Assembly: GCA_949927415.1 (NCBI GenBank)
Contig: CATLFB010000001.1
Coordinates: 62,001 to 126,000 of the forward strand
Direction of reading: 5' to 3'
DNA: 64,000 bases
From: an uncultured Candidatus Melainabacteria bacterium
Lineage (GTDB): Bacteria; Cyanobacteriota; Vampirovibrionia; Gastranaerophilales; Gastranaerophilaceae
Shown here: in pieces, positions 1-64,000 of the stretch
Position numbering within the stretch: position 1 is the stretch's first letter
Layout: every line of letters starts with the position of its first letter
Notes under the pieces: generated by a model
What the model was told of the DNA's origin: nothing
Databases searched by the model: none
Seen by the model: only the letters and a program-made list of their open reading frames with translations
Position numbers and translations under genes: made by a program

Positions 1-65
1 TATTTAATTTTCACTACCCTCACACACTTTGAGGAATTGTTTGTAACCTTTCAGCCACATTTTTT

Positions 66-93
66 ATTGTACCTGCTCAAAGTTGAAAGTCAA
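66..93 (-). promoter_or_regulatory. Leftward promoter aimed off the window edge
   Basis: On the minus strand TTGACT (93-88) is followed after 16 nt by TACAAT (71-66), a good sigma70-type match. An ATG lies at 60-58, 5 nt after the -10 box, and opens an 18-codon frame ending at 4. Whether this peptide (MWLKGYK...) is made, or whether the transcript is an RNA running past the window edge, cannot be decided. Nothing else is recognised in 1-111. Confidence 0.4.
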
Positions 94-111
94 GAGATAT
101 TTTATAAAATT

Positions 112-143
112 AAAAAAGCCCTTTCTGTTGCGAAAAGGCTTTT
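112..143 (-). terminator. Rho-independent terminator of infC
   Basis: Inverted repeat AAAAGCC (114-120) / GGCTTTT (137-143). Read on the minus strand it ends in a T run (complement of A112-A117), just downstream of the infC stop codon. Confidence 0.8.
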
Positions 144-148
144 CAAAT

Positions 149-691
149 TTAATTAGATGCCTGCGGAGCCAAGTATAACGTAACATTACGCCCTTCAAGC
201 ATTGGTTTCTTCTCTATCGTCAAAGGTTCTGACTTCAAATCCTCAATAAACCTGTTTGCAAGGTCAAATGCAAGATTTGAATGCTGCATTTCGCGTCCGC
301 GCATCATTATAACAACTTTTACCTTGTTGCCCTGCGCAATGAACTTTTGAATATTCTTGATACGAACCTGATAGTCATGCGTGTCGATTTTGTAACGGAT
401 TTTAACCTCTTTTACTTCAACCGTATGCTGTTTTTTCTTGGCCTCTTTAGCCTTTTTTTCCATTTCGTATTTATATTTGCCGTAATTTAAAATTTTTGCG
501 ACAGGCGGAACTTGGTTCGGGCTGATTAAAACTAAATCCAAATCAGCATCATAAGCCATTTTTAAAGCTTTTGAAGTTTCCACAACTCCGTGATTTTCGC
601 CTTTATCGTCTATTAATCTGACTTCGCGCGCTCTTATGCGTTCGTTCATAATCGCCTGATCGCGGTCTCTGTTTCTGTTATCGTTTGCTAT
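149..691 (-). CDS. infC: Translation initiation factor IF-3
   Basis: IF-3 binds the 30S subunit and checks initiator tRNA and start codon. The canonical IF-3 start NERIRAREVRLID and the C-terminal domain (RGREMQHSNLAFDLANRF, near residues 130-150) are both present. The first ATG is at 649, but no Shine-Dalgarno lies before it. Upstream in frame, an ATA codon at 691-689 sits 8 nt after GGAG (AAGGAG), with a stop codon just before. I therefore place the start at AUA, giving 180 aa with an N-terminal IANDNRNRDRDQAI extension. Use of AUU/AUC/AUA starts that IF-3 itself discriminates against is the known basis of infC autoregulation. An extended -10 (TGG-TATTAT, 731-723) lies about 25 nt upstream. 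rpmI and rplT, the usual neighbours, do not follow; the gene ends in its own terminator. Confidence 0.93.
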   Translation of the reverse strand: MANDNRNRDRDQAIMNERIRAREVRLIDDKGENHGVVETSKALKMAYDADLDLVLISPNQVPPVAKILNYGKYKYEMEKKAKEAKKKQHTVEVKEVKIRYKIDTHDYQVRIKNIQKFIAQGNKVKVVIMMRGREMQHSNLAFDLANRFIEDLKSEPLTIEKKPMLEGRNVTLYLAPQASN

Positions 692-923
692 TGTCGTGTC
701 TCCTTATATTATTTACAGTTTAATAATACCACAAGTTACCATTTTTTGCACGTTTCAGGGGTAAAATTTTTATGTTACAAATTGTTAAATCTGTTTTTTA
801 AGCCCCAAACCCTTATCATTAAAGGATTTTCAAAATCCGCATAAAAACATGTGCTAAAGTTTAATAACCCAAATGCCGATATATATTTTGTTAAGATTAC
901 ACAAATTTATAGGAGTATTGATT

Positions 924-1097
924 ATGAGAAGAAAAAAAGCTAGCATGATGGCACTAAAAGAGAATATGTCACTTGCGCCGGTTAGGAACGTAAAAATTGA
1001 TGAGGAGGTAACTTTCTCGGTCGAAATTCCTTTACAAATTCTATTTGACCAGTTTACAACATTTATTTCAAAAACAGATTTCAAAGATATCGCATAA
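924..1097 (+). CDS. Small hypothetical protein (57 aa)
   Basis: The start at 924 is chosen because GGAG lies 8 nt upstream (ataGGAGtattgattATG); a longer in-frame reading from 873 has no such site. The product begins MRRKKASMMALKENM and is soluble, with a basic N-terminus and no signal or membrane segment. I do not recognise a family. It is a monocistronic unit with its own terminator immediately downstream, which supports a real gene. Confidence 0.6.
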   Translation: MRRKKASMMALKENMSLAPVRNVKIDEEVTFSVEIPLQILFDQFTTFISKTDFKDIA

Positions 1098-1103
1098 TTA
1101 ACT

Positions 1104-1132
1104 AAAAGCCCTTTTTATGAGGGCTTTTTTAG
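1104..1132 (+). terminator. Rho-independent terminator
   Basis: AAAAGCCC (1104-1111) pairs with GGGCTTTT (1121-1128), followed by a T run. It closes the 57-aa gene. Confidence 0.85.
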
Positions 1133-1240
1133 TATAAATGGTTACAATATATTAAATTGTATTGCCGGATAGTTATTTGTCGGTATACATAACCCTTTGC
1201 TTGTATTAAAATTTTCTCATAAGATGAGGGTATGTAACTG

Positions 1241-3355
1241 ATGAAAAAAACAGTGATAACAATTTTAGGTATTTTAACATTGTGCCAGCCGGCATGGGCA
1301 GGATTCAAAGAGCATTACGATCTTGCACAGCAGTATCTCACCAATTACCAGTATTCAAGCGCGATTTCGGAATTCAAAAACGCGCTTAAAATCAATTATC
1401 TAGATAATTCAGCAAGAGTCGGACTTGTAAATGCTTATCTTGCACGCGGAACTTATCATGCTAACACATCATCAGATTATAACAAAGCCGCAGACGACTA
1501 CAGAAGCGCCCTGTTTTATCTTACAATGTATCCGAATGCAAATTCGGTAAAAAATTCTTCACATGCAATTACGCAGGTTAGCGGAAACCTTGAAAAGTGC
1601 CTTGAATTTACAAAAGCCTCAAGAGCACCGCAAGCTAGATTCAATAAAGCAAAACAACTTAGAGCAGAAGGGAATTTCTCAGCTGCCGCCTATGAATTTT
1701 CACAGGCCCTGAGCGGAAAAGAATACGTAAAAGACAGTCTTGAACAAATTGGCGACATCATGAAGCTTTTGGGCAATGACCCGAAAAGTGCCGAATATTA
1801 CAGAAAAGCTGTCGCCGCGGCTCCAAATGATGTTCCGCTGAGACTTTCTTATGCTAAAGTTCTTGATAAACTCGGAAGTGAAGACTTGGCCGTGCAGGAA
1901 TACAATTTTATCCTAACCAGAAGCGTTGATAACAAAGAAGTCTTATATTCTTTAGAGAGAATTTACAAGAAAAAACTTGAGGCAAACGAAAAAGATGCCG
2001 ATACAATAGCAAACTTAGGGGCAATCCTGCAAAAGCAGGGAAAACTTGAAGATGCCCTTTCCTACTATCAGAAAGCCGAATCAATAGATCCTTCAAACAT
2101 AAATACACGCCTGAATGTCGGAACACTTTATCAGCAAAAAGGCGATTACAAAACAGCAATCGTCGCTTACGACAGCGTTTTAATCCTTTATCCGGATAAC
2201 GTGCAGGCAAACCTTTATAAAGCGCAATCGCTTGCCGCACAAGGCGACAACAAGGGCGCTCAGAATTATTTCAAAAAAGTCCTGAGCCTTGAACCTGACA
2301 ACGAAATTGCGCTCAATGAAATGTTCAGCAATGCAAAAGCCTCAATGACCCCAATGCAGTATGTTGACTACGTCAAAAAGAACGCAAACGCAACTGTTGC
2401 CGGCGAAATGCTTTACAATTACGCGCTTGATTTGCATAAACAAAACAAACTTGAAGATGCAATAAGCGTCTATTCAGAAATCACAAAAGCCACAAATAAT
2501 CCGGAAGTTTTCGTAAACCTTGCAATTGCACAGGGACAGATGAAAAATTACGACGGCGCATTGACAACTTTAAACAATGCAAAATCAAAATTCCCCGAAA
2601 ACGCACAGATTGCCGATGCGATTAAAAATATTCAAAACGAAAATATCGCAACAAAATTTGACCGCGCGGCAGAATATTTCAATAACAAAGATTACGAAAA
2701 CGCGATTAAAGAATATGCAAAAGTCCAGCCGCCGACAGCAGAATCAATGCTTGGTATTGCATCGGCTTACCAGAATTTGGAAAACCGCGCCAAAGCAATC
2801 GAATATTATCAAAAAGCGCTTTCTCTAAAGCCGACGGATTCTGATATTGCTTATTACATCGGCGTTTTATACGCAGAAGAAGAAAATAATACCGCGGCCG
2901 AAGAATATTTAAGAAAATCTCTTGCACTCAACAAAAACAACAAAAAGGCCTCTGATTATCTCAAATCTCTTCAGGATCAGAACAATTCAAACATGCTGAA
3001 TCAGGCAATCGCGCTTTATGACAGCGAAAAGTACGACGAAAGCTTAAAATTATTCAACAAACTTCTTGTTGCAGACCCGATGAATGCTTACGGGTACTAT
3101 TACCGCGGAATGATTTTCGATGTAAAAGAAAACAAAGCCGATGCAGTTAACAACTTCAAAAACGCGCTAAAATTCGGCAGTGCCGAGGAATTAAATATCG
3201 TAAATTACCTTATCGCAGTAGATTTAGACGGAATGGAAAAATACAAAGAAGCATACCCGTATTACCGGAAATATTCAACATCAAACGCCCCCGATGATGA
3301 ATACAAACAGTATGCAAAAACACGGCTGGAAGAATTAAAACAATATGCAAAATAA
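1241..3355 (+). CDS. Secreted multi-TPR repeat protein
   Basis: A 704-aa protein with an N-terminal signal peptide (basic MKK, hydrophobic stretch, cleavage expected after PAWA near residue 20). Tetratricopeptide repeats fill the rest; typical A/G-x3-Y motifs recur (for example KLEDALSYYQKAESIDPSN, KAIEYYQKALSLKPTD, YDESLKLFNKLLVADP). TPR solenoids are scaffolds for protein complexes, so it probably assembles or organises envelope proteins; no enzyme domain is visible. GAGGG lies about 10 nt before the ATG. Its last 11 bases overlap dusB, so the two are probably cotranscribed. The partner proteins are unknown. Confidence 0.85.
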   Translation: MKKTVITILGILTLCQPAWAGFKEHYDLAQQYLTNYQYSSAISEFKNALKINYLDNSARVGLVNAYLARGTYHANTSSDYNKAADDYRSALFYLTMYPNANSVKNSSHAITQVSGNLEKCLEFTKASRAPQARFNKAKQLRAEGNFSAAAYEFSQALSGKEYVKDSLEQIGDIMKLLGNDPKSAEYYRKAVAAAPNDVPLRLSYAKVLDKLGSEDLAVQEYNFILTRSVDNKEVLYSLERIYKKKLEANEKDADTIANLGAILQKQGKLEDALSYYQKAESIDPSNINTRLNVGTLYQQKGDYKTAIVAYDSVLILYPDNVQANLYKAQSLAAQGDNKGAQNYFKKVLSLEPDNEIALNEMFSNAKASMTPMQYVDYVKKNANATVAGEMLYNYALDLHKQNKLEDAISVYSEITKATNNPEVFVNLAIAQGQMKNYDGALTTLNNAKSKFPENAQIADAIKNIQNENIATKFDRAAEYFNNKDYENAIKEYAKVQPPTAESMLGIASAYQNLENRAKAIEYYQKALSLKPTDSDIAYYIGVLYAEEENNTAAEEYLRKSLALNKNNKKASDYLKSLQDQNNSNMLNQAIALYDSEKYDESLKLFNKLLVADPMNAYGYYYRGMIFDVKENKADAVNNFKNALKFGSAEELNIVNYLIAVDLDGMEKYKEAYPYYRKYSTSNAPDDEYKQYAKTRLEELKQYAK

Positions 3356-4319
3356 AGTTAAAAACTTGATACAAAGCAGGGTATCGCTTGCGCCGATGGC
3401 CGGAATCACAGACTATGTCTTGAGAAGCCTGGTCAGAAGATATTCTCCTGAGGTTTTGCTCACAACAGAAATGATAAGTTCGGAATACCTTGCCCAGACT
3501 CTTCACGGGCGCTCAGGTACGGAAATTTTCAAACGCGACAACGACCACAGCCCGATTTCATACCAGATTAGCGGTCACAAGCCGGATATGATGAGAAAAG
3601 CGGCAGAATTCCTGAATAATTACGCAGACATGATTGATATAAACATGGGATGTCCGGTAAACAAAGTTGTAAAAGGTCAGGACGGCTGCGCTTTGATGCG
3701 TAACCCTGAACTTGCCGGCACTCTCGTAAAAGCCGTAAAAGAAGGTACCGATAGACCGGTAAGCGTAAAATTCCGCCTCGGCTACACTCTGGATGAGTTG
3801 AACTTCGTTGACTTCGGCGTAAAAATGCAGGAAGCAGGCGCAAACTTTATCACAATCCATGGACGCACGCGATCGCAAATGTATTCAGGCCATGCCGACT
3901 GGGCAAAAATCGCACAATTAAAATCTGCAGTTGATATTCCTGTTTTTGCAAACGGTGATATCGTTGATATTGAAAGCGCTGAAAAATGTCTTGAACTTTC
4001 AAAAGCAGACGGGATTGCAGTGGGGCGCGGAGCGCTAGGCGATCCGACCTTGCTTGGAAGGATTTCGCATTATCTAAAAACCGGCGAAAAGCTTGACGCG
4101 CCGACACTGGAAGAAAAAGCCGCAATGCTTCAGCGCCATCTTAATGAAGAAATTGCTTTGCGCGGAGAAAATGTCGGTATTAAATTTATGAGAAAATTCT
4201 ATCCGTATTACTTTGCCGGATTCAAAAATGCTAAACAACTCCGCACACAGCTTGTTGTTGAAGAAGATTATGAAAACATTATAAAAATGCTGAAAGAGTT
4301 AAGATTTGTAACACTATAA
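3345..4319 (+). CDS. dusB: tRNA-dihydrouridine synthase (DusB-like)
   Basis: A 324-aa FMN enzyme that reduces specific uridines to dihydrouridine in the tRNA D-loop. It has the family start VSLAPMAGITD, the catalytic-cysteine region DINMGCPVNKVVKGQDGCALM, the FMN/substrate motif ITIHGRTRSQMYSGHADW and the phosphate-binding GVGRGALGDP-type loop (AVGRGALGDPTLLG). Length and motifs fit the DusB group; the subfamily is inferred. The start overlaps the TPR gene by 11 nt, suggesting translational coupling. Confidence 0.92.
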   Translation: MQNKVKNLIQSRVSLAPMAGITDYVLRSLVRRYSPEVLLTTEMISSEYLAQTLHGRSGTEIFKRDNDHSPISYQISGHKPDMMRKAAEFLNNYADMIDINMGCPVNKVVKGQDGCALMRNPELAGTLVKAVKEGTDRPVSVKFRLGYTLDELNFVDFGVKMQEAGANFITIHGRTRSQMYSGHADWAKIAQLKSAVDIPVFANGDIVDIESAEKCLELSKADGIAVGRGALGDPTLLGRISHYLKTGEKLDAPTLEEKAAMLQRHLNEEIALRGENVGIKFMRKFYPYYFAGFKNAKQLRTQLVVEEDYENIIKMLKELRFVTL

Positions 4320-4377
4320 CATTAACAAGACAAATTTTAGAATTCACCCCCCTTAAGAATAGCAAAGGAGAAAAATT

Positions 4378-4767
4378 ATGGCCATCGGATTAAATATCAA
4401 CGGACAAACAGCTTCAAAACTAATCAAAAAGAGTTCAGAATTTGCCTCGCCTAAGTTTGACGGGCTTAAAATGATTCATTCGCATTATCACAAGCCAAAT
4501 AAAAGTCCGCTTAATCCTGAAATTGAAACCCTCCAATTTATTAACAGCGGGAAGATTCAGTCGGAATTTTCGACACGAAAATTCCAAAACGGAGACCGTT
4601 TTGAGGTTTACAGACTTCCTGATGAAGTTATAAAAGTTTTGAAAAACAAATTTGGTGAAATCAAAGCATTTAAAAGTTCAATAGCACAGCACAATCATAA
4701 ACCTGCGATTGCTTATGAAAATGCAAAAAATGCTATGCGCTCAAAAACCCATAACTTTTTAGCATAG
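4378..4767 (+). CDS. Hypothetical protein (129 aa)
   Basis: A strong RBS (AAAGGAG, 7 nt before ATG) supports the start. The product (MAIGLNINGQTASKL...) is basic and soluble, with a SPKFDGLK segment resembling short N-terminal motifs in other lineage-specific proteins of this window. No known domain is recognised. It lies 10 nt before the next gene, probably in one transcript that ends at 5364-5395. Confidence 0.7.
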   Translation: MAIGLNINGQTASKLIKKSSEFASPKFDGLKMIHSHYHKPNKSPLNPEIETLQFINSGKIQSEFSTRKFQNGDRFEVYRLPDEVIKVLKNKFGEIKAFKSSIAQHNHKPAIAYENAKNAMRSKTHNFLA

Positions 4768-4777
4768 GGTGTGAATT

Positions 4778-5362
4778 ATGAACCTGAGCAATCTTACATA
4801 TATTCCGCAAAAGCTAAAAATAACGACATCAAGAAATCCGGTTGATTATTTTAGACTTTATAAGCTTTATTCAAAGGAAAGAAATGCAGATCTTGTAAAT
4901 TTCAGAGCTTTTATATATAGTGCGGATTCATTACTTGTAAGACGCGGTCTGCGTGTTATAAAAGATGAAGATGGCAGTATTCTTGCAGGTTATACTTACA
5001 AATTAAGAAAAAACAAACTTGAGCAAAAAAGCATTTACATAGAAGGACTTGCAAGAAACAAAAGCAAGAATACTAAATCGTTTATGCATCAAATATACAG
5101 CGACATGAAAAACATTGCGATAAAGAAGAATGCTGAAGAGTTAACTTGTTTTTCAATGACAACGGATCATGCACTCAGAGCAAAATACGAAAAACTCGGA
5201 TTTAGAATAGACCATAGGGTGGACATTGTTCAAGCTTATCTTATGAGAAGTCCGGTAAACAATTTTTTAAACTCAGCATGGTTTAAACTTGAACAATACA
5301 AAGGGGTTCTCGGAATCAACAACCTGCTGCAATCATGCAAAACTAAACAATTAAAACCATAA
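4778..5362 (+). CDS. GNAT-like acetyltransferase, putative
   Basis: A 194-aa protein. Residues about 60-150 look like a GNAT fold: a strand (ILAGYTYKL), the segment KSIYIEGLARNKSKNTKSF followed by a helix, and ALRAKYEKLGFRID, a typical GNAT motif B ending in YxKLGF. The acetyl-CoA pyrophosphate loop is not a clean R/Q-x-x-G-x-G/A, so activity is uncertain. The substrate is unknown. Spacing to the preceding gene suggests an operon. Confidence 0.6.
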   Translation: MNLSNLTYIPQKLKITTSRNPVDYFRLYKLYSKERNADLVNFRAFIYSADSLLVRRGLRVIKDEDGSILAGYTYKLRKNKLEQKSIYIEGLARNKSKNTKSFMHQIYSDMKNIAIKKNAEELTCFSMTTDHALRAKYEKLGFRIDHRVDIVQAYLMRSPVNNFLNSAWFKLEQYKGVLGINNLLQSCKTKQLKP

Positions 5363-5363
5363 A

Positions 5364-5395
5364 AAAACCTCTCTTTTAAGATGGAGAGAGGTTTT
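5364..5395. terminator. Rho-independent terminator, possibly bidirectional
   Basis: AAAACCTCTC (5364-5373) / GAGAGGTTTT (5386-5395). A and T tracts on both sides let it end the rightward 4378-5362 unit and the leftward argS transcript. Confidence 0.85.
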
Positions 5396-5464
5396 AAATA
5401 CTTTAAGTTTTGCTTGAATAAAAGCGCAAATGTAAAAATCCGGCTTGACATTTAAGCCGAGGAA

Positions 5465-7216
5465 TTACATTCTCTCAGGCGCCGTAACTGCCAGAATATC
5501 AAGCGCATTATTCAATACCTGTTTAACAGAAATCACAAGCGCCAAACGTGATTTCATCAACGCTTTGTCTTCCGAAATTACGCGGTTGGCATTGTAGAAT
5601 GAGTGGAATTCAGCCGCAAGTTCCTGAACATAGCGGCAAATCGTATAAACCTGACGTGTTTCAGCCGACATTTTTATCATTGACTTGAATTCTTCAAGCT
5701 TCAATATAAGCTTGCGAGCAGTGTCAAGAGTCGGAAGCACATCTTCTTGCTTGTAATTGTTTTTCAACTCTTCAAACTCTTTTACTGACAATGGCGCAGG
5801 AATTGTATTTCCGGATTCGGTGTCAATTTTTTCTTCAACAGCGTTTCTCAAAATTGAACAAGCCCTTGCATGCGCATATTGCACATAAAATACCGGATTT
5901 TCATCACTCTTTGTTTTCGCAAGTTCAATATCAAAATCAAGAGTTGTGTCGATATTTCGCATAGACATCCAGAAACGTGTCGCATCAACTCCAACTTCAT
6001 CAATCAAATCCTCAAGCGTTACCATGTTTTTGCGCTTGCCCATCCTGACTTCGTTTCCGTTGATAACAAGGTTTACCAACTGTCCTAAAAGCACTTCAAG
6101 TTTATCAGGGTCATAACCTAAAGCCTCAATTGACGCTCTGACACGCGCAACATAACCATGGTGATCCGCGCCCCAGATATTGATAAGTCTGTCAAATCCG
6201 CGTTCCAATTTATCAATATGATAAGCAATATCCGCTGTCAGATAGGTGTTTGACCCGTCGGCTTTCTTAATAACACGGTCCTGATCATCTCCGTAGTCAG
6301 AAGATTTGAACCAGTCAGCACCGTCTTTTTGATAAATCTTTCCGCTTGCTTTTAATTTATTTACGCATTGCTCAACTTTTCCTGAATTGTGAAGAGTTAA
6401 CTCTGAATAGAAATTGTCAAAATGCACGCGGAAATTGTCCAAAAGGTTTCGCTGAACTTTTTCTTCGTAATCTTTTGCATAATCACAAAGTTTTTGAAGC
6501 GGAATATTTTCTACCTTAGTTTTTGGAGATTTTTCAGCGTCTGCAAACAATTCAGCGTTTTCTTTAACAAAATCCTTTGCAACCGGAATCAGATAATCGC
6601 CCGGATAAAAGTTTTTACGTTCAATTTCATCAGTCGGGAAATCAACATCCTCGCCAAGAACTTGACGAATTCTTATGGCTAAAGAATTTCCAAGCTTTTG
6701 AATCTGGCTTCCGGCATCGTTAATATAAAATTCTTCATAAACCTCATGCCCGTAGAATTTCAAAAGATTAGCAAGAGCTGAACCCATAGCAGCCCATCTG
6801 CCATGACCAATGTGGAAAGGACCAGTCGGGTTTGCCGAAATATATTCGAGCAGAATCTTTTCTTTTGAAATATTTTCAGGTCGTCCGAAATTTTCGCGTT
6901 TTTTGAAAATTTCATCAACTGCGCCGCACAAAAGACTTTTGCCGGCCTTGAAGTTTATAAAACCGCCAATCACTGAATATTCATTATCTTCAAAATCAAT
7001 ATGCTCAAGAATCGCATTAGCAATCGCGGGCGGAGCAATTCTCGCTGAGCGCGCAAGCGAAGATACATTAACCGCAAAATCTCCGAAATCCGGATTTTTA
7101 GGCTTTTCCGCAACAAGCGTTCCTTTTGTGTATTCGCTCATTTGCCCGAGCATTTTTTCATCAATTGCCGCCTGAACGGCTGTCTCAATCTTTTCTATAA
7201 AATAATCTTTAATCAT
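5465..7216 (-). CDS. argS: Arginyl-tRNA synthetase
   Basis: A 583-aa class I synthetase that charges tRNA-Arg. The N-terminal ArgRS additional domain is followed by the HIGH signature in SANPTGPFHIGHGRWA (near residue 135), the DQDRVIKKADGSNTYLTADIAYH region, VRMGKRKNMVTLEDLIDEVG in place of KMSKS, and a C-terminal DALR anticodon-binding domain ending in APERM. GGAG lies 8-9 nt before the ATG and TATAAT about 35 nt further upstream. Length is normal for ArgRS. Confidence 0.97.
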   Translation of the reverse strand: MIKDYFIEKIETAVQAAIDEKMLGQMSEYTKGTLVAEKPKNPDFGDFAVNVSSLARSARIAPPAIANAILEHIDFEDNEYSVIGGFINFKAGKSLLCGAVDEIFKKRENFGRPENISKEKILLEYISANPTGPFHIGHGRWAAMGSALANLLKFYGHEVYEEFYINDAGSQIQKLGNSLAIRIRQVLGEDVDFPTDEIERKNFYPGDYLIPVAKDFVKENAELFADAEKSPKTKVENIPLQKLCDYAKDYEEKVQRNLLDNFRVHFDNFYSELTLHNSGKVEQCVNKLKASGKIYQKDGADWFKSSDYGDDQDRVIKKADGSNTYLTADIAYHIDKLERGFDRLINIWGADHHGYVARVRASIEALGYDPDKLEVLLGQLVNLVINGNEVRMGKRKNMVTLEDLIDEVGVDATRFWMSMRNIDTTLDFDIELAKTKSDENPVFYVQYAHARACSILRNAVEEKIDTESGNTIPAPLSVKEFEELKNNYKQEDVLPTLDTARKLILKLEEFKSMIKMSAETRQVYTICRYVQELAAEFHSFYNANRVISEDKALMKSRLALVISVKQVLNNALDILAVTAPERM

Positions 7217-7371
7217 CTTTTTCTCTCCGTAAAATTGCTTATATGAAAATTATACAATAAAAAGAAATTTGCCAATCATTTAACACCCATTTTGCAAATC
7301 AAATGTAAATTTTATCTTTACATTTTGCGCAGGAAAACATATATCAAATTTTTGTCCCCAAAACTTATATT

Positions 7372-7388
7372 TATAATATAATACTAAT
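7372..7388 (+). promoter_or_regulatory. Leaderless promoter of mgtE
   Basis: Two overlapping TATAAT hexamers (7372-7377 and 7377-7382). From the second, the expected transcription start falls on or next to the A of the ATG at 7389. No Shine-Dalgarno is visible. Confidence 0.6.
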
Positions 7389-8756
7389 ATGATGAATGTC
7401 TCAAACGTTATTGAAAGATTAAGGGAAATAATGGATGATGAAACTCTCGACCAGTTGAAAGAAGAACTGGACGGATTTCACAGTGCTGATTTGGCAGACA
7501 TTTTTCCCGAATTAAAACCTGAAGAGCGGCTTGAATGCTTCAGACTTCTTGATATTGAAAAAGCTGCAGAATTGATGGAATATCTATCTCCGCAGATGCA
7601 GGTTGAACTTTTAGGCGACATTGATCAGGAATCAGCGTCAAAAATCCTTACAAAACTTCCGCACGACGCGGCCGCTGACGTTCTTGGCGATATGGAAGAA
7701 GATGAGAGCGAAACTTATCTCGACAAATTGCCGCACAAGTTTTCGGAAGAAGTCAGAGAACTTCTGACCTACAACGAAGATACCGCAGGCGGGATTATGA
7801 ACCCGATTGTCCTTACCGTGAATTCAGACATGAGCGTTCAGGAAGTCTTGAATTACATCAGAGTAAAGGCTGAAAAAGACAATCTCGAACTTTATTATAT
7901 ATACGTAACAGACAAACAAAACCATCTTCTTGGCGTTGTTTCTTTGAGAAAACTTTTAACATCACCCGCCAATAAAAAAGTCGAAGATATCATGATTTCA
8001 GATATTGTAAAACTTCATGTTGACGATTACAGCGACTATATAACCGATGAATTTATGAAATACCAGTATAATGCCCTGCCTGTTGTTGACTTGTACAACA
8101 GACTAAAAGGTATGATTACATGGGATGACGTTCATGACCTGTTTGAAGAAGAAACAACTGAAGAAATCTACCAGTCATCAGGTATTTCAACCGAAGTGGT
8201 TGATGAGGATGAAATTCTTTCAGGAAACATCCTGAATGCAATTCGGGCAAGAACTCCATGGCTTTTCATTACGCTTCTTGGAGAATTTGTTGCGGTAAAT
8301 GTTGCGCATCATTTTGACCATACAATTGCTGCAATACCGATTGTGGCAATATTTATGCCGCTTCTGGCGGGACTTGGCGGAAACATCGGGACTCAGAGTA
8401 TTACGCTTATGGTGCGCGGGCTTTCGACAGGTCAGGTTACTATGAGTTCGGCTTTTCACCATATTATAAGAGAAATGAGTGTGGGATTGGTCATCGGAAC
8501 GATTTTCGGGCTAATCGTAACTTTTGCGACATTCGGCTGGCAGCACAGCATTGAACTCGGTGTTGTTGTCGGTATCGCAATGACAATAAATATGACAATG
8601 GCAACGATTATCGGCACTTTCACACCATTTGCCCTCAAATCACTCAACATAGACCCGGCTGTCGCCTCCGGCCCCGTAATCGCAACGACAATCGACGTTG
8701 TAGGTCTTGTTGTGTATTTTACACTTGTTTCAACTTTTCTTGTAAAAGTTTTTTAA
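7389..8756 (+). CDS. mgtE: Magnesium transporter MgtE
   Basis: A 455-aa inner-membrane Mg2+ channel. Order: N-terminal superhelical domain (residues about 30-130, with acidic DMEEDESETYLDKLP), a CBS pair (about 135-260, MNPIVLTVNSDMSVQEVL), the plug helix, then a five-helix membrane domain (about 285-455) containing PLLAGLGGNIGTQS and the pore segment GPVIATTIDVVGLVVYF. The start codon is the first of two adjacent ATGs, just after a -10 box, so the mRNA is probably leaderless. Confidence 0.96.
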   Translation: MMNVSNVIERLREIMDDETLDQLKEELDGFHSADLADIFPELKPEERLECFRLLDIEKAAELMEYLSPQMQVELLGDIDQESASKILTKLPHDAAADVLGDMEEDESETYLDKLPHKFSEEVRELLTYNEDTAGGIMNPIVLTVNSDMSVQEVLNYIRVKAEKDNLELYYIYVTDKQNHLLGVVSLRKLLTSPANKKVEDIMISDIVKLHVDDYSDYITDEFMKYQYNALPVVDLYNRLKGMITWDDVHDLFEEETTEEIYQSSGISTEVVDEDEILSGNILNAIRARTPWLFITLLGEFVAVNVAHHFDHTIAAIPIVAIFMPLLAGLGGNIGTQSITLMVRGLSTGQVTMSSAFHHIIREMSVGLVIGTIFGLIVTFATFGWQHSIELGVVVGIAMTINMTMATIIGTFTPFALKSLNIDPAVASGPVIATTIDVVGLVVYFTLVSTFLVKVF

Positions 8757-8838
8757 GAAAATCATTAAATTATTGTATATGCAAACAGAGAATATATAAT
8801 ATGATTATTAATATAAACGTGAATCACAAGGATATTTT

Positions 8839-10182
8839 ATGAGAACAGATATACAAAAAGGCCCGAAAAGAAGTCAGGGCAGCAGAGATAACAGTTATAT
8901 TAAACAGGCAAAAATGAGAAGGCAGGAAAGTTCAAAATTCTTGCGGACCGTTCTTGTGCTGACAATTTTAATTATCGGTGCGGCATTAAGCTTCTTTATA
9001 CTGGCCGACAATCAGGAATTTTTAGAAGAACATCTCGGCAAAGATAACGTTATAACTCAATTGTTCGTAAAGCTTTCTAAAGAAAACGACACAAAGCACA
9101 AAGCAGATTTTTCACTTCCCTTTGGAACCAAACGAAAAAATATTCTCCTGCTTGGCGTGGATTCAAACGGAGAAGGGTCTGACCCGTGGGAAGGCACAAG
9201 AACAGACACAATAATTTTGTTAAACGTTGACCCTAAAACAAAATCACTGAACGCGCTTTCAATCCCGCGCGACAGCAAGGTTTACCTGCCGGACGATCAC
9301 GGAGTTCAAAAAATCAATGCGGCTCACGCCATAGGCGGAATCGGCATGACTATCCGCACAATTGAAGAAACTCTTGGCGTCAAAATTGACCGCTACATAA
9401 TGGTTCATGATGATGCCGTAAAAGAAATCGTTGACGCACTTGGCGGAATCGATATTTATGTTGAAAAAAATATGCACTACAACGATTACTCCGGAAAACT
9501 GTTCATTAACCTTAAAAAAGGCACTCACCATTTGAACGGAAAAGAAGTTGTCGGATATTTAAGATTCCGCCATGACCCGATGGGCGATATCGGAAGAACC
9601 CAGCGTCAGCAATGGTTCTTAAGAGGAATGATGGAGGCGCTCAAAAAGCCAGAAACTATCACAAAACTGCCGGAAATCGTAAACGTCGCAAGCAAATACA
9701 TTAAAACCAACATGTCTTTCTATGAACTTTCGCAATACGCAGGATTTGCAAGACATCTGGATATGGACAAAATCGAAATCGCAATGGTTCCCGGAGCGCC
9801 AAACAAAAAAGGCTACATCAGCTATTGGATTCTGGATCCGGAAAAAACTCAGGAAGTCGTAAACCGCCTTATTTACCGCGAGAAAATCAATCCGGAAAAT
9901 ATGACTGAAATTAATGCCGGAATAATGTATTCAACAGGCTTTGAAGAAGAAGCGAAGCTTATAAAAGAACAACTCACAACACTTGGCGTAAATGTCGCCT
10001 GCACCGGCAATGTCAACAAAACCCACACCCAATTCATTGCCCATTCAAAAAACATCACAAACGATTACTTCAACTGGCTGAAAAAGAAAACACCGTCAAT
10101 TATAGGTTATCAGTTTGTTTATGAACCCAATAATTACTATTGTAACGGAACTGACTTCACAGTTGTCATTGCAGGAAAATAA
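8839..10182 (+). CDS. LytR-CpsA-Psr (LCP) family glycopolymer transferase
   Basis: A 447-aa membrane-anchored protein: short basic cytoplasmic tail, one transmembrane helix (about 34-54), then an LCP domain outside (about 95-250) with NILLLGVDSNG, RTDTIILLNVDP, SIPRDSKVYLP and YLRFRHDPMGDIGRTQRQQ, whose Arg/Asp residues bind polyprenyl pyrophosphate in the family. A C-terminal LytR_C domain (about 350-445) follows. LCP proteins move polyprenyl-linked glycans onto the cell wall. AAGGA lies 7 nt before the ATG and TATAAT about 45 nt upstream. Confidence 0.93.
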   Translation: MRTDIQKGPKRSQGSRDNSYIKQAKMRRQESSKFLRTVLVLTILIIGAALSFFILADNQEFLEEHLGKDNVITQLFVKLSKENDTKHKADFSLPFGTKRKNILLLGVDSNGEGSDPWEGTRTDTIILLNVDPKTKSLNALSIPRDSKVYLPDDHGVQKINAAHAIGGIGMTIRTIEETLGVKIDRYIMVHDDAVKEIVDALGGIDIYVEKNMHYNDYSGKLFINLKKGTHHLNGKEVVGYLRFRHDPMGDIGRTQRQQWFLRGMMEALKKPETITKLPEIVNVASKYIKTNMSFYELSQYAGFARHLDMDKIEIAMVPGAPNKKGYISYWILDPEKTQEVVNRLIYREKINPENMTEINAGIMYSTGFEEEAKLIKEQLTTLGVNVACTGNVNKTHTQFIAHSKNITNDYFNWLKKKTPSIIGYQFVYEPNNYYCNGTDFTVVIAGK

Positions 10183-10217
10183 TTATATACTTGTTATATA
10201 AAAAGAAGGGAGCCGGC

Positions 10218-10868
10218 ATGGTCTTAAATGCAATTACAAACAGAAAAAGCGTTCGCACCTACAGTGAAAAACAGGTAGAAGACAGCACAATTAAGGAAAT
10301 TCTGAAAGCCGGCCTTATGGCTCCAAGCTGGGTAAATGTTCAGCCATGGCATTTTGTGGTTGTAAAAAATCAGGAAACAAAAGAAAAACTCTCTATTGCT
10401 GCCAACAATCAGAATATGGTGAAAAATGCATCTGCCGTTATATGCTGCATTGCGGATATGAATGCATGGGATGAGAAGAATTTTTCAAAAGTAATGGAAA
10501 AACAGGGCAGGAATGCTGATGTCAGAAATTATATTCTCTCAAATCCAGTTCTGAACCCATCGCTTCTAGGTGAATATGAAACACTTTTAAGAACAGTTGA
10601 GCAAATGTCCTATGCAATAGGTTACATGACGCTTCGCGCAGAGGAACTCGGCGTTGGCTGTTGTATTGTCGGCGCAATCGCAAACGAACTTACACAAAAA
10701 GACGGCGAGGCTTCAATTACAGCAAAAGAACTTCTCGGACTGAGCGACAAACAAATTTTACTTTCGCTTTTGACGCTTGGTTATGAAAAAGAGCATACGC
10801 CAACAATTAAAAGCCGGAAAAATTTCGAGGAAGTGGTTTCTTTAGAAAAAATCGGGAAAAATTTTTAG
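10218..10868 (+). CDS. Nitroreductase family flavoprotein
   Basis: A 216-aa FMN-dependent oxidoreductase. The start ATG at 10218 follows GGGAG closely and gives MVLNAITNRKSVRTYSEKQV, the usual nitroreductase opening with the R-x-S-x-R FMN phosphate motif; an in-frame ATG at 10191 has no RBS. APSWVNVQPWHFVVV is the second FMN motif and AEELGVGCCIVGAI the third. The physiological substrate cannot be inferred. It lies 35 nt after the LCP gene, perhaps in the same operon. Confidence 0.9.
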   Translation: MVLNAITNRKSVRTYSEKQVEDSTIKEILKAGLMAPSWVNVQPWHFVVVKNQETKEKLSIAANNQNMVKNASAVICCIADMNAWDEKNFSKVMEKQGRNADVRNYILSNPVLNPSLLGEYETLLRTVEQMSYAIGYMTLRAEELGVGCCIVGAIANELTQKDGEASITAKELLGLSDKQILLSLLTLGYEKEHTPTIKSRKNFEEVVSLEKIGKNF

Positions 10869-10968
10869 TTACAAAAATTTCAAAAATATGTTATAATAAG
10901 GAAAGCGAGGGAAAATGAATAACATCGTTAATGGTAAACAATTTGCTGACGCAGCAGGAGGTAGCGGA

Positions 10969-11544
10969 ATGTCAATAGAATTATGGGTTTTAGGAATAAT
11001 CGCGGCTATTTTAATTTACATTATAGCACTTTACAACTCACTTGTAATGAAAAGAAACAAAGTAAATGAAGCTTTTGCAAGTATAGATGTTCAATTGAAA
11101 AAGCGTTATGACTTAATCCCCAATATTTTAACAATCGCAAACAAATTCATGGAACATGAAAGAGGCTTGATGGAAAATATTACAGCCTTAAGAGCACAAG
11201 CATTAAAACTTACATCAGGTTTAGACAATGTTGGCGAAAAATTCCAATTAGACAGCCAGATTTCGCGTCAAATGGGCCAGTTAATGGTAAATATGGAAAA
11301 CTATCCGCAAATTAAATCTGACCAGACAATGCTTCAGGCAATGCAGACATACAACGAAGTTGAAGAACACATTGCCGCAGCAAGAAGATTTTACAACGCG
11401 GCCGTTCTGGATTTGAACAATGCAACAGAACTGTTCCCGAGTTCAATAATTGCCGGAATGTTCAACTTCAAAAAAATGCCGTTCTTCAAGGTAGAAGACG
11501 AAAAAGAGCGTCAGGCAGTGAATGCCCAGGAATTTTTCAAATAA
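10969..11544 (+). CDS. lemA: LemA family protein
   Basis: 191 aa: one N-terminal transmembrane helix (WVLGIIAAILIYIIALY) followed by the LemA helical domain with VNEAFASIDVQLKKRYDLIPNI and the FNAAVxDLN-type motif RRFYNAAVLDLNNATELFPSS. LemA proteins are membrane-anchored helical bundles of uncertain function. I choose 10969 because AGGAGG lies 7 nt upstream and because the helix then starts at residue 4 as in the family. An upstream in-frame ATG at 10915, with a weaker GAGGG and a TATAAT at 10892-10897, would add 18 residues. Confidence 0.9.
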   Translation: MSIELWVLGIIAAILIYIIALYNSLVMKRNKVNEAFASIDVQLKKRYDLIPNILTIANKFMEHERGLMENITALRAQALKLTSGLDNVGEKFQLDSQISRQMGQLMVNMENYPQIKSDQTMLQAMQTYNEVEEHIAAARRFYNAAVLDLNNATELFPSSIIAGMFNFKKMPFFKVEDEKERQAVNAQEFFK

Positions 11545-11556
11545 AAAGAAAAAAGC

Positions 11557-11586
11557 AAAAGCCGCTTGCGAAAAAGCGGCTTTTTT
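11557..11586 (+). terminator. Rho-independent terminator of lemA
   Basis: AAAAGCCGCTT (11557-11567) / AAGCGGCTTTT (11574-11584) followed by T residues. Confidence 0.9.
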
Positions 11587-11640
11587 ATTATGATAATCAG
11601 AGCGGGCACACGCTGAATCACACGGCTAATTTTCAAAAAG

Positions 11641-11969
11641 CGGTCTACACTAAAATAGTTCCAATATGTAGAACCGGACTTTGTCAAGAAACCGCGGCAA
11701 ACGCACTGAAACAGTGCCAAAGCAGTCGCCCATTAAAAGCGAAAAATCGAACATTTATAAAATTCTATAATATTTTCAAAAGCGGTCTACACTAAAATAG
11801 TTCCAATATGTAGAGCCGGACTTCGTCAAGAAACCGCGGCAAACGCACTGAAACAGTGCCAAAGCAGTCGCCCATTAAAAGCGAAAAATCGAACATTTAT
11901 AAAATTCTATAATATTTTCAAAAGCGGTCTACACTAAAATAGTTCCAATATGTAGAACCGGACTTTGTC
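11641..11969 (+). repeat. 142-bp tandem repeat (two copies plus a partial third)
   Basis: The sequence starting CGGTCTACAC occurs at 11641, 11783 and 11925, an exact 142-bp period; the third copy stops at 11969, next to the tRNA. Copies 1 and 2 differ at two sites seen (gaacc/gagcc, tttgtc/ttcgtc). Each full unit holds a hairpin GCACTG-AAA-CAGTGC, a longer foldback CGGTCTAC...GTAGAACCG, and ends in an AT-rich stretch with TATAAT. The last TATAAT is about 60 nt before the tRNA and may be its promoter. No reading frame explains the repeat. Confidence 0.9.
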
Positions 11970-11970
11970 C

Positions 11971-12044
11971 GGGCCTGTAGCTCAGCTGGATAGAGCGTTT
12001 CCCTCCGAAGGAAAAGGTCGTGCGTTCGAATCGCATCAGGCCCA
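11971..12044 (+). tRNA. tRNA-Arg (CCG)
   Basis: Cloverleaf: acceptor GGGCCTG/CAGGCCC, D-stem GCTC/GAGC, anticodon stem TTTCC/GGAAA around loop CTCCGAA (anticodon CCG at 12005-12007), T-loop TTCGAAT, discriminator A. CCA is not encoded. It reads CGG codons. Confidence 0.95.
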
Positions 12045-12114
12045 TATTTTAAAATAATATATTACGACAAAAAATTTTATGTTCGGGTTTTTATACTAAA
12101 AAACGGAGACTACC

Positions 12115-12822
12115 ATGCTGAATATTACCCCAAAAACACAAAACCCAAACTTTAATGGTACCTTTTTAATCAATTACAGAAAAGCCCTTCCCGGCACAAA
12201 GACAAAACTTGAGGAAGTTGTCGGCAAAAACGGCAAATTGATTTTCGAAAATTACACAGGAAATCCCAATAATGTCTTATATGTGCTAAAAAACAGTAAA
12301 GACTACGATGTTGCTCATTTTGTAAAAAGAAACGAATTGTCATTCAAATATTTGCCCGGCATTAACACTCGCCTAAGATTTGAGACTGAAGATGAGGCTA
12401 AAAGATATATCAAAAATAACAAACCTCAAATTATTGAAACTTTAAAAGACATGCTTGCATTTGTAGAGCAAAACAGGCTGAAAAACCGTGCAAGAAAAGA
12501 TTCTAATGTAAGTTATGTGGATAAAATTCTAAAAGCCATTAACCTTGATATAAAAGGCTCCAAAACAAGAAATGCCTCGGGCATGACAACAATATGCGAC
12601 AAAGAAAATGAAGGTTTGGTTCTCATATCTCCGCAAAGTAAGTTTAATATAAATTATGTCTATGTTGACCCGCCAAACAAATACGAAGATGCGAAACGCT
12701 ACGCAATAGACGCTGACGGAAATATCCTTGCAACATTTAATACGCCTGACGGTATAAAAACCTTTAACGAAAAGTTCAAAAAAGCAATCAACCATCACCT
12801 GCATATTCCTGAAAAGAAATAA
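12115..12822 (+). CDS. Hypothetical protein (235 aa)
   Basis: The start is supported by GGAG 7 nt before the ATG. The product begins MLNITPKTQNPNFNGTF, a short NxxFxG-type opening also hinted at in other orphan proteins of this window, and is soluble and basic with no signal peptide or membrane helix. No known domain is recognised. It stands alone between two tRNA-Arg genes. Confidence 0.7.
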   Translation: MLNITPKTQNPNFNGTFLINYRKALPGTKTKLEEVVGKNGKLIFENYTGNPNNVLYVLKNSKDYDVAHFVKRNELSFKYLPGINTRLRFETEDEAKRYIKNNKPQIIETLKDMLAFVEQNRLKNRARKDSNVSYVDKILKAINLDIKGSKTRNASGMTTICDKENEGLVLISPQSKFNINYVYVDPPNKYEDAKRYAIDADGNILATFNTPDGIKTFNEKFKKAINHHLHIPEKK

Positions 12823-12880
12823 CTTGTGAAAATGCAGACGTACCATAGATTTGAAAAATTATCCGCGCAAAGTTTTTTCA

Positions 12881-12889
12881 TGCTAAAAT
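12881..12889 (+). promoter_or_regulatory. Extended -10 promoter of tRNA-Arg (CCT)
   Basis: TGC-TAAAAT (12881-12889) ends 13 nt before the tRNA. The same TCATGCTAAAATA string precedes proS at about 18912-18924, so it is a recurring promoter form here. Confidence 0.55.
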
Positions 12890-12902
12890 AAACATGCAAA
12901 AA

Positions 12903-12976
12903 GGCTTCGTAGCTCAGCAGGATAGAGCAGCGGTTTCCTAAACCGAAGATCGCGCGTTCGAATCGCGCCGGGGCCA
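12903..12976 (+). tRNA. tRNA-Arg (CCT)
   Basis: Acceptor GGCTTCG/CGGGGCC with two G-U pairs, D-stem GCTC/GAGC, anticodon loop TTCCTAA giving anticodon CCT at 12937-12939, T-loop TTCGAAT, discriminator A, no encoded CCA. The outermost pair of the anticodon stem is a G-A mismatch. It reads AGG codons. Confidence 0.9.
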
Positions 12977-13118
12977 ATTACTTTTTCTTTAAAGAAAAGA
13001 ACACCGGATGTTCGAATGGATTTGGATTTTTGAAATATTTGTTATTGCTTTTCTGAGGCAGATTTTATTTTGCAGATAAAATGGGGATTGATATATTTAG
13101 ATTTCAGTCAACTGACTT

Positions 13119-13700
13119 TTAGTTGAACCATTCTAGCATAGGCCGGACTTCGCCAAACTCTATTCCGGCAAAGCCTTTTAGCAAATCTTTTTCAAAAAAG
13201 TTTAAATCCAATGGATGTTTTATCGGAGAATCAACGCCGAAGGCTTTAAATCTTTCCATACTCACACTTTCTCCGTCAAAAGTTTCTGAATAATTCAAGC
13301 CCATCCTGCTGCATTCGGGAAGCTTTACAACCTTTTGCCCGCCGACTTCTTCAAAATATGCAAGCCCATGCGCGCGGCAAATAACTCCTCGCCGCTCATA
13401 TATAAAACATCGTTTTTCAGATGATAAAAAAGGACACCTGTGAAGAAAACGCCCCTCATTTTTAGATTTTAGCGCTAATAAATTTTTTATATTCTCTTTG
13501 ATTTCATTTTTCACAGAAAGCGGAAGGCTCAAAAACCCTTCCATCAAATATTCCATCTCAAGCCGCGAAATAGGGTATTCACCGATTTCACAGCAATTGG
13601 CGCAACCCGCAGAACACTTTATAAAAGGCTTTTGGCCGGAAAAACATTTTTCCAAATATTCATCCACTGCCTCAAGATATTTTTCATAAAGCCTAAGCAT
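13119..13700 (-). CDS. YkgJ-type cysteine-cluster protein
   Basis: A 193-aa member of the YkgJ/UPF0153 family, thought to bind zinc or an iron-sulfur cluster through conserved cysteines: KCSAGCANCCEIGEYP near residue 28, then CPFLSSEKRCFIYERRGVICRAHG near residue 90-115. Function of the family is not established. Its start overlaps the end of thyX by 8 nt, so the pair is cotranscribed. Confidence 0.85.
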   Translation of the reverse strand: MLRLYEKYLEAVDEYLEKCFSGQKPFIKCSAGCANCCEIGEYPISRLEMEYLMEGFLSLPLSVKNEIKENIKNLLALKSKNEGRFLHRCPFLSSEKRCFIYERRGVICRAHGLAYFEEVGGQKVVKLPECSRMGLNYSETFDGESVSMERFKAFGVDSPIKHPLDLNFFEKDLLKGFAGIEFGEVRPMLEWFN

Positions 13701-14400
13701 TCAAAAGCGCTTCTTTAGTCTTCATCCGACCGCAGGATTTGTCTTCATCACAAAATCCTAAACGCTCGCATTTTGGCACAAGATAAGGTTTTAGCCAGGG
13801 TTCTTCCGCGACAAGCGCATCACACATTTTTCTAACCAAAGTTCTGATTTCATACTGCGCTCTTGTGCAAAGTCGAAGATTTGCAAGGTGAATCATTTCA
13901 CGCAGGTTTAAACTGGCAACAAGCGAACTTGCAGCGGCATTCGGGAGAACAAATCTTGCATCTTCCGCAGGAATTCCGGCCTCTATAAATTCCTGATACT
14001 GTGCAGAAATTTTTCCCATAAATTCTATGTATTTTTCTTTTAATTCAGGATTTCTTTCGATTGTCGGCGGAATAATATAATCAAACTGGCCTTTTTCTTT
14101 CACATATCGCTGGGATTTTTGGGAAAATGACATGTGGCGGTGGCGCACAAGCTGGTGCGTACATGCTCTTGAAACGTTCGATATGGCAAAACTGATTTGA
14201 ATATGCTCAATTGTCGAATAGTGTCCGGAAGAAATTACGCGTTCTATAAGTTTCAGCATTTTTTCGCTGTCGTCGGTACTGTTGTAAATATTTATCGGAT
14301 AATCCGCACTGTAGCAGGTGCGGCATGCCGTGTAAACTGTTTTTAGCATATTTTCCGGCTTTGAAATAAGATTTACTACCGGCTGATTATTTTCTGTCAT
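13693..14400 (-). CDS. thyX: Flavin-dependent thymidylate synthase ThyX
   Basis: A 235-aa enzyme making dTMP from dUMP with methylene-tetrahydrofolate, FAD and NADPH. The ThyX signature RHRHMSFSQKSQRY (RHRxxSxxxxSxR) is present near residue 83-96, with HYSTIEHIQISFAI before it and NLREMIHLANLRLCTRAQYEIR after. GGGAGG lies 5-6 nt before the ATG. No thyA is seen in the window. Confidence 0.95.
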   Translation of the reverse strand: MTENNQPVVNLISKPENMLKTVYTACRTCYSADYPINIYNSTDDSEKMLKLIERVISSGHYSTIEHIQISFAISNVSRACTHQLVRHRHMSFSQKSQRYVKEKGQFDYIIPPTIERNPELKEKYIEFMGKISAQYQEFIEAGIPAEDARFVLPNAAASSLVASLNLREMIHLANLRLCTRAQYEIRTLVRKMCDALVAEEPWLKPYLVPKCERLGFCDEDKSCGRMKTKEALLNA

Positions 14401-14453
14401 AAATTCCTCCCAACTGTATTTTTCAGGCCCAAAACGGTATAAACTTATACAAT

Positions 14454-14486
14454 AATAGCCCTCTTTTTACAAAAGGGCTATTATTT
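14454..14486 (-). terminator. Terminator downstream of rpmE
   Basis: AATAGCCCT / AGGGCTATT inverted repeat between the rpmE stop and the thyX start, followed on the minus strand by a T-rich stretch. Confidence 0.65.
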
Positions 14487-14513
14487 AAATATTTTTTAAC
14501 AAAACAAGTCAAA

Positions 14514-14717
14514 CTAGTTTTTTTTGCCGTAACGTTTGTTAAATCTTTCAACTCTGCCTTCAGAGTCAAGAATTTTCTGCTGGCCTGTATAGAACGGGTG
14601 GCAGTGGTTGCAAATTTCAACAGTGATGTTTTCTGAAACTGAACCTGTTTCGATTTCGTTGCCGCAAACGCATTTGATTGTTGTTTTCTTATAATCCGGG
14701 TGAATTCCGTTTTTCAT
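14514..14717 (-). CDS. rpmE: Ribosomal protein bL31
   Basis: 67 aa: [19 protein letters not shown]..., with CVCG and [10 protein letters not shown] making the zinc-binding four-cysteine (C+) type of L31, and the usual end [12 protein letters not shown]. The start at 14717 is chosen because GAGG lies 6 nt upstream and the protein then starts exactly as the family does; an upstream in-frame ATG at 14741 would add eight residues. TATAAT (14785-14780 on the minus strand) is the likely -10. Confidence 0.95.
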
Positions 14718-14971
14718 TTCTACCTCTTTCTGTTTTCTCAAGATTCCAAACTTGACAAATAATTTCGACTACAACAACATTATACAACAAAATAAAAATA
14801 AGCAAGCTTTTTTTAATAAATGTTTACCCTGAAAGCTTGGAGAATCAAATTCATGCAAATATATGAGAAAAATTTCCAAGTTCAATACAAAAAGTTGATG
14901 TAATTTATTCTCCGATTTGAAATAATAACAATACACAAACGGTTGGCACATTTTATAGGTAATTTAAACAG

Positions 14972-15139
14972 ATGAATCTGCATGAACAATGTCTTTTGAG
15001 ATATCTTCAAAACCCTGACGAACTTTCATATTCCACTGAAATCTTAAAGCTGAATAATTTTATACTTGAAAAACAATTTATTGTTAAAAATTTTATTGCC
15101 AAAAATCCTTCATTCAATTATACTGAAAATGTGAAATAA
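14972..15139 (+). CDS. Possible small protein (55 aa)
   Basis: An open frame MNLHEQCLLRYLQNPDELS... ending in TENVK, with protein-like composition, in the gap between rpmE and the CHASE2 gene. No Shine-Dalgarno is visible. No homology is recognised. The rest of 14742-15164 holds the rpmE promoter and nothing else I can identify. Confidence 0.35.
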   Translation: MNLHEQCLLRYLQNPDELSYSTEILKLNNFILEKQFIVKNFIAKNPSFNYTENVK

Positions 15140-15173
15140 TCACATAATTTCAATTTAATTAGGGATGCAGAGC

Positions 15174-16961
15174 ATGTTAAAGAAAATATTATATACGATT
15201 TGGGTTGTGTTATTTTGTGTGGCGGCATTTTTCGGACTTAAAAATACGAACTTTAATTCCTTTATCAATATGATAGAGAACAGGACGTTTGACTTGCGCC
15301 AGAACATTATGATAAATGCGCAATCCAAAACGCCCGACAAAAATATCGTAATAGTTGCAATTGATGAGGCAACTTATGAATACACACTTGACCATTATGG
15401 CGAATGGCCGCTTCCGCGCGATATTTACGTGAAACTTATTGATTATCTCGAAAAACAGAATCCGAAAATCATCGCATTTGATTTAATGTTTGTAAAATCA
15501 TTCAAAAGCGCCCCGCAAGCGGACATGGCGCTCATCAATGCAATGAAAAAATACAAAAACGTTTACACTGCAATGAATCTTGACAATCAGGACGAAGATT
15601 TGCGAATTCCGCCGGAATTGCCGGAAAAACTTTCCGTGAATGTCGCAAATTATTCCAATATAGATTTTGAAGATTTAACCTTCACCAATTGCAGAAAAAT
15701 ACTGGACGGAATTTTAGACAATACAGAAAACATCGGCATGATAAATGTTTCGCGCGCAGACGACGGAATTTTGAGAAAAATGCCGCTCTTTGTAAAATAT
15801 AAAGACAAATTTTATTCTCAACTTGGCCTGAAAGTCGCAATTGACGCGATAAATTCAAGCGAAAGCGCTCCTGTCGACAAACATAATTTTGTAATCGACA
15901 AGGATTCAAATCTTCTTTTTGGAAAAAGAAAAATCTTTTTAGACTCAGACGGAAGCGCCATTTTGAACTGGTACGGCGCAAGCGGAACTTATGAACAGGT
16001 TCCGATGTACAAGCTGATAAAAGCCGTAAACGGCGAAATAAAAGATACAGGCTACGATTTCAAAGACAAAATAATTTACTTTGGAACAACAGCCTCAGCG
16101 CTTTTCGACATAAAAACAACCCCGACAGACAAAACTTTCCCCGGAGTAGAAGTTCAGGCAACTTTTGTGAACAATATTCTTGACAACAACTTCATCACAA
16201 AAGCAGACAAAAGCGTCACAATCTTTACAGGGCTTTTGCTTGCGCTTTTAATCGGGTTTTGCACAATGCGAATTACATCAGCCTTTATATCTTCGCTTGC
16301 ATCAGTTTCGATTTATTTAATCTATTTAATCGGCTCATATTACGCGATGAAATATTTCAATATCTGGCTTGAGGTGATTTATCCGCTGATTTTGTCGATT
16401 CTGGCATTCATATCAGCGTTTATTGTAAAATATCTGATAAAATCCCGCGACTTTGAACAGCAGTACAAACTCGCGACAACCGACGGTTTAACCGAACTTT
16501 ACAATCACAGATATTTTCAGGAGCAAATGCAAATGCTTGTCGAAAATTCAAAACGTTACGGAACAGAATTTTCACTAATAATTCTTGATATCGACTTTTT
16601 CAAAAAATTCAACGACACTTTCGGCCATCAGGCCGGAGATGCTGTGTTAAGACAGGTTGCGCACACTCTGAAAAAGAACGTCCGCGCAACAGATATCGTA
16701 TGCAGATACGGCGGCGAAGAGATGAGCATAATTCTCCCGAACACACCAAAAGACGAAGCCTACACAACAGCGCAAAAGATTTGCGAACGCGTTGCCTCAA
16801 ACAAATACAAACTAAACAGCGAAAAAGAAAGTTCCGTCACAATAAGCCTTGGCGTTGCAACCTTCCCGCATGACGGAGCAACCCCATCTGACATTATTGA
16901 CTGCGCAGACAAACGGCTTTATAACGCAAAACACAATGGCCGAAATCAGGTGGGAGAATAG
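15174..16961 (+). CDS. CHASE2-domain diguanylate cyclase
   Basis: A 595-aa membrane sensor. Order: N-terminal helix (about 4-22), extracytoplasmic CHASE2 domain (about 35-320, IVIVAIDEATYEY, WPLPRDIYVKLIDYL, KIIYFGTTASALFDIKTTP), three transmembrane helices (about 345-430), then GGDEF domain (about 440-595). The active site is RYGGEEM, an accepted GGDEF variant, with the inhibitory I-site RATD five residues upstream. It should convert two GTP to cyclic di-GMP with product inhibition. Start codon choice between 15165 and 15174 is uncertain because the RBS is weak. Confidence 0.93.
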   Translation: MLKKILYTIWVVLFCVAAFFGLKNTNFNSFINMIENRTFDLRQNIMINAQSKTPDKNIVIVAIDEATYEYTLDHYGEWPLPRDIYVKLIDYLEKQNPKIIAFDLMFVKSFKSAPQADMALINAMKKYKNVYTAMNLDNQDEDLRIPPELPEKLSVNVANYSNIDFEDLTFTNCRKILDGILDNTENIGMINVSRADDGILRKMPLFVKYKDKFYSQLGLKVAIDAINSSESAPVDKHNFVIDKDSNLLFGKRKIFLDSDGSAILNWYGASGTYEQVPMYKLIKAVNGEIKDTGYDFKDKIIYFGTTASALFDIKTTPTDKTFPGVEVQATFVNNILDNNFITKADKSVTIFTGLLLALLIGFCTMRITSAFISSLASVSIYLIYLIGSYYAMKYFNIWLEVIYPLILSILAFISAFIVKYLIKSRDFEQQYKLATTDGLTELYNHRYFQEQMQMLVENSKRYGTEFSLIILDIDFFKKFNDTFGHQAGDAVLRQVAHTLKKNVRATDIVCRYGGEEMSIILPNTPKDEAYTTAQKICERVASNKYKLNSEKESSVTISLGVATFPHDGATPSDIIDCADKRLYNAKHNGRNQVGE

Positions 16962-17100
16962 GTTGTTAAAAATAGCAGACAAAGGAATTGAAACTGTTGA
17001 ATACTATAACGCTTAAGCAACCAAGTATTGCAAAAGAATGATAAATATCCGATACGACATATTACTGAGCAACAAAACACTAAGGTGTAAAATTATGTTA

Positions 17101-17135
17101 AAAAAGCCCGCGACAGATTTATCGCGGGCTTTTTT
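17101..17135. terminator. Bidirectional terminator
   Basis: AAAAAGCCCGCGA / TCGCGGGCTTTTT between the convergent CHASE2-GGDEF gene and the 17153-17839 gene. The A and T tracts suit both strands. The 140 nt between the CHASE2 stop and this hairpin hold nothing recognised. Confidence 0.9.
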
Positions 17136-17152
17136 ATATTAAAAATTAAAAT

Positions 17153-17839
17153 CTAAATAACCGGAACATCAACAGGTTCAACAAGAATCACATGCAGAAC
17201 TTCGCCGGATTTCAAATCAACTTCAGCGCCTTTTCTAACCATATCGCCGATTGTGTCGTAAACGAAATATCCGGTGCTTCCAAGCGCACCGCCAACAGCC
17301 GCAACAGGAACTGTCAGAATTCTGAAATATCCGCCTGCAGCATCTTCAAAAGTTTCATTGCCCCAGTCGACCGCATTTCTTGTAATATCACCGCTTTTTT
17401 TCATCGTTTTTCTAAAAGCATCGCCAAAGCCGCGCCCGTTCACAATTCCGCCGTCATAAGTCAAATCTTCCCGACCCGTAATAGATAATGTCAGCGGCAA
17501 TTGTCTTCCGTTTGGAGTGACCACATGGTCAAAATCCATATACAGAATCGCTCCCTTTGACATTCTTTTCGGAATCTCAATTTTGCTGATGCTTCCGCGA
17601 ACTAAAGACCCCGCCGGCAATATAACATCAGAATCAACAGTCTGATCGTTAACTATCATTGCCGAAAATTCAGCGCCTGATGTTCCGCCAACAGATGTAA
17701 CAGGCGTTAAAAGCTCTAACGACAATTTAGTTCCTGCCGGAATCCTTTTTGTTCTGGCATTCGCGTTAAATGGACCTGCCAGAGCTGCTCCGGCAAATAT
17801 TATTAAAGATAATATAACAGTTAAAATTTTAGTTTTCAT
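17153..17839 (-). CDS. Secreted hypothetical protein (228 aa)
   Basis: A clear signal peptide (MKTKILTVILSLIIFAGA, cleavage expected after ALA near residue 21) and then a beta-rich region: TKRIPAGTKLSLELLTPVTS, VILPAGSLVRGSISKIE, VEPVDVP. The IPAGT...LPAGS pattern recalls TrbI/VirB10-like barrel proteins, but that link is only a resemblance. AAGGAGG lies 6 nt before the ATG. No partner is adjacent. Confidence 0.75.
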   Translation of the reverse strand: MKTKILTVILSLIIFAGAALAGPFNANARTKRIPAGTKLSLELLTPVTSVGGTSGAEFSAMIVNDQTVDSDVILPAGSLVRGSISKIEIPKRMSKGAILYMDFDHVVTPNGRQLPLTLSITGREDLTYDGGIVNGRGFGDAFRKTMKKSGDITRNAVDWGNETFEDAAGGYFRILTVPVAAVGGALGSTGYFVYDTIGDMVRKGAEVDLKSGEVLHVILVEPVDVPVI

Positions 17840-17931
17840 AAAACCCTCCTTAGTTTAAATGTATTTTAATCTTTTTAGAGAAAAAATGCAAGTCCGCACA
17901 ATACAGCCTTACGAAATAATATGTAAAGTTG

Positions 17932-17966
17932 TTGATAAGCTAGTAAAAAACTGCTATCATAAAATT
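17932..17966 (+). promoter_or_regulatory. Leaderless promoter of the TPR gene
   Basis: TTGATA (17932-17937), 17-nt spacer ending in TGC, TATCAT (17955-17960), then six nt and the ATG at 17967. Both hexamers and spacing fit sigma70, and the expected start site is the A of the ATG. Confidence 0.7.
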
Positions 17967-18890
17967 ATGTCAAAAGCTGAAAGAATAGAAGAATTACAGG
18001 AAATTTTACGCGAAGACAACACAAATCTTCCGGCACGCCGCGAACTTGCGGTGCTCCTTCTTGATACCGGTTATCCAAAAGAAGCGTTAGCGCATTTTAT
18101 TTACCTTTCAAAAATCATCACGGACGACAGCGGGATTTTTTACAATTTAGGCATTGCCTGCGAAAAATTAAAACTCTATAAAGAGGCAAAAGAGGCGTAT
18201 TTAAAAGCTATCGAACTATCACCGGCTGAACTTGATGCAACATATAATCTCGGCCTTGTTTTGACTGAACTTCGCGAATACGACCGCGCAATCGAGTGTT
18301 TTGAAAAAGTTCTATCGACTGATAAAGATGATTCAAATTCATATTTTAACATGGGAATCTGCTATCTTAAAAAAGGCGATTTAATCAACGCAATGACGAA
18401 TTTTCAAAACACAATCGACATAAATGATGAAGATATTTACGCGCATTTTTATATCGGAAACATTTACAAAGAAATGGGCGATATTGATTCCGCATCTGAA
18501 AAATTCAATAAAGTTCTGGAGTTGTCACCGGATTACAGCTGGGCATATTACAATCTGGCTGTAATTGACAGGGAACGCAGAAATTTTACTGAGGCGCTTC
18601 AAAAACTGGACAAAACTCTTGAACTTAACCCAAAAGATATTGATGCATACATTATTTATGCAAAAATACTTTCTGACAACGGAAATTACGAAGCGGCAGA
18701 ATCAAAACTTTCAGAGGCACTTGAGGCTTGCGGCAAAAACGGAAACCTTTTCTACATAATGGCGCAAATCCAAAAACACCTTCAAAACCGCGACGAAAGC
18801 CTCAAATACTTCAATCTGGCACTCGAAAACAGCACTACCCTCAATACCAATATTAAATTTGTTAACAGAGAAATCAAAGCGCTTGGCTAA
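17967..18890 (+). CDS. TPR repeat protein, cytoplasmic
   Basis: 307 aa starting MSKAERIEELQEILRED, without signal peptide. At least seven tetratricopeptide repeats follow (KLYKEAKEAYLKAIELSPAE, REYDRAIECFEKVLSTDKDD, GDIDSASEKFNKVLELSPDY, RNFTEALQKLDKTLELNPKD). The start at 17967 is preferred over an in-frame ATG at 17859 because the promoter (TTGATA-17-TATCAT) ends six nt before it and the longer reading would lie upstream of transcription. The role is an adaptor of unknown partner. Confidence 0.85.
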   Translation: MSKAERIEELQEILREDNTNLPARRELAVLLLDTGYPKEALAHFIYLSKIITDDSGIFYNLGIACEKLKLYKEAKEAYLKAIELSPAELDATYNLGLVLTELREYDRAIECFEKVLSTDKDDSNSYFNMGICYLKKGDLINAMTNFQNTIDINDEDIYAHFYIGNIYKEMGDIDSASEKFNKVLELSPDYSWAYYNLAVIDRERRNFTEALQKLDKTLELNPKDIDAYIIYAKILSDNGNYEAAESKLSEALEACGKNGNLFYIMAQIQKHLQNRDESLKYFNLALENSTTLNTNIKFVNREIKALG

Positions 18891-18959
18891 TCTCGTCTTA
18901 AATTCTTTTTTCATGCTAAAATATATATGCTGAAATAAATAAAATGAGGAATTAAAGAT

Positions 18960-20696
18960 ATGAAAATGTCAAAATTATTTGTACAGACGCTCAGAGAATT
19001 TCCGTCTGATGCGGAAGTTGTTTCGCATAAAATGCTTGGACGTGCAGGTTTCATAAAAAAACTCGCTCCCGGTATTTACACATACCAGCCTTTAATGTGG
19101 AGGGTATTGAAAAAAGTTGAAAACATTGTCCGCGAAGAAATGGACAGAGCTGGCGCACAGGAACTTTTGATGCCGTTTGTTCAGCCCAAAGAACTCTGGG
19201 AAGAATCAGGCAGATGGGAAGTTTACGGACGCGAACTTATGCGTCTGAAAGACCGTCATGACAGAGAAATGTGCCTTGGACCGACACATGAAGAAATTAT
19301 CACATCAGTTGCGCGCGACGGGTTGAAATCATACAAACAACTGCCTGTGAACCTTTATCAAATTCAATCAAAATTCCGCGACGAAATCAGACCGCGCTAT
19401 GGCTTATTAAGAGGCCGCGAATTCATCATGAAAGACGCATATAGCTTTGATATTGACGAAGCCGGACTTGATAAGGAATATCAAAATATGGCGCAAGCTT
19501 ACAAACGTATTTTCGAACGCTGCGGGCTTGAGACAAAAATGGTTCAATCCGATTCAGGCGCAATCGGCGGAAGCGTTTCGCATGAATTTATGGTAATTAC
19601 AGACACAGACGCCGGTGAAAACGATGTTTTCTACTGCCAGAATTGCGATTATTCGGCAAATTCAAACCATGCGGTTTCAAAATTACCGGAAGCTGTTGTT
19701 GACGGAAAAGATTACTTCAAAGAAACAAAAGTTATCGATACGCCAAACACGCATTCAATCGAAGAGTTGAGCAAATTTTTGAATATCCCATCAACCCTGA
19801 TTTTGAAAACGTTAGTCTACATCGTTGACAAAAAGCCGGTTCTGGCCTTAATCCGCGCAGACAAAACAGTTGAAGAAACAAAATTAATGAATGCCGCAGG
19901 CGGCATAGATATCAGAATTGCAACCTCAGGCGAAATTGCCGAATTTATGGCAGAACATGGCTTTGACGCAGTTCCGGGCTTCATCGGGCCAAAGGGTATG
20001 TCTGATTTAAAAATCATAGCTGATGAAACGGTAAAAGATATGAAAAATTTTGTTGTCGGAATCAACGAAACAGACAAACACCTTGTGGGCGCAAACCTTG
20101 AAGATTTAGGCGTTGAACTTAACTTCACAGACATCCGTCTGGTTGAACGCGGCGAACATTGCCCTGATTGCGGAAAACCGCTTTTTGTGACAAAAGGTAT
20201 TGAAGTCGGAAACATTTTCAAACTCGGCACAAAATATTCAAAACCAATGAACGCAGTCTACACAGATGTTAACGGCAAAACTCATCCTTATGTAATGGGA
20301 TGTTACGGAATCGGTATTTCAAGAACCGCAGCAGCCGCTGTCGAAGCGCACCATGATGAACACGGAATCAAGTGGCCGCTTGCGATTGCGCCATATCATG
20401 CAGTGATAGTTCCGGTAAATATTCAGGATGAATTGCAGATGAAAGTTGCAAACGCGCTTTATGAAACATTGAAAAATTCGGGCGTTGAAGTTGTTCTTGA
20501 CGACAGAGACGAGCGGGCGGGTGTAAAATTCAAAGATGCTGATTTAATCGGCTTCCCGTTCAGAATTACGGTTGGCAAAACTATTTCAGAAGGGCTTGTT
20601 GAGTGCAAAATCCGCGAAACGGATGAAGTTGTCAAACTTACACCGGAAGAGGTTAAACAGAACATTATTGATGCAGTTTTGAGCCTTGAGGAATAA
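18960..20696 (+). CDS. proS: Prolyl-tRNA synthetase (bacterial type)
   Basis: A 578-aa class II synthetase with the bacterial-type editing (INS/YbaK) domain inserted between motifs 2 and 3 (about residues 235-385). Motif 1 lies in EEMDRAGAQELLMPFVQP, motif 2 in FRDEIRPRYGLLRGREFIMKD, motif 3 in MGCYGIGISRTAAA, and the C-terminal anticodon-binding domain ends the protein. GAGGA lies 9 nt before the ATG, after an extended -10 TGC-TAAAAT. Its terminator is at 20715-20752. Confidence 0.97.
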   Translation: MKMSKLFVQTLREFPSDAEVVSHKMLGRAGFIKKLAPGIYTYQPLMWRVLKKVENIVREEMDRAGAQELLMPFVQPKELWEESGRWEVYGRELMRLKDRHDREMCLGPTHEEIITSVARDGLKSYKQLPVNLYQIQSKFRDEIRPRYGLLRGREFIMKDAYSFDIDEAGLDKEYQNMAQAYKRIFERCGLETKMVQSDSGAIGGSVSHEFMVITDTDAGENDVFYCQNCDYSANSNHAVSKLPEAVVDGKDYFKETKVIDTPNTHSIEELSKFLNIPSTLILKTLVYIVDKKPVLALIRADKTVEETKLMNAAGGIDIRIATSGEIAEFMAEHGFDAVPGFIGPKGMSDLKIIADETVKDMKNFVVGINETDKHLVGANLEDLGVELNFTDIRLVERGEHCPDCGKPLFVTKGIEVGNIFKLGTKYSKPMNAVYTDVNGKTHPYVMGCYGIGISRTAAAAVEAHHDEHGIKWPLAIAPYHAVIVPVNIQDELQMKVANALYETLKNSGVEVVLDDRDERAGVKFKDADLIGFPFRITVGKTISEGLVECKIRETDEVVKLTPEEVKQNIIDAVLSLEE

Positions 20697-20714
20697 TTGT
20701 TTTTAATTTAATAA

Positions 20715-20752
20715 CAAAAAATGGCGGAATGAAATTCATTTCGTCATTTTTT
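20715..20752 (+). terminator. Terminator of proS
   Basis: Imperfect hairpin AAAAATGGCGGAATGAA ... TTCATTTCGTCATTTTT followed by T residues. Confidence 0.7.
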
Positions 20753-20805
20753 ATTAAATTAAATCTGCCGGAAAAGCAGACTTTCTGTTAACCAAAAATT
20801 TCACA

Positions 20806-21231
20806 TTAAGATTGCTTTTTATCAACCTTGAACGCAAAATATTTAAAAAGCGAATAAGTCAGCGCAGCAACAGAAAATATCGCAAGAATTTGTGCCAGAT
20901 ACACATTTATATGCAAAAATCTGACAAAAACCTCAAGTATAACAACATTAAACACATAACTCACAGCCCATGTCGTGCAGCATCTGAAATATTCATTTAC
21001 CCAGTTGCCTTTTGTGCAAAAAACAAAAATTTTCTGGTTCGCAAACGACACGAACGAAGACAAAATCCACTGAAGTGCAACGCAAATCTGGTAATGTTCA
21101 TGCCCCAATAAAAACAGCGCTATTGCAAAAACAATATAAGATAATCCGGCATTTATGCCGCCAATAATCAGAAAACGGATTTTATCAGGAATTCTGCACC
21201 ATTTTTCATACAGGCTTAAAATGTTTTCCAT
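20806..21231 (-). CDS. GtrA-like flippase-type membrane protein
   Basis: 141 aa with four transmembrane helices (about 19-39, 47-66, 84-105, 111-130). The opening KIRFLIIGGINAGLSYIVFA and the FxNQKxFVF segment (SFANQKIFVFCTKG) are typical of GtrA/DPMS family proteins, which flip or help transfer polyprenyl-linked sugars. The start at 21231 lies one base after the gatD stop, so translation is coupled to gatD; an in-frame ATG at 21270 would lie inside gatD. Confidence 0.85.
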   Translation of the reverse strand: MENILSLYEKWCRIPDKIRFLIIGGINAGLSYIVFAIALFLLGHEHYQICVALQWILSSFVSFANQKIFVFCTKGNWVNEYFRCCTTWAVSYVFNVVILEVFVRFLHINVYLAQILAIFSVAALTYSLFKYFAFKVDKKQS

Positions 21232-21232
21232 A

Positions 21233-21967
21233 TTAATAAGCCTTTTCAAGAACAGATTTGTGCGCTGCAAATTCTAATGAATCATCAAGCGGCGCAAGCT
21301 CAACATTTTCGCCATATTTGTTTTCAAGCGCAAGCCTAATCAAGAAATCTGCAAAATGCGGATTTTTAGGCAAAAGCGAGCCGTGAAGATACGTTCCGAA
21401 AACATTTTTGTACCTTCCACCCTCAAATCCGTCTTCGCCATTGTTTCCGTTTCCGACAGACAAACGCGCAAGCGGTTTTGTCTCACCCTGCAGATACGTT
21501 AAGCCTGAATGGTTTTCAAATCCGACAAGAGTTTCGGGCGCCAAAAAATTAGTGTGCGCCGTAACATTTCCGATAAAACGTTTTTTGCCGGCAACTGTAT
21601 AAGCATCCAGCAAACTTACACCCAAAAGCTTTTCACCCTCAAACGGCTGATAGAAATGTCCGAAAAGCTGATATCCCCCGCAAATTCCAAGAAAAACCGC
21701 ACCTTCATCCCGTTTTTTAATCAGAAAATCCTTTTGCGCAAACATTTCCTTCGAAACTGCTACCTGCTCCTTATCTTGACCGCCGCCGATAAAATAAAAA
21801 TCAGCATCACAAATTGTCTCACCCGGATTGATTTCAAGGTATTCAAACTCAATGCCGCGCCATTCTGTGCGCATCTTAAGCGTTGTGATATTTCCCATAT
21901 CTCCGTAAAGATTCAATTGTTTCGGGTAAAGATGCCCGATTGTAAGCTTTAAATGACACTTTTCCAT
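21233..21967 (-). CDS. gatD: GatD-type glutamine amidotransferase (lipid II amidation)
   Basis: A 244-aa class I glutamine amidotransferase of the CobB/CobQ-like GatD group. It has the family opening IGHLYPKQLNLYGDMGNI, the cysteine nucleophile in FLGICGGYQLFG and the catalytic histidine in GTYLHGSLLPKNP. GatD supplies ammonia from glutamine to MurT, which amidates D-Glu of lipid II; no murT is adjacent, so the partner must be elsewhere. The start at 21967 follows a TGA-TATAAT box by seven nt, implying a leaderless mRNA; an ATG at 22042 would read into the divergent tatD. Confidence 0.85.
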   Translation of the reverse strand: MEKCHLKLTIGHLYPKQLNLYGDMGNITTLKMRTEWRGIEFEYLEINPGETICDADFYFIGGGQDKEQVAVSKEMFAQKDFLIKKRDEGAVFLGICGGYQLFGHFYQPFEGEKLLGVSLLDAYTVAGKKRFIGNVTAHTNFLAPETLVGFENHSGLTYLQGETKPLARLSVGNGNNGEDGFEGGRYKNVFGTYLHGSLLPKNPHFADFLIRLALENKYGENVELAPLDDSLEFAAHKSVLEKAY

Positions 21968-22012
21968 GGCTTTAATTATATCATAAATTCCATTCGTGGT
22001 ATAATTCGTAAT
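21968..22012. promoter_or_regulatory. Overlapping divergent leaderless promoters (gatD / tatD)
   Basis: Two extended -10 elements point outward: TGA-TATAAT on the minus strand (hexamer 21980-21975) and TGG-TATAAT on the plus strand (hexamer 22000-22005). Each is 7 nt from its start codon. At 17-nt spacing, the -35 region of each promoter falls on the -10 of the other, so the two cannot be bound at once. Confidence 0.7.
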
Positions 22013-22795
22013 ATGAATGAAACATATCTGATTGACACCCACTCACATATCAACATGATTGAAGAAATCTCTATTGATGAGATTTTGAAAAATGCAGAAG
22101 AAAGCAATGTGCGACAAATTATCGTTCCCTCAGCCTATCCTTCTGATATTGATGTGGTTTATAATTTGGCGCAACAGCATAAAAATATATTTTGTTATCT
22201 TGGCGTTCATCCAACTGAGGTAAAAGATTGGGATGACAGTTTGATTGAAAAGATAAAAGATTACGCAAAATCACAAAAAGTTGTCGGAATCGGCGAAATC
22301 GGGCTGGATTATTACTGGGACAAAAGTTTCAACGATTTGCAAAAAGAAATTTTCATAAAACAGATTAAACTTGCAAATGAACTAAATTTGCCGATAAATA
22401 TCCATGACCGCGAGGCGCACAAGGAAACTTTTGATATTCTGAAACAACATAATAAGGGTTCAAAAGTTATAATGCACTGTTTTTCGGGAAGTTCTGAATT
22501 TGCGAAAGAATGCATAAAAGAGGGCTGGTATGTGGCGCTTGGCGGCGTTGTGACTTTTAAAAACGCAAAAAAAATGAAAGAAGTCGCAGAAGAAATTCCG
22601 CTAGAATATCTTCTCCTTGAAACGGATGCGCCATACCTGACGCCGGTGCCGTTCAGAGGCAAAGAGAATCAGCCGGCTTACGTCAAATTTGTAGCCGTAG
22701 AAATAGCAAATTTACGAAAAATAAGCGTTGAAGAAATTATGCACACGACAACAGAGAATGCAAAATTTTTATTTCCGGCGTTGAAAAATTTTTAA
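22013..22795 (+). CDS. tatD: TatD family metal-dependent hydrolase (DNase)
   Basis: 260 aa: MNETYLIDTHSHINM carries the HxH metal ligands, VVGIGEIGLDYYWDKS the conserved glutamate, LPINIHDREAHKE and VIMHCFSGS two further histidines, and LLLETDAPYLTPVPFRGKEN the final aspartate. These metal-dependent enzymes act as 3'-5' DNases and D-aminoacyl-tRNA-type hydrolases. The start at 22013, seven nt after TATAAT, gives the family's usual N-terminus. Confidence 0.93.
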   Translation: MNETYLIDTHSHINMIEEISIDEILKNAEESNVRQIIVPSAYPSDIDVVYNLAQQHKNIFCYLGVHPTEVKDWDDSLIEKIKDYAKSQKVVGIGEIGLDYYWDKSFNDLQKEIFIKQIKLANELNLPINIHDREAHKETFDILKQHNKGSKVIMHCFSGSSEFAKECIKEGWYVALGGVVTFKNAKKMKEVAEEIPLEYLLLETDAPYLTPVPFRGKENQPAYVKFVAVEIANLRKISVEEIMHTTTENAKFLFPALKNF

Positions 22796-22835
22796 AATTG
22801 CGGTATAATTTTAAATAAAAAGAGAAGTATAAAAT

Positions 22836-22903
22836 TTTGGAGGAATCGCTAAAATGCAGACTATGACTACCTTACAGCCAGGGGGGCTTAAATAACCTCC
22901 AAA
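22836..22903 (+). promoter_or_regulatory. Leader with RBS-sequestering pairing upstream of the pilin gene
   Basis: TTTGGAGG (22836-22843), the Shine-Dalgarno for the ATG at 22854, is perfectly complementary to CCTCCAAA (22896-22903). Pairing would hide the RBS. The G6 run at 22881-22886 lies within the loop. Confidence 0.5.
22854..22895 (+). CDS. 13-codon frame, probable detached 5' end of the pilin gene
   Basis: ATG at 22854, with GGAGG 8-9 nt upstream, opens MQTMTTLQPGGLK and stops at TAA 22893-22895. The run GGGGGG at 22881-22886 is followed, one base out of frame, by an open frame that continues without a stop into the pilin gene. With five Gs, or with a +1 slip at the run, the two join into a 286-aa protein. 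It may instead be a leader peptide. Confidence 0.5.
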   Translation: MQTMTTLQPGGLK

Positions 22904-22947
22904 CAAGGATTTCAACTGACTTTGCCACCGGAGTTAAAAACTTTCGG

Positions 22948-23715
22948 ATGGTTAATTTTGCCAAAGGTCAAACATTGGAAGGCAGTTTTGCCGGCAAATA
23001 CGCGGGCGCATTTACGCTTGCAGAAGTTCTTATTACACTTGGAATTATCGGAATTGTTGCGGCCATGACGCTTCCAACTGTCATTAACAATCACAAGCGC
23101 GTTGAGACTGAAACACGTTTAAAAAAAGCTTATTCAACAATCAGTCAGGCTTTTCAGGCTGCACAGGCAAAACATGGTGAAGTAAAGGATTGGCCGGAAT
23201 GGGATGAAAGTGCTGAAAAAGTTTTGAGAACATACATTCTTCCTGAACTAAAAGGAGCAAAGTTATTTCCTTCAAATGAAAACCCATCAAACTTGATGTG
23301 CCATGAAGGGAAATTTATAACAGGCGGTTACATAAACGGAAACAAAGAATCCACACAATACGGTTGGATGAGCAAAACTTACATATCATCACCTTTTATA
23401 AAAAACGACACAGCATCTGTAAAATTAATGGATGGAACATGCATTGGCTTGAATTCAAATAAAGCAGAACCTATTTTTGCTAAGAATTTATTTATTGATG
23501 TAAACGGAAGCTACAGAGCGCCGAATATGGCAGGAATGGACTTGTTTTTCTTTATAGTTGACGAAAATATGATTCGTCCTTGGGGATATGATTGGGAAAC
23601 AACAAAATTATTTGATGCAACTATAAAGAACAGTTGTCACAGGCAGGCGCCTTTGGGCGGAAGGGTTTGCGCGGCAAAAATAATCGGAGACGGCTGGACA
23701 ATCAAATACTGGTAA
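22948..23715 (+). CDS. Type IV pilin-like protein (prepilin N-terminus)
   Basis: 255 aa from the ATG at 22948. A leader of about 22 residues ends in GKYAGA, followed by the prepilin helix FTLAEVLITLGIIGIVAAMT: the usual F and E+5 are present, with Ala instead of Gly at -1. The rest is a soluble pseudopilin-like head with four cysteines (CHEG, GTCIG, NSCHR, RVCAA). The ATG has no good RBS (GGAG is 14 nt away). The same frame is open upstream to 22867, and the good RBS is at 22854 in another frame, so the true start may be there. Likely exported by a type IV pilus or type II secretion assembly system. Confidence 0.8.
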   Translation: MVNFAKGQTLEGSFAGKYAGAFTLAEVLITLGIIGIVAAMTLPTVINNHKRVETETRLKKAYSTISQAFQAAQAKHGEVKDWPEWDESAEKVLRTYILPELKGAKLFPSNENPSNLMCHEGKFITGGYINGNKESTQYGWMSKTYISSPFIKNDTASVKLMDGTCIGLNSNKAEPIFAKNLFIDVNGSYRAPNMAGMDLFFFIVDENMIRPWGYDWETTKLFDATIKNSCHRQAPLGGRVCAAKIIGDGWTIKYW

Positions 23716-23744
23716 AAAAAGCAGGATTATGCTATTTTATACCT

Positions 23745-24557
23745 ATGAAAAAAGAACGACTTGACAAATATCTGACGGATTTAGGCTATTTTGAGACAAA
23801 AAGCAAAGCAGCCGCTGCGATTTTGGCAGGACATGTCAAAATTAATGATGAATACATAACAAAAGCAGGCTTTCAGATGAATCCCGCAAAAGAATACGAC
23901 ATTATTGTAAAATCAATGCCGTATGTTTCACGCGGCGGATTTAAGCTACAAAAAGCGCTTGAGACCTTTTCAGTTCAGACAGAAGGCCGTATTTGCCTTG
24001 ATGCAGGCGCATCTACCGGCGGCTTTACGGATTGTCTTTTGCAAAACGGGGCGAAATTTGTTTATGCGGCAGATGTCGGATACGGACAGCTTGATTGGAA
24101 AATTCGCTCTGACAGCAGAGTTAAGGTAATTGAGCGGACAAACCTTAAAAACTGCGAGTTTTCGGAAATTTATTCTGATGGTGAGCCGGTTGCGGATTTG
24201 TTGGTGAGCGATTTGTCGTTTATTTCTTTGACAAAAGTTTTGGAAAACCTGAAAAAACTTTTATCTTCAGAATTTCATGAAATGGTTTTGCTGATAAAGC
24301 CGCAATTTGAGGCCGGAAAAGAACTTGTTGAAAAAGGCGGAGTTGTCAGAGACAAAAATGTACACAGGCAGGTGATTGAAAATGTTTCGGAGTTTGCCAA
24401 AACCCTTGATTACAGTATTAAGGGACTGACGTATTCCTCAATCAAGGGCCCATCAGGAAACATCGAATATCTGCTTTGGATTACAACAGAGAAGCTGGAG
24501 CCTGTGAATATCGACATAAAAGCGATTACCGATGACGCTTTTGAAAATTTGAACTAA
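23745..24557 (+). CDS. tlyA: TlyA family rRNA 2'-O-methyltransferase
   Basis: 270 aa: an N-terminal S4 RNA-binding domain (KKERLDKYLTDLGYFETKSKAAAAILAGHVKIND), then an FtsJ-like methyltransferase with SAM motif CLDAGASTGGFTDCLL and the K-D-K-E-type residues (DVGYGQLDWK, VSDLSFISL, LLIKPQFEAG). TlyA methylates 16S C1409 and 23S C1920 riboses; such proteins are often misannotated as hemolysins. The start at 23745 lies six nt after TGC-TATTTT, so the message is probably leaderless; the longer in-frame reading from 23634 lies inside the pilin gene. Confidence 0.93.
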   Translation: MKKERLDKYLTDLGYFETKSKAAAAILAGHVKINDEYITKAGFQMNPAKEYDIIVKSMPYVSRGGFKLQKALETFSVQTEGRICLDAGASTGGFTDCLLQNGAKFVYAADVGYGQLDWKIRSDSRVKVIERTNLKNCEFSEIYSDGEPVADLLVSDLSFISLTKVLENLKKLLSSEFHEMVLLIKPQFEAGKELVEKGGVVRDKNVHRQVIENVSEFAKTLDYSIKGLTYSSIKGPSGNIEYLLWITTEKLEPVNIDIKAITDDAFENLN

Positions 24558-24654
24558 ATTTTTACAATTTATAGCGCAAAGTCAAGCCGGGAACATTCGA
24601 TTTTGCATAATGCAAATTACACAAAAGCCAATCCGTAAAACAAAAATTCCTGAG

Positions 24655-25083
24655 TTAGCCGCCTTTCGGAATATTTTGCAAATGTTCTGATGCATTGACT
24701 TCAACATATTTATACATGTTCAAAACAATTCCGGGAGCAAAAAAATAGTTGTTATTTGCAGGCGTAATTTTCAGCATCGAACGGTACTTGTCGATGGAGA
24801 CAACACTTGCAAGGAATTCTTTTCCAACGGCAGAAAACAGGACATAACCGGTTTTTGCCTGAACTTCTCTTATTTCAAACCTGTTTGCATTAACTGCAGC
24901 CAGCGTCAAATAGAAAAGTCTTTCGGCATTCATATTGAATGTTCTTGTGCACTCTTCAAATGATACATTTTGCGGAGTTACAAGTGTGCTGAGGCTTTGC
25001 ATAGGTTCAGCAACTGCCGCAGGCGAGAGTGCAAAAAACATTACTGCTGATAAAATTACAGCTAAAGCCCTTATTCTTTCCAT
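24655..25083 (-). CDS. Secreted hypothetical protein (142 aa)
   Basis: A signal peptide (MERIRALAVILSAVMFFALS, cleavage expected after AVA near residue 25) and a small soluble domain with no recognised family. The start overlaps the end of polA by 13 nt and AGGTG precedes the ATG, so it is cotranscribed with polA. Confidence 0.7.
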   Translation of the reverse strand: MERIRALAVILSAVMFFALSPAAVAEPMQSLSTLVTPQNVSFEECTRTFNMNAERLFYLTLAAVNANRFEIREVQAKTGYVLFSAVGKEFLASVVSIDKYRSMLKITPANNNYFFAPGIVLNMYKYVEVNASEHLQNIPKGG

Positions 25084-27929
25084 GATGCACCTGCACTAAT
25101 ATCAACCAGAAGCGGCACTTCAAACGGTTGTCCGAGTTCCATTGCCTCTAATACAAGAGTCTTAACCTGTTCCAACTCTGACTTTTTCACTTCCAGAACC
25201 AATTCATCGTGAACCTGTACAATCATTTTAGATTCAAGATTGTTATTTTTAAGTTTGTTATTCAAATCAATCATCGCAATTTTAATCAAATCAGCTGCCG
25301 TTCCCTGCATCGGATGGTTAATCGCAGCACGTTTAGCAAATTCTCGAACCTGATTGTTTGAACTTGCCATCTCGGTTTCAAGGTGGCGTTTGCGGCCGTA
25401 AATTGATTCAACATAGCCGTTTTTGTCGGCAATTTCAACAATTTTTTCCATGTATTTTTTGACACCGGGATAGGTTTTGAAGTATTTGTCAATAAAATCT
25501 TCTGCTTCTTCCCAGGTGATACCGAGCGCTTTTGCAAGCCCGTAGCGGCTTTGGCCGTAAATAATCCCGAAATTGACAGCTTTTGCTTTATAGCGCATTT
25601 CTTTAGTAACTTCTTCAACCGGCACATCAAAAACTTTTGATGCAGTAAGCGTGTGAACGTCAGTTCCTGTTTTGAATGCATTGATAAGCCTTTTGTCGCC
25701 GGAAATATGCGCCAGCAATCTAAGTTCAATTTGTGAATAATCCGCGGATAATATCATATAATTAGCTCTGTCGCGCGGCACAAAAGCATTTCGGATTTTG
25801 TTGCCTTCTTCTGTTCGGATTGGAATATTTTGCAGGTTCGGATTTGAAGAAGAAAGTCTTCCAGTTGCAGTAATTGTTTGGTTGTACGAGGTATGAATCC
25901 TACAATCTTTCGGATTAATCAGGCCCGGAAGGGCTTCGGTGTAGGTTGAGCGCAGTTTTGTATATTTACGATATTGCAGAATCAAGTCTGCGATTTCGTA
26001 TTCCTGAGCCAATTCTTCCAGAACTTCAGCGCTTGTCGAAAGTTTTTTGCCTTTTTTCTTCTTTTTAGTGCCAAGCTGAAGTTTTTCAAAAAGGATTTCG
26101 CCGACCTGACGCGGAGAATTCACATTAAAACCTTCACCAGCAAGCTGGTAGATTTTACGCTCTAACCTTCTGGCAACATTTTCCATTTGACCTGAAAGTT
26201 TATTCAAATATTCAACGTCAATCGAAACGCCTGTAAATTCCATATCCGCAAGCACCAAAGACAGCGGCAACTCAATAGTTGCAAGTAAATTCAGCTCTTT
26301 TTCGTCCAATTCTTTGCACCAGAACTGCGTTAAATCAACAATTGTCGCAACAACATCAACGGCATATCCTAAAACGCCTTCGCAGGTTGCGGCAAGAATT
26401 CCGATTCTTTTTTTACGGCTTGCCTCAAACGGCGCAAATTCGCACATGATGTGATTTATGCGCTCAATTGCCTGAACATCCAAATCATGGTTTCTGGCAG
26501 GTTCATTAACGTAACTTGCAAGCATTACATCGAAGGCAAGCCCGTTTAGCTGAATATCCAGCGCCCTGAAAACATTGTACTCTATTTTTGCATCATAGGT
26601 AATTTTTTTAATATTTTCATCTTCGATAATCGGTTTTATTGCCTCAAGAACTATCTCCGGCGCAAGCTGGTCTTCTGCGCCTACAGGCACATAAAAAGTT
26701 TTTGTTTTAGCATCCGGATTATCTTTGATTTCAAGTTTTTCGTGAAAGGCGATGTTTTCATTCACGGCAAACGCAAAGCCGCGGAGTTTAACTTCAACCG
26801 CACTTTGAACTTCTCCAATAGCTTTCAGCGCAAAAACGCCGCTATTTTTAAGGGTGTCGCATAAAAGTTTTAAGCTTTCTGAATCCTTAATTTCAGTTTT
26901 TTCATATTTCAATTCAAACTTATTCATCTCAGTTTGCACAGCTTCGCTGAAAAGAGCAAGCTGGCCGTTTGTCTGTGCGCCTTGAGGCTGAATAACAAAA
27001 GGCTGATCTGATGCTTGAGCACGAATCGTCTGGTCAAAAGATGTCAGAATAGAATTGATATTGCGCAAAAAGCTATAGAATTGCATTTTTGTCAAAAATT
27101 CGGTCACAGCCTTGACATCAGGCAGTTCGATATTGGTAAGAGAAAAATCGAAATCAATATCAACATCACGAATTATGGTTGCAAGGTACTGGCTCAATTT
27201 AGCAATTTCCACCCCGTTACAGATTTTATCTCTGAGAGCTTTTTCAGGGATATTTTCACAATCTGCAAGGATTGCTTCGAGATTTTTATATTTGTCGAGA
27301 AGTTTTTGTGCTGTTTTTTCGCCTATACCTTTAATTCCCGGAATGCAGTCTGAGGTATCGCCTCTGAGAGCCTTATAATCAATTACCTGATTCGGGTAAA
27401 CGCCAAGTTTTTCGTGAATTTTGGTCCAGTCATATTCCAAAAGTTCGCCTTTTGATGGGAGAATAACTTTAACACAGCCCTGTTCATCCACAAGTTGAAA
27501 AGCATCCTGATCGCCAGTGAGGATTAGAACTTTGTGCCCGAGTTCACAAGCTTTTTTAGAAATTGTACCGATAACATCGTCCGCTTCAAAGCCTTCTTTT
27601 GTATATATAGGGATGTTAAAAGCCCTCAAACCTTCATAGATAAGACCCATCTGAACTTTCATCGGATCCGGCATTGCTGCGCGGTTGGATTTATATTCCG
27701 GATATTTTTCAACACGAAAGGTCTGGTGGCTGACATCAAATGCAACAGCAATCGCATCGGGATTTAAGGTTTTATTTTTCAGCAAGTCGAAAATCGCCTT
27801 AAAAAAGCCGTAAACAGCCCAGCTTGGAGTACCTTCGGTCGTTTTCATATTGGTACGCTCAAGCGCATAATATTGTCTGAATGCAAGAGCATGACCATCA
27901 ATCAAAATTAATGTTTTTTCATTTCCCAT
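25071..27929 (-). CDS. polA: DNA polymerase I
   Basis: 952 aa: 5'-3' exonuclease (residues 1-290: TLILIDGHALAFRQYYAL, EADDVIGTISKKA, GDTSDCIPGIKGIGEKTAQ), an exonuclease-like domain (about 340-540), and polymerase domain (about 560-952: DYSQIELRLLAHISGD motif A, the O-helix KAVNFGIIYGQSRYGLA, QVHDELVLEV motif C). The 3'-5' exonuclease looks dead: the first strand that should carry DxE reads VFALKAIGE. No clear RBS precedes the ATG at 27929; TTGTCA with 17-nt spacing lies upstream, so it too may be leaderless. Confidence 0.96.
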   Translation of the reverse strand: MGNEKTLILIDGHALAFRQYYALERTNMKTTEGTPSWAVYGFFKAIFDLLKNKTLNPDAIAVAFDVSHQTFRVEKYPEYKSNRAAMPDPMKVQMGLIYEGLRAFNIPIYTKEGFEADDVIGTISKKACELGHKVLILTGDQDAFQLVDEQGCVKVILPSKGELLEYDWTKIHEKLGVYPNQVIDYKALRGDTSDCIPGIKGIGEKTAQKLLDKYKNLEAILADCENIPEKALRDKICNGVEIAKLSQYLATIIRDVDIDFDFSLTNIELPDVKAVTEFLTKMQFYSFLRNINSILTSFDQTIRAQASDQPFVIQPQGAQTNGQLALFSEAVQTEMNKFELKYEKTEIKDSESLKLLCDTLKNSGVFALKAIGEVQSAVEVKLRGFAFAVNENIAFHEKLEIKDNPDAKTKTFYVPVGAEDQLAPEIVLEAIKPIIEDENIKKITYDAKIEYNVFRALDIQLNGLAFDVMLASYVNEPARNHDLDVQAIERINHIMCEFAPFEASRKKRIGILAATCEGVLGYAVDVVATIVDLTQFWCKELDEKELNLLATIELPLSLVLADMEFTGVSIDVEYLNKLSGQMENVARRLERKIYQLAGEGFNVNSPRQVGEILFEKLQLGTKKKKKGKKLSTSAEVLEELAQEYEIADLILQYRKYTKLRSTYTEALPGLINPKDCRIHTSYNQTITATGRLSSSNPNLQNIPIRTEEGNKIRNAFVPRDRANYMILSADYSQIELRLLAHISGDKRLINAFKTGTDVHTLTASKVFDVPVEEVTKEMRYKAKAVNFGIIYGQSRYGLAKALGITWEEAEDFIDKYFKTYPGVKKYMEKIVEIADKNGYVESIYGRKRHLETEMASSNNQVREFAKRAAINHPMQGTAADLIKIAMIDLNNKLKNNNLESKMIVQVHDELVLEVKKSELEQVKTLVLEAMELGQPFEVPLLVDISAGASWKE

Positions 27930-27998
27930 ATAAACATTTTTTCACAAATATAAACATTTGACAAATATGTTAAGCAATTATAAAAAATTCACAGCATT

Positions 27999-28024
27999 AA
28001 AAAAGGCGGATTTGAATCCGCCCT
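27999..28024 (-). terminator. Terminator of the tig-clpP-clpX unit
   Basis: GGCGGATT (28005-28012) / AATCCGCC (28015-28022); on the minus strand it is followed by a T run, just after the clpX stop. Confidence 0.9.
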
Positions 28025-28031
28025 TAAAGTT

Positions 28032-29339
28032 TTAAGCTATGATTTCTTTATCGCTCTCACCGTTTTTTGTCGGGAGTTTTATCAACTCAGCTTTATTGCG
28101 GTTTCTGACCATATCAGCGGTGATTACGAACTTGTCTATATTAGCCTTTGTCGGAACATCGTACATAACATCCAACATCAATTCTTCAACAATTGAACGA
28201 AGTGCTCTCGCTCCGGTTTTGCGTTTCATTGCTTCCTGAGCAATCAAATCAACTGCTTCAGGTTCAAATTCCAACTCAACGCCATCCATTTCCATCAGAC
28301 ACTTGTACTGTTTAAGAACCGCGTTTTTAGGCTCTGTCAATATGTTTTTCAAAGCTTTTTCATTCAACTGATCAAGAACCGCATAGATAGGAACACGGCC
28401 AATAAATTCAGGTATAAGTCCGAATTTTACCAAATCATCAGGCTGGAGTTTTTTAAGAAGTTTGACAGCATTTGCATCTTTTTCAGCCTGAGAAACAGGA
28501 GCTTTTGCGCCGAACCCGACAGATGAGCCGTCATTTGTGCGTCTTTCGATTAATTTTTCAAGTCCGACAAACGCGCCGCCAACAATAAAGAGAATATTGC
28601 TTGTATCAATCTCAATAAATTCCTGATGGGGATGTTTACGTCCACCCTGCGGCGGCACATGGGCAACTGTTCCTTCAATCATTTTCAGCAATGCCTGCTG
28701 AACGCCTTCACCTGAAACATCACGTGTAATTGATGTGTTTTCTGATTTTCTGGAAATTTTATCAATTTCATCAATATAGATAATACCTTTTTCCGCTTTT
28801 GAACTGTCAAAATCAGCGTTTTGATAAAGACGGAGAAGAATATTTTCAACATCATCACCGACATAACCGGCTTCTGTCAGAGTAGTTGCATCTGCGACCG
28901 CAAACGGCACATCAAGCATTTTTGCAAGAGTTTGTGCAAGCAAAGTTTTTCCGCTGCCGGTCGGACCGACCAGAAGAATGTTTGATTTTTGGATTTCAAC
29001 ATTTTCTTTTAAGTTTACGGTTTTGTTATGCTTCAAGCGTTTGTAGTGGTTATAAACCGCAACAGCAAGAACTTTTTTAGCATCATCCTGACCGATTATA
29101 TACTGGTCAAGATATTCTTTTATTTCATGCGGTTTCGGAATCGGTTTTTCTTCTTTTAAATCGGTTTCGGCTTCGCTTTTTTCTTTGCCCTCAAAGAATT
29201 CTTCATCCAGAATCTCATTACAAAGTTCTACGCATTCATCGCAGATATAAACTTCCGGACCTGCGATTAATTTCTTAACCTGATCCTGAGATTTTCCGCA
29301 AAATGAACATTTTAATCTGCTGTCATCGTGTTTAGGCAT
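28032..29339 (-). CDS. clpX: ClpX, ATPase subunit of ClpXP protease
   Basis: 435 aa: N-terminal C4 zinc-binding domain ([11 protein letters not shown]...[10 protein letters not shown]) and AAA+ module with Walker [13 protein letters not shown], Walker [12 protein letters not shown], sensor region and the pore loops GYVGDD and [17 protein letters not shown], the loop docking ClpP, is represented by [10 protein letters not shown]-adjacent sequence rather than a separate obvious motif. It unfolds substrates for ClpP, whose gene is 13 nt upstream. Confidence 0.97.
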
Positions 29340-29352
29340 TTTTTCTCCTTTA

Positions 29353-29946
29353 TTAGCCCTTAACTACGTCACGTGTAATAACTTTATCAATCATGCCGTA
29401 TTCCAAAGCTTCGGCAGGTGTCATGATATAGTCTCTGTCTGTGTCTTTTTCGATTTTCTTCAAAGACTGGCCTGTATTGTTTGAAAGGATTTCATTCAAG
29501 GTCTTTTTGATTCTGATAATTTCAGCAGCCTGAATTTCGATATCGGTTGCCTGACCCTGAGCGCCGCCAAGAGGCTGGTGGATAAGAACTCTTGAGTGCG
29601 GAAGCGCCATTCTTTTGCCTTTTGTACCGGCAGCAAGAAGGAATGCGCCCATAGATGCAGCCTGACCCAGACATATTGTTGAAACATCAGATCTGATGTG
29701 CTGCATTGTATCATAAATCGCTAAGCCTGCCGTAACGCTTCCGCCAGGGCTGTTAATGTAGAGCATAATATCTTTTTCAGGATTTTCGCTGTCCAATAAC
29801 AACAATTGCGCAACTATCAAGTTTGCAACCATATCATCAATCGGGGTTCCCAAAAAGATGATTCGCTCTCTCAACAATCTTGAAAAGATGTCGAATGAAC
29901 GTTCGCCGCGGCTTGATTGTTCAATTACTACAGGTACAAAGCTCAT
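29353..29946 (-). CDS. clpP: ClpP protease subunit
   Basis: 197 aa serine protease. Catalytic serine in [14 protein letters not shown], histidine in [12 protein letters not shown], aspartate in [17 protein letters not shown]. Normal length. It lies between tig and clpX in the conserved tig-clpP-clpX order, so chaperone and protease subunits are made together. Confidence 0.97.
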
Positions 29947-29999
29947 GTTTAGTTTTCCTTTCTTATTTTCATTATAGTATTTTTATATTTTATTTCCAA

Positions 30000-31304
30000 T
30001 TATTTTTTAGCAGGAACCAATTCTACAGAATTTTTTTCCATAAGGAAATCTCTGACTTTATCGTTCAGCGCCTGCTGGGAAAGTGAAGCCAGAACTTCCG
30101 GATTTTTGCCTAATTGTTTCATCAAATCAGTTTGGTTCATGCCGTAAGCCGCACCAAGCTGAGCGAATTTTTTCTGCAAATCCTGAGGATCAAGCTTGAT
30201 ATTTTCAGCTTTTGCGATTTGGTCAATAACAAGAGAGTTTTTGATTCTTGTTTTAGCGTCTTCCTTAATTGATTCGGAAAGACTTTCGGCACCCTGAGTC
30301 TGTTCTAAAGATTCCCAGTTCAAACCTTGAGCCTGAAGTCTTTGTTTGTAATCATTTGTCAAAGATTCAGCTTCTCTGTCAATCATTGCCTGGGGAATTT
30401 CAACTGATGCTGCGTCAATAACTTTTGCAAAAACTGCATTTTCAGAATTTTGTCTGTTTGTATTTTCTTTTTGAGTATCCAAATATTTTTGGATGTCAGC
30501 TTTCAATTCATCAACAGTTTTGAAAGGTCCTACTTTTTGCGCAAAATCATCGTTCAATTCAGGAACTTTTCTTTCTTTAATTTCATTCAATTTAATTTTG
30601 AAAACTGCCGGCTGGCCTTTCAATTTTTCGTCATGATATTCTGCCGGGAAAGTTACGTTGATATCAAATTCATCACCGATATTTTTGCCGACAATCTGTT
30701 CCGCAAATCCCGGAATGAAGTTTGAATTACCCAAATCGAGCGGGTAATTTTTAGCTTCGCCGCCAACGATTTTTTCACCGTTTACATATCCGTCAAAGTC
30801 AATAACCGCAATATCAGTATCTTTAGTTGCTCTATCTACAACAAGTTCCTGTGTTGCATACTGATTCAAAACATTATTCAAAGCTTTTTCAAAAGCATCT
30901 TCAGCAACTTCAGCACTTTCAACTTCGACTTTTAAATCTTTGTAAGCACCAAGCACAACTTCAGGACGAGTTTCAACCTTAACTTCAGCCGTCAAATCCT
31001 GCCCTACTGTAAAATCGAATTTTGTAATGTAGGGTTGTGTGATAACATCAAGATTGTTTTCTTTAACCGCTTCCGCAATTGCTCTTGGCATAAGAGATTC
31101 GATTGCTTCCTGTTTAATTCTTTCAGTACCGACATGTCTTTCAACAACAGCACGCGGAGCTTTGCCTCTTCTGAATCCGTCAACGTTAACATATTGAGCG
31201 ATTCTTTTAACAGCTTCGTCATAAGCTTTTGCGGCATCTTTTGCCGGAATTGTAATATCTATTTTGTAAATGTTGTCATTCTCTTTTTCTACTGCAAATT
31301 TCAT
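30000..31304 (-). CDS. tig: Trigger factor
   Basis: 434 aa ribosome-associated chaperone and peptidyl-prolyl isomerase. The ribosome-binding signature appears as VDGFRRGKAPRAVVERHVG near residue 38-56; a FKBP-type domain (about 160-245) contains DTDIAVIDFDGYVNGEKI and FAEQIVGKNIGDEFDINVTFP; a helical C-terminal domain completes it. AAGGGA precedes the ATG. It heads the tig-clpP-clpX cluster. Confidence 0.96.
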   Translation of the reverse strand: MKFAVEKENDNIYKIDITIPAKDAAKAYDEAVKRIAQYVNVDGFRRGKAPRAVVERHVGTERIKQEAIESLMPRAIAEAVKENNLDVITQPYITKFDFTVGQDLTAEVKVETRPEVVLGAYKDLKVEVESAEVAEDAFEKALNNVLNQYATQELVVDRATKDTDIAVIDFDGYVNGEKIVGGEAKNYPLDLGNSNFIPGFAEQIVGKNIGDEFDINVTFPAEYHDEKLKGQPAVFKIKLNEIKERKVPELNDDFAQKVGPFKTVDELKADIQKYLDTQKENTNRQNSENAVFAKVIDAASVEIPQAMIDREAESLTNDYKQRLQAQGLNWESLEQTQGAESLSESIKEDAKTRIKNSLVIDQIAKAENIKLDPQDLQKKFAQLGAAYGMNQTDLMKQLGKNPEVLASLSQQALNDKVRDFLMEKNSVELVPAKK

Positions 31305-31446
31305 AAAATTTTCCCTTTTACTATTTTAATAATGTATCTCTTTTCAAATTATATCCCAAAAAAGTTTTTGCGCAAGTCCACCGGATACAGTAAAATTTCG
31401 AACGGGAAGCTTGCCAAAATATAATTTGTGTGATAATTTTAACTGT

Positions 31447-32151
31447 ATGGTTAGATTAATGAATAAGCATACTGTAAAGTATTTTGCAGGCGCTTTGAAC
31501 GGGATATTAAAGACACAGGAAATTTTCACACAACTCAAAAGTTTCGGACATCCGAATGTCGGCTCATGCATTTATGCAATGTGGCACGGCAATCAATTTT
31601 GCGTTTACGGAATTCCCGAAAGATACAAGGTTAACATTCTTGTAAGCAATTCGCTTGACGGGGATATTATAACAACCTGCCTTTTGAATCTCGGCTTAAA
31701 GGCAATCAGGGGTTCTACAGGCAAAAAAGGCTCGGTTGGCGGAACCATGCAGATTTTGGATGCGCTAAAAAATGGCGAATCTGTTGCAATTATGGTTGAC
31801 GGACCAAGAGGACCTTTGAAAAAAGTTAAAGGCGGGATTATAAAAATTGCACAGATGGCAAATGTTCCGATTGTACCTGTTCACTGGTATTCTCCGCAAT
31901 ATAATTTTATAAAGCTTCCAAGCTGGGATAAATTGACTTCTCCCGTAGGATTCACAAGAATAATAAACATTTACGGAGACCCGATTTACATCCCGCAAAA
32001 TACAACGGCCGATGATGAAAAGATTTATCAGGAACAAATCAGGCAGTCATTATTGGATTTGGAGAAAAACGCTCCGCAAATTTTCGAAGAGGTTAAAGGT
32101 GAAATCCCATGGAAACTAAATCTGGACTTAAATTATCCGCGCTTCAAATGA
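31447..32151 (+). CDS. Lysophospholipid acyltransferase family protein (DUF374)
   Basis: 234 aa. It has the acyltransferase-like MWHGNQFCVYG, LVSNSLDGDIITTCL, AIRGSTGKKGSVGG, and the conserved VAIMVDGPRGPLKKVKGGIIKIAQ of the DUF374 group, which includes Kdo2-lipid A/lysophospholipid acyltransferase relatives acting at the inner membrane. No RBS is visible; TGT-GATAAT lies 9 nt before this ATG (a second ATG is at 31459), suggesting a very short leader. The last 43 nt overlap the nitrilase gene. Confidence 0.85.
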   Translation: MVRLMNKHTVKYFAGALNGILKTQEIFTQLKSFGHPNVGSCIYAMWHGNQFCVYGIPERYKVNILVSNSLDGDIITTCLLNLGLKAIRGSTGKKGSVGGTMQILDALKNGESVAIMVDGPRGPLKKVKGGIIKIAQMANVPIVPVHWYSPQYNFIKLPSWDKLTSPVGFTRIINIYGDPIYIPQNTTADDEKIYQEQIRQSLLDLEKNAPQIFEEVKGEIPWKLNLDLNYPRFK

Positions 32152-33002
32152 ATTCCGTGACAGGAAACAAACAGGCAAATCTTGAAAAGGTTTACACGCT
32201 CGTCAGTCAAAATCTTGAGGCAGGAACCGATATTTTGATTCTTCCCGAAGTTTGGACTGTCGGATGGGATTGCGAAGAATTTGCCAAAAGTGCCGAGAAC
32301 ATAAATAACAGCGGTGTTATAAAATTTTTATCCAAACTCGCAAAAAAATACCACATGTATATTATCGGCGGGAGTTTTATAAGACAGGCTGATGACGGCA
32401 GACTGTATAACAGCTGTCCGGTGTTCAACCGCGAAGGCGATTTGATTGCGTTATATGACAAAAACCATCTTTATTCATATTGCGGATGCAATGAGGGAAC
32501 TTACATAACCCCGGGCGACAGGGGCGTAATTGTCGATATTGACGGGATTAAGACCGGACTTACAATTTGCTATGATATAAGATTTCCGGAAATCTTCAGA
32601 GAATACCGCAAAAAAGATGTAAAGCTTCTGATTAATGCTGCAGCATGGGGAGCGGCAAAACCGATTCCATGGGAAGTTTTGACAAAAGCCCGCGCAATAG
32701 AAAATCAGGCGTTTATGGTTGCGCTCACACAGTGCGGCCCGATTGATTTAGCAAATTGGAACATCGGGCATTCAAGAATTATCAATTATCTTGGAGAAAC
32801 CATCGCTGAAATTAAAAACCAGAAAGAAGGGCTGATGAACTGCAGAATTTCTTTTGAAGAAATGGAAAACTACAGAAAACAATGCCCGATTCTAAACGAC
32901 ATAAAGGAAAAATACGAGGTAAAAACTTATGAAAAAACTGTTAATAACACTGCTTGTTCTAACGGGTGTGACGGCTCTTGCGGCACAAGCCAAAACTCCT
33001 GA
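32109..33002 (+). CDS. Carbon-nitrogen hydrolase (nitrilase superfamily, omega-amidase-like)
   Basis: 297 aa with the Glu-Lys-Cys triad: ILPEVWTVGWD, YDKNHLYSY, LTICYDIRFPEIFR. The pattern best fits the omega-amidase/NIT2 branch, but the amide substrate is not known. The start overlaps the acyltransferase by 43 nt; AAAGGTG lies 8 nt upstream and KLSALQMNSVTGNKQANLEK is the normal family opening. The last 26 residues (KTYEKTVNNTACSNGCDGSC...) are encoded inside dacB in another frame and are not part of the usual fold. Confidence 0.88.
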   Translation: METKSGLKLSALQMNSVTGNKQANLEKVYTLVSQNLEAGTDILILPEVWTVGWDCEEFAKSAENINNSGVIKFLSKLAKKYHMYIIGGSFIRQADDGRLYNSCPVFNREGDLIALYDKNHLYSYCGCNEGTYITPGDRGVIVDIDGIKTGLTICYDIRFPEIFREYRKKDVKLLINAAAWGAAKPIPWEVLTKARAIENQAFMVALTQCGPIDLANWNIGHSRIINYLGETIAEIKNQKEGLMNCRISFEEMENYRKQCPILNDIKEKYEVKTYEKTVNNTACSNGCDGSCGTSQNS

Positions 33003-34284
33003 TATTAACAGTGCATTATCAGGCATCGGAATAAATAAAAATGCCATTGCAATTTCCGTTAAGAATACATCCGGCGGAAAGGTGTTATTTTCACACAACC
33101 AAAACCTTCCTATAAATCCCGCATCCACGCAGAAAGTTATCACTGCAACGGTTGCTCTTGATACTTTAGGGAAAGATTTTGAATTTGTAACCACGCTTTA
33201 TAAAACAACAAACAACGAACTTCAATTAAAACTCAGCGCTGATCCGGGTTTTACAAAAGGCAACTTATCAGACTTGATGAAAACCGCTAAAGAAAAGAAT
33301 ATTATTGAGCCGAAAGCCTTTTACATAGATGATTATGTTATGGACAGCGTTGAATGGGGCGAAGGCTGGCAGTGGGATGATGATTTGAATCCTTTGATGC
33401 CGAAATTCAGCTCTTACAATATTGACAGAAACCTTTTGACAGCAGTGATTGACCCGAGTTCAAAAGGGGCTCCCGCTAATATCAAATTGACAACATTTTA
33501 TCCGGTTACATTTATGAATATGGTGACAAGCGGAAACGAAAACAGCATTGAACTTTCACGCAGCAACCATATTTCGCCCGACATAATCAACGTGAGCGGA
33601 ACAATTAAAGAAAGAGCCTCTTATATAATCCCCGTGAATTCTCCAAAACGTTATTTCTTTATAAAACTGGACGAAGCAATCCGTTCTGCCAAAATCGAGT
33701 ATTACGGTCAATTCATTCAGCGGAAAACTCCGTCAGCGAATATTTATCTTGTTGATGAGATCAAACATCCGATTTCCGGAACCCTCAAAGACATTTTCAA
33801 AAACAGCAATAACATGGCGGCTGAAACTCTTTTTAAAGTTGCAGGCGGAAAGTATGTGAATAACACGGGCGCGTTGAAAAATTCGCTGAAAATGTTTGAT
33901 GAATACTGCAAGAAAAACGGTTTAAAAAGAGATGATATAAAAATCGTTGACGGCAGCGGTGTTTCAAAAAACAATCTTATGACAGCAGATTTTATGACCG
34001 ACTTTCTTGTTTTGCAGACAAAAAAAGAAGGATTTGATGATTACATAAAACTTTTCCCGACGGCAGGAGAAGGCACTCTGCAAAACAGAATGCTTTATTT
34101 TAAAGATATTATCCGCGTAAAAACCGGAACTTTAAGTGATGTAAGTTCAATCTGCGGCTATATTAAAACCAGAAACGGAAACCTCGTGGCATTTGACATC
34201 ATGATTAACGATGCAAAATCCGCTCCATCTGAGAAAAAAGCCGCAGAAGAACAAATAATCAGAGCAATTTATAACAAATATTGA
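32929..34284 (+). CDS. dacB: D-alanyl-D-alanine carboxypeptidase/endopeptidase (PBP4, S13 family)
   Basis: 451 aa, periplasmic. A signal peptide (MKKLLITLLVLTGVTALAAQA) precedes the penicillin-binding fold: SxxK in NPASTQKVITA, SxN in FKNSNNMAAETL, KTG in RVKTGTLSDVSS. PBP4 proteins trim and cleave peptidoglycan cross-links. GAGG lies 9 nt before the ATG. The gene starts 74 nt before the nitrilase stop, and its stop abuts the stop of the convergent neighbour with no gap. Confidence 0.93.
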   Translation: MKKLLITLLVLTGVTALAAQAKTPDINSALSGIGINKNAIAISVKNTSGGKVLFSHNQNLPINPASTQKVITATVALDTLGKDFEFVTTLYKTTNNELQLKLSADPGFTKGNLSDLMKTAKEKNIIEPKAFYIDDYVMDSVEWGEGWQWDDDLNPLMPKFSSYNIDRNLLTAVIDPSSKGAPANIKLTTFYPVTFMNMVTSGNENSIELSRSNHISPDIINVSGTIKERASYIIPVNSPKRYFFIKLDEAIRSAKIEYYGQFIQRKTPSANIYLVDEIKHPISGTLKDIFKNSNNMAAETLFKVAGGKYVNNTGALKNSLKMFDEYCKKNGLKRDDIKIVDGSGVSKNNLMTADFMTDFLVLQTKKEGFDDYIKLFPTAGEGTLQNRMLYFKDIIRVKTGTLSDVSSICGYIKTRNGNLVAFDIMINDAKSAPSEKKAAEEQIIRAIYNKY

Positions 34285-35115
34285 TTATGAATGCTTTTGA
34301 TAAGAATAAGCATACACGCCTGCAATTAAGCCTGTGATTCCGGCGAGAATTCCGCCAAAAATTGCTGAAGTTGTGCGCGCTTTCGGAATGTATTTTTTGA
34401 TTGCGGTGTAATCCTTATTCAATTTTTTATCTTTTGAAAGCGTTGCAAGTTTTTCATACATGACATTTGCTCTTTCCGAAAGCGCATGTTTCACTTTATC
34501 CCACTGCGCATTGATTGAGCGGCCTTTGTCAGGAAGTTTTCGAATAGCGTTTTCTCTTGCAATACGCAATGACGCCACCGAATCACGATAAAGCTTTGCC
34601 GGAGCTTCCAGTGCAATCTGCGCCCTTGCAAAATCATTTGCGGCAGCCTTCATTTCAGCATTAAGATGTGCGTTTTTTGGATTTTTGAGCGCATTCGCCT
34701 GCGCTGCACGGAGTTTCGTTCTCAAATCAATGTACTTTTCTTTTTGCAAAGCCTCAAGATACGCTTCTTTACTCTGAGTGACTGCTTTCACAAACTTGTC
34801 TTCTACCTCAACGCTTTTCACCATCTCATGCCAGAGTTTTGCATTCGGAACAACTTCATCTTTCAGAATTTTAGAACCAGCTCCGGCGTATACTCTTGAA
34901 GCATCGTGGATATTCGCAACCGAAACTTTTTCCAACACCGATGCTGTCTTCATTTTTTCAGGCGAAAAATTTCTTTCAAAAGATTTGGTATTCTGCATCA
35001 AAAGCCTTTCAAGCGAATACTTTCTCGGTGCAAAAACATACCCGGCACCAATTCCCAAAACAGCAGACCCGACACCTGCCGACGACGGAGAGACAATAAA
35101 AGAATCAACACTCAT
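34285..35115 (-). CDS. Hypothetical membrane protein with helical central region
   Basis: 276 aa: an N-terminal Gly/Ala-rich hydrophobic stretch (SAGVGSAVLGIGAGYVF), a long charged alpha-helical middle (residues about 60-240) and a C-terminal transmembrane helix (AIFGGILAGITGLIAGVYAY). No known family is recognised. It is monocistronic and convergent with dacB with zero bases between the stop codons, so no room is left for an intergenic terminator. Confidence 0.75.
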   Translation of the reverse strand: MSVDSFIVSPSSAGVGSAVLGIGAGYVFAPRKYSLERLLMQNTKSFERNFSPEKMKTASVLEKVSVANIHDASRVYAGAGSKILKDEVVPNAKLWHEMVKSVEVEDKFVKAVTQSKEAYLEALQKEKYIDLRTKLRAAQANALKNPKNAHLNAEMKAAANDFARAQIALEAPAKLYRDSVASLRIARENAIRKLPDKGRSINAQWDKVKHALSERANVMYEKLATLSKDKKLNKDYTAIKKYIPKARTTSAIFGGILAGITGLIAGVYAYSYQKHS

Positions 35116-35274
35116 AAAGACACTCCTTTACCTCGTTATAACACTAAAAAACCTCTGATATATTATTACTCATAACGGGAATTTTTGTGGGTTTTAACAG
35201 TAAAATTTTACAACTCGTAACAATTGGGAAACAACAATAAGTTATGGTATATTAAAGATAATGAGAGGAATTTT

Positions 35275-36135
35275 ATGGATCCGCTGGTAAGCATAATTAC
35301 ACCAACATACAATATAGTCGAAAATGACCATGCAGATGAGTTCAATCTTCTGGTGAGCCTTCTGGAACTCCAGACATACCCCAGAATTGAGCATATAGTA
35401 ATCGACGGGGCTTCAAGTGATGAAACCGTTGAACTTTTAAAAGATTACAAAAACAAAGGCTATATAAATTTTTACACAGAGCGCGACACCGGAAAATTCC
35501 ATGCCCTGAACAAAGGCGTTATGCGCGCCAAAGGTAAATATATTGCGTTTATAAGCTGTGATGACTTTTATCATGATATAACAGCGATTTATGATGCGGT
35601 TAACATTTTAGAGGCAGAAGGTGCGGATTTTACATTTTCTCCCGCATACTGCAGGCATCCTGAAAATTATACCTTCCTATTTATGCCGGCAATGTACAAC
35701 GCTTTTCAGGTAATGCCATGCGCAAGGCAGGGGATGATTTTCAAGCGCTCAATGATTGAAGAAGAAAAATACTTTGATGAAAAATTCAAACTCATGTCCG
35801 ATTTGGATTTTATAATCCGGATTTTGATGAAAAAACGCCGCGGAGTATTTTTTGACACTAATTATACAACCTACAAGCTTGGCGAAAAAACTTACAGCAA
35901 CGAAGACAAATGCGTTAACGAAACAAAACTGATTTATCATAAAAATTTCAGGAATTTATATCCTCTGAACGATGAAACTTTAGAGGGTATGGCAAGGTTT
36001 TCTGATTTTCCGATGCCGCTTCTGGAAAAATTGTCATCATGTTTTGCGGCAGAAGACAAAGAACTTTTCCTTGAACGCTGCGAACAGATGCACCAGCTTC
36101 GTGTAGATCATTACAGAAACGCTCAAAATCAGTAA
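35275..36135 (+). CDS. Family 2 glycosyltransferase
   Basis: 286 aa GT-A fold: PLVSIITPTYNI, EHIVIDGASSDETVELL, YTERDTGKFHALNKGVMRAKGKYIAFISCDDFYHD (the DD metal/nucleotide site). The start at 35275 has AGAGGA 6 nt upstream and gives the standard N-terminus; an in-frame ATG at 35224 is not needed. It probably extends a surface glycan; acceptor unknown. Confidence 0.9.
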   Translation: MDPLVSIITPTYNIVENDHADEFNLLVSLLELQTYPRIEHIVIDGASSDETVELLKDYKNKGYINFYTERDTGKFHALNKGVMRAKGKYIAFISCDDFYHDITAIYDAVNILEAEGADFTFSPAYCRHPENYTFLFMPAMYNAFQVMPCARQGMIFKRSMIEEEKYFDEKFKLMSDLDFIIRILMKKRRGVFFDTNYTTYKLGEKTYSNEDKCVNETKLIYHKNFRNLYPLNDETLEGMARFSDFPMPLLEKLSSCFAAEDKELFLERCEQMHQLRVDHYRNAQNQ

Positions 36136-36208
36136 AACTTTGTAAAATGTTTGCAATAACTTTTTACTGTAATATAATTAGAAAATAATACAAATAAAGG
36201 GAATAAGA

Positions 36209-37210
36209 ATGAGTCAACAAAGAATAGCCGTTATAGGATTCGGGATGTGGGGCAGAAACATTGTCCGCAACTTTTATAACTTAAATGTACTTGATACAGT
36301 CTGCGATATTGATGAAGAAAACCGCAAAAAAGTTCAGGAACTTTATCCCGGCGTAAAAGTTACAAGCGACTTAAACGAAATCATAAACAACAAAGAAATC
36401 ACTGGCGTCGCTGTCGTAACCCCGAGCCATACTCACTTTAAAATAGTCAAAGCAATGCTTGAGGCAGGCAAAAACGTTTATGTTGAAAAGCCGATTTCAA
36501 CAGTTGCGCAGGAAGCAAGAGATTTGTCAAAATTGGCACATGAAAAAGGGCTTGTTCTTATGGTCGGCCACCTTTTGCTTTACCATCCGGCGGTTAACCG
36601 CTTGAAAATGATGGTAGAAGAAGGCGCTTTAGGCGATATTGTTTATGCGCAAAGCGACCGCTTAAACGTTAATTTCCACAAAAACGACCGCAGTGTAATG
36701 TGGGATTTGGCGCCGCATGATGTTTCAATGATTAGTTATGTAACCGGAAAAACACCGCTCAGAGTAATTTCAGCAATCGGCTGCTCTTCAGAACAAAACG
36801 ACATTATGGATATTACTCATATCGGAATTCAGTTTGAAGACGGCGTTATCGGACACATTTCAGACAGCTGGATAACTCCGAAAAAACACGTAACGTTACT
36901 TGTCAGAGGAACAAAAGCCACAGCAATTCTTGATGACACGGTTCCTGAAAACAAATTGACCGTTTACGACAACTTTGTTCAGAGCAATTCCCAAAACATT
37001 ACAACACCGGATGTTTTGGAGATTGAACCTTTGAAATTGGAATGCCAGCACTTTGTAAGCTGCTGCGAAACCGGCAAAAAAGCACGTTCTGACGGTGATA
37101 ACGGATTTATGGTTACTCAGATTTTGGAAGAAGCCGAAAAAATCATGCTTGGCGAAAGAGTCAAAAAGCTTGATGAATTAGACTTTGCACTATCTAGAAT
37201 GAAAAAGTAA
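36209..37210 (+). CDS. Gfo/Idh/MocA family oxidoreductase
   Basis: 333 aa NAD(P)-dependent sugar dehydrogenase: Rossmann motif IAVIGFGMWGRNIVRNF, the VEKPIS motif (YVEKPISTVAQEA) with catalytic lysine, and MWDLAPHDVSMISYV in the substrate domain. Likely acts on a nucleotide sugar or inositol for surface glycan, in keeping with the glycosyltransferase just upstream; substrate is inferred. AAGGGA precedes the ATG. Confidence 0.9.
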   Translation: MSQQRIAVIGFGMWGRNIVRNFYNLNVLDTVCDIDEENRKKVQELYPGVKVTSDLNEIINNKEITGVAVVTPSHTHFKIVKAMLEAGKNVYVEKPISTVAQEARDLSKLAHEKGLVLMVGHLLLYHPAVNRLKMMVEEGALGDIVYAQSDRLNVNFHKNDRSVMWDLAPHDVSMISYVTGKTPLRVISAIGCSSEQNDIMDITHIGIQFEDGVIGHISDSWITPKKHVTLLVRGTKATAILDDTVPENKLTVYDNFVQSNSQNITTPDVLEIEPLKLECQHFVSCCETGKKARSDGDNGFMVTQILEEAEKIMLGERVKKLDELDFALSRMKK

Positions 37211-37227
37211 AAGAGGATTTAAGGGAT

Positions 37228-37839
37228 ATGGATATCAAAAATAATACTGCAAATATAGTCTCAATAAGCCGTGTTTTTATTGCATTTATTGCGATTGGCC
37301 TGCTTTTTGTTGAATCAAAATCAGCATACCTGTGGGCAACAGCCTTAACTATTATCGCATTTGCAATGGACGGAGTTGACGGATATATTGCAAGAAAATA
37401 CAACCAATCTTCAGAACTCGGGTCTGTTCTTGACATTATGGGCGACAGAATTGTTGAAGCATCATATTGGATTGCGTTTGCAGTTATGGGATGGCTGAAT
37501 ATTCTTTTTCCGATTATTTGTGTTACAAGAGCATTCACAACCGACAGCATCCGAAGCGTTGCCTTATCAAAAGGTATGACCGCATTCGGAGATAAATCAA
37601 TGCAATCAACGGCATGGGGCAAATTCATTTGTTCTTCAAAATTTATGAGAATAAGCTATGCGGTTGCAAAAGTTTTGGCATTTATCCTTTTGATTTTTGT
37701 AAACACGCCGGATTGTGAATTCTGCACAAAATTTTATCTTCCGCAAATCGCAGTTATCTTAGCCTGGGCGGCAATTATATTCTGTGTAGTGAGAGCAATT
37801 CCCGTTGTTGCAGAAAGCGGTAAATTGTTCGATAAATAA
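37228..37839 (+). CDS. CDP-alcohol phosphatidyltransferase
   Basis: 203 aa integral membrane enzyme with the signature DGVDGYIARKYNQSSELGSVLDIMGD (the D-G-x2-A-R-x8-G-x3-D-x3-D pattern with one extra spacing variant), and five to six hydrophobic helices. It transfers a phosphatidyl group from CDP-diacylglycerol to an alcohol; PgsA-like or inositol-type substrate cannot be told. It follows the oxidoreductase by 17 nt with AAGGGA before the ATG. Confidence 0.87.
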   Translation: MDIKNNTANIVSISRVFIAFIAIGLLFVESKSAYLWATALTIIAFAMDGVDGYIARKYNQSSELGSVLDIMGDRIVEASYWIAFAVMGWLNILFPIICVTRAFTTDSIRSVALSKGMTAFGDKSMQSTAWGKFICSSKFMRISYAVAKVLAFILLIFVNTPDCEFCTKFYLPQIAVILAWAAIIFCVVRAIPVVAESGKLFDK

Positions 37840-37856
37840 GAATTTCTACAATAAAA

Positions 37857-37887
37857 AAAAAAGACCGGACTATTCCCGGTCTTTTTT
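37857..37887. terminator. Bidirectional terminator
   Basis: AAAAAAGACCGG / CCGGTCTTTTTT with a 7-nt loop, between the CDP-alcohol transferase and the convergent pilin-like gene. Confidence 0.9.
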
Positions 37888-37890
37888 AGT

Positions 37891-38675
37891 TTATTTTACG
37901 GATTGCCCTTTTGAATAAGTTTGATATTCAAGTTTATCCGTTCCTATCATTATGTTTTTTAAAGACTGTTCACGCGGATCAAGTTTGTTTCTGTAAACCC
38001 AGACCCAGTAATTGTCCCTTCCGTACTGATTCGGATTTTTTGCACCGTTGACATCAAAAGAGATATTAGCACAAATTGTTGAACTGTAAGTATAAGTTTT
38101 GTTGGTACCATCAGGATTTTTTAGAGGTCTTCCTAAAGCATCAGTACGGGTTCCCGTATACATTTTTTCCGCACAACCGCTTCGGTTTGTTCTAACCGTA
38201 ATAATTACACCGTTTTGGAGAATAATTTTAGGTGAGATGTCATCATTATATACCGTTGCTACGTTGTTGGTATCTGCTTGTAATTTTTGATGTTTTACAT
38301 CGTAATAGAACTGCGAACATCCCGACTGAGATTTAGACGAAAAAACTATTGAGCCGGTGAAGTATTTTGCCCAGTTTTTGGCAACAGTAAGAGCATCATC
38401 ATTTGCATTAAACAATAATCCGTTATCGCCGATTACACCATAATCTTTTTGTGCAAGCAGGAGTGAATTATTTATATCCGCATGAACTTTTTTGTTCTGG
38501 ATATAATTTCTCTGTCCTGATTTTTTTGAATCAATGCAGGCAGTGTCATAGCTGCGACTATCCCTATTATGCCGAGGGTTATGAGCACCTCTGCAAGCGT
38601 AAATGCGGCTTTTTCGAAAATCCATAGCTCAATAAGTGAATAATTCATTAATTCCTTTTCATTTTTATTATTCAT
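37891..38675 (-). pseudogene. Type IV pilin-like gene interrupted by a -1 frame offset at an A7 run
   Basis: The first frame starts at 38675 behind AAGGAG (7 nt) and reads a 24-aa leader, then FTLAEVLITLGIIGIVAAMT and LPALIQKN, but ends at 38472. The second frame, open to 37891, carries the pilin head (QNKKVHADINNSLLLAQKDYG..., with cysteine pairs). They meet at A7 (38527-38521, coding strand CAAAAAAATC): one extra A, or a -1 slip, joins them as ...LIQKKSGQRNYIQNKK..., a 261-aa protein. This could be a phase-off contingency gene, programmed frameshifting, a recent mutation or a sequencing error. Confidence 0.8.
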
Positions 38676-38752
38676 AACTTAACTCCTTCCACACAATTAT
38701 TATACAGGCAAAAATATACAAATAACAAGCGTTTTGTTACATTTTTGCAATA

Positions 38753-38778
38753 TTAATATTACAGAAATGTTAATATTA
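38753..38778. promoter_or_regulatory. Paired TAATATTA palindromes (candidate operator)
   Basis: TTAATATTA occurs at 38753-38761 and 38770-38778, a 17-bp repeat of a self-complementary octamer, immediately upstream of the HTH regulator gene and over its likely promoter. Confidence 0.45.
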
Positions 38779-38796
38779 TATGAAACAATATATTTT

Positions 38797-39006
38797 ATGG
38801 GTATAAGAAAGCTCAGAAATGACATTGGCAGAAAACTTAAACATTTAAGGCTTGAAAGAGAATTGTCTCAGGAAAAACTTGCCGAATATGTAAATATGTC
38901 GCGCGAACATATTTCCTGCATCGAAAGAGGCAAAAATCTCCCGACCGTAGAAACTCTTTATAATCTGGCAAAATATTTTGAAATAAGTATTAAAGATTTC
39001 TTTTAA
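38797..39006 (+). CDS. XRE-family transcriptional regulator
   Basis: 69 aa consisting almost entirely of an HTH_3 domain: IGRKLKHLRLERELSQEKLAEYVNMSREHISCIERGKNLPTVETLYNLAKYFEIS. The start at 38797 gives the compact domain; an in-frame ATG at 38734 would put the TAATATTA palindromes inside the coding region. No strong RBS is seen. Probably represses its own promoter; other targets unknown. Confidence 0.85.
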   Translation: MGIRKLRNDIGRKLKHLRLERELSQEKLAEYVNMSREHISCIERGKNLPTVETLYNLAKYFEISIKDFF

Positions 39007-39008
39007 TA

Positions 39009-39042
39009 TTGACTTAAAATTCACAAAAGGTATAATTTCTTT
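39009..39042 (+). promoter_or_regulatory. Leaderless promoter of trmL
   Basis: TTGACT (39009-39014), 16-nt spacer, TATAAT (39031-39036), six nt, ATG at 39043. The -35 begins 3 nt after the stop of the preceding HTH gene. Confidence 0.75.
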
Positions 39043-39492
39043 ATGGCTAAATTAAATATTGTTTTATATGAACCTGAAATTCCGCAAAACACCGGAAATA
39101 TTGCCCGACTTTGCGCATGTACCGGAGCATCCTTGTATTTGGTCGGCAAACTCGGATTTTCGCTTTCCAGCAAATACACAAAACGCGCCGGCTTAGACTA
39201 CTGGGACAGCGTTGATTTGCACAAAGTTGACACAATGGAGGAATTGCTGGAGGCGAACAAAAATGCTACATTTTATTATCTGACGACCAAAACAACGCGG
39301 AAATACACTGACATACAGTTCAAGGACGGCGATTTTATTGTTTTCGGGCCTGAAACAAGAGGTTTGCCGGATATTTATGTAAAAGATGAGCATGCTCTGA
39401 CAATTCCGATGAAAGAAGGACAGAGAAGCTTGAATCTTTCAAATTCAGTTGCAATTGTAGCTTATGAGGTTATAAGACAAAATGGACTATGA
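39043..39492 (+). CDS. trmL: tRNA (cytidine(34)-2'-O)-methyltransferase
   Basis: 149 aa SPOUT methyltransferase: NIVLYEPEIPQNTGNIARLCACTGASLYLVG, then the knot residues VFGPETRGLP and MKEGQRSLNLSNSVAIVAYE, all characteristic of TrmL/YibK, which methylates the wobble base ribose of tRNA-Leu. The mRNA is probably leaderless. The end overlaps nnrD by 11 nt. Confidence 0.95.
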   Translation: MAKLNIVLYEPEIPQNTGNIARLCACTGASLYLVGKLGFSLSSKYTKRAGLDYWDSVDLHKVDTMEELLEANKNATFYYLTTKTTRKYTDIQFKDGDFIVFGPETRGLPDIYVKDEHALTIPMKEGQRSLNLSNSVAIVAYEVIRQNGL

Positions 39493-40288
39493 ACTCCCAT
39501 TACGAAATGAAAATTCCAACAAAGGAACTTTCGGAAGAGTTTTAAATATCGCAGGTTCTGAATATATGCCCGGAGCCGCTTATTTATCAAGTGTTTCGGC
39601 GCTGACTGCCGGATGCGGATATGTTTTTTTGGCTTCAAGTGAGCGAGTAATCGATGCAGTTGCCGCACAAACTCAAAATGTAGTTTTTGCACCGCTTTCA
39701 GAAATAGAAAATCTTTTAAGAACGACAGATGTTCTTCTTATCGGGTGCGGAATTTCCACAAGCAAAAAGGCTGAAAATGTTTTTAAAGAAGCGATAAAAT
39801 CCGCAATTAAAATTCCAACAGTAATTGATGCTGACGGGTTGAATATTTTAGCAAAATGGAACAATCCCGAACTTCCCGAAAAGTTAATCTTGACCCCGCA
39901 TGTTAAAGAAGCCTCAAGACTTTTGGATGTTGATGTTGAGAAAATAATTGAAGATATGGAATTTTTTGCAAGAGAAATTTCTCAAAAATACAACTGCACA
40001 ACTGTTTTAAAATCCAGTGAAACAGTTGTTTGCGGAAAAGATTTGCAAATATACAATAACAAAACCAAAAACAGCGCGCTTGCAAAAGCAGGAAGCGGCG
40101 ATGTTCTTTCCGGCATAATCGCGGGTCTTATGGCGCAGGGGCTGGATGAATTCAACGCTGCAAAAACAGGCGTTCATCTCCACAGTTTAGCCGGAGAATT
40201 CGCAAAAAATGACCTGACTGAATTTGCGGTTCTTGCAAATGATCAAATCAGGTACATTTCTTGTGCTTTTAAAAAATTATTGAATTAA
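39482..40288 (+). CDS. nnrD: ADP/ATP-dependent (S)-NAD(P)H-hydrate dehydratase
   Basis: 268 aa ribokinase-like repair enzyme that converts hydrated NAD(P)H back to NAD(P)H. Motifs: GRVLNIAGSEYMPGAAYLSS, VIDADGLNILAK, LILTPHVKEASRLL, and the nucleotide site KAGSGDVLSGIIAGLMAQG. The epimerase half (NnrE), often fused, is absent, so this is the stand-alone dehydratase. Translationally coupled to trmL by an 11-nt overlap. Its stop region overlaps the convergent 40285-40518 gene by 4 nt. Confidence 0.93.
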   Translation: MDYELPLRNENSNKGTFGRVLNIAGSEYMPGAAYLSSVSALTAGCGYVFLASSERVIDAVAAQTQNVVFAPLSEIENLLRTTDVLLIGCGISTSKKAENVFKEAIKSAIKIPTVIDADGLNILAKWNNPELPEKLILTPHVKEASRLLDVDVEKIIEDMEFFAREISQKYNCTTVLKSSETVVCGKDLQIYNNKTKNSALAKAGSGDVLSGIIAGLMAQGLDEFNAAKTGVHLHSLAGEFAKNDLTEFAVLANDQIRYISCAFKKLLN

Positions 40289-40518
40289 GCAATATAGTTA
40301 ATGCTGTTTTCAGGAACAATTTTTTCTGCCTTAGCAGCAGCCGGCATATCAAAAGGTTGTTTTGATGCAAGATAAGATGCAACTCTTCTTTCGAAAGAAT
40401 TGTCTTTAGGTGCAAATGCTGCTTGATTAGCCATTTGGGTTGCGAGCATTTTATTAGATGTTCCATCCAAATTCATACCTGCTTTAACGACTTTAACGCC
40501 AAGGTTGTAAATTTTCAT
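40285..40518 (-). CDS. Hypothetical protein (77 aa)
   Basis: Strong RBS (AAAGGAG, 7 nt before the ATG). The product MKIYNLGVKVVKAGMNLDG... is small, soluble and not recognised. The gap 40519-40647 contains only AT-rich sequence that must hold its promoter. Confidence 0.65.
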   Translation of the reverse strand: MKIYNLGVKVVKAGMNLDGTSNKMLATQMANQAAFAPKDNSFERRVASYLASKQPFDMPAAAKAEKIVPENSINYIA

Positions 40519-40647
40519 TTTTTTCTCCTTTAATTAATTTTAATGGGGTAACGTATTCAACACTACCATACAAATAACTTCTAAAGAAATATATTTGCTT
40601 ATATTTCAAATATTGTTACAAATATTAATCTAGTACAAAAAGATAAT

Positions 40648-41778
40648 TTAACAATTAGTCAACTTACCTAGTACAACCCGAGATTTTGCACCTGTGCATT
40701 CAGGAAGATTGTTCGGGATACCGTAATTAGCGCAGTAACCTAAAAGAGCAAATGCCATGACTTCTTTAAAATTATTCGAAATCCCGTATGATTCATGCGT
40801 TTTCAAATCAATATGTTTCGGCAAATAATGACGTAAATATTTCATTAATGTCGGATTGTAAGCGCCGCCTCCGCCTATAACAACCTCATTAACATCAATT
40901 GAAGGGTAAACAAATCTTTCATAAGCCTGCGTTATAGATTTCGCAGTCAAAGCAGTGAGCGTTGCAATAACATCCTTCGGCTCATGAGGTGCAAAGCGAA
41001 GCGCGTTTTCCGTGTATTCTGCAGAAAAATATTCGCGGCCCGTGGTTTTTGGCGGATTCTTAAAATAATATTCATCCTGCAAAAGACATTCAAGCCAGCT
41101 TTCTGAAATAGAACCTGAATTTGCGATTTCGCCATCCTTATCATAAGGCATGCCGAAAAACTTTCTGACACAATAATCAATCATCATATTGCCCGGTCCC
41201 GTATCAAAACCGAACGTTGAATTTTCTCTTGAAACAACTGTTACATTCGAAATCCCGCCGATATTTTGTATGCAAAAATTTTTCTTGAAAGGCTTGAACC
41301 ACTTTTCATCCGCAAAACACACAAGAGGTGCACCTTCACCGCCGTTTGCAATATCTGATTCTCTGAAATTTGAATACACTGAACAGCCTGTTTGGGCAGC
41401 AATAACTGAACTTTCGCCAATCTGAAGCGTGCTTTTTAAAGAAACTCCGTCTAACTTTTCATTAAACGGGAAATGATAGATTGTCTGACCATGGCTTGAG
41501 ATAAAATCAGGTTTTCCATGCTCTGAGATAATCAAATTGGCAGCATCCGCAAAACACTTTCCAACCGCAAAATTCATCCGGCAAACATCTTTTACGGAAG
41601 CCTCGCCGTTAAATAATTGAAACAATTTTGCCTGAATATGCTCAGGATATTTGTAATTAATCCCATGTATAAGTTTGCAGCTCAAATCCGGATTAACAAC
41701 ACAAAGACCGGCATCTATACTATCACAAGATGTCCCGGACATTAACGCTATAATCTTTTTTGATTCCAATTCCTGCAT
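40648..41778 (-). CDS. anmK: Anhydro-N-acetylmuramic acid kinase
   Basis: 376 aa. AnmK phosphorylates and opens 1,6-anhydro-MurNAc during peptidoglycan recycling. Motifs: IIALMSGTSCDSIDAGL (ATP loop), FISSHGQTIYH, IQNIGGISNVTVV, FGFDTGPGNMMIDY, and VVIGGGGAYNPTLM. Length fits. No RBS precedes the ATG; TAAAAT ends about 7 nt upstream, so the mRNA may be leaderless. Confidence 0.95.
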   Translation of the reverse strand: MQELESKKIIALMSGTSCDSIDAGLCVVNPDLSCKLIHGINYKYPEHIQAKLFQLFNGEASVKDVCRMNFAVGKCFADAANLIISEHGKPDFISSHGQTIYHFPFNEKLDGVSLKSTLQIGESSVIAAQTGCSVYSNFRESDIANGGEGAPLVCFADEKWFKPFKKNFCIQNIGGISNVTVVSRENSTFGFDTGPGNMMIDYCVRKFFGMPYDKDGEIANSGSISESWLECLLQDEYYFKNPPKTTGREYFSAEYTENALRFAPHEPKDVIATLTALTAKSITQAYERFVYPSIDVNEVVIGGGGAYNPTLMKYLRHYLPKHIDLKTHESYGISNNFKEVMAFALLGYCANYGIPNNLPECTGAKSRVVLGKLTNC

Positions 41779-41905
41779 TAATTATATTTTACAGGCATGC
41801 TTTTCTTTAAGCAACTATCACACATACTGTTACAAATTATGTAACAAACTATTCCCAAAATTTCCTCTAAAAAACTTTTTTATAATTTTATAAATTAATA
41901 AATAA

Positions 41906-42068
41906 TAAACTTTAAAACCCGTCCGGATAAAAAAATATCCCTAATCTTTTTCTCTATTAACACCTCAATCGGACTTTTTTGCCATCACCTCTTTTTCTTT
42001 ACTATCCGTTATGTCTGACCACTGACCCGTTTCCGGGGTTCCTCCGCAATGCCCTTCGGCAGCCATTA
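41906..42068 (-). ncRNA. Candidate structured RNA (riboswitch-like)
   Basis: In this 605-bp gap (41779-42383) a GC-richer island stands out. On the minus strand from 42068 it reads ATGGCTGCCGAAGGGC, then GCGGAGGAACC, then a GNRA hairpin CCCG-GAAA-CGGG, and near 41942-41917 a hairpin GGATA-T7-TATCC followed by GGACGGGTTTT. The first part resembles the 5' half of ydaO/yuaA (cyclic di-AMP) riboswitches, but the conserved 3' half is not recognisable. anmK downstream seems to have its own promoter. The remaining gap sequence, 42069-42383, is AT-rich with a TATAAT at about 42305. Confidence 0.4.
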
Positions 42069-42383
42069 ATATTAAATTCTTTTTGTGAACTTTTGTCCTG
42101 TCCACTTTTATAATGTAACTTTAAGTTAAATGTTTGACAAGCGAAAAAAAATTAATTAAATTTTACAATTGACCATGCCCCTAGTTTTTATGCGGAAAAA
42201 TTCAAGTTCTTAAATCTTAATGAAGAAATCTTAATGAAATTACGTAAATTTTGTGACAAATTTTAATTGACAATTTAAAATTAGAAGAGAATTTATTTTT
42301 ATAGTATAATCATGCTATTAAGATTGGAATTTCTAATTTGTTTGTATTAAAATTAAGAATTAAAATATAAAATCGGTATTTAT

Positions 42384-43322
42384 ATGAAAGAATTTATAAA
42401 AAATAACAAGATAACATATAATCTTATGTCTTTTACGGCATTCAAAACTTTGCTGATATTTTCACTTCTTCTTGAAGCCCCGCGCTCCTATCAGGACATT
42501 ATAGATTACTTTGAAAAACACGACTTCATTAATGAAAAAATCTCAATTGATACCGCACGCGTGTATATTAATTCACTAAAACGCGCAGGATGCGTCATCA
42601 CAAAAACCAAAAGAGCCGAAGGCTCTAAATTCATTCTTGTATCGCACCCGTTTGAACTTTCAATTTCGCCTGAACAAATCAAGACAATATCAAAAGTTTA
42701 CAAAACAATAATAAAAACCGTATCGATTTATGAACTTGTAATACTTGAAAAATTCCTCAGAAAAATTGCCTCAAACACAAAGAACGAAGAGTTGCAGAAT
42801 CTGATTGAAAAGACATCAGTTCTTTCCGGAATGGACACGAATTTACTTGAAGATTTGCTAAACTGTTGCAAAAACAATCAGCAAATTGTTTTAAACTACA
42901 ATTCGCCAAGGTCCGGCAAAACCAATTTGGAAATCATTTGTGAAAAAATGGGTTTTGAAAACGGAAAATTATATTTGTACGGCACAAGCCTCGATTACAG
43001 TCAGGCTTCATATCTTCTTGTTGCAAGAATCATCGGCATTGAACAAATCAAACCGAACAAGACAACTAATATTGAAATCGAAGAAATAACGGTAAGATTT
43101 GAAGTTAGAGCGGATTACAGGGAGCTTCAGCTAAAAGATAACGAAAAGATTCTAAAAACAGACAACAACAAATCTCTTCTTGAGGCAAAATCTTCAAATA
43201 AATTCGCACTGAAACAAAGAATTTTATCTTTCGGAAGCGCATGTACGGTTATTGCTCCCGAAGATTTCAGACAAGAAATTATTACAACTTTGAAAAAAAT
43301 GAGAGCGGAATATAAGTCATGA
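42384..43322 (+). CDS. WYL-domain regulator, first of a tandem pair
   Basis: 312 aa: N-terminal winged helix-like region (SYQDIIDYFEKHDFINEKISIDTARVYINSLKRAGC), a central helical part, a WYL domain (about 165-240, QQIVLNYNSPRSGK...KLYLYGTS) and a C-terminal WCX extension. WYL domains bind nucleic acid or nucleotides and control DNA-damage or phage-defence genes. ATGA overlap with the next gene shows coupled translation. Confidence 0.8.
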   Translation: MKEFIKNNKITYNLMSFTAFKTLLIFSLLLEAPRSYQDIIDYFEKHDFINEKISIDTARVYINSLKRAGCVITKTKRAEGSKFILVSHPFELSISPEQIKTISKVYKTIIKTVSIYELVILEKFLRKIASNTKNEELQNLIEKTSVLSGMDTNLLEDLLNCCKNNQQIVLNYNSPRSGKTNLEIICEKMGFENGKLYLYGTSLDYSQASYLLVARIIGIEQIKPNKTTNIEIEEITVRFEVRADYRELQLKDNEKILKTDNNKSLLEAKSSNKFALKQRILSFGSACTVIAPEDFRQEIITTLKKMRAEYKS

Positions 43323-44242
43323 AAAAATTAAGTGAAAAATATAACGAAGCATGTTTAAAAATCTTTGAAATGCTAAAACTCTTATCAAAGGGCACCGCGC
43401 ACTACAACGAAATAATCGACATTTTCTCAACGGATGAAAACAGTCCGAATGCGGCTGCACCCGTCATACTTAACAAGTATCTGAACACCTTGAAGATTTT
43501 CGGGATAAACATTTACAAATCAAAAAATGTTTATCACCTACAAAACTCATTTTTCTCGCTTAACCTTGACAAAAATGACATAAAAGTTCTGCAGCTTATG
43601 AAAAGTTCGGGATTAATTCTCACAAATTTCAAGCAAAAAGAATTATACGACTCATTCATAAACGATATTGAAATGCGCCTGACAAGTGCCTCCAGAGAAA
43701 TGCTTTACAGCGCAAATGACAAAAACAATATTCGCCGCAGTGAGTATTTTGTAAAATACAGAGACATAATAGAAAAATGCGAAACATACTGCTTTGAAAA
43801 CCAGAAACTGGAAATAAGCTTCACTCTGGACAGAAAAGAATACAAAGTTATATGCCACCCAAGAGAAATCACCTACATCAACAAAAAGGCATATTTATCA
43901 GTATTCAATCACTTGAGCCGCCAGATTTTCGATGTTCCTGTCGATGCAATAACAAGTATCAAACAAATGCCAGTAATCTCAGGCGGACGTGAAGTTCCGA
44001 TGACAGTCGTCTACAAAATCCGCAACAATCTTGCAAAAGCATACCGACTCAGAGAATGGGAAACAACAGACGGCAAAATCGATGAAGACGGATGGCTTAC
44101 AATTGTCAACAACAATGAAAATTTTGACGTTCTCATAAAAAGATTAATGCGTTACGACGTATCCTGCCAGGTAGTTTCTCCGAAAAGCTTTAGAGAACGC
44201 ATGATTTCCACTCTTGACGATACGCTCGCAAACTATCAATAA
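43319..44242 (+). CDS. WYL-domain regulator, second of a tandem pair
   Basis: 307 aa paralogue of the upstream protein with the same order: helix-turn-helix (residues about 10-65), WYL-like beta domain (about 160-225, KLEISFTLDRKEYKVICHPREITYINKKAYLSVFN) and WCX end (DVLIKRLMRYDVSCQVVSPKSF). A coupled pair recalls the PafB/PafC heterodimer of actinobacteria, a recA-independent DNA-damage regulator; equivalence is only an inference. dnaE lies immediately downstream but has its own promoter. Confidence 0.78.
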   Translation: MKKLSEKYNEACLKIFEMLKLLSKGTAHYNEIIDIFSTDENSPNAAAPVILNKYLNTLKIFGINIYKSKNVYHLQNSFFSLNLDKNDIKVLQLMKSSGLILTNFKQKELYDSFINDIEMRLTSASREMLYSANDKNNIRRSEYFVKYRDIIEKCETYCFENQKLEISFTLDRKEYKVICHPREITYINKKAYLSVFNHLSRQIFDVPVDAITSIKQMPVISGGREVPMTVVYKIRNNLAKAYRLREWETTDGKIDEDGWLTIVNNNENFDVLIKRLMRYDVSCQVVSPKSFRERMISTLDDTLANYQ

Positions 44243-44278
44243 TAAAAATTTACAAAAAGTGTTTTTCCATTTGGTGTG

Positions 44279-44293
44279 TGCTACCATAAAATT
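44279..44293 (+). promoter_or_regulatory. Leaderless promoter of dnaE
   Basis: TGC-TACCAT (44279-44287), six nt, ATG at 44294. The string TGCTAYCATAAAATTATG is shared with the leaderless TPR gene at 17952-17969. Confidence 0.65.
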
Positions 44294-47200
44294 ATGAGCG
44301 CACAACCATACGTACCATTACATATACACAGTGAATATTCACTATTAGACGGAGCAATCCGTATTAACGACCTTGTAAATTTTGCCAAAGAAAACGGCAT
44401 GCCGGCAGTTGCCCTGACAGACCATGGCGTAATGTACGGCGATATGGAACTTTACACAACAGCAAAAGAAAACGGCGTAAAACCGATTGTCGGCTGTGAA
44501 TTCTACGTGCATGACGGGGATTTGGAAGAAAGAAACAAGCTCCACAACCCCTGCTATCACCTTGTTTTGCTTGCAAAAAACAAAGAAGGCTATCAAAACC
44601 TGATTAAGCTGACATCAGTTGCATGGTGCAAAGGCCGATATGTCCACCCGCGTATAAATTTCGAGTTGCTAAAAGAACATAGTGAGGGTGTAATCTGTCT
44701 TTCCGCATGCCTCGGGGGCGAAGTTCTTCAAATGCTTTTGAAAAACGATTACGAAGCCGCAAAAGCATGCGCTCAAAAATACAAAGATTTATTCGGCGAA
44801 GACTATTACATAGAACTTCAAGACCACGGAATCGACGAACAAAAACGCACAAATCCGGAACTTATAAAACTAGCAAAAGAACTTTCTATAAAAATGGTCA
44901 TCACAAACGACTCACATTATTTGCGTAAAGAAGACGCCGATATGCATGACACTCTTCTTTGCATGCAAACCAACAGCGACAAGGATGACCCGAATCGCTT
45001 TCACTTCCCGGGCAACGAATTCTACGTAAAAACCGCAGAACAGCTTAGAGATGCCTTCAAATGGATGGATTCTGAAACATTTGATGAATGTATTAAAAAC
45101 ACGGTTGAAATCGCCGAAAAATGCCACTTAATACTTGAACTCGGAAAAAGCCCGCTTCCTGATTACAACGTTCCCGAAGGATACAATATCGAAACCTATC
45201 TGGAGCACCTTGTTTATGAAGGCGCAAAAATGCGCTACGGCGAAATTTCTAAAGATTTGAAAGAACGTATTGACTACGAACTCGGCGTTATCAATCAGAT
45301 GGGATTTGCCGCATACTTTTTGATTACATGGGACTTCATACATTACGCAAAAACCAACGGGATTCCGGTTGGACCCGGCCGCGGCTCGGCTGCAGGTTCG
45401 GTTGTTGCCTACACGCTTGGAATTACAGACCTTGACCCGATTGAACATAAACTGTTGTTCGAAAGATTTTTGAACCCCGAACGTTTCACCATGCCCGATA
45501 TTGATATTGACTTCTGCATTGAACGACGCGGCGAGGTTATCGATTACGTTACGAAAAAATACGGCGAAGACAAAGTCTGCCAGATTATCACATTCGGTAC
45601 TTATGCGGCAAAAGCAGCTTTGAAAGGGATTTGTCGAATCCTCAAAGTTCCTTTTTCAGAAAGCAACAAACTTGCAAGTTTAATAGAACCAGCAATTGAA
45701 ATTGCGCAAGCCACCAACCCTAAAGCAAAAACGCTTAAAGATGCAATGCAGGTTGACGGGTCAGAACTGAAAGCGCTTTATGACAAAGATGAACAGCTTC
45801 CGGCAGGAGACCCTATGGAAGGCAAAACTGTCGGCGTTAAAAAGATTGTTGATCTTGCAATCGGAATTGAAGGGATTAAAAACAACACCGGCACACACGC
45901 CGCAGGCGTCATTATTGCGCCGGAACCGCTTGACCATATTCTTCCGGTTCAGCCTTCAAAGGACGGCATTGTTCAAACAGGTTATCCGCCGCATGACGTT
46001 ACAGAAGTCTTAAGCCTTTTGAAAATGGACTTTCTGGGACTTCGAAACCTTACAACAATTTACAAAACAGTCGATTTGATTAAAGAACAGCAGGGAATTG
46101 AACTTAAAATCAATGACATTCCGCTCGACGACAAACCGGTTTATGATATGCTGATGACAGGCGACACAGACGGTGTTTTCCAGCTGGAATCGCAGGGTAT
46201 GAAAAACCTTGTTAAAAGATTGAAACCTGACGTTTTTGAAGATTTAGGCGCGCTTGTTGCACTTTTCCGACCGGGTCCGCTGGATTCCGGCATGGTTACG
46301 GACTTCGTTGAAAGAAAACATGGCCGTCAGGCAATCACATACGCGCACCCGCTTCTTGAACCTGTATTGAAAGACACATACGGAACAATTGTTTATCAGG
46401 AACAAATCATGCAGGTGTTCCAGACTCTTGCGGATTATTCGCTCGGACAAGCGGACATGGTTCGCCGTATGATGGGTAAGAAAAAAGTCGATGAGATGGA
46501 AAAACAGAAAAGCAAATTCATCGAACGCTCAGCCCAGCATGGCATGACCTCTAAAGATGCGGAAGCTTTGTTCAACCAGATTCTGGCATTCGCATCATAC
46601 TGTTTTAACCGGTCGCACTCTGCAGCGTATGCGTTTGTTGCATACCAGACTGCGTATTTAAAATGCCACTATCCTGTAGAATATTTATCAGCACTTCTTT
46701 CAAGCGTATCAAGCGATCAGGAAAAAACACAGCTTTATATAGAAGAAGCCCTGAAAAAAGGAATAAAAGTTCTTCCGCCTGATATAAACCACTCAATGGC
46801 AACGTTTACGCCTGACGGCAAAAACATCCGTTTCGGGCTTGCCTCAATCAAACAGGTCGGAGAAGCCGTAATTGAAGAAATTATCAAAGAACGCAAAGAA
46901 AACGGGCCCTTCAAATCGATTTATGACTACTGCAAACGCCTTGATTCAAAATGTTCAAACAAGAAAACTCTTGAAGGCCTAATCAAAGCCGGCGCGTTCG
47001 CGAGCATTGAAAAAAGCCGTAAACAGCTGATGGATAACATGGATTACATTACGGCAACAGCCTCAAAAGAAGCAAAAGCCAAAGAAAGCGGCCAGGGAAG
47101 CCTGTTTGATTTGCTCGGGGATTCAGCGGAAATTGAAGAAGCGAAATTCAAACTTGCAGGAAGTGACGAAGAATACAGCCAGCGCGACATCCAGCTGTTT

Positions 47201-47845
47201 GAAAAAGAATTTCTCGGATTTTACGTAACAAGCCATCCGCTTTCAACAATCAGGGACAAGCTGCCATTTTTAATGACGCACAAAATTTCAGAGATTCCGG
47301 AACTTCCAAACGACAAAGTTGTAACTATTTGCGGGCTTATAACGGCAGCAAGACAGATTCCGACAAAAAAAGACCCGACGAAATTCATTAAATTTGTGAC
47401 GGTCGAAGATTTGAGCGGAAAAATTGATGTAATCTGTTTTAACCGACAAATTCAGGAATACGGAAGCTATCTTGAAACGGAACAGCGAGTAATAATTTCA
47501 GGAAAAGTCAGCCGGCGCGGGGATGATGAGGCACCGGTGCTTCTAATTGATTCAGCAAAGCCTGTAGACAACTCAAACATTTTTACAATTGAGATTCAGG
47601 ATGATTTCAAATTTGAAGAACTGGTTTACATGAAAAATCTTTTATGCGGGCATGCCGGCTCAGACCCGTTGATGCTAAAATTAAAAGATGACAGCGGGGA
47701 CGTGAAAATTTTAACGGCCTCCATGTTCTGGGTAAATTCATCGAACGAACTTGTAAACACACTGAAATCAAAATTCAGCGGGCGTCTGGATGTTACAATC
47801 AAATCGCTCGACGCGCAGGAAGAAAAAAGCGAAGCCATTGCATGA
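44294..47845 (+). CDS. dnaE: DNA polymerase III alpha subunit
   Basis: 1183 aa replicative polymerase of the DnaE type. PHP domain at the start (PYVPLHIHSEYSLLDGAI, with the HxH intact, and LTDHGVMYG), catalytic aspartates in PDIDIDFCIERR, the GPGRGSAAGSVVAY motif, a helix-hairpin-helix region, and an OB-fold near residue 1000 (VVTICGLITAARQIPTK). The start at 44294 is chosen because the -10 box ends six nt before it; the in-frame ATG at 44276 would be upstream of transcription. Confidence 0.96.
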   Translation: MSAQPYVPLHIHSEYSLLDGAIRINDLVNFAKENGMPAVALTDHGVMYGDMELYTTAKENGVKPIVGCEFYVHDGDLEERNKLHNPCYHLVLLAKNKEGYQNLIKLTSVAWCKGRYVHPRINFELLKEHSEGVICLSACLGGEVLQMLLKNDYEAAKACAQKYKDLFGEDYYIELQDHGIDEQKRTNPELIKLAKELSIKMVITNDSHYLRKEDADMHDTLLCMQTNSDKDDPNRFHFPGNEFYVKTAEQLRDAFKWMDSETFDECIKNTVEIAEKCHLILELGKSPLPDYNVPEGYNIETYLEHLVYEGAKMRYGEISKDLKERIDYELGVINQMGFAAYFLITWDFIHYAKTNGIPVGPGRGSAAGSVVAYTLGITDLDPIEHKLLFERFLNPERFTMPDIDIDFCIERRGEVIDYVTKKYGEDKVCQIITFGTYAAKAALKGICRILKVPFSESNKLASLIEPAIEIAQATNPKAKTLKDAMQVDGSELKALYDKDEQLPAGDPMEGKTVGVKKIVDLAIGIEGIKNNTGTHAAGVIIAPEPLDHILPVQPSKDGIVQTGYPPHDVTEVLSLLKMDFLGLRNLTTIYKTVDLIKEQQGIELKINDIPLDDKPVYDMLMTGDTDGVFQLESQGMKNLVKRLKPDVFEDLGALVALFRPGPLDSGMVTDFVERKHGRQAITYAHPLLEPVLKDTYGTIVYQEQIMQVFQTLADYSLGQADMVRRMMGKKKVDEMEKQKSKFIERSAQHGMTSKDAEALFNQILAFASYCFNRSHSAAYAFVAYQTAYLKCHYPVEYLSALLSSVSSDQEKTQLYIEEALKKGIKVLPPDINHSMATFTPDGKNIRFGLASIKQVGEAVIEEIIKERKENGPFKSIYDYCKRLDSKCSNKKTLEGLIKAGAFASIEKSRKQLMDNMDYITATASKEAKAKESGQGSLFDLLGDSAEIEEAKFKLAGSDEEYSQRDIQLFEKEFLGFYVTSHPLSTIRDKLPFLMTHKISEIPELPNDKVVTICGLITAARQIPTKKDPTKFIKFVTVEDLSGKIDVICFNRQIQEYGSYLETEQRVIISGKVSRRGDDEAPVLLIDSAKPVDNSNIFTIEIQDDFKFEELVYMKNLLCGHAGSDPLMLKLKDDSGDVKILTASMFWVNSSNELVNTLKSKFSGRLDVTIKSLDAQEEKSEAIA

Positions 47846-48024
47846 TAAATCATGTTTCTTAGTGTGTATTAAATTATGAGCATGCCGGAGAAAATGCCAA
47901 TATCAAGGAGTTGTATTAGAAATACAAAACGCCGGATTTTACGTCAAAACAATAAGTAAAAAAGCGATATTTTAAGCATTTATCCAAAAATCAAAAAAAA
48001 TTTATAAAAAAAGAAAAAAAACAC

Positions 48025-48052
48025 TTGCAAAAAAAAATTGTCCATGTATAAT
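48025..48052 (+). promoter_or_regulatory. Promoter of tRNA-Gly
   Basis: TTGCAA (48025-48030), 16-nt spacer, TATAAT (48047-48052); tRNA starts 16 nt later. The preceding 47846-48024 holds only AT-rich sequence and a doubtful 27-codon frame. Confidence 0.8.
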
Positions 48053-48067
48053 AAAAGAGTACCCAAT

Positions 48068-48142
48068 GCGGGGGTAATTCAGTGGTAGAATGCTTCCTTG
48101 CCAAGGAAGATGTCGCGAGTTCGAGCCTCGTCTCCCGCTCCA
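48068..48142 (+). tRNA. tRNA-Gly (GCC), integration target
   Basis: Acceptor GCGGGGG/CTCCCGC, D-stem ATTC/GAAT, anticodon stem CTTCC/GGAAG around TTGCCAA (anticodon GCC at 48100-48102), T-loop TTCGAGC, discriminator T, and encoded CCA (48140-48142). The gene is intact because the inserted element restores its 3' half. Confidence 0.95.
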
Positions 48143-48145
48143 TAA
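48097..48145 (+). repeat. Left attachment site (49-bp core in tRNA-Gly)
   Basis: The 49 bp from CTTGCCAAGG in the anticodon loop to the end of the tRNA plus three bases are repeated exactly at 63374-63422. The crossover zone starts in the anticodon loop, the usual place for tyrosine integrases. Confidence 0.92.
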
Positions 48146-48178
48146 AAGACAAGAGTTTCAGACTCTTGTCTTTTATTT
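48144..48178. terminator. Element-borne terminator after tRNA-Gly
   Basis: AAAAGACAAGAGT (48144-48156) / ACTCTTGTCTTTT (48162-48174). It sits just inside the element and replaces the host terminator now displaced to 63432; it can also end the int transcript. Confidence 0.85.
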
Positions 48179-48185
48179 TGTGAGT

Positions 48186-48215
48186 ATTTATGCTCACATT
48201 TTGCTCACAAATTTT
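48186..48215 (+). repeat. Left copy of 30-bp terminal repeat (candidate integrase arm sites)
   Basis: A 30-bp stretch from ATTTATGCTCACA to CACAAATTTT is identical at 63223-63252. Each copy holds GCTCACA twice, 11 bp apart, one helical turn; a reversed TGTGAG lies at 48179-48184. Confidence 0.7.
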
Positions 48216-48216
48216 A

Positions 48217-49302
48217 TTATTTGAGTATGCCATTCATTTTCTCCAATGCGTCATCAATCATATCTTGACTAGTTTTCATATATACATCTAGTGTTGTCTG
48301 AGCCTTAGTGTGTCCGAGTTGGTTTTGTATGAACTTGATACTTGCTCCTTTGGTGTCTGCAATATCTGCGTAAGAACCTCTTAGGTCGTGAATTCTTACT
48401 CGGTCACTTATTTCTGCATAGACCAACAATGGTTGCCAAACTCTTCTTCTAAAGTTATCTACATTTATGTAGCCATTAACTTGACTAGGGAACAAGAGCT
48501 TTGTATCTTCGGATAGAGATTTGATATGTCTTTTTAAAACTTCAATAATATCATCAGTTAAATACACATCTCTTTCAAGTACTGATACTTTTTTTGCTCT
48601 GTTCTTTGTACCGTCTTTGAATTTCCCTTTTGTGAATTGCTTATTTACTCTTATACTCTTATTGTTGTAATTGATGTCTGTAACTTCAAGAGCTAACAAC
48701 TCACCTATACGCATTCCTGTCCTCATTAAGGTGTAGAGCATAGCATAATATTTGGGGTATAGTTCTTCACAACCTTTTAATATTTCTCTTTCCTGAGCTT
48801 CGGTCAAATGGTGCTTATCCTGTGGAGATACGACGACATTGTCAACAGCAATAAACTTATTCTCTTTTATGAGCTTGTGTTTAATTGCAAAATTACATAC
48901 TGCTCTTGCTATTTTCAAGCATAATTGAGCTACAAATGGGGTATAGTCTTGTTCTATATCGTCAATGAATTTCTGTAATGCTATTGAACTTACCTTGTCG
49001 TATTTAAGGGGGTATAACTTACTAAAATGTTTCTCTAAGTACAGTTTATAAGTTGCCCGTGTAGTATGCGAATACTTAGGTAACGCTATGTTAATGTAGC
49101 ACTTGAATACCTGTTCAAATGTTATATCTGTAATATCTGGAGAACTTTCTTCTAGTTTCAATCCGTGTTTAAGTGCCTCTGATTTTGTTTTAAACCTTCC
49201 GTCAGTATGTTGTTTTCCGTACATATCACGATAGGTAGCGGTATAGTATGAAACTTGTTTGCCGTTCTTGTGTCTATAAGATTTTTTACTTGCTCCAGCC
49301 AT
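48217..49302 (-). CDS. int: Tyrosine recombinase/integrase of the element
   Basis: 361 aa: N-terminal arm-binding domain (YYTATYRDMYGKQHTDGRFKTKSEAL), core-binding SAM-like domain (about 70-160), and catalytic domain with R in MRTGMRIGELLALE, K in the following beta turn, HDLRGSYAD, LGHTKAQTTL and the nucleophile DVYMK. It would integrate the element into tRNA-Gly beside it. Start and stop of int and the upstream xis-like gene overlap as TAATG, so they are coupled. Confidence 0.93.
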   Translation of the reverse strand: MAGASKKSYRHKNGKQVSYYTATYRDMYGKQHTDGRFKTKSEALKHGLKLEESSPDITDITFEQVFKCYINIALPKYSHTTRATYKLYLEKHFSKLYPLKYDKVSSIALQKFIDDIEQDYTPFVAQLCLKIARAVCNFAIKHKLIKENKFIAVDNVVVSPQDKHHLTEAQEREILKGCEELYPKYYAMLYTLMRTGMRIGELLALEVTDINYNNKSIRVNKQFTKGKFKDGTKNRAKKVSVLERDVYLTDDIIEVLKRHIKSLSEDTKLLFPSQVNGYINVDNFRRRVWQPLLVYAEISDRVRIHDLRGSYADIADTKGASIKFIQNQLGHTKAQTTLDVYMKTSQDMIDDALEKMNGILK

Positions 49303-49553
49303 TAGTTATTACCTACCCTTCTTCTAATCTTAGCCAGTTTTTGTTCTTTCTGTATCCTGCTAAACTCTTGGACTTCACTTTCACTAAGTTTCCAAGCTCC
49401 TCTGTAATATACAGGTATAACCCCTTTAATAATCGACCATTTGTAAAGGTAATTGTAGTCATAACCATGTTTTAGGCATAATTCAGGAATAGACATTAAA
49501 TCTATGGGTTCTTGTTTGCCTTCATCTGCTGCTACATAATTTACGTTTGTCAT
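49302..49553 (-). CDS. Excisionase-like small DNA-binding protein
   Basis: 83 aa with a winged-helix/MerR-like recognition region (IDLMSIPELCLKHGYDYNYLYKWSIIKGVIPVYYRGAWKLSESEVQEF) as in HTH_17 excisionases. Position directly upstream of and coupled to int supports a role as recombination directionality factor. Transcribed away from the XRE gene across a shared operator region. Confidence 0.75.
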   Translation of the reverse strand: MTNVNYVAADEGKQEPIDLMSIPELCLKHGYDYNYLYKWSIIKGVIPVYYRGAWKLSESEVQEFSRIQKEQKLAKIRRRVGNN

Positions 49554-49579
49554 TTAAATCTCCTTTTTTTACACTCTTT

Positions 49580-49663
49580 ATTCGATTTATCGAATATATT
49601 ATATTTTTAAGGCAAAAATAAATATTTGTCAACACCTGTCGAATATATTATTTTTATCGAATA
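49580..49663. promoter_or_regulatory. TCGAAT operator cluster between xis/int and the XRE repressor
   Basis: A palindrome with arms ATTCGAT / ATCGAAT and 2-nt spacer lies at 49580-49595; further TCGAATA half-sites lie at 49639-49645 and 49657-49663. TGT-TATAAT (49671-49679) is the rightward -10. This is a phage-type divergent control region. Confidence 0.7.
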
Positions 49664-49697
49664 ATGTTTGTGTTATAATTCAGAAAAAGGAGATATT

Positions 49698-50108
49698 ATG
49701 ACTGAGGTTAATTTCGACGGAATACTCATTGGTATTGGTAAAATGGTAAAAATGGCTCGCACAGATATGAAGTTATCTGTAGCTGAATTATCAGAAAAAG
49801 CTGGAGTTAGTGTTGGGGTCATTTCAGACCTTGAAAATTTCAAAGGAAGAGTTCCAACTTTAATTAACTTTGTTAAGTTAGCAAATGCTCTAGAGTTACC
49901 AAGTACAATGTTTATAGATTTATTTCAAGATAAGATACGAGCTTCAAACAATATAGCTACCCCTGAAAAAGAACTAAGGACAGCATTACTTAACTATGGT
50001 GTCGATTTGTGCTTAATTCCTCATATCATTAAATACGTAAACATGATGAAAGAGTCTGGTATGACAATGGATACAGAAGGAGTTAATAAAAGAAGAGATT
50101 TATTCTAA
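49698..50108 (+). CDS. XRE-family repressor of the element
   Basis: 136 aa: HTH_3 domain (LSVAELSEKAGVSVGVISDLENFKGRVPTLINFVKLANALEL) and a helical C-terminal part. The start at 49698 has AAGGAG 6 nt upstream; the ATG at 49668 lies before the promoter. Divergent from int, it probably keeps excision silent by binding the TCGAAT sites. Confidence 0.85.
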   Translation: MTEVNFDGILIGIGKMVKMARTDMKLSVAELSEKAGVSVGVISDLENFKGRVPTLINFVKLANALELPSTMFIDLFQDKIRASNNIATPEKELRTALLNYGVDLCLIPHIIKYVNMMKESGMTMDTEGVNKRRDLF

Positions 50109-50175
50109 TTCTAGGATGTTAGTAGGTAAAAGTTTTCAGAAAATCCAAAAATTTCTGTGAGCCATTTATTAAGGC

Positions 50176-50478
50176 TTACTCTTTATTATTTCCTACCCCC
50201 TCTATCGGGTCTTTAGTGACTATTTTTAATTCATATCCAAATAAGTCAACAATTTGCATTACTTCGGTTAATTGAAACGAGGCTCTTGCCAGCTTGTTTA
50301 AAATATTAGTTCTTGAGTCTGAGCGTTTTGGGTCAAGTGCTTTCAACCTGCTTGCTAACTGCGAGGCATTCACATTATGCTCTCTCATAAAGTTCTTAAT
50401 AAAGGTTCTAGCTTGTTCTTTTAACTCCTCAGGTACTTGATACTTACCTGAGGTAATTTCAGTTTTCTCATTTTCCAT
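50176..50478 (-). CDS. Putative HTH protein (100 aa)
   Basis: A charged helical protein with VNASQLASRLKAL and TRNILNKLARASFQLTEVMQIVDLFGYELKIV, the pattern of a small lambda-repressor-like regulator (DUF6471-like). Not firmly recognised. It stands between the XRE repressor and a phage-like gene. Confidence 0.6.
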   Translation of the reverse strand: MENEKTEITSGKYQVPEELKEQARTFIKNFMREHNVNASQLASRLKALDPKRSDSRTNILNKLARASFQLTEVMQIVDLFGYELKIVTKDPIEGVGNNKE

Positions 50479-50616
50479 ATTTAGATAATATCATTATTTT
50501 TAGCTATTGTCACCATATTGTAACAAATTGTGTTGACAATCTACTCAATTAGTTGACAATGTCACTATATCATGACATCATGTAAGAGTAGACAGTAAAC
50601 GAAAAGGGGAAACAAC

Positions 50617-50907
50617 ATGACAAAAGTTATCACAACAAACATCAACTTAGAAAACAACGCAAAGGTTATCAAGTCACTTGACGCTAAGATAGCTGAATTG
50701 AAAGAACTCAGGGAAGAAAAAGCAAAAGAAGTTAAAGAAGTAATGAATGAGGCTAATGTTACAGAATTAAAAGTAGGGGCTTTCACCTTTACTCTAAAAG
50801 AGATTACAAGAAACAATATTGATACAAAGACTCTTAAGACTAAATATGCTGAACTCTACAAAGCATTATTAAAAGTCTCTAGTTACACAAAATTTGAGGT
50901 TGCTTAG
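50617..50907 (+). CDS. Phage-like coiled-coil protein (96 aa)
   Basis: N-terminal coiled coil (ENNAKVIKSLDAKIAELKELREEKAKEVKEV) and a C-terminal segment (GAFTFTLKEITRNNIDTKTLKTKYAELYKALLKVSSYTKFEV) of a type common in small phage and prophage proteins of unknown role. AAAGGGGA lies before the ATG. Confidence 0.65.
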   Translation: MTKVITTNINLENNAKVIKSLDAKIAELKELREEKAKEVKEVMNEANVTELKVGAFTFTLKEITRNNIDTKTLKTKYAELYKALLKVSSYTKFEVA

Positions 50908-50930
50908 GGGATATCTCCTAAGACCTCAAC

Positions 50931-51076
50931 TTAACACAATATCTATTGTGTTAAATTGGTTCAAATCGTCAAAAAGACCACCAGTAAAAGGTAATAAGCA
51001 ATATTCAGTAATTAAACTATAGTTGAATTTAACATACTGTTTTGAATATGTAAATTCAATTTAACATAATGTTAAA
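50931..51076. repeat. Three nested dyads (candidate recombination site or origin)
   Basis: Perfect dyads: TTAACACAATA / TATTGTGTTAA with 2-nt centre (50931-50954); TTGAATTTAACATA / TATGTAAATTCAA (51023-51059); TTTAACAT-A-ATGTTAAA (51060-51076). All share a TTAACA core and end 12 nt before the second recombinase gene. Confidence 0.7.
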
Positions 51077-51087
51077 AAGAGGTACTC

Positions 51088-51636
51088 ATGGAATTCGTAC
51101 AACCAATAAGAGACAAGAACAAAATTGAAGAGGTTAAATCTATTCTTAGATTGAGTGGAACTAGAGATTTACTTTTATTTTGTTTAGGTATAAACTCCGC
51201 TCTAAGAGTCTCTGATTTGCTTAAGTTGAAGGTGGTTGATATAAGAGACAAATCACATCTTGAAGTTAGAGAACAAAAAACAGGTAAACTCAAAAGATTT
51301 CCCCTTAGAGGCAAGCTTCAAGTTCTGATTGAGGAGTATACTTTAAATAAGCATGATAATGATTATCTCTTCCAAAGTCGTAATGGTGAAAATAAACCAA
51401 TTTCAAGGGTTATGGCTTATATGATTATAAATCAAGCATGTCGTAAGGCTGGAATTCAAGACCATATAGGAAGTCATACTCTACGTAAGACATTTTCATA
51501 TCATCATTATCAAACATTTCATGATGTTGCTATACTTCAAGATTTACTTAATCATTCCAGTCCATCAATTACCCTTAAATACATTGGTATTACTCAGGAT
51601 AATATAGAAGAGACCCTTCAAAATTTCGAATTATGA
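51088..51636 (+). CDS. Short tyrosine recombinase (XerC/D-like catalytic domain)
   Basis: 182 aa, only the catalytic domain with a very short N-terminus. R in NSALRVSDLLKLK, K in the turn EQKTGKLKRFPL, SHTLRKTF, LNHSSPSITLKY and tyrosine in KYIGIT are all present. It lacks the core-binding domain of Int. Its neighbour dyads may be its target, for dimer resolution of the circular form; this is inference. AAGAGGT lies 6-7 nt before the ATG. Confidence 0.85.
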   Translation: MEFVQPIRDKNKIEEVKSILRLSGTRDLLLFCLGINSALRVSDLLKLKVVDIRDKSHLEVREQKTGKLKRFPLRGKLQVLIEEYTLNKHDNDYLFQSRNGENKPISRVMAYMIINQACRKAGIQDHIGSHTLRKTFSYHHYQTFHDVAILQDLLNHSSPSITLKYIGITQDNIEETLQNFEL

Positions 51637-51669
51637 TTGAGTTGTTTCTCAATTCGTTTGTGTATAAGT

Positions 51670-51698
51670 GAGTAGTCAATCAAGGACTACTCTTTTTT
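51670..51698 (+). terminator. Terminator after the short recombinase
   Basis: GAGTAGTC (51670-51677) / GACTACTC (51685-51692), then TTTTTT. It ends three bases from the stop of the convergent res gene. Confidence 0.85.
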
Positions 51699-51700
51699 GA

Positions 51701-54700
51701 TTACATTGTTGTCTTAAACTCTTTCCAATCCTTTACAGGTTCTGCTGGGAAGTTCACATCAAGAGCATTGAAGTGTTGTTTGCCACAATGTATTTTAAGT
51801 TGTTCTGGACTTCTTAAGTCAAATAGGCTTGTTGTACCTTTGCTTTCAAGAACAAAATAGAGTTTTTGTTCTCCGTCTTTTTCCATAAATACTGCCCAAT
51901 CAGGATTGTATGAGCCGATTGGAGTTTCAATCTTAAACCTTGAAGGTATCTTGAAAAACATCTTAACATCAGGGTCTTGGTCTAAACTCTCTGCAAATCT
52001 GCTCTCAACTCCACTATCATAGATTAGATAATCATACACGCTATGATTTACTGAAACGGCATTCTTATCTAAATTTGCTATTAGTTCTGAGGAGTCAAAT
52101 ATCTCCTGAACATAATATTCTTCTCCTGCAAGTTTTACATACTTAATACCGTCAATAGCAAGCGAGTGCCTGTTTCTTGAGATAATTTCAAGAGCTTTTT
52201 CATAAAATCCTTGAGGATTGTTTAAAAAGTCTTGTATACGTCCACTCTCTTCTATAATTCTGATAATTGTAGAGCGTTTCAATAGAGTTTCTGTTGAGAT
52301 TAGTCTAATAATATCAGGCAATGTTTCATAAGTCTCTGTTAAATCCTGAGTTTTAAGATGTTTCTCTGTATGATATACTCCAGCGTTTTCAATTTCTATA
52401 TCTGCTGTTTTAGAGACTAATCTTGCTTTAGGAATTGCGTCCATGTCCTTTAACTCTTTAACACACTTACTAACAAGTTCATTAATATTAAAATCAACTC
52501 TGTAAGTAGTTTTTTGTTTGATTTTATCCCATAAATCTCTAAATTCAGGAGACAAGATTGCTTGTTTTTTCAATCTAACTGTAACTTCTTTTGAAGCGTC
52601 TCGGATGACAGGTCTGTTATCAGCTTTTTCAAGAGCCTGAACAATGGCTCTTGCCTTTGCGTCTCCCCAGCGTTTTACTAGGTCTAACTTACCTGAGGCA
52701 AGCTGAGCTTTCATTGTATCCTTGATTTTTCCTTCTTTAGATACAACCTTGTATTCTTTTAACTCTTCCATAATTTCAGTAGCTTGCTCGTGGGAGATTG
52801 TTTTTTCTTCGATAACGGTTTCAACACATTTAACTTCTTTTAAAGTCTCAAAAGTCAAAGGCTTAGCTTCCTTAACCATTTTTTTGACTTCATTCTTTAG
52901 AGGTTCTGCAATCTCAGGTAAGTCGAGTTCTTCTAACTTACCTTCATCTTTAACTGTTCCGTCAAAGTCAATAACATCATTCTTAATCAAAGTATCAAAC
53001 ACATCAAAAGCGTCCGACTCGTTCATTGTGTGTTCAACTTCTGTCTTTTCTTCATAAGTTAAGTCCATTAAAGCACTTAGTTGAAGTGTACCGAACTTCA
53101 AGCCTGTTTCTTGTTCAATCTCTTTCTGCAAGGTTTCAGCGAATTCAGAGAAACTCTCGTTTGCCATAACATGAAGTATGTTGATATTTCTATCTTCAAT
53201 CCGCTCACCGTCTTGGTTTACGCAAAGTCTTAAACCTCTTCCGACTTTCTGCCTGCATGTAAAAGTTGATTTCTGCTCAATCAATGTACAAACTTGGAAT
53301 ACATTAGGATTATCCCACCCCTCTTTCAAGGCTGAATGTGAGAAGATAAATCTCATAGGGCAATCAAAAGAGAGTAAGTATTCTTTATCTTTCATGATTG
53401 TGTTGTAAGTGTCGTCATCAGCTAAAGTATCGCCTTTTGTATTTTTGTAAATACCTTTTTTATCCTGTGAGAAGTAGCCGTTGTGTGCTTTTTCAATATC
53501 AGGATTAAACCTGTCTTTAAGCTCTGCATACTTAGGTTTGTTAATGAGTTCATTGTAACACTCTTCAAACATCTGTGCATATATACCTTTTTCGCCTGTT
53601 TCTGTTCGGTATTTCTTTACCTCATCAATAAAGAACAATGAAAGTACTTTAATTCCTTTCTCATAGTATCTAAGTTCTTTGTCTAGGTGAGCCTCTACAG
53701 TACGGTAAATCTGAGCTTTTTTCATAATGTTCTCGTCAATACTACCTATTGCCTTACCCAGTTGGACGGTATCAGAGTTTGAAAACTCAATGCACTCAAA
53801 ACCTTTTGTACAGTCAATCCCCTCAATAACATAATCCTGATATAAGTCTCTTTTACCTGATAATACATAGAGGTCATCTCCAGCTTTAACGGTCTTTGTA
53901 GTTCTTTCTACCTTGCCGTCTTTGCCTTGTATATCCATTTCAATTTTAGCGGTAAAACCGTTTTGGTTAGAGACTGATTTCAAGTATATGTAAGGTTTGT
54001 TGAAGTCATTGGCTACAGAATTTGATGACACACAAATCTGCTTAACCAATCCCATTTGATAAGCGTCAACAGGGGTTAGACGATAGAGAAGGTTAATTTT
54101 TTCTCTGTGAGTTGCACTATATCTTAGAACACACAATGGATTAAGTGATTGAATTGCCTCTTTAGCTTTTGGGGTATTATCTACGGACTGAGGCTCATCT
54201 ATTATTACAATAGGATTGGTATCCTGAATATATCTCATAGCTGTTTCGCCGTTGAGTTTATCTTGCTCTTGGTTAATGATATTTTCAGCCTTCTTGAAGG
54301 CGTCAATGTTTATAATCATTATTTCAATGTTGTTTGAAGTTGCAAAAGTTCTAACATCTGAGAGTTTTGAAGAGTTGTAAATAAAGTAACGATAAGGAAC
54401 TGAGTCATAAAGGTTCTTAAAATGTTCTTCTGTAACCTGCAAAGACTTGTAAACCCCTTCTCTGATTGCAATAGAAGGTACAACGATAATGAACTTTGTG
54501 AAACCGTATCTTTTGTTTAATTCAAGCATGGTTTTTGTGTAAACATAAGTTTTTCCAGTCCCTGTTTCCATTTCTATTGAATACTGTTTTGAGTCAAAAT
54601 CTCTTGATATAGGAAGTTTATGTCTACGTTGAACTTGGTGCATGTTAGAGATAAGCGTGTCATCATCAATCATGAGACGATTTCCAAACCCAAACTCATT

Positions 54701-54835
54701 TTGTAGTAGCCTAATTTGCCCTGCATTATCATCAATAGAAAATGTCATACTTGACTTTTCTTGCCCTGTAAATAGGTCTGCAACTGAGTTTACTGCTTCT
54801 GTTTGAAAATCTTGATTTTTAAACTTTAATTTCAC
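51701..54835 (-). CDS. res: Type III restriction enzyme, Res subunit
   Basis: 1044 aa: superfamily 2 helicase with Walker A METGTGKTYVY (near residue 92), PIVIIDEPQSV as motif II, SHSALKEGWDNPNVF and QKVGRGLRL as motifs V-VI, and a C-terminal PD-(D/E)xK nuclease (NPDWAVFMEKDG...VLESKGT). With Mod it cuts DNA bearing two inversely oriented unmethylated sites using ATP. It is the last gene of the mod-orf-res operon, 86 nt after the middle gene. Confidence 0.95.
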   Translation of the reverse strand: MKLKFKNQDFQTEAVNSVADLFTGQEKSSMTFSIDDNAGQIRLLQNEFGFGNRLMIDDDTLISNMHQVQRRHKLPISRDFDSKQYSIEMETGTGKTYVYTKTMLELNKRYGFTKFIIVVPSIAIREGVYKSLQVTEEHFKNLYDSVPYRYFIYNSSKLSDVRTFATSNNIEIMIINIDAFKKAENIINQEQDKLNGETAMRYIQDTNPIVIIDEPQSVDNTPKAKEAIQSLNPLCVLRYSATHREKINLLYRLTPVDAYQMGLVKQICVSSNSVANDFNKPYIYLKSVSNQNGFTAKIEMDIQGKDGKVERTTKTVKAGDDLYVLSGKRDLYQDYVIEGIDCTKGFECIEFSNSDTVQLGKAIGSIDENIMKKAQIYRTVEAHLDKELRYYEKGIKVLSLFFIDEVKKYRTETGEKGIYAQMFEECYNELINKPKYAELKDRFNPDIEKAHNGYFSQDKKGIYKNTKGDTLADDDTYNTIMKDKEYLLSFDCPMRFIFSHSALKEGWDNPNVFQVCTLIEQKSTFTCRQKVGRGLRLCVNQDGERIEDRNINILHVMANESFSEFAETLQKEIEQETGLKFGTLQLSALMDLTYEEKTEVEHTMNESDAFDVFDTLIKNDVIDFDGTVKDEGKLEELDLPEIAEPLKNEVKKMVKEAKPLTFETLKEVKCVETVIEEKTISHEQATEIMEELKEYKVVSKEGKIKDTMKAQLASGKLDLVKRWGDAKARAIVQALEKADNRPVIRDASKEVTVRLKKQAILSPEFRDLWDKIKQKTTYRVDFNINELVSKCVKELKDMDAIPKARLVSKTADIEIENAGVYHTEKHLKTQDLTETYETLPDIIRLISTETLLKRSTIIRIIEESGRIQDFLNNPQGFYEKALEIISRNRHSLAIDGIKYVKLAGEEYYVQEIFDSSELIANLDKNAVSVNHSVYDYLIYDSGVESRFAESLDQDPDVKMFFKIPSRFKIETPIGSYNPDWAVFMEKDGEQKLYFVLESKGTTSLFDLRSPEQLKIHCGKQHFNALDVNFPAEPVKDWKEFKTTM

Positions 54836-54920
54836 TACGCTTGTCCTTTGTTTTTTATGTCTTTATACTATACGATTATTTCGTACAGTTCAGATGACTT
54901 CATTTTGTAATCAACTGGTA

Positions 54921-55544
54921 TTATTTTTTACAGAATAACTGTTTAATTCTGTAACTAAGTAGTTTTTTCTTTTGTCCTATATGTTTAATAGAAGGTATCC
55001 TACAAATCAATGTATCAGGTTTCCCATAAACCTTAAATTCAATGTATAAATCACCCTTTTTTCGTTTTATTCCATAGAATTCTTGAATATACTTTTGAAA
55101 ATGGTCATGCTTTAATAAAGTATTAATCATATATTGGCATTGACGCTTGAACTCTTTTGGGTCTTTAACAAGGAATATAGTTTCAGCTTGTTCATTACCA
55201 TATTCTTTTGGATATATAACATATTTTCCTCGTTCAGTATGTATAAATTTAGTAAGATGTTGTTTAAAGCCAGCTTCCCCTTCAACAAATTCTTCAAAAG
55301 ATATTTCATTATACTCAATATCCCATTTTATATCTTTTGGAAAGTTGTCAATACTATCATATTTTTCTCTTTCATTCTTTAATGAAGGTTCGGGATACCA
55401 AGATAAATCTGGAAACAAAAGTTCCTTAATCTTCTTAAATAAAGAATTAGAGCAATTATCTATTGTTAAATGAAAGATTTTTTTTATAATTTCCCAAATA
55501 ACAATTACCAATAAATAACTAATAAGTAATAAACAAGTTTCCAT
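54921..55544 (-). CDS. Membrane-anchored unknown protein inside the type III RM operon
   Basis: 207 aa: one N-terminal transmembrane helix (LLLISYLLVIVIWEIIKKIF), then a soluble basic domain with no recognised family (SFEEFVEGEAGFKQHL, YVIYPKEYGNEQAETIF). Its ATG follows the mod stop by a single base (TAATATG), so its synthesis depends on mod translation. That places it firmly in the operon, yet type III systems normally have only mod and res. Role unknown. Confidence 0.75.
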   Translation of the reverse strand: METCLLLISYLLVIVIWEIIKKIFHLTIDNCSNSLFKKIKELLFPDLSWYPEPSLKNEREKYDSIDNFPKDIKWDIEYNEISFEEFVEGEAGFKQHLTKFIHTERGKYVIYPKEYGNEQAETIFLVKDPKEFKRQCQYMINTLLKHDHFQKYIQEFYGIKRKKGDLYIEFKVYGKPDTLICRIPSIKHIGQKKKLLSYRIKQLFCKK

Positions 55545-55545
55545 A

Positions 55546-57390
55546 TTACAATAACTTCATCTCCACATTTCTGTCTTTTAAGATGTAGTGAGCGTTTGAG
55601 AGGGCTATATCATCTTTGAAGGCTTGTTCAGAGGCTACGATTTTGGCTGGAATGTAGTCGTCACACATGGCTTTGATGTCGTCAGCTGTTATTCCGTCTT
55701 TGCCGTAATCTAAGCATATCAACACAAGACAATCATCTCCGATTGAATAAGCCTTTTTGTCATTAACTTCAACTTCTGTAACTGAGTAGTCTAAAGGAAT
55801 TCCCAGTTTGAGCATTGTTTCATAAACGACATCCAGGTCGTTTCTATCAGGCTTAATGGTTTCTTGTAACAATGACATTCTTTGGTAAACTTCGTCCGTG
55901 TTCTGAGTTGGGGTTGAGTCCCATTTTACAAGGTTAGATGTGTCGAGTTTGAATACTTTGAAACCTGTATCACCTTTGTCAATCTTAGCTCCTGCTCGGC
56001 GTATACGTTCTTTGCCAATTTCACAAATGTTCTTGTAGCCAGCTTTGTAAGCCTCAGACTTTTCATCACAAATCTCAGGGAGTTGAACCATGATAAATTG
56101 TCTATTACCAACATCCTCAGCGTTCAACTGCATAACTGCATGAGCCGTAGTTGCTGAACCTGAGAAGAAGTCGAGAACTATGTCGTTACCTTTTGTTGTT
56201 GCCTCTAAAAATACCTTAATCAGTTCAAGTGGTTTAGGATTTTCAAACATATCTTTACGAGAAAATAAACCTGTTAGTATATTAGAGCCGTCGCCTGTAT
56301 TAGCAACATCATATAAAATACTTCTTTGTTTGATAACTTTAACTTGGTTAGCAAAATACTCTTTTTCATAAGGTATCCACTTACTGTCTTTGTTTTCCCA
56401 ATGTATAAGTTCATTTAAGAGTAACTCTTGCATTCTATCCCTACCTACTCTCCACCTTCCATCATTACCGTCAGGTGCTATTGGGAATGCCTCAGTGCCA
56501 TCAGGTGCTGTAAGTGAAAAATACATTGAAGGTCTATCTTCTCTTCGAGCTGTATTCCCCCATTTTGCAAGTTTTGTAATCTTAAAGTTACCTCTTTCAT
56601 CCACTTTATTATAAGATGATATATCTCTTTCTTCTTCTTTGTTATACCACATAAATCTAGCACTTTTCTGATAAACAACTATGAACTCATGCTCTATAAC
56701 AAAATGTTCTTTAGCTTGTCCTCCACCATCTTTTTTTCGCCATACAAATGAGCCGATATAATTTTCTTCCCCAAATACCTCATTGCATACTTTTTTCAAA
56801 TTTGTTATCTCATTTTCATCAATCGATATGAATATCACTCCGTCGTCTCTTAATAGATTACTTGCAAGCCTCAAACGTGGATACATCATATTCAACCAGT
56901 TTGTATGATATCTTCCCATTGTTTCAGGGTTTGACTTTGTTGTTTGTTGAGTAATCTCTTTGTACTTTGCCATTGGGTCGGCAAAATCATCTTCATATAC
57001 AAAATCATTACCAGTATTATATGGAGGGTCTATATATATCATCTTAACCTTACGATAGTAAGAGGTCTGCAAGAGTTTCAATACTTCAAGGTTATCACCT
57101 TCAATGTACATATTTTTTGTAGTATCAAAGTTCACACTTTCATCAGGGCAAGGTCTAAGCGTACCAGTTGAGCGTTTGCCAGCTATTCTGTAGCACTCAG
57201 CTTTACCCTTCCACTCAAACTTATACTTCTCAAAATCTTCATCAATATACTCCCCGCAAAGGTTGAGGAGTTTATCAATATCCAACTTTCCTTCACTAAA
57301 ACATTGGGGGAAAACAGACTTTAATTTTTCTCTTTCTACTTCTTCAATATCTAAACTTTGACCTGATACTCTAGCTATATCTTCTACCAT
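55546..57390 (-). CDS. mod: Type III DNA adenine methyltransferase, Mod subunit
   Basis: 614 aa beta-class N6-adenine methyltransferase: catalytic DPPYNTG (near residue 120) precedes the SAM motif LDFFSGSATTAHAVM (about residue 390), with a target recognition region between. It methylates one strand of a 5-6 bp site and gives Res its specificity. No simple-sequence repeat of the kind that drives phase-variable mod genes is seen. First gene of the RM operon. Confidence 0.95.
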   Translation of the reverse strand: MVEDIARVSGQSLDIEEVEREKLKSVFPQCFSEGKLDIDKLLNLCGEYIDEDFEKYKFEWKGKAECYRIAGKRSTGTLRPCPDESVNFDTTKNMYIEGDNLEVLKLLQTSYYRKVKMIYIDPPYNTGNDFVYEDDFADPMAKYKEITQQTTKSNPETMGRYHTNWLNMMYPRLRLASNLLRDDGVIFISIDENEITNLKKVCNEVFGEENYIGSFVWRKKDGGGQAKEHFVIEHEFIVVYQKSARFMWYNKEEERDISSYNKVDERGNFKITKLAKWGNTARREDRPSMYFSLTAPDGTEAFPIAPDGNDGRWRVGRDRMQELLLNELIHWENKDSKWIPYEKEYFANQVKVIKQRSILYDVANTGDGSNILTGLFSRKDMFENPKPLELIKVFLEATTKGNDIVLDFFSGSATTAHAVMQLNAEDVGNRQFIMVQLPEICDEKSEAYKAGYKNICEIGKERIRRAGAKIDKGDTGFKVFKLDTSNLVKWDSTPTQNTDEVYQRMSLLQETIKPDRNDLDVVYETMLKLGIPLDYSVTEVEVNDKKAYSIGDDCLVLICLDYGKDGITADDIKAMCDDYIPAKIVASEQAFKDDIALSNAHYILKDRNVEMKLL

Positions 57391-57437
57391 ATAATATCCC
57401 CTTTTGCAATAATTTTAACATAAATATGCTAAAAGGG

Positions 57438-57465
57438 TTGAAAATTATTAAAAATCGTTTATAAT
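57438..57465 (+). promoter_or_regulatory. Promoter of the antisense RNA
   Basis: TTGAAA (57438-57443), 16-nt spacer, TATAAT (57460-57465). The start site is expected near 57472, and no open frame follows. Confidence 0.7.
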
Positions 57466-57471
57466 AAAAGA

Positions 57472-57563
57472 GTAGGGAGAGGTCTTTCGACCTCTTGTCC
57501 AATCCCTACATTAGACTTGCAAAAGTAAGTATCAAATGTCCTAATACCACTAGGACATTTTTT
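57472..57563 (+). ncRNA. Candidate antisense RNA antitoxin (about 92 nt)
   Basis: The predicted transcript folds into a 5' stem GTAGGGA/TCCCTAC enclosing hairpin GAGGTC-TTTC-GACCTC and an exposed TTGTCCAA, and ends in a terminator hairpin ATGTCCTA (57536-57543) / TAGGACAT (57551-57558) plus T run. It is fully complementary to the toxin frame's 3' two thirds, and its TTGTCCAA (57495-57502) can also pair with TTGGACAA in the toxin mRNA leader (complement of 57616-57623). Confidence 0.65.
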
Positions 57564-57592
57564 ACTATTACAAGTACTTCTTGTTTTGTCAT
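57506..57592 (-). CDS. Small hydrophobic peptide, candidate type I toxin
   Basis: 28 aa, MTKQEVLVIVKN...LTFASLM: one hydrophobic helix with few charges at the N-terminus, the pattern of TxpA/BsrG/holin-like type I toxins that insert in the membrane. AAAGGAGG (57605-57598) lies 5 nt before the ATG, the best RBS in the element. TACAAT (57688-57683) gives a start near 57676, hence a leader of about 85 nt. The mRNA would end in the hairpin GTAGGGA...TCCCTAC followed by TCTTTTATTA. Too short for ordinary gene calling. Confidence 0.6.
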   Translation of the reverse strand: MTKQEVLVIVKNVLVVLGHLILTFASLM

Positions 57593-57688
57593 GGCTACCT
57601 CCTTTCTCTACACCTTTGTCCAACAGAAGATTTGTCGTGTATGAGTAAAGGTTTCACCATCAAGGAATTGCCCTACAAGGCTATTGTA

Positions 57689-60313
57689 TCATGAATTTAA
57701 GGAAGGTAGAAGTCTTAACTTGAACTTGCAAGATGTCAACACATTGAAGTTATACGAGTTTGTAAGCTCCTCTATCTCTTTTTCTGTTTTAACATCCACT
57801 TCTGCCTGTGCAAAGAAAAGGTTTTCTTCTTTTTGCTTAAGTTCTTTTTCAATCACTTTCAATCTTTTAGTAACCTTAAGTTCTTCCAGTCTATCTGTCA
57901 TTTTACTTGAGAGTAGTTTGTTCAACTCTTTAACTTCTGTCCTCAGGTCATTCAAGTTGGTTTCAAGTTTAGCTTTCTGTCTGCCAGCCTGTAACTTTAT
58001 TCTTTCTACTTCATAAGCAATAGAGCCTTCTTTACTCTTTAAGTAGTCTATTAAAATATCATTTGCAATGACTTTATCGTCAAGCTTTCCAGTCTCTTCA
58101 AAGTCATCAAAGAGTTTAAGTTCAGGGTGACAAAACTTATCTTTTTCTTCTATTTTAACGACAGGAAGGGCGAGAAGTTTTCTACACTCTACGTCACTAA
58201 GTATCCGTCCTGATTGAGTTTGTCCTATTAAAAGATGTTGAAACATTTTATTAGAGCCGACTTTGCTTGTTGTTATTGAATAATTGTATAACCCTATGTC
58301 ACAAGGTTCAATACCTGAGTTAACGTACAAGATAGCTTGCGTTGTGTCGACACTATCAAGCTCTTTCAATATTCCTTTTACAAGTAATGAAGTAAAAGTT
58401 ATTCGTTTAAAACTTGGTTTAAAATCAGGACTCATGCCGTATTCAGAATATCCTTCATAAGCCTTTTGTCTCATGAGATTATCTTCTTTATAGCTGAATA
58501 AATATGGTCTGCCATATCCTTCAATAAGTTTCAAAGTCCTGTTGTCGTCGTTAATTTCGTACCAATCAGGTTTTTCATAGGTAAAATAATATTTAACAAG
58601 CTCCCAAAGGTCATTGTTGAGTTGTTCTTTTTGCTCCTCGATGTATTTAGGAGTTACTGTTACTTTATCCGCAATAGACTTTGTAAATGTTGTAAACAAA
58701 ATATTCTCAGTATTCTCGATAATCTCTGTATTAGTGGTCTTATGTTCTTCAAGGTTCTGTTTGAAAGACACCGCTACTTCCGCTAGTGGTCTGAACTGTG
58801 GTAGAACTTCCTTAAGTTTTAAATCAAAGTTTCCGACAATATCATCAGACATCCCAAATATACCGTTGAATTGAAGAGTACGTTTATTTATAAGCTCTAG
58901 CATACGTACATCAGCAAGATTTTCTTTACTCAACATATTGATAACAAGTACATCAGATTGTTGTCCTTGTCTGTGACATCTGCAAATTCTCTGTTCCATT
59001 TCAATGGAGTTGTAAAGTAAGTCATAATTCACAACTACAGGGCAATACTCAATATCTAATCCTTTCGCTGAGGCGTCTGTCGTGACTAGAATTTGTATCT
59101 CATCATCATTCCTGAATTGCTCAAGGCTGTTGTTATCCTTGTATTTGAGTGTGTTGAACCCCTCTTTTTTAAGTAAATTATTAAGAACTTCAAGTGTGGT
59201 GTTGCTTGTTACAAACACAATCGCTTTTTCGTTTACCTTGCATTGTTTCAGGTGTTTAAAAACTTGTTTCATAATCTTGACTAAGCTCAAGGTTTTAGAG
59301 TTTATCTGAATACTTGAAGCTAAGTCATAAATCTTCTGCAAATATGCTTTTTCAATACCATAAGTTCTTTGTATCGCTGGTTGTAACATTTTAGTAAATG
59401 CTTGAGGAGATGAGGAGAGCTTATTGAAGAGCATTAGAGCTAAGTTATACTCATCCATTTCATAGGCAATTTTGTTTTCAGACTTAATATAAGTGTTGAG
59501 AAGAGTATAGAGTTCTTTTTCTTCCTTAATCAATGGATAGTCTACCGTAAAAGGAATTCTGTTTGAAAATGAGACATATTCGCATGCCTGTGCTTTCAAT
59601 GTTCTGAAACAAAATTGAGAAACCCAGCTTGTAAGTTCAGGATAGTTTTCAGGTTTGCGAAAATATCTTTTGTAAAACTCATCAGAGTCAGGCAATACGC
59701 TTTCATCAATAAAGTGAATAAGTCCGTAAATATCCCTAATATCCATAGTAATAGGAGTCGGGGTAAGAAGGAGTTTATATGCCTCTCTTACAGAGTCCTT
59801 AAGTGTTTGAGTCATCTGCTTATCAGGTTTTGATAAACAGTCAGCCTCATCAAAAATCACCATGTCCCAGTCCCGCTCTTTGATACAGTCAGAGTATTTG
59901 AGAGCCACTTCATAAGTTGTAATAACAATTCCTTCTTCATCAGGTATCTGAGGGGTATTATTCCAAAAGATATGAGGTAGCGTAAAGTCTTTATTTAATT
60001 TACATAACCATTGAGGGATTAAGTTTGAAGGCAAAACAATAAGAATATTCTCTTTCCCTTCATACCACTTTTGTCCAGCTATCAAAAGAGCCTCGTAAGT
60101 TTTACCTAAAGAGCCTTCATCACAAAGAATACAGCCTTTTAGGTAATCTGAACGTAATGCAAATTGAGCTGAGGCAATCTGATAAGGGTAAACCTTAGCA
60201 TTTGATGAGGCATAAATGGGTAGGAAGTTTTTATCATCTACAAGAGCCTGTAATCGTGTTGACTCTGCTATTGCTTGATACTTATTTGTAAGCTTTGAAA
60301 ATACTTCCACCAT
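57689..60313 (-). CDS. SNF2-type DEAD/DEAH helicase with C-terminal coiled coil
   Basis: 874 aa: Walker A variant CDEGSLGKTYEALL (near residue 70), DEAD in MVIFDEADCLSK, the helicase C-terminal half with VTTDASAKGLDIEYC and RICRCHRQGQQSDV (motif VI of SNF2 proteins), then a long coiled coil (residues about 780-860, KLQAGRQKAKLETNLNDLRTEV). Such proteins occur in mobile elements and defence islands; whether it is a replication helper or a defence effector is open. No strong RBS precedes the ATG. Confidence 0.85.
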   Translation of the reverse strand: MVEVFSKLTNKYQAIAESTRLQALVDDKNFLPIYASSNAKVYPYQIASAQFALRSDYLKGCILCDEGSLGKTYEALLIAGQKWYEGKENILIVLPSNLIPQWLCKLNKDFTLPHIFWNNTPQIPDEEGIVITTYEVALKYSDCIKERDWDMVIFDEADCLSKPDKQMTQTLKDSVREAYKLLLTPTPITMDIRDIYGLIHFIDESVLPDSDEFYKRYFRKPENYPELTSWVSQFCFRTLKAQACEYVSFSNRIPFTVDYPLIKEEKELYTLLNTYIKSENKIAYEMDEYNLALMLFNKLSSSPQAFTKMLQPAIQRTYGIEKAYLQKIYDLASSIQINSKTLSLVKIMKQVFKHLKQCKVNEKAIVFVTSNTTLEVLNNLLKKEGFNTLKYKDNNSLEQFRNDDEIQILVTTDASAKGLDIEYCPVVVNYDLLYNSIEMEQRICRCHRQGQQSDVLVINMLSKENLADVRMLELINKRTLQFNGIFGMSDDIVGNFDLKLKEVLPQFRPLAEVAVSFKQNLEEHKTTNTEIIENTENILFTTFTKSIADKVTVTPKYIEEQKEQLNNDLWELVKYYFTYEKPDWYEINDDNRTLKLIEGYGRPYLFSYKEDNLMRQKAYEGYSEYGMSPDFKPSFKRITFTSLLVKGILKELDSVDTTQAILYVNSGIEPCDIGLYNYSITTSKVGSNKMFQHLLIGQTQSGRILSDVECRKLLALPVVKIEEKDKFCHPELKLFDDFEETGKLDDKVIANDILIDYLKSKEGSIAYEVERIKLQAGRQKAKLETNLNDLRTEVKELNKLLSSKMTDRLEELKVTKRLKVIEKELKQKEENLFFAQAEVDVKTEKEIEELTNSYNFNVLTSCKFKLRLLPSLNS

Positions 60314-60342
60314 GAGTTCATTTTACCATGAACAAATAATCG

Positions 60343-60377
60343 CCAGGATACCTGGTTTATAGGCTCGCTGCGCCTGG
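60343..60377. repeat. CCAGG inverted repeats downstream of the Rep-like gene
   Basis: CCAGG-ATA-CCTGG (60343-60355) and a further CCTGG at 60373-60377 in a short GC-rich patch, the most GC-rich spot in the element. It may be a terminator or a Rep nicking-site hairpin. Confidence 0.4.
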
Positions 60378-60411
60378 TTAAAGTTATTTTATGTATAAAT
60401 CCTCATCTCGG

Positions 60412-61527
60412 TCAACTATCATCAATAATAGGTACTTCATAAATCAGAATGAAGTATTTGAGGTTAAGTGAGCTATATGGCTTGCAAGTTCTTATAAATA
60501 CATTCTTTTCGGCTGTCTTATCACCCGCAAAGAATAATTTATTACATAGCTCTTTGTAAAGTTCAGAGTTAGGTGTTACTTTTCTAATTATTGTACCTAT
60601 CTCTGAAAACTGATTTTGTAATCCTAACTCATCAGCAACATTTTGATAATCATAAAAGTGTGAACTCTCTAACAGGAGTTCACATGCCAGCTTTCTGATT
60701 TTAGATACCTCAGCCGTTGCTGTTTCTAAGGTCTCTTTAGTATTAAATATAGTTCGTTGTAAAATTGTTGTGAATATTTTTTCAAGGTCATTGCTTAGTG
60801 TGCCTTTACGAATAGAATTAAGAAGTAAATCAACTGTAAATCTTTCTTTATCTTTATGTGATAGGAGATTAGTTAATGGAGAGAGTTTATCAGCTCCCTG
60901 TAGTTCAATTTCAACTCTTAGCAAGTTTAAATCTTTCAGATTAAGCGTATTTGTTTCAGGATTGTAAGCTTTTCCTAATAGTTTAATTTCGTCCTTTGTT
61001 AATGGTTCATATAAGTGACAAATATATGTTTTGTGTTGTTTGTAGTACTCTTCTGCTTTATTGTAGAACTTAATAACAAAATTGATACCATTTAAAGAGT
61101 CGTCATTATGAGAATACTTAAAGTACAAACTATAAATCCCTTCCGACTCGATAAGTTCAGGTTCAATTCGGCTGTATGACCTTTCTGCAAGCATTAAGAG
61201 ATAGTCATTTACTGAATTAGTAAGCAAAATATCTTTAGCTAAATGAATAATACTAAACCACATTTTAGGATTTAAGTGATTAAGAGGTTCTTGGAACTGT
61301 TTTAGAGAAGGCATTTGAAGGTTGTGTTTGAGGTCTGGCATGCCATATCTTTTTTGTTTTGTCGGTGTAAAAGTGTTTAAAACAAGTCCAGCCTTATTAA
61401 ACAGAGAATAATCAGGGTAATTTTGCCTTAAAATGTTATCTATTTCAATCCTGTTCTCTTGTAAGACATCCTTCTTTTTATAGATGAGCCTGAGCTTGTC
61501 AATCTTAACTTTATTAAACATTGTCAA
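60412..61527 (-). CDS. Rolling-circle replication initiator-like protein
   Basis: 371 aa. The order VKIDKLRLIYKKKD, NGINFVIKFYNKAEEYYKQ and LNLLRVEIELQG matches plasmid and phage Rep proteins of the Rep_trans/gpII type, where an FYxK motif and RxE precede the tyrosine region. The nicking tyrosine cannot be assigned with confidence. ATGA overlap with the 480-aa gene and the RHH gene upstream give a copG-like plasmid replication operon layout. Confidence 0.6.
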   Translation of the reverse strand: MTMFNKVKIDKLRLIYKKKDVLQENRIEIDNILRQNYPDYSLFNKAGLVLNTFTPTKQKRYGMPDLKHNLQMPSLKQFQEPLNHLNPKMWFSIIHLAKDILLTNSVNDYLLMLAERSYSRIEPELIESEGIYSLYFKYSHNDDSLNGINFVIKFYNKAEEYYKQHKTYICHLYEPLTKDEIKLLGKAYNPETNTLNLKDLNLLRVEIELQGADKLSPLTNLLSHKDKERFTVDLLLNSIRKGTLSNDLEKIFTTILQRTIFNTKETLETATAEVSKIRKLACELLLESSHFYDYQNVADELGLQNQFSEIGTIIRKVTPNSELYKELCNKLFFAGDKTAEKNVFIRTCKPYSSLNLKYFILIYEVPIIDDS

Positions 61528-62966
61528 TCCTTATAGCTCACTGTCTTGTAGATACTGTTAAGAACAGGCTGTTTGGGTTCTAAGTTTAATTTTTGAGCAT
61601 ATTTAATCATCTTGCGAATTTGAGCTTGTTGTTTACTTCCTAGTGTTTTAATCTTTTTAGAGATAGTCGCATTGTCATACTTTGCTAATTCAATTGCTAT
61701 GATGATATAATCAACTCCTTGTTTTTGAATAGGGAATTTGTTTTTTAGTTTTTCAGCAAGAGAAAGTTTTGTTTCTGGTTTCAGGTTAGTGAAAACATTG
61801 TTATACAAAAGATGTCTGCTATAGGAGTCAATCACATCTTCTTTATTAAATAAGTTATGTGTATGCTGTAGATTGCTTAAGTAATACTTAGCAGTCTTTG
61901 TCTTAGCTTTGTTAAGTATGGTTTCATGTTCTTTCGTATGGGATAACATATACTTTAGGACTTTATACCCAATATATTCCATAGTAATTTCTTCGGTTAT
62001 GCAACTGTAAAAACTCTTTTGAACAGCCTCTCCTGTAATATCTTCGAGGACTCCTAAGCCTACAATATCAATTCTCATAGTTAGGATATTGTCTTGCCCT
62101 GCAACTTTTAGTTTAACAAGTCTATTGCCGTTGTTATCGCCTCTGTAAGTGCTTTTTTCGCTATCATTTAATGCACTATGAAACGTGCTTCCTAATGTTG
62201 TATAAACAAACTCTATGCTATTTAAATGTTTATTTTTATGTATTTGTAAGTAGTTTCCTTTAGAGTGCAATTGCATAAGTTCGTATATAATTTTCAAGGC
62301 TTTAATCTCTTTCGTATTGAAGTCTAATGTAGATGTGAAGCCTGTAATTATTGGATTTAATTCAAGCATACATCTTGTTATAAAATCCTCAACACTTGTG
62401 AGATAAGGTCTTAATATGCGATATAAATTACCAATCACAAGCAAGTAAAACATACACAACTGATATGTCCAGCCGTCAGCACTAGTATTAGTATCCGATG
62501 TATATTTACGGTAATTGTGAAGATAAAATTTACACATAATACTGTCATAATTGGGTAATGTATCATCCAGTCTGTTATATTTGTCGGGTTCTTTAGGCTC
62601 AAATTTTAACCATAGGTGTACTTTTGCCTTTTTTCTATCTTGTATAAACTGTTTATAGACATTCTTTGCATGGTAAAACAAATAAGAATAAGAGAATTCC
62701 TCATCATCTAGCCACAAGTCTTTTATCAGTTCATTTAATCTTTTGGAATGAATAAAACTATATAATTCTCGTGATAATACAAATTTGTTTATCTTATTCT
62801 TATCAGCAATACTATTAACAAAGTAATCAATCTCTCTGTAGCAATCATTTGTATCATTAAATCCCTTAAGGAATGAATGAGCAATATTATACAAGTATTC
62901 CTTACCTAATGAGAGAGTAATTATATTTGTCTCAAACTCTTTTAGTGTGAATGAATTATCTCTCAT
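61524..62966 (-). CDS. Unknown protein (480 aa) in the replication operon
   Basis: Lys/Tyr/Leu-rich, mostly helical, without membrane segments or a recognised motif. Central segment NSIEFVYTTLGSTFHSALNDSEKS and a basic C-terminus (KKIKTLGSKQQAQIRKMIKYAQKLN) suggest nucleic acid binding, but that is a guess. It overlaps the RHH gene by 11 nt and the Rep-like gene by 4 nt, so all three are coupled. Confidence 0.7.
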   Translation of the reverse strand: MRDNSFTLKEFETNIITLSLGKEYLYNIAHSFLKGFNDTNDCYREIDYFVNSIADKNKINKFVLSRELYSFIHSKRLNELIKDLWLDDEEFSYSYLFYHAKNVYKQFIQDRKKAKVHLWLKFEPKEPDKYNRLDDTLPNYDSIMCKFYLHNYRKYTSDTNTSADGWTYQLCMFYLLVIGNLYRILRPYLTSVEDFITRCMLELNPIITGFTSTLDFNTKEIKALKIIYELMQLHSKGNYLQIHKNKHLNSIEFVYTTLGSTFHSALNDSEKSTYRGDNNGNRLVKLKVAGQDNILTMRIDIVGLGVLEDITGEAVQKSFYSCITEEITMEYIGYKVLKYMLSHTKEHETILNKAKTKTAKYYLSNLQHTHNLFNKEDVIDSYSRHLLYNNVFTNLKPETKLSLAEKLKNKFPIQKQGVDYIIIAIELAKYDNATISKKIKTLGSKQQAQIRKMIKYAQKLNLEPKQPVLNSIYKTVSYKD

Positions 62967-63138
62967 CTTTCTCTAAGCTCCTCAAGTCTCCACTATTATC
63001 TACATTGATAAAATCATTTAATTTCGTCTTAAGAGCCTCTCTAATCAAACCACTTAGATTAAATATGTTTTTATTTTGTATTTGTGAGAGGAGTTTAGAT
63101 AACTCCTCATCCAGTCTTACTGTTATTCTTGTATTCAT
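62956..63138 (-). CDS. Ribbon-helix-helix DNA-binding protein (CopG/Arc type)
   Basis: 60 aa: RITVRLDEELSKLLSQIQNKNIFNLSGLIREALKTKLNDF is a complete RHH fold (beta strand RITVRLDEEL, two helices with the S/G turn). GGAG lies about 10 nt before the ATG. As first gene of the operon it probably autorepresses replication genes, as CopG does for repB. Confidence 0.85.
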   Translation of the reverse strand: MNTRITVRLDEELSKLLSQIQNKNIFNLSGLIREALKTKLNDFINVDNSGDLRSLEKDER

Positions 63139-63222
63139 CTTGTTATTTCTCCGTTTGTGTTATATAATCTAAATAGTTTGTCGGACGAATGAGACTTGTC
63201 AGACATCTGTACATTGAATTGA

Positions 63223-63252
63223 ATTTATGCTCACATTTTGCTCACAAATTTT
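63223..63252 (+). repeat. Right copy of 30-bp terminal repeat
   Basis: Identical to 48186-48215, including the two GCTCACA motifs 11 bp apart. It lies 122 bp inside the right attachment core. Between them (63253-63373) are short GTAAAA/GAGTAAA repeats and no gene. Confidence 0.7.
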
Positions 63253-63373
63253 TGTAAAACGAGTAAAATCGAGTAAATCAATAGAACTGGTTAATCGAGG
63301 CTTAGCCAGTCAATGTGGTAGTTTCAGTGGGAGGGTAAAACTCGTAAAACACATCAAATTTGGCATAGGTATT

Positions 63374-63422
63374 CTTGCCAAGGAAGATGTCGCGAGTTCG
63401 AGCCTCGTCTCCCGCTCCATAA
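63374..63422 (+). repeat. Right attachment site (49-bp duplicate of tRNA-Gly 3' end)
   Basis: Exact copy of 48097-48145. The sequence to its left does not complete a tRNA, so this is a tRNA fragment, not a second gene. Confidence 0.92.
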
Positions 63423-63431
63423 TTTAAAATT

Positions 63432-63452
63432 GAGCCATTTTGGCTCTTTTTT
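63432..63452 (+). terminator. Original host terminator of tRNA-Gly
   Basis: GAGCCA (63432-63437) / TGGCTC (63441-63446) followed by TTTTTT, just after the right core; it would end tRNA-Gly when the element is absent. Confidence 0.8.
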
Positions 63453-63473
63453 GTTGCTATAACTGCGTTTCCA

Positions 63474-63642
63474 GAGTTCGAACCTTCATTTTTTGCAAAT
63501 CGCCGATTTTTGGGCGTTTTTTCAGAATTTTCAAGATATGATTGGTTTTCGGGGAGTTCTAACCTGTTTTTATAAATATTACAAAGTTCTAACTTCGATG
63601 AATGAGGGCTCCATAAAGAAGAGTCCTGAAAGGGCTCTTTTT
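63474..63642 (+). other. Degenerate T-arm-plus-terminator modules
   Basis: GAGTTCGAACCTT (63474-63486), GAGTTCTAACCTG (63554-63566) and AAGTTCTAACTTC (63585-63597) resemble tRNA T-arms; the last is followed by GAGGGCTCCA. Hairpin plus T-run signals follow the first (CGCC/GGGCG, about 63501-63522) and the last (AGAGTCCT/AGGGCTCT). They may be decayed tRNA ends or old integration scars. Confidence 0.4.
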
Positions 63643-63834
63643 TATTACTTAATTTTCTATGTGTAATCTGTGGGTAATGAAATTTTTAAATAATACAAAA
63701 ATATAGATGTATATATATATTTGTTTATTTCAATATGGAAAATTTATATAATACTCAAACCTCCTGTTCTTAATTATCAACCAAGGTGTCAATTTACAAT
63801 AGACATTTGGATATTTTAAATTCTCTCTCTCTAT

Positions 63835-63864
63835 TTGATAATTTATACATGCACAAATTATCAA
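63835..63864 (+). promoter_or_regulatory. Perfect inverted repeat over the -10 and start codon of the DUF488 gene
   Basis: Arms TTGATAATTT (63835-63844) and AAATTATCAA (63855-63864) flank a 10-nt centre that contains the ATG. GATAAT (63837-63842) lies six nt before the ATG, the leaderless arrangement seen elsewhere. 63643-63834 is AT-rich with a CT microsatellite and no gene. Confidence 0.55.
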
Positions 63865-64000
63865 TCAAACGCGTATATGAAAAACCGGAAAAAGCAGACG
63901 GCTTCAGAATTCTAGTAGACCGCCTGTGGCCCAGAGGAGTTTCAAAATCAGAAGCCGCTGTCGATTTATGGCTGAAAGATGTTGCGCCAAGTACAGATTT
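63849..64000 (+). CDS. DUF488 family protein (5' part, cut by window end)
   Basis: The 50 codons visible read [18 protein letters not shown]..., then [18 protein letters not shown] and [11 protein letters not shown], the standard opening of DUF488 proteins (RVY...[11 protein letters not shown]). Function of the family is unknown. Probably leaderless. The protein runs off the right edge. Confidence 0.85.

Follow-up and report, generated by a model that had tools for sequence, protein, structure and literature searches.

The 64,000-nucleotide stretch of Candidatus Melainabacteria DNA analysed here (the window) probably carries a gene for a stand-alone small RNA, present in Gastranaerophilales of the gut and not catalogued before. 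An alignment of homologues, together with a start inferred at 7 nt past the -10 element, places this gene on the minus strand at 41829..42105. RNA polymerase would start at a sigma-70-type promoter that belongs to the RNA and lies back to back with the promoter region serving a divergent pair of WYL regulator genes, and the structured RNA that is made would stop before the downstream gene anmK. The WYL regulator may control transcription of the RNA through conserved blocks that lie between the two, and the RNA may work by presenting the loop of a hairpin, P2, with its conserved AGAAANAGAGGUGAUGGC. A separate transcription unit is favored by the promoter, by terminators in other genera, by a second promoter for anmK and by loci in which anmK has been replaced, whereas the absence of a terminator in the window's genus and an ordinary folding energy speak against the stand-alone reading. 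Among the possibilities raised by the original prediction was a novel class of RNA or a small RNA that is independent, a suggestion now supported by conservation, the promoter, the terminators of other genera and covariation. Something real and selected is present at this spot, with borders at about 42105 and 41829 and with diagnostic sequences other than those first named, adding an uncatalogued, strongly constrained RNA family for the non-photosynthetic gut relatives of cyanobacteria.

Distribution and conservation

A DNA search with positions 42090-41880 (minus strand) as the query matched 22 of 99 genomes, the window's own included, and 12 of 13 congeners. The only congener lacking a match, G013, is 87% complete and is missing the WYL match as well. 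One genome of another family (G069) gave a single weak DNA match (E 5.7e-4), which covered only the A+T-rich query positions 174-205. A sequence-only model built from 17 loci (R1) had matches at E<=0.01 in 103 of 288 genomes and 18 of 41 genera of the family and in 62 of 117 genomes of the order, and at E<=0.001 in 41 of 146 genomes of the class; all of the R1 matches listed fell within one family of Candidatus Gastranaerophilales. The 69 homologous loci on which most of our counts are based are the R1 family matches to approximately E 5e-5, except G270, plus one locus from the DNA search (L018, genome G024), leaving out duplicates with an identical 120-nt core, 16S loci, G019 (L097), L167 and L183.

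The aligned loci have in common the promoter, a 5' hairpin and the blocks AGAAANAGAGGTGATGGC and GATTAGGGATATT. AGAAA.AGAGGTGATGG was found in 56 of the 69 loci, and TTAGGGAT was located no more than 230 nt from the first core in 65. The invariance of the core letters is partly a matter of selection, because all 69 loci contain GAGGTGATGG and alignment A1 needed both cores. In a congener, G007, contig C11:56879-56969 gave a weak second R1 match (E 2.2e-4), possibly a second copy, and TTAGGGAT occurs twice, 16-24 nt apart, in L052, L054, L056, L072, L074, L083, L084 and L093, six of which belong to genus g11 and two to g38.

The 18-mer of the core was found in at least 117 stretches of genome contigs. 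When 120 loci were checked, 3 viral ones included, TAGGGAT was present downstream in 69 and missing in 51, and among the matches listed the loci with TAGGGAT and a named source came from Gastranaerophilales, Melainabacteria and Scatousia, with the exception of L167; L183 (Gastranaerophilus) is one letter short of the motif. L167 is a contig labelled Fusobacterium sp. (JAMPIJ010000015.1) in which the RNA core is accompanied by the conserved upstream block and by an anmK-like start, and it is probably a misplaced (mis-binned) Gastranaerophilales contig. A phage origin of the RNA was rejected: the core pattern occurs in three IMG/VR contigs, none of which has TAGGGAT within 230 nt, and in one of the three (L250) it sits in unrelated sequence.

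Promoter, extent and elements of the RNA

The RNA has a predicted promoter of its own at 42112..42140 (minus), in which a -35 element TTGTCA (42140-42135) and a -10 element TACATT (42117-42112) are separated by a 17-bp spacer. The exact arrangement TTGTCA-17-TACATT was found in 52 of the 66 loci in which a -35 was found, and in the window it is also among the 8 promoter-like sites of a consensus scan (4.1 expected).

At the inferred transcript start, the alignment was read by eye as a 5' hairpin, GTGGAC/GTTCAC (42085..42105, minus), which takes the forms GTGGAC/GTTCAC, GTAGAC/GTTTAC, GTAATC/GATTAC and GTCG/CGAC in relatives, also by eye. It is followed on the minus strand by a GGCTGCC block (42058..42064) that reads GGCUACC or GACUACC in most relatives, the 5' arm of helix P2, CGGAT (42004..42008), the core AGAAAAAGAGGTGATGGC in the P2 loop (41981..41998), the 3' arm of P2, GTCCG (41970..41974), a second GAGGTG element (41961..41966) that is kept across the window's genus, a second conserved core GATTAGGGATATTTTTTT (41929..41946), and a 3' conserved stretch GAGGAAATTTTGGGAATAGTTTGTTAC..GTAAC (41829..41867) containing an inverted repeat at 41845-41829. 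The 3' end of the window's RNA was set at this GTTAC/GTAAC repeat, giving a length of about 277 nt. Intrinsic terminators were found in 43 of the 69 homologous loci and in 0 of 13 in the window's genus, and the RNA measures 149-353 nt from its inferred start in the loci with a terminator. TTTGGGG or TTTTGGGA was found in 12 of the 13 loci of the window's genus and in 24 of the 56 others.

The minus-strand strings that had been named as the mark of this RNA are all in place in the window, but they are not its conserved part, and its borders differ. They comprise GGCTGCCGAA (42064-42055), GCGGAGGAACC (42047-42037), a GNRA hairpin CCCG-GAAA-CGGG (42037-42026) and GGATA-TTTTTT-TATCC (41940-41925), all read from the sequence. 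GCCGAA-N7-GCGGAGGAACC has a single exact occurrence in the window in a search allowing up to 3 mismatches (0.03 expected from shuffles). GGCTGCCGAA and GCGGAGGAACC each occur in just one of the 69 homologous loci, the window itself, and the GNRA hairpin in 7 of 69; GGAGGA was found in 12 of 13 loci of the window's genus versus 5 of 56 other loci. The suggestion that the RNA ends at the GGATA hairpin is not supported, in that aligned relatives do not retain the right arm TATCC and the terminator starts 42-148 nt past TTAGGGAT in the 41 loci that have both. The single-sequence fold of the island is ordinary, with a minimum free energy of -30.0 kcal/mol compared to a shuffle mean of -32.8 (z = +0.76).

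Structure

Comparison of the homologous loci argues that the core AGAAANAGAGGTGATGGC lies in the loop of a predicted hairpin, P2, that is kept by compensatory changes. The P2 anchors, GGAY before the core and GUCC after it, are both present in 42 of the 69 loci. The closing pair, which is not part of the anchors, is a standard pair in 37 of these 42 (A-U 18, U-A 9, U-G 7, C-G 3), compared to a shuffle mean of 20.0 and with 0 of 5000 shuffles as high, and the two pairs outside it are at chance in the same loci. On 36 distinct rows, 31 have the closing pair (A-U 15, U-A 8, U-G 6, C-G 2, other 5), so that four pair types are represented, and the covariation value is 0.227 versus 0.068 (0 of 500 shuffles). 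Over the four P2 pairs, 96.5% of the cells in these 36 rows are paired, compared to 86.8 for shuffled rows and no more than 59.5 when the arms are slid; a single pair among the four was counted as informative, because the other three are anchors and never vary. The P2 alignment (A3) used 41 of the 42 rows, L063 having been dropped because of its longer loop. C-G replaces A-U in the window's genus (L001) and U-A in another genus (L075), and the changes are therefore not one inherited event. The exact anchors are missing in 27 of the 69 loci, and P2 was not seen by eye in at least six of these (L069, L076, L077, L080, L090 and L091).

Another possible helix, GCAGU/ACUGC, shares sequence with the 3' arm of P2. 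CAGU at +16 and a downstream ACUG were both found in 14 loci, and the closing pair of this helix is standard in 13 of them as a raw count (G-C 7, A-U 4, G-U 2, one mismatch); from the overlap, P2 and this helix would be either mutually exclusive or parts of a pseudoknot. We also tentatively propose a weakly supported long-range helix, P1, in which GGCUACC would pair with [UC]AGUU near the 3' end. A G-C form, GGCUG/CAGUU, was seen by eye in L059, L064 and L092, and a search for the 3' motif of P1 found none in 12 of the 69 loci, namely L018, five loci from the window's genus, four from g17 and two from g11. Among the RNAalifold folds listed by genus, the folds differ between genera.

Relationship to anmK

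The gene downstream of the RNA in the window, at 40648..41778 (minus), encodes anhydro-N-acetylmuramic acid kinase, AnmK (Pfam PF03702, E 1.2e-93; NCBIfam NF007148 over its cut-off). It has a separate putative promoter at 41786..41814 (minus), TTGCTT-17-TAAAAT, with 7 nt between the -10 element and the ATG (41778-41776). Elsewhere in the window, the minus-strand ORF 38472-38675 has a type IV pilin-like N-terminus (FTLAEVLITLGIIGIVAAMTLPALI) and overlaps the minus-strand ORF 37891-38625 in another frame.

The strongest competitor of a stand-alone gene is a cis-acting leader of anmK, that is, a new riboswitch-like class in which the hairpin before anmK is an attenuator and the signal sensed is perhaps a cell-wall sugar or a nucleotide. 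The arrangement of the locus lends this some weight, since anmK follows the RNA in 64 of the 69 loci (in L016 past an inserted gene), the terminator lies shortly before the start codon in many loci, and the overlapping helices GGAC/GUCC and GCAGU/ACUGC resemble a possible switch. In L183 and L167, moreover, the RNA core almost abuts the anmK start codon, with no room for a terminator or a spacer. We nevertheless consider a cis leader unlikely. A sequence of the form TTGNNN-16..18-TANNNT stands 3-14 nt before the anmK start in 56 of the 64 loci, 51 of them with a spacing of 17, compared to 3.8 expected from shuffles, suggesting that anmK has its own promoter, and this promoter overlaps the RNA terminator wherever a terminator is present. 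In addition, no anmK was found downstream in five loci that have kept the RNA. As read from the translations, the next gene is ribF-like in L017, convergent in L051, a helix-turn-helix gene in L065 and adenylate-kinase-like in L078, and in L058 the contig ends after just a short frame on the opposite strand. With the addition of L016, a terminator is present in five of these six loci, the exception being L065. The RNA and its terminator are thus kept beside other genes, and we therefore argue that anmK is not the reason for their presence. The window's genus, in which the RNA has no recognizable terminator, also fits poorly with attenuation.

The upstream region and the WYL regulators

A regulator gene of the HTH-WYL-WCX type (PafB/DriD-like) lies divergently at 42384..43322 on the plus strand, with its WCX domain over the cut-off and its WYL domain under it (E 0.017). 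Its end is overlapped by a gene for a second WCX-containing protein (43319..44242, plus; WCX PF25583, E 9.9e-7), and together they form a PafBC-like pair. The divergent WYL regulator is found upstream of the RNA in 68 of the 69 loci. An AlphaFold model of the 42384-43322 product (mean pLDDT 86.1, pTM 0.64) had PafBC (E 1.2e-10) and DriD (E 1.4e-10) as its best Foldseek matches in the PDB, each with probability 1.00, and the whole-chain TM values are low (PafBC 0.31, DriD 0.40; PafBC/DriD matches mostly 0.2-0.4). The modelled product is thus predicted to have the HTH-WYL-WCX architecture of the PafBC/DriD type. WYL homologues occur in 25 of 30 chosen genomes; for the 24 outside G019 the best matches have 22-39% identity, and the WYL flanks fetched from them contained no GAGGTGATGG, TTAGGGATATT or anmK match. 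In G019, GAGGTGATGG and anmK are both present.

Conservation extends upstream of the RNA promoter. The block GGGGCATGGTCAATTGTAAAA (42161..42181, minus) has a single occurrence in the window, and GGCATGG is present within 420 nt upstream of the RNA in 63 of the 69 loci. A longer intergenic block (42201..42238, minus), also with a single occurrence in the window, contains TTCATTAAGATTT twice as a direct repeat with a spacing of 14 bp, followed by AAGAACTTGAA, and TTCATTAAG was found upstream of the RNA in all 69 loci. Located between the WYL operon and the RNA promoter, the 42201..42238 block is a candidate site for the WYL regulator pair. The -35 element of the RNA (CTTGTCAA, minus, 42134-42140) overlaps a plus-strand TTGACA (TTGACA-17-TAAATT, 42134-42162), and the RNA and the WYL operon may therefore share a back-to-back promoter core.

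The strong conservation upstream of the promoter, and the WYL neighbor in nearly every locus, would also be expected if the conserved blocks were a DNA operator for the WYL regulators with overlapping promoters, and there were no functional RNA at all. This explanation appears very improbable to us, given that the spacing from the -35 element to the first core downstream of it varies, over a range of 68-173 bp, that P2 contains compensatory pairs, and that terminators are present in 43 of the 69 loci.

The core motif and possible functions

Part of the core, GAGGTGAT, is complementary to the 3' tail of 16S rRNA, ATCACCTC, and two genomes of the window's genus have the tail GGATCACCTCCTTTCTAG. 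Between AGAAANAGAGGUGAU and the 16S tail, 5 + 8 bp are possible, with the variable N placed in the unpaired step. The GGC after GAT is conserved, yet has no pairing with 16S. The possible pairing of the core with the 16S tail is a match at the level of sequence.

Another reading takes the core for a ribosome-binding site together with the first codons of a short leader peptide (AUG GCN ...). GAGGTGATGG with its ATG is present in every one of the 69 loci, which were selected for it, and codon 2 is GCN in 65. However, no conserved reading frame was found at GAUGGC AUG in the 69 loci: the frames range from 2 to 36 codons, 17 of them have only 2 codons, and the third codon reads AAA in 26 loci but is a stop, TAA, in 16. 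Furthermore, GAGG sits 2 nt from the ATG, a distance that is too short for efficient initiation. A leader peptide was rejected on these grounds, and we regard it as having very little chance of being correct.

For the stand-alone RNA, a loop that could form 8 + 5 bp with the 16S tail, and that lacks a start codon at a distance suited to initiation, would point to docking on, or competing for, free 30S subunits, or to a protein partner. The core may thus act on 30S subunits, as their decoy or docking site, or be bound by a protein. A further and quite doubtful idea is that the RNA is a dedicated partner of the WYL pair, in which the purine-rich loop AGAAANAGAGGUGAUGGC, as a single strand, would be bound by the WYL domain as an encoded nucleic-acid ligand, with free 30S subunits competing for it via the 16S tail. 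The WYL regulator would then read out the free pool of the RNA. If true, the partnership would represent a ribosome-status sensor in a lineage whose genomes yielded no Hfq (0 of 21).

Comparison with known RNA families and regulators

A scan with the 4227 models of Rfam 15 found nothing at gathering level at the locus, and scans of 41500-42500 (1001 bases) and 41850-42150 (301 bases) returned no family at E<=10. On 17 homologous loci, the Rfam models gave four sub-threshold matches at E<=5 (E 0.43-3.2). The openly licensed PubMed Central texts, as far as they were covered, contained no described small RNA or riboswitch for Gastranaerophilales, Melainabacteria or Vampirovibrionia.

The original prediction had noted a resemblance to half of the cyclic di-AMP riboswitch (ydaO/yuaA, RF00379), with a diverged riboswitch as one possibility, and had proposed covariance-model searches and an examination of relatives; the first gave no match at the locus, and the second revealed conservation and P2 covariation. 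RF00379 has conserved 5' segments, GCCGAA / GGAGGAACC, and a conserved 3' segment, CAGCTAAC. The 5' segments are present in the window, yet in only 1 of the 69 homologous loci, and CAGCTAAC, correctly described as missing, was found in 0 of 69. RF00379 was detected in 0 of 59 genomes, the window's own included, in a search whose stricter filters lose some weak matches and whose controls, B. subtilis and C. glutamicum, were positive. Despite the string resemblance in the window, the presence of a diadenylate cyclase (DAC) domain gene in the genome, from which it follows that c-di-AMP may exist in the organism, and the cell-wall role of anmK, these results make membership of the family extremely improbable, and we rejected it.

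Other known classes of RNA were also rejected. The 6S RNA model (RF00013) has no match at the locus, and the genome's 6S candidate sits elsewhere (G000 C1:45996-46164, 32.4 bits, E 6.5e-5, under the gathering score). A CsrA sponge was set aside since CsrA was found in 0 of 14 genomes of the window's genus; it occurs in 15 of 40 genomes, 12 of which are in other families, and two members of the family with weak RNA matches (G018 and G024) do encode it, which counts against the argument from absence. An Hfq-dependent RNA was rejected on the basis of the Hfq domain, PF17209, which accounts for the null count in 21 genomes given above.

Compared to these known systems, the RNA shares with the c-di-AMP riboswitch a few strings in its 5' third, a position near a cell-wall gene and a host with a DAC domain protein; ydaO-type riboswitches occur in front of cell-wall genes, according to PMC9960051. 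It differs from that class in having no model match and no CAGCTAAC end, in that its strings are not conserved, and in being apparently a separate transcription unit. Like 6S RNA, it appears to be a free-standing RNA gene. It resembles the CsrA-titrating small RNAs (CsrB/RsmY) in having several GGA-containing motifs, whereas its most conserved block contains no GGA.

The regulator in the window is comparable to PafBC and DriD in its predicted HTH-WYL-WCX fold and in the presence of two tandem WCX proteins. The WYL domain has been described as an Sm fold, and activation of WYL factors by RNA or another nucleic acid was raised as a possibility for PafBC (PMC6789036). Single-stranded DNA is reported to be the trigger of PafBC and the ligand of DriD, unlike the RNA considered for the window's regulator, and an RNA ligand is therefore less likely here; the portions of the literature searched gave no example of a WYL regulator with a small RNA devoted to it. 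The near-constant linkage of the RNA to a WYL regulator of the PafBC/DriD type offers a natural system in which to ask whether WYL domains that bind single-stranded DNA also read RNA.
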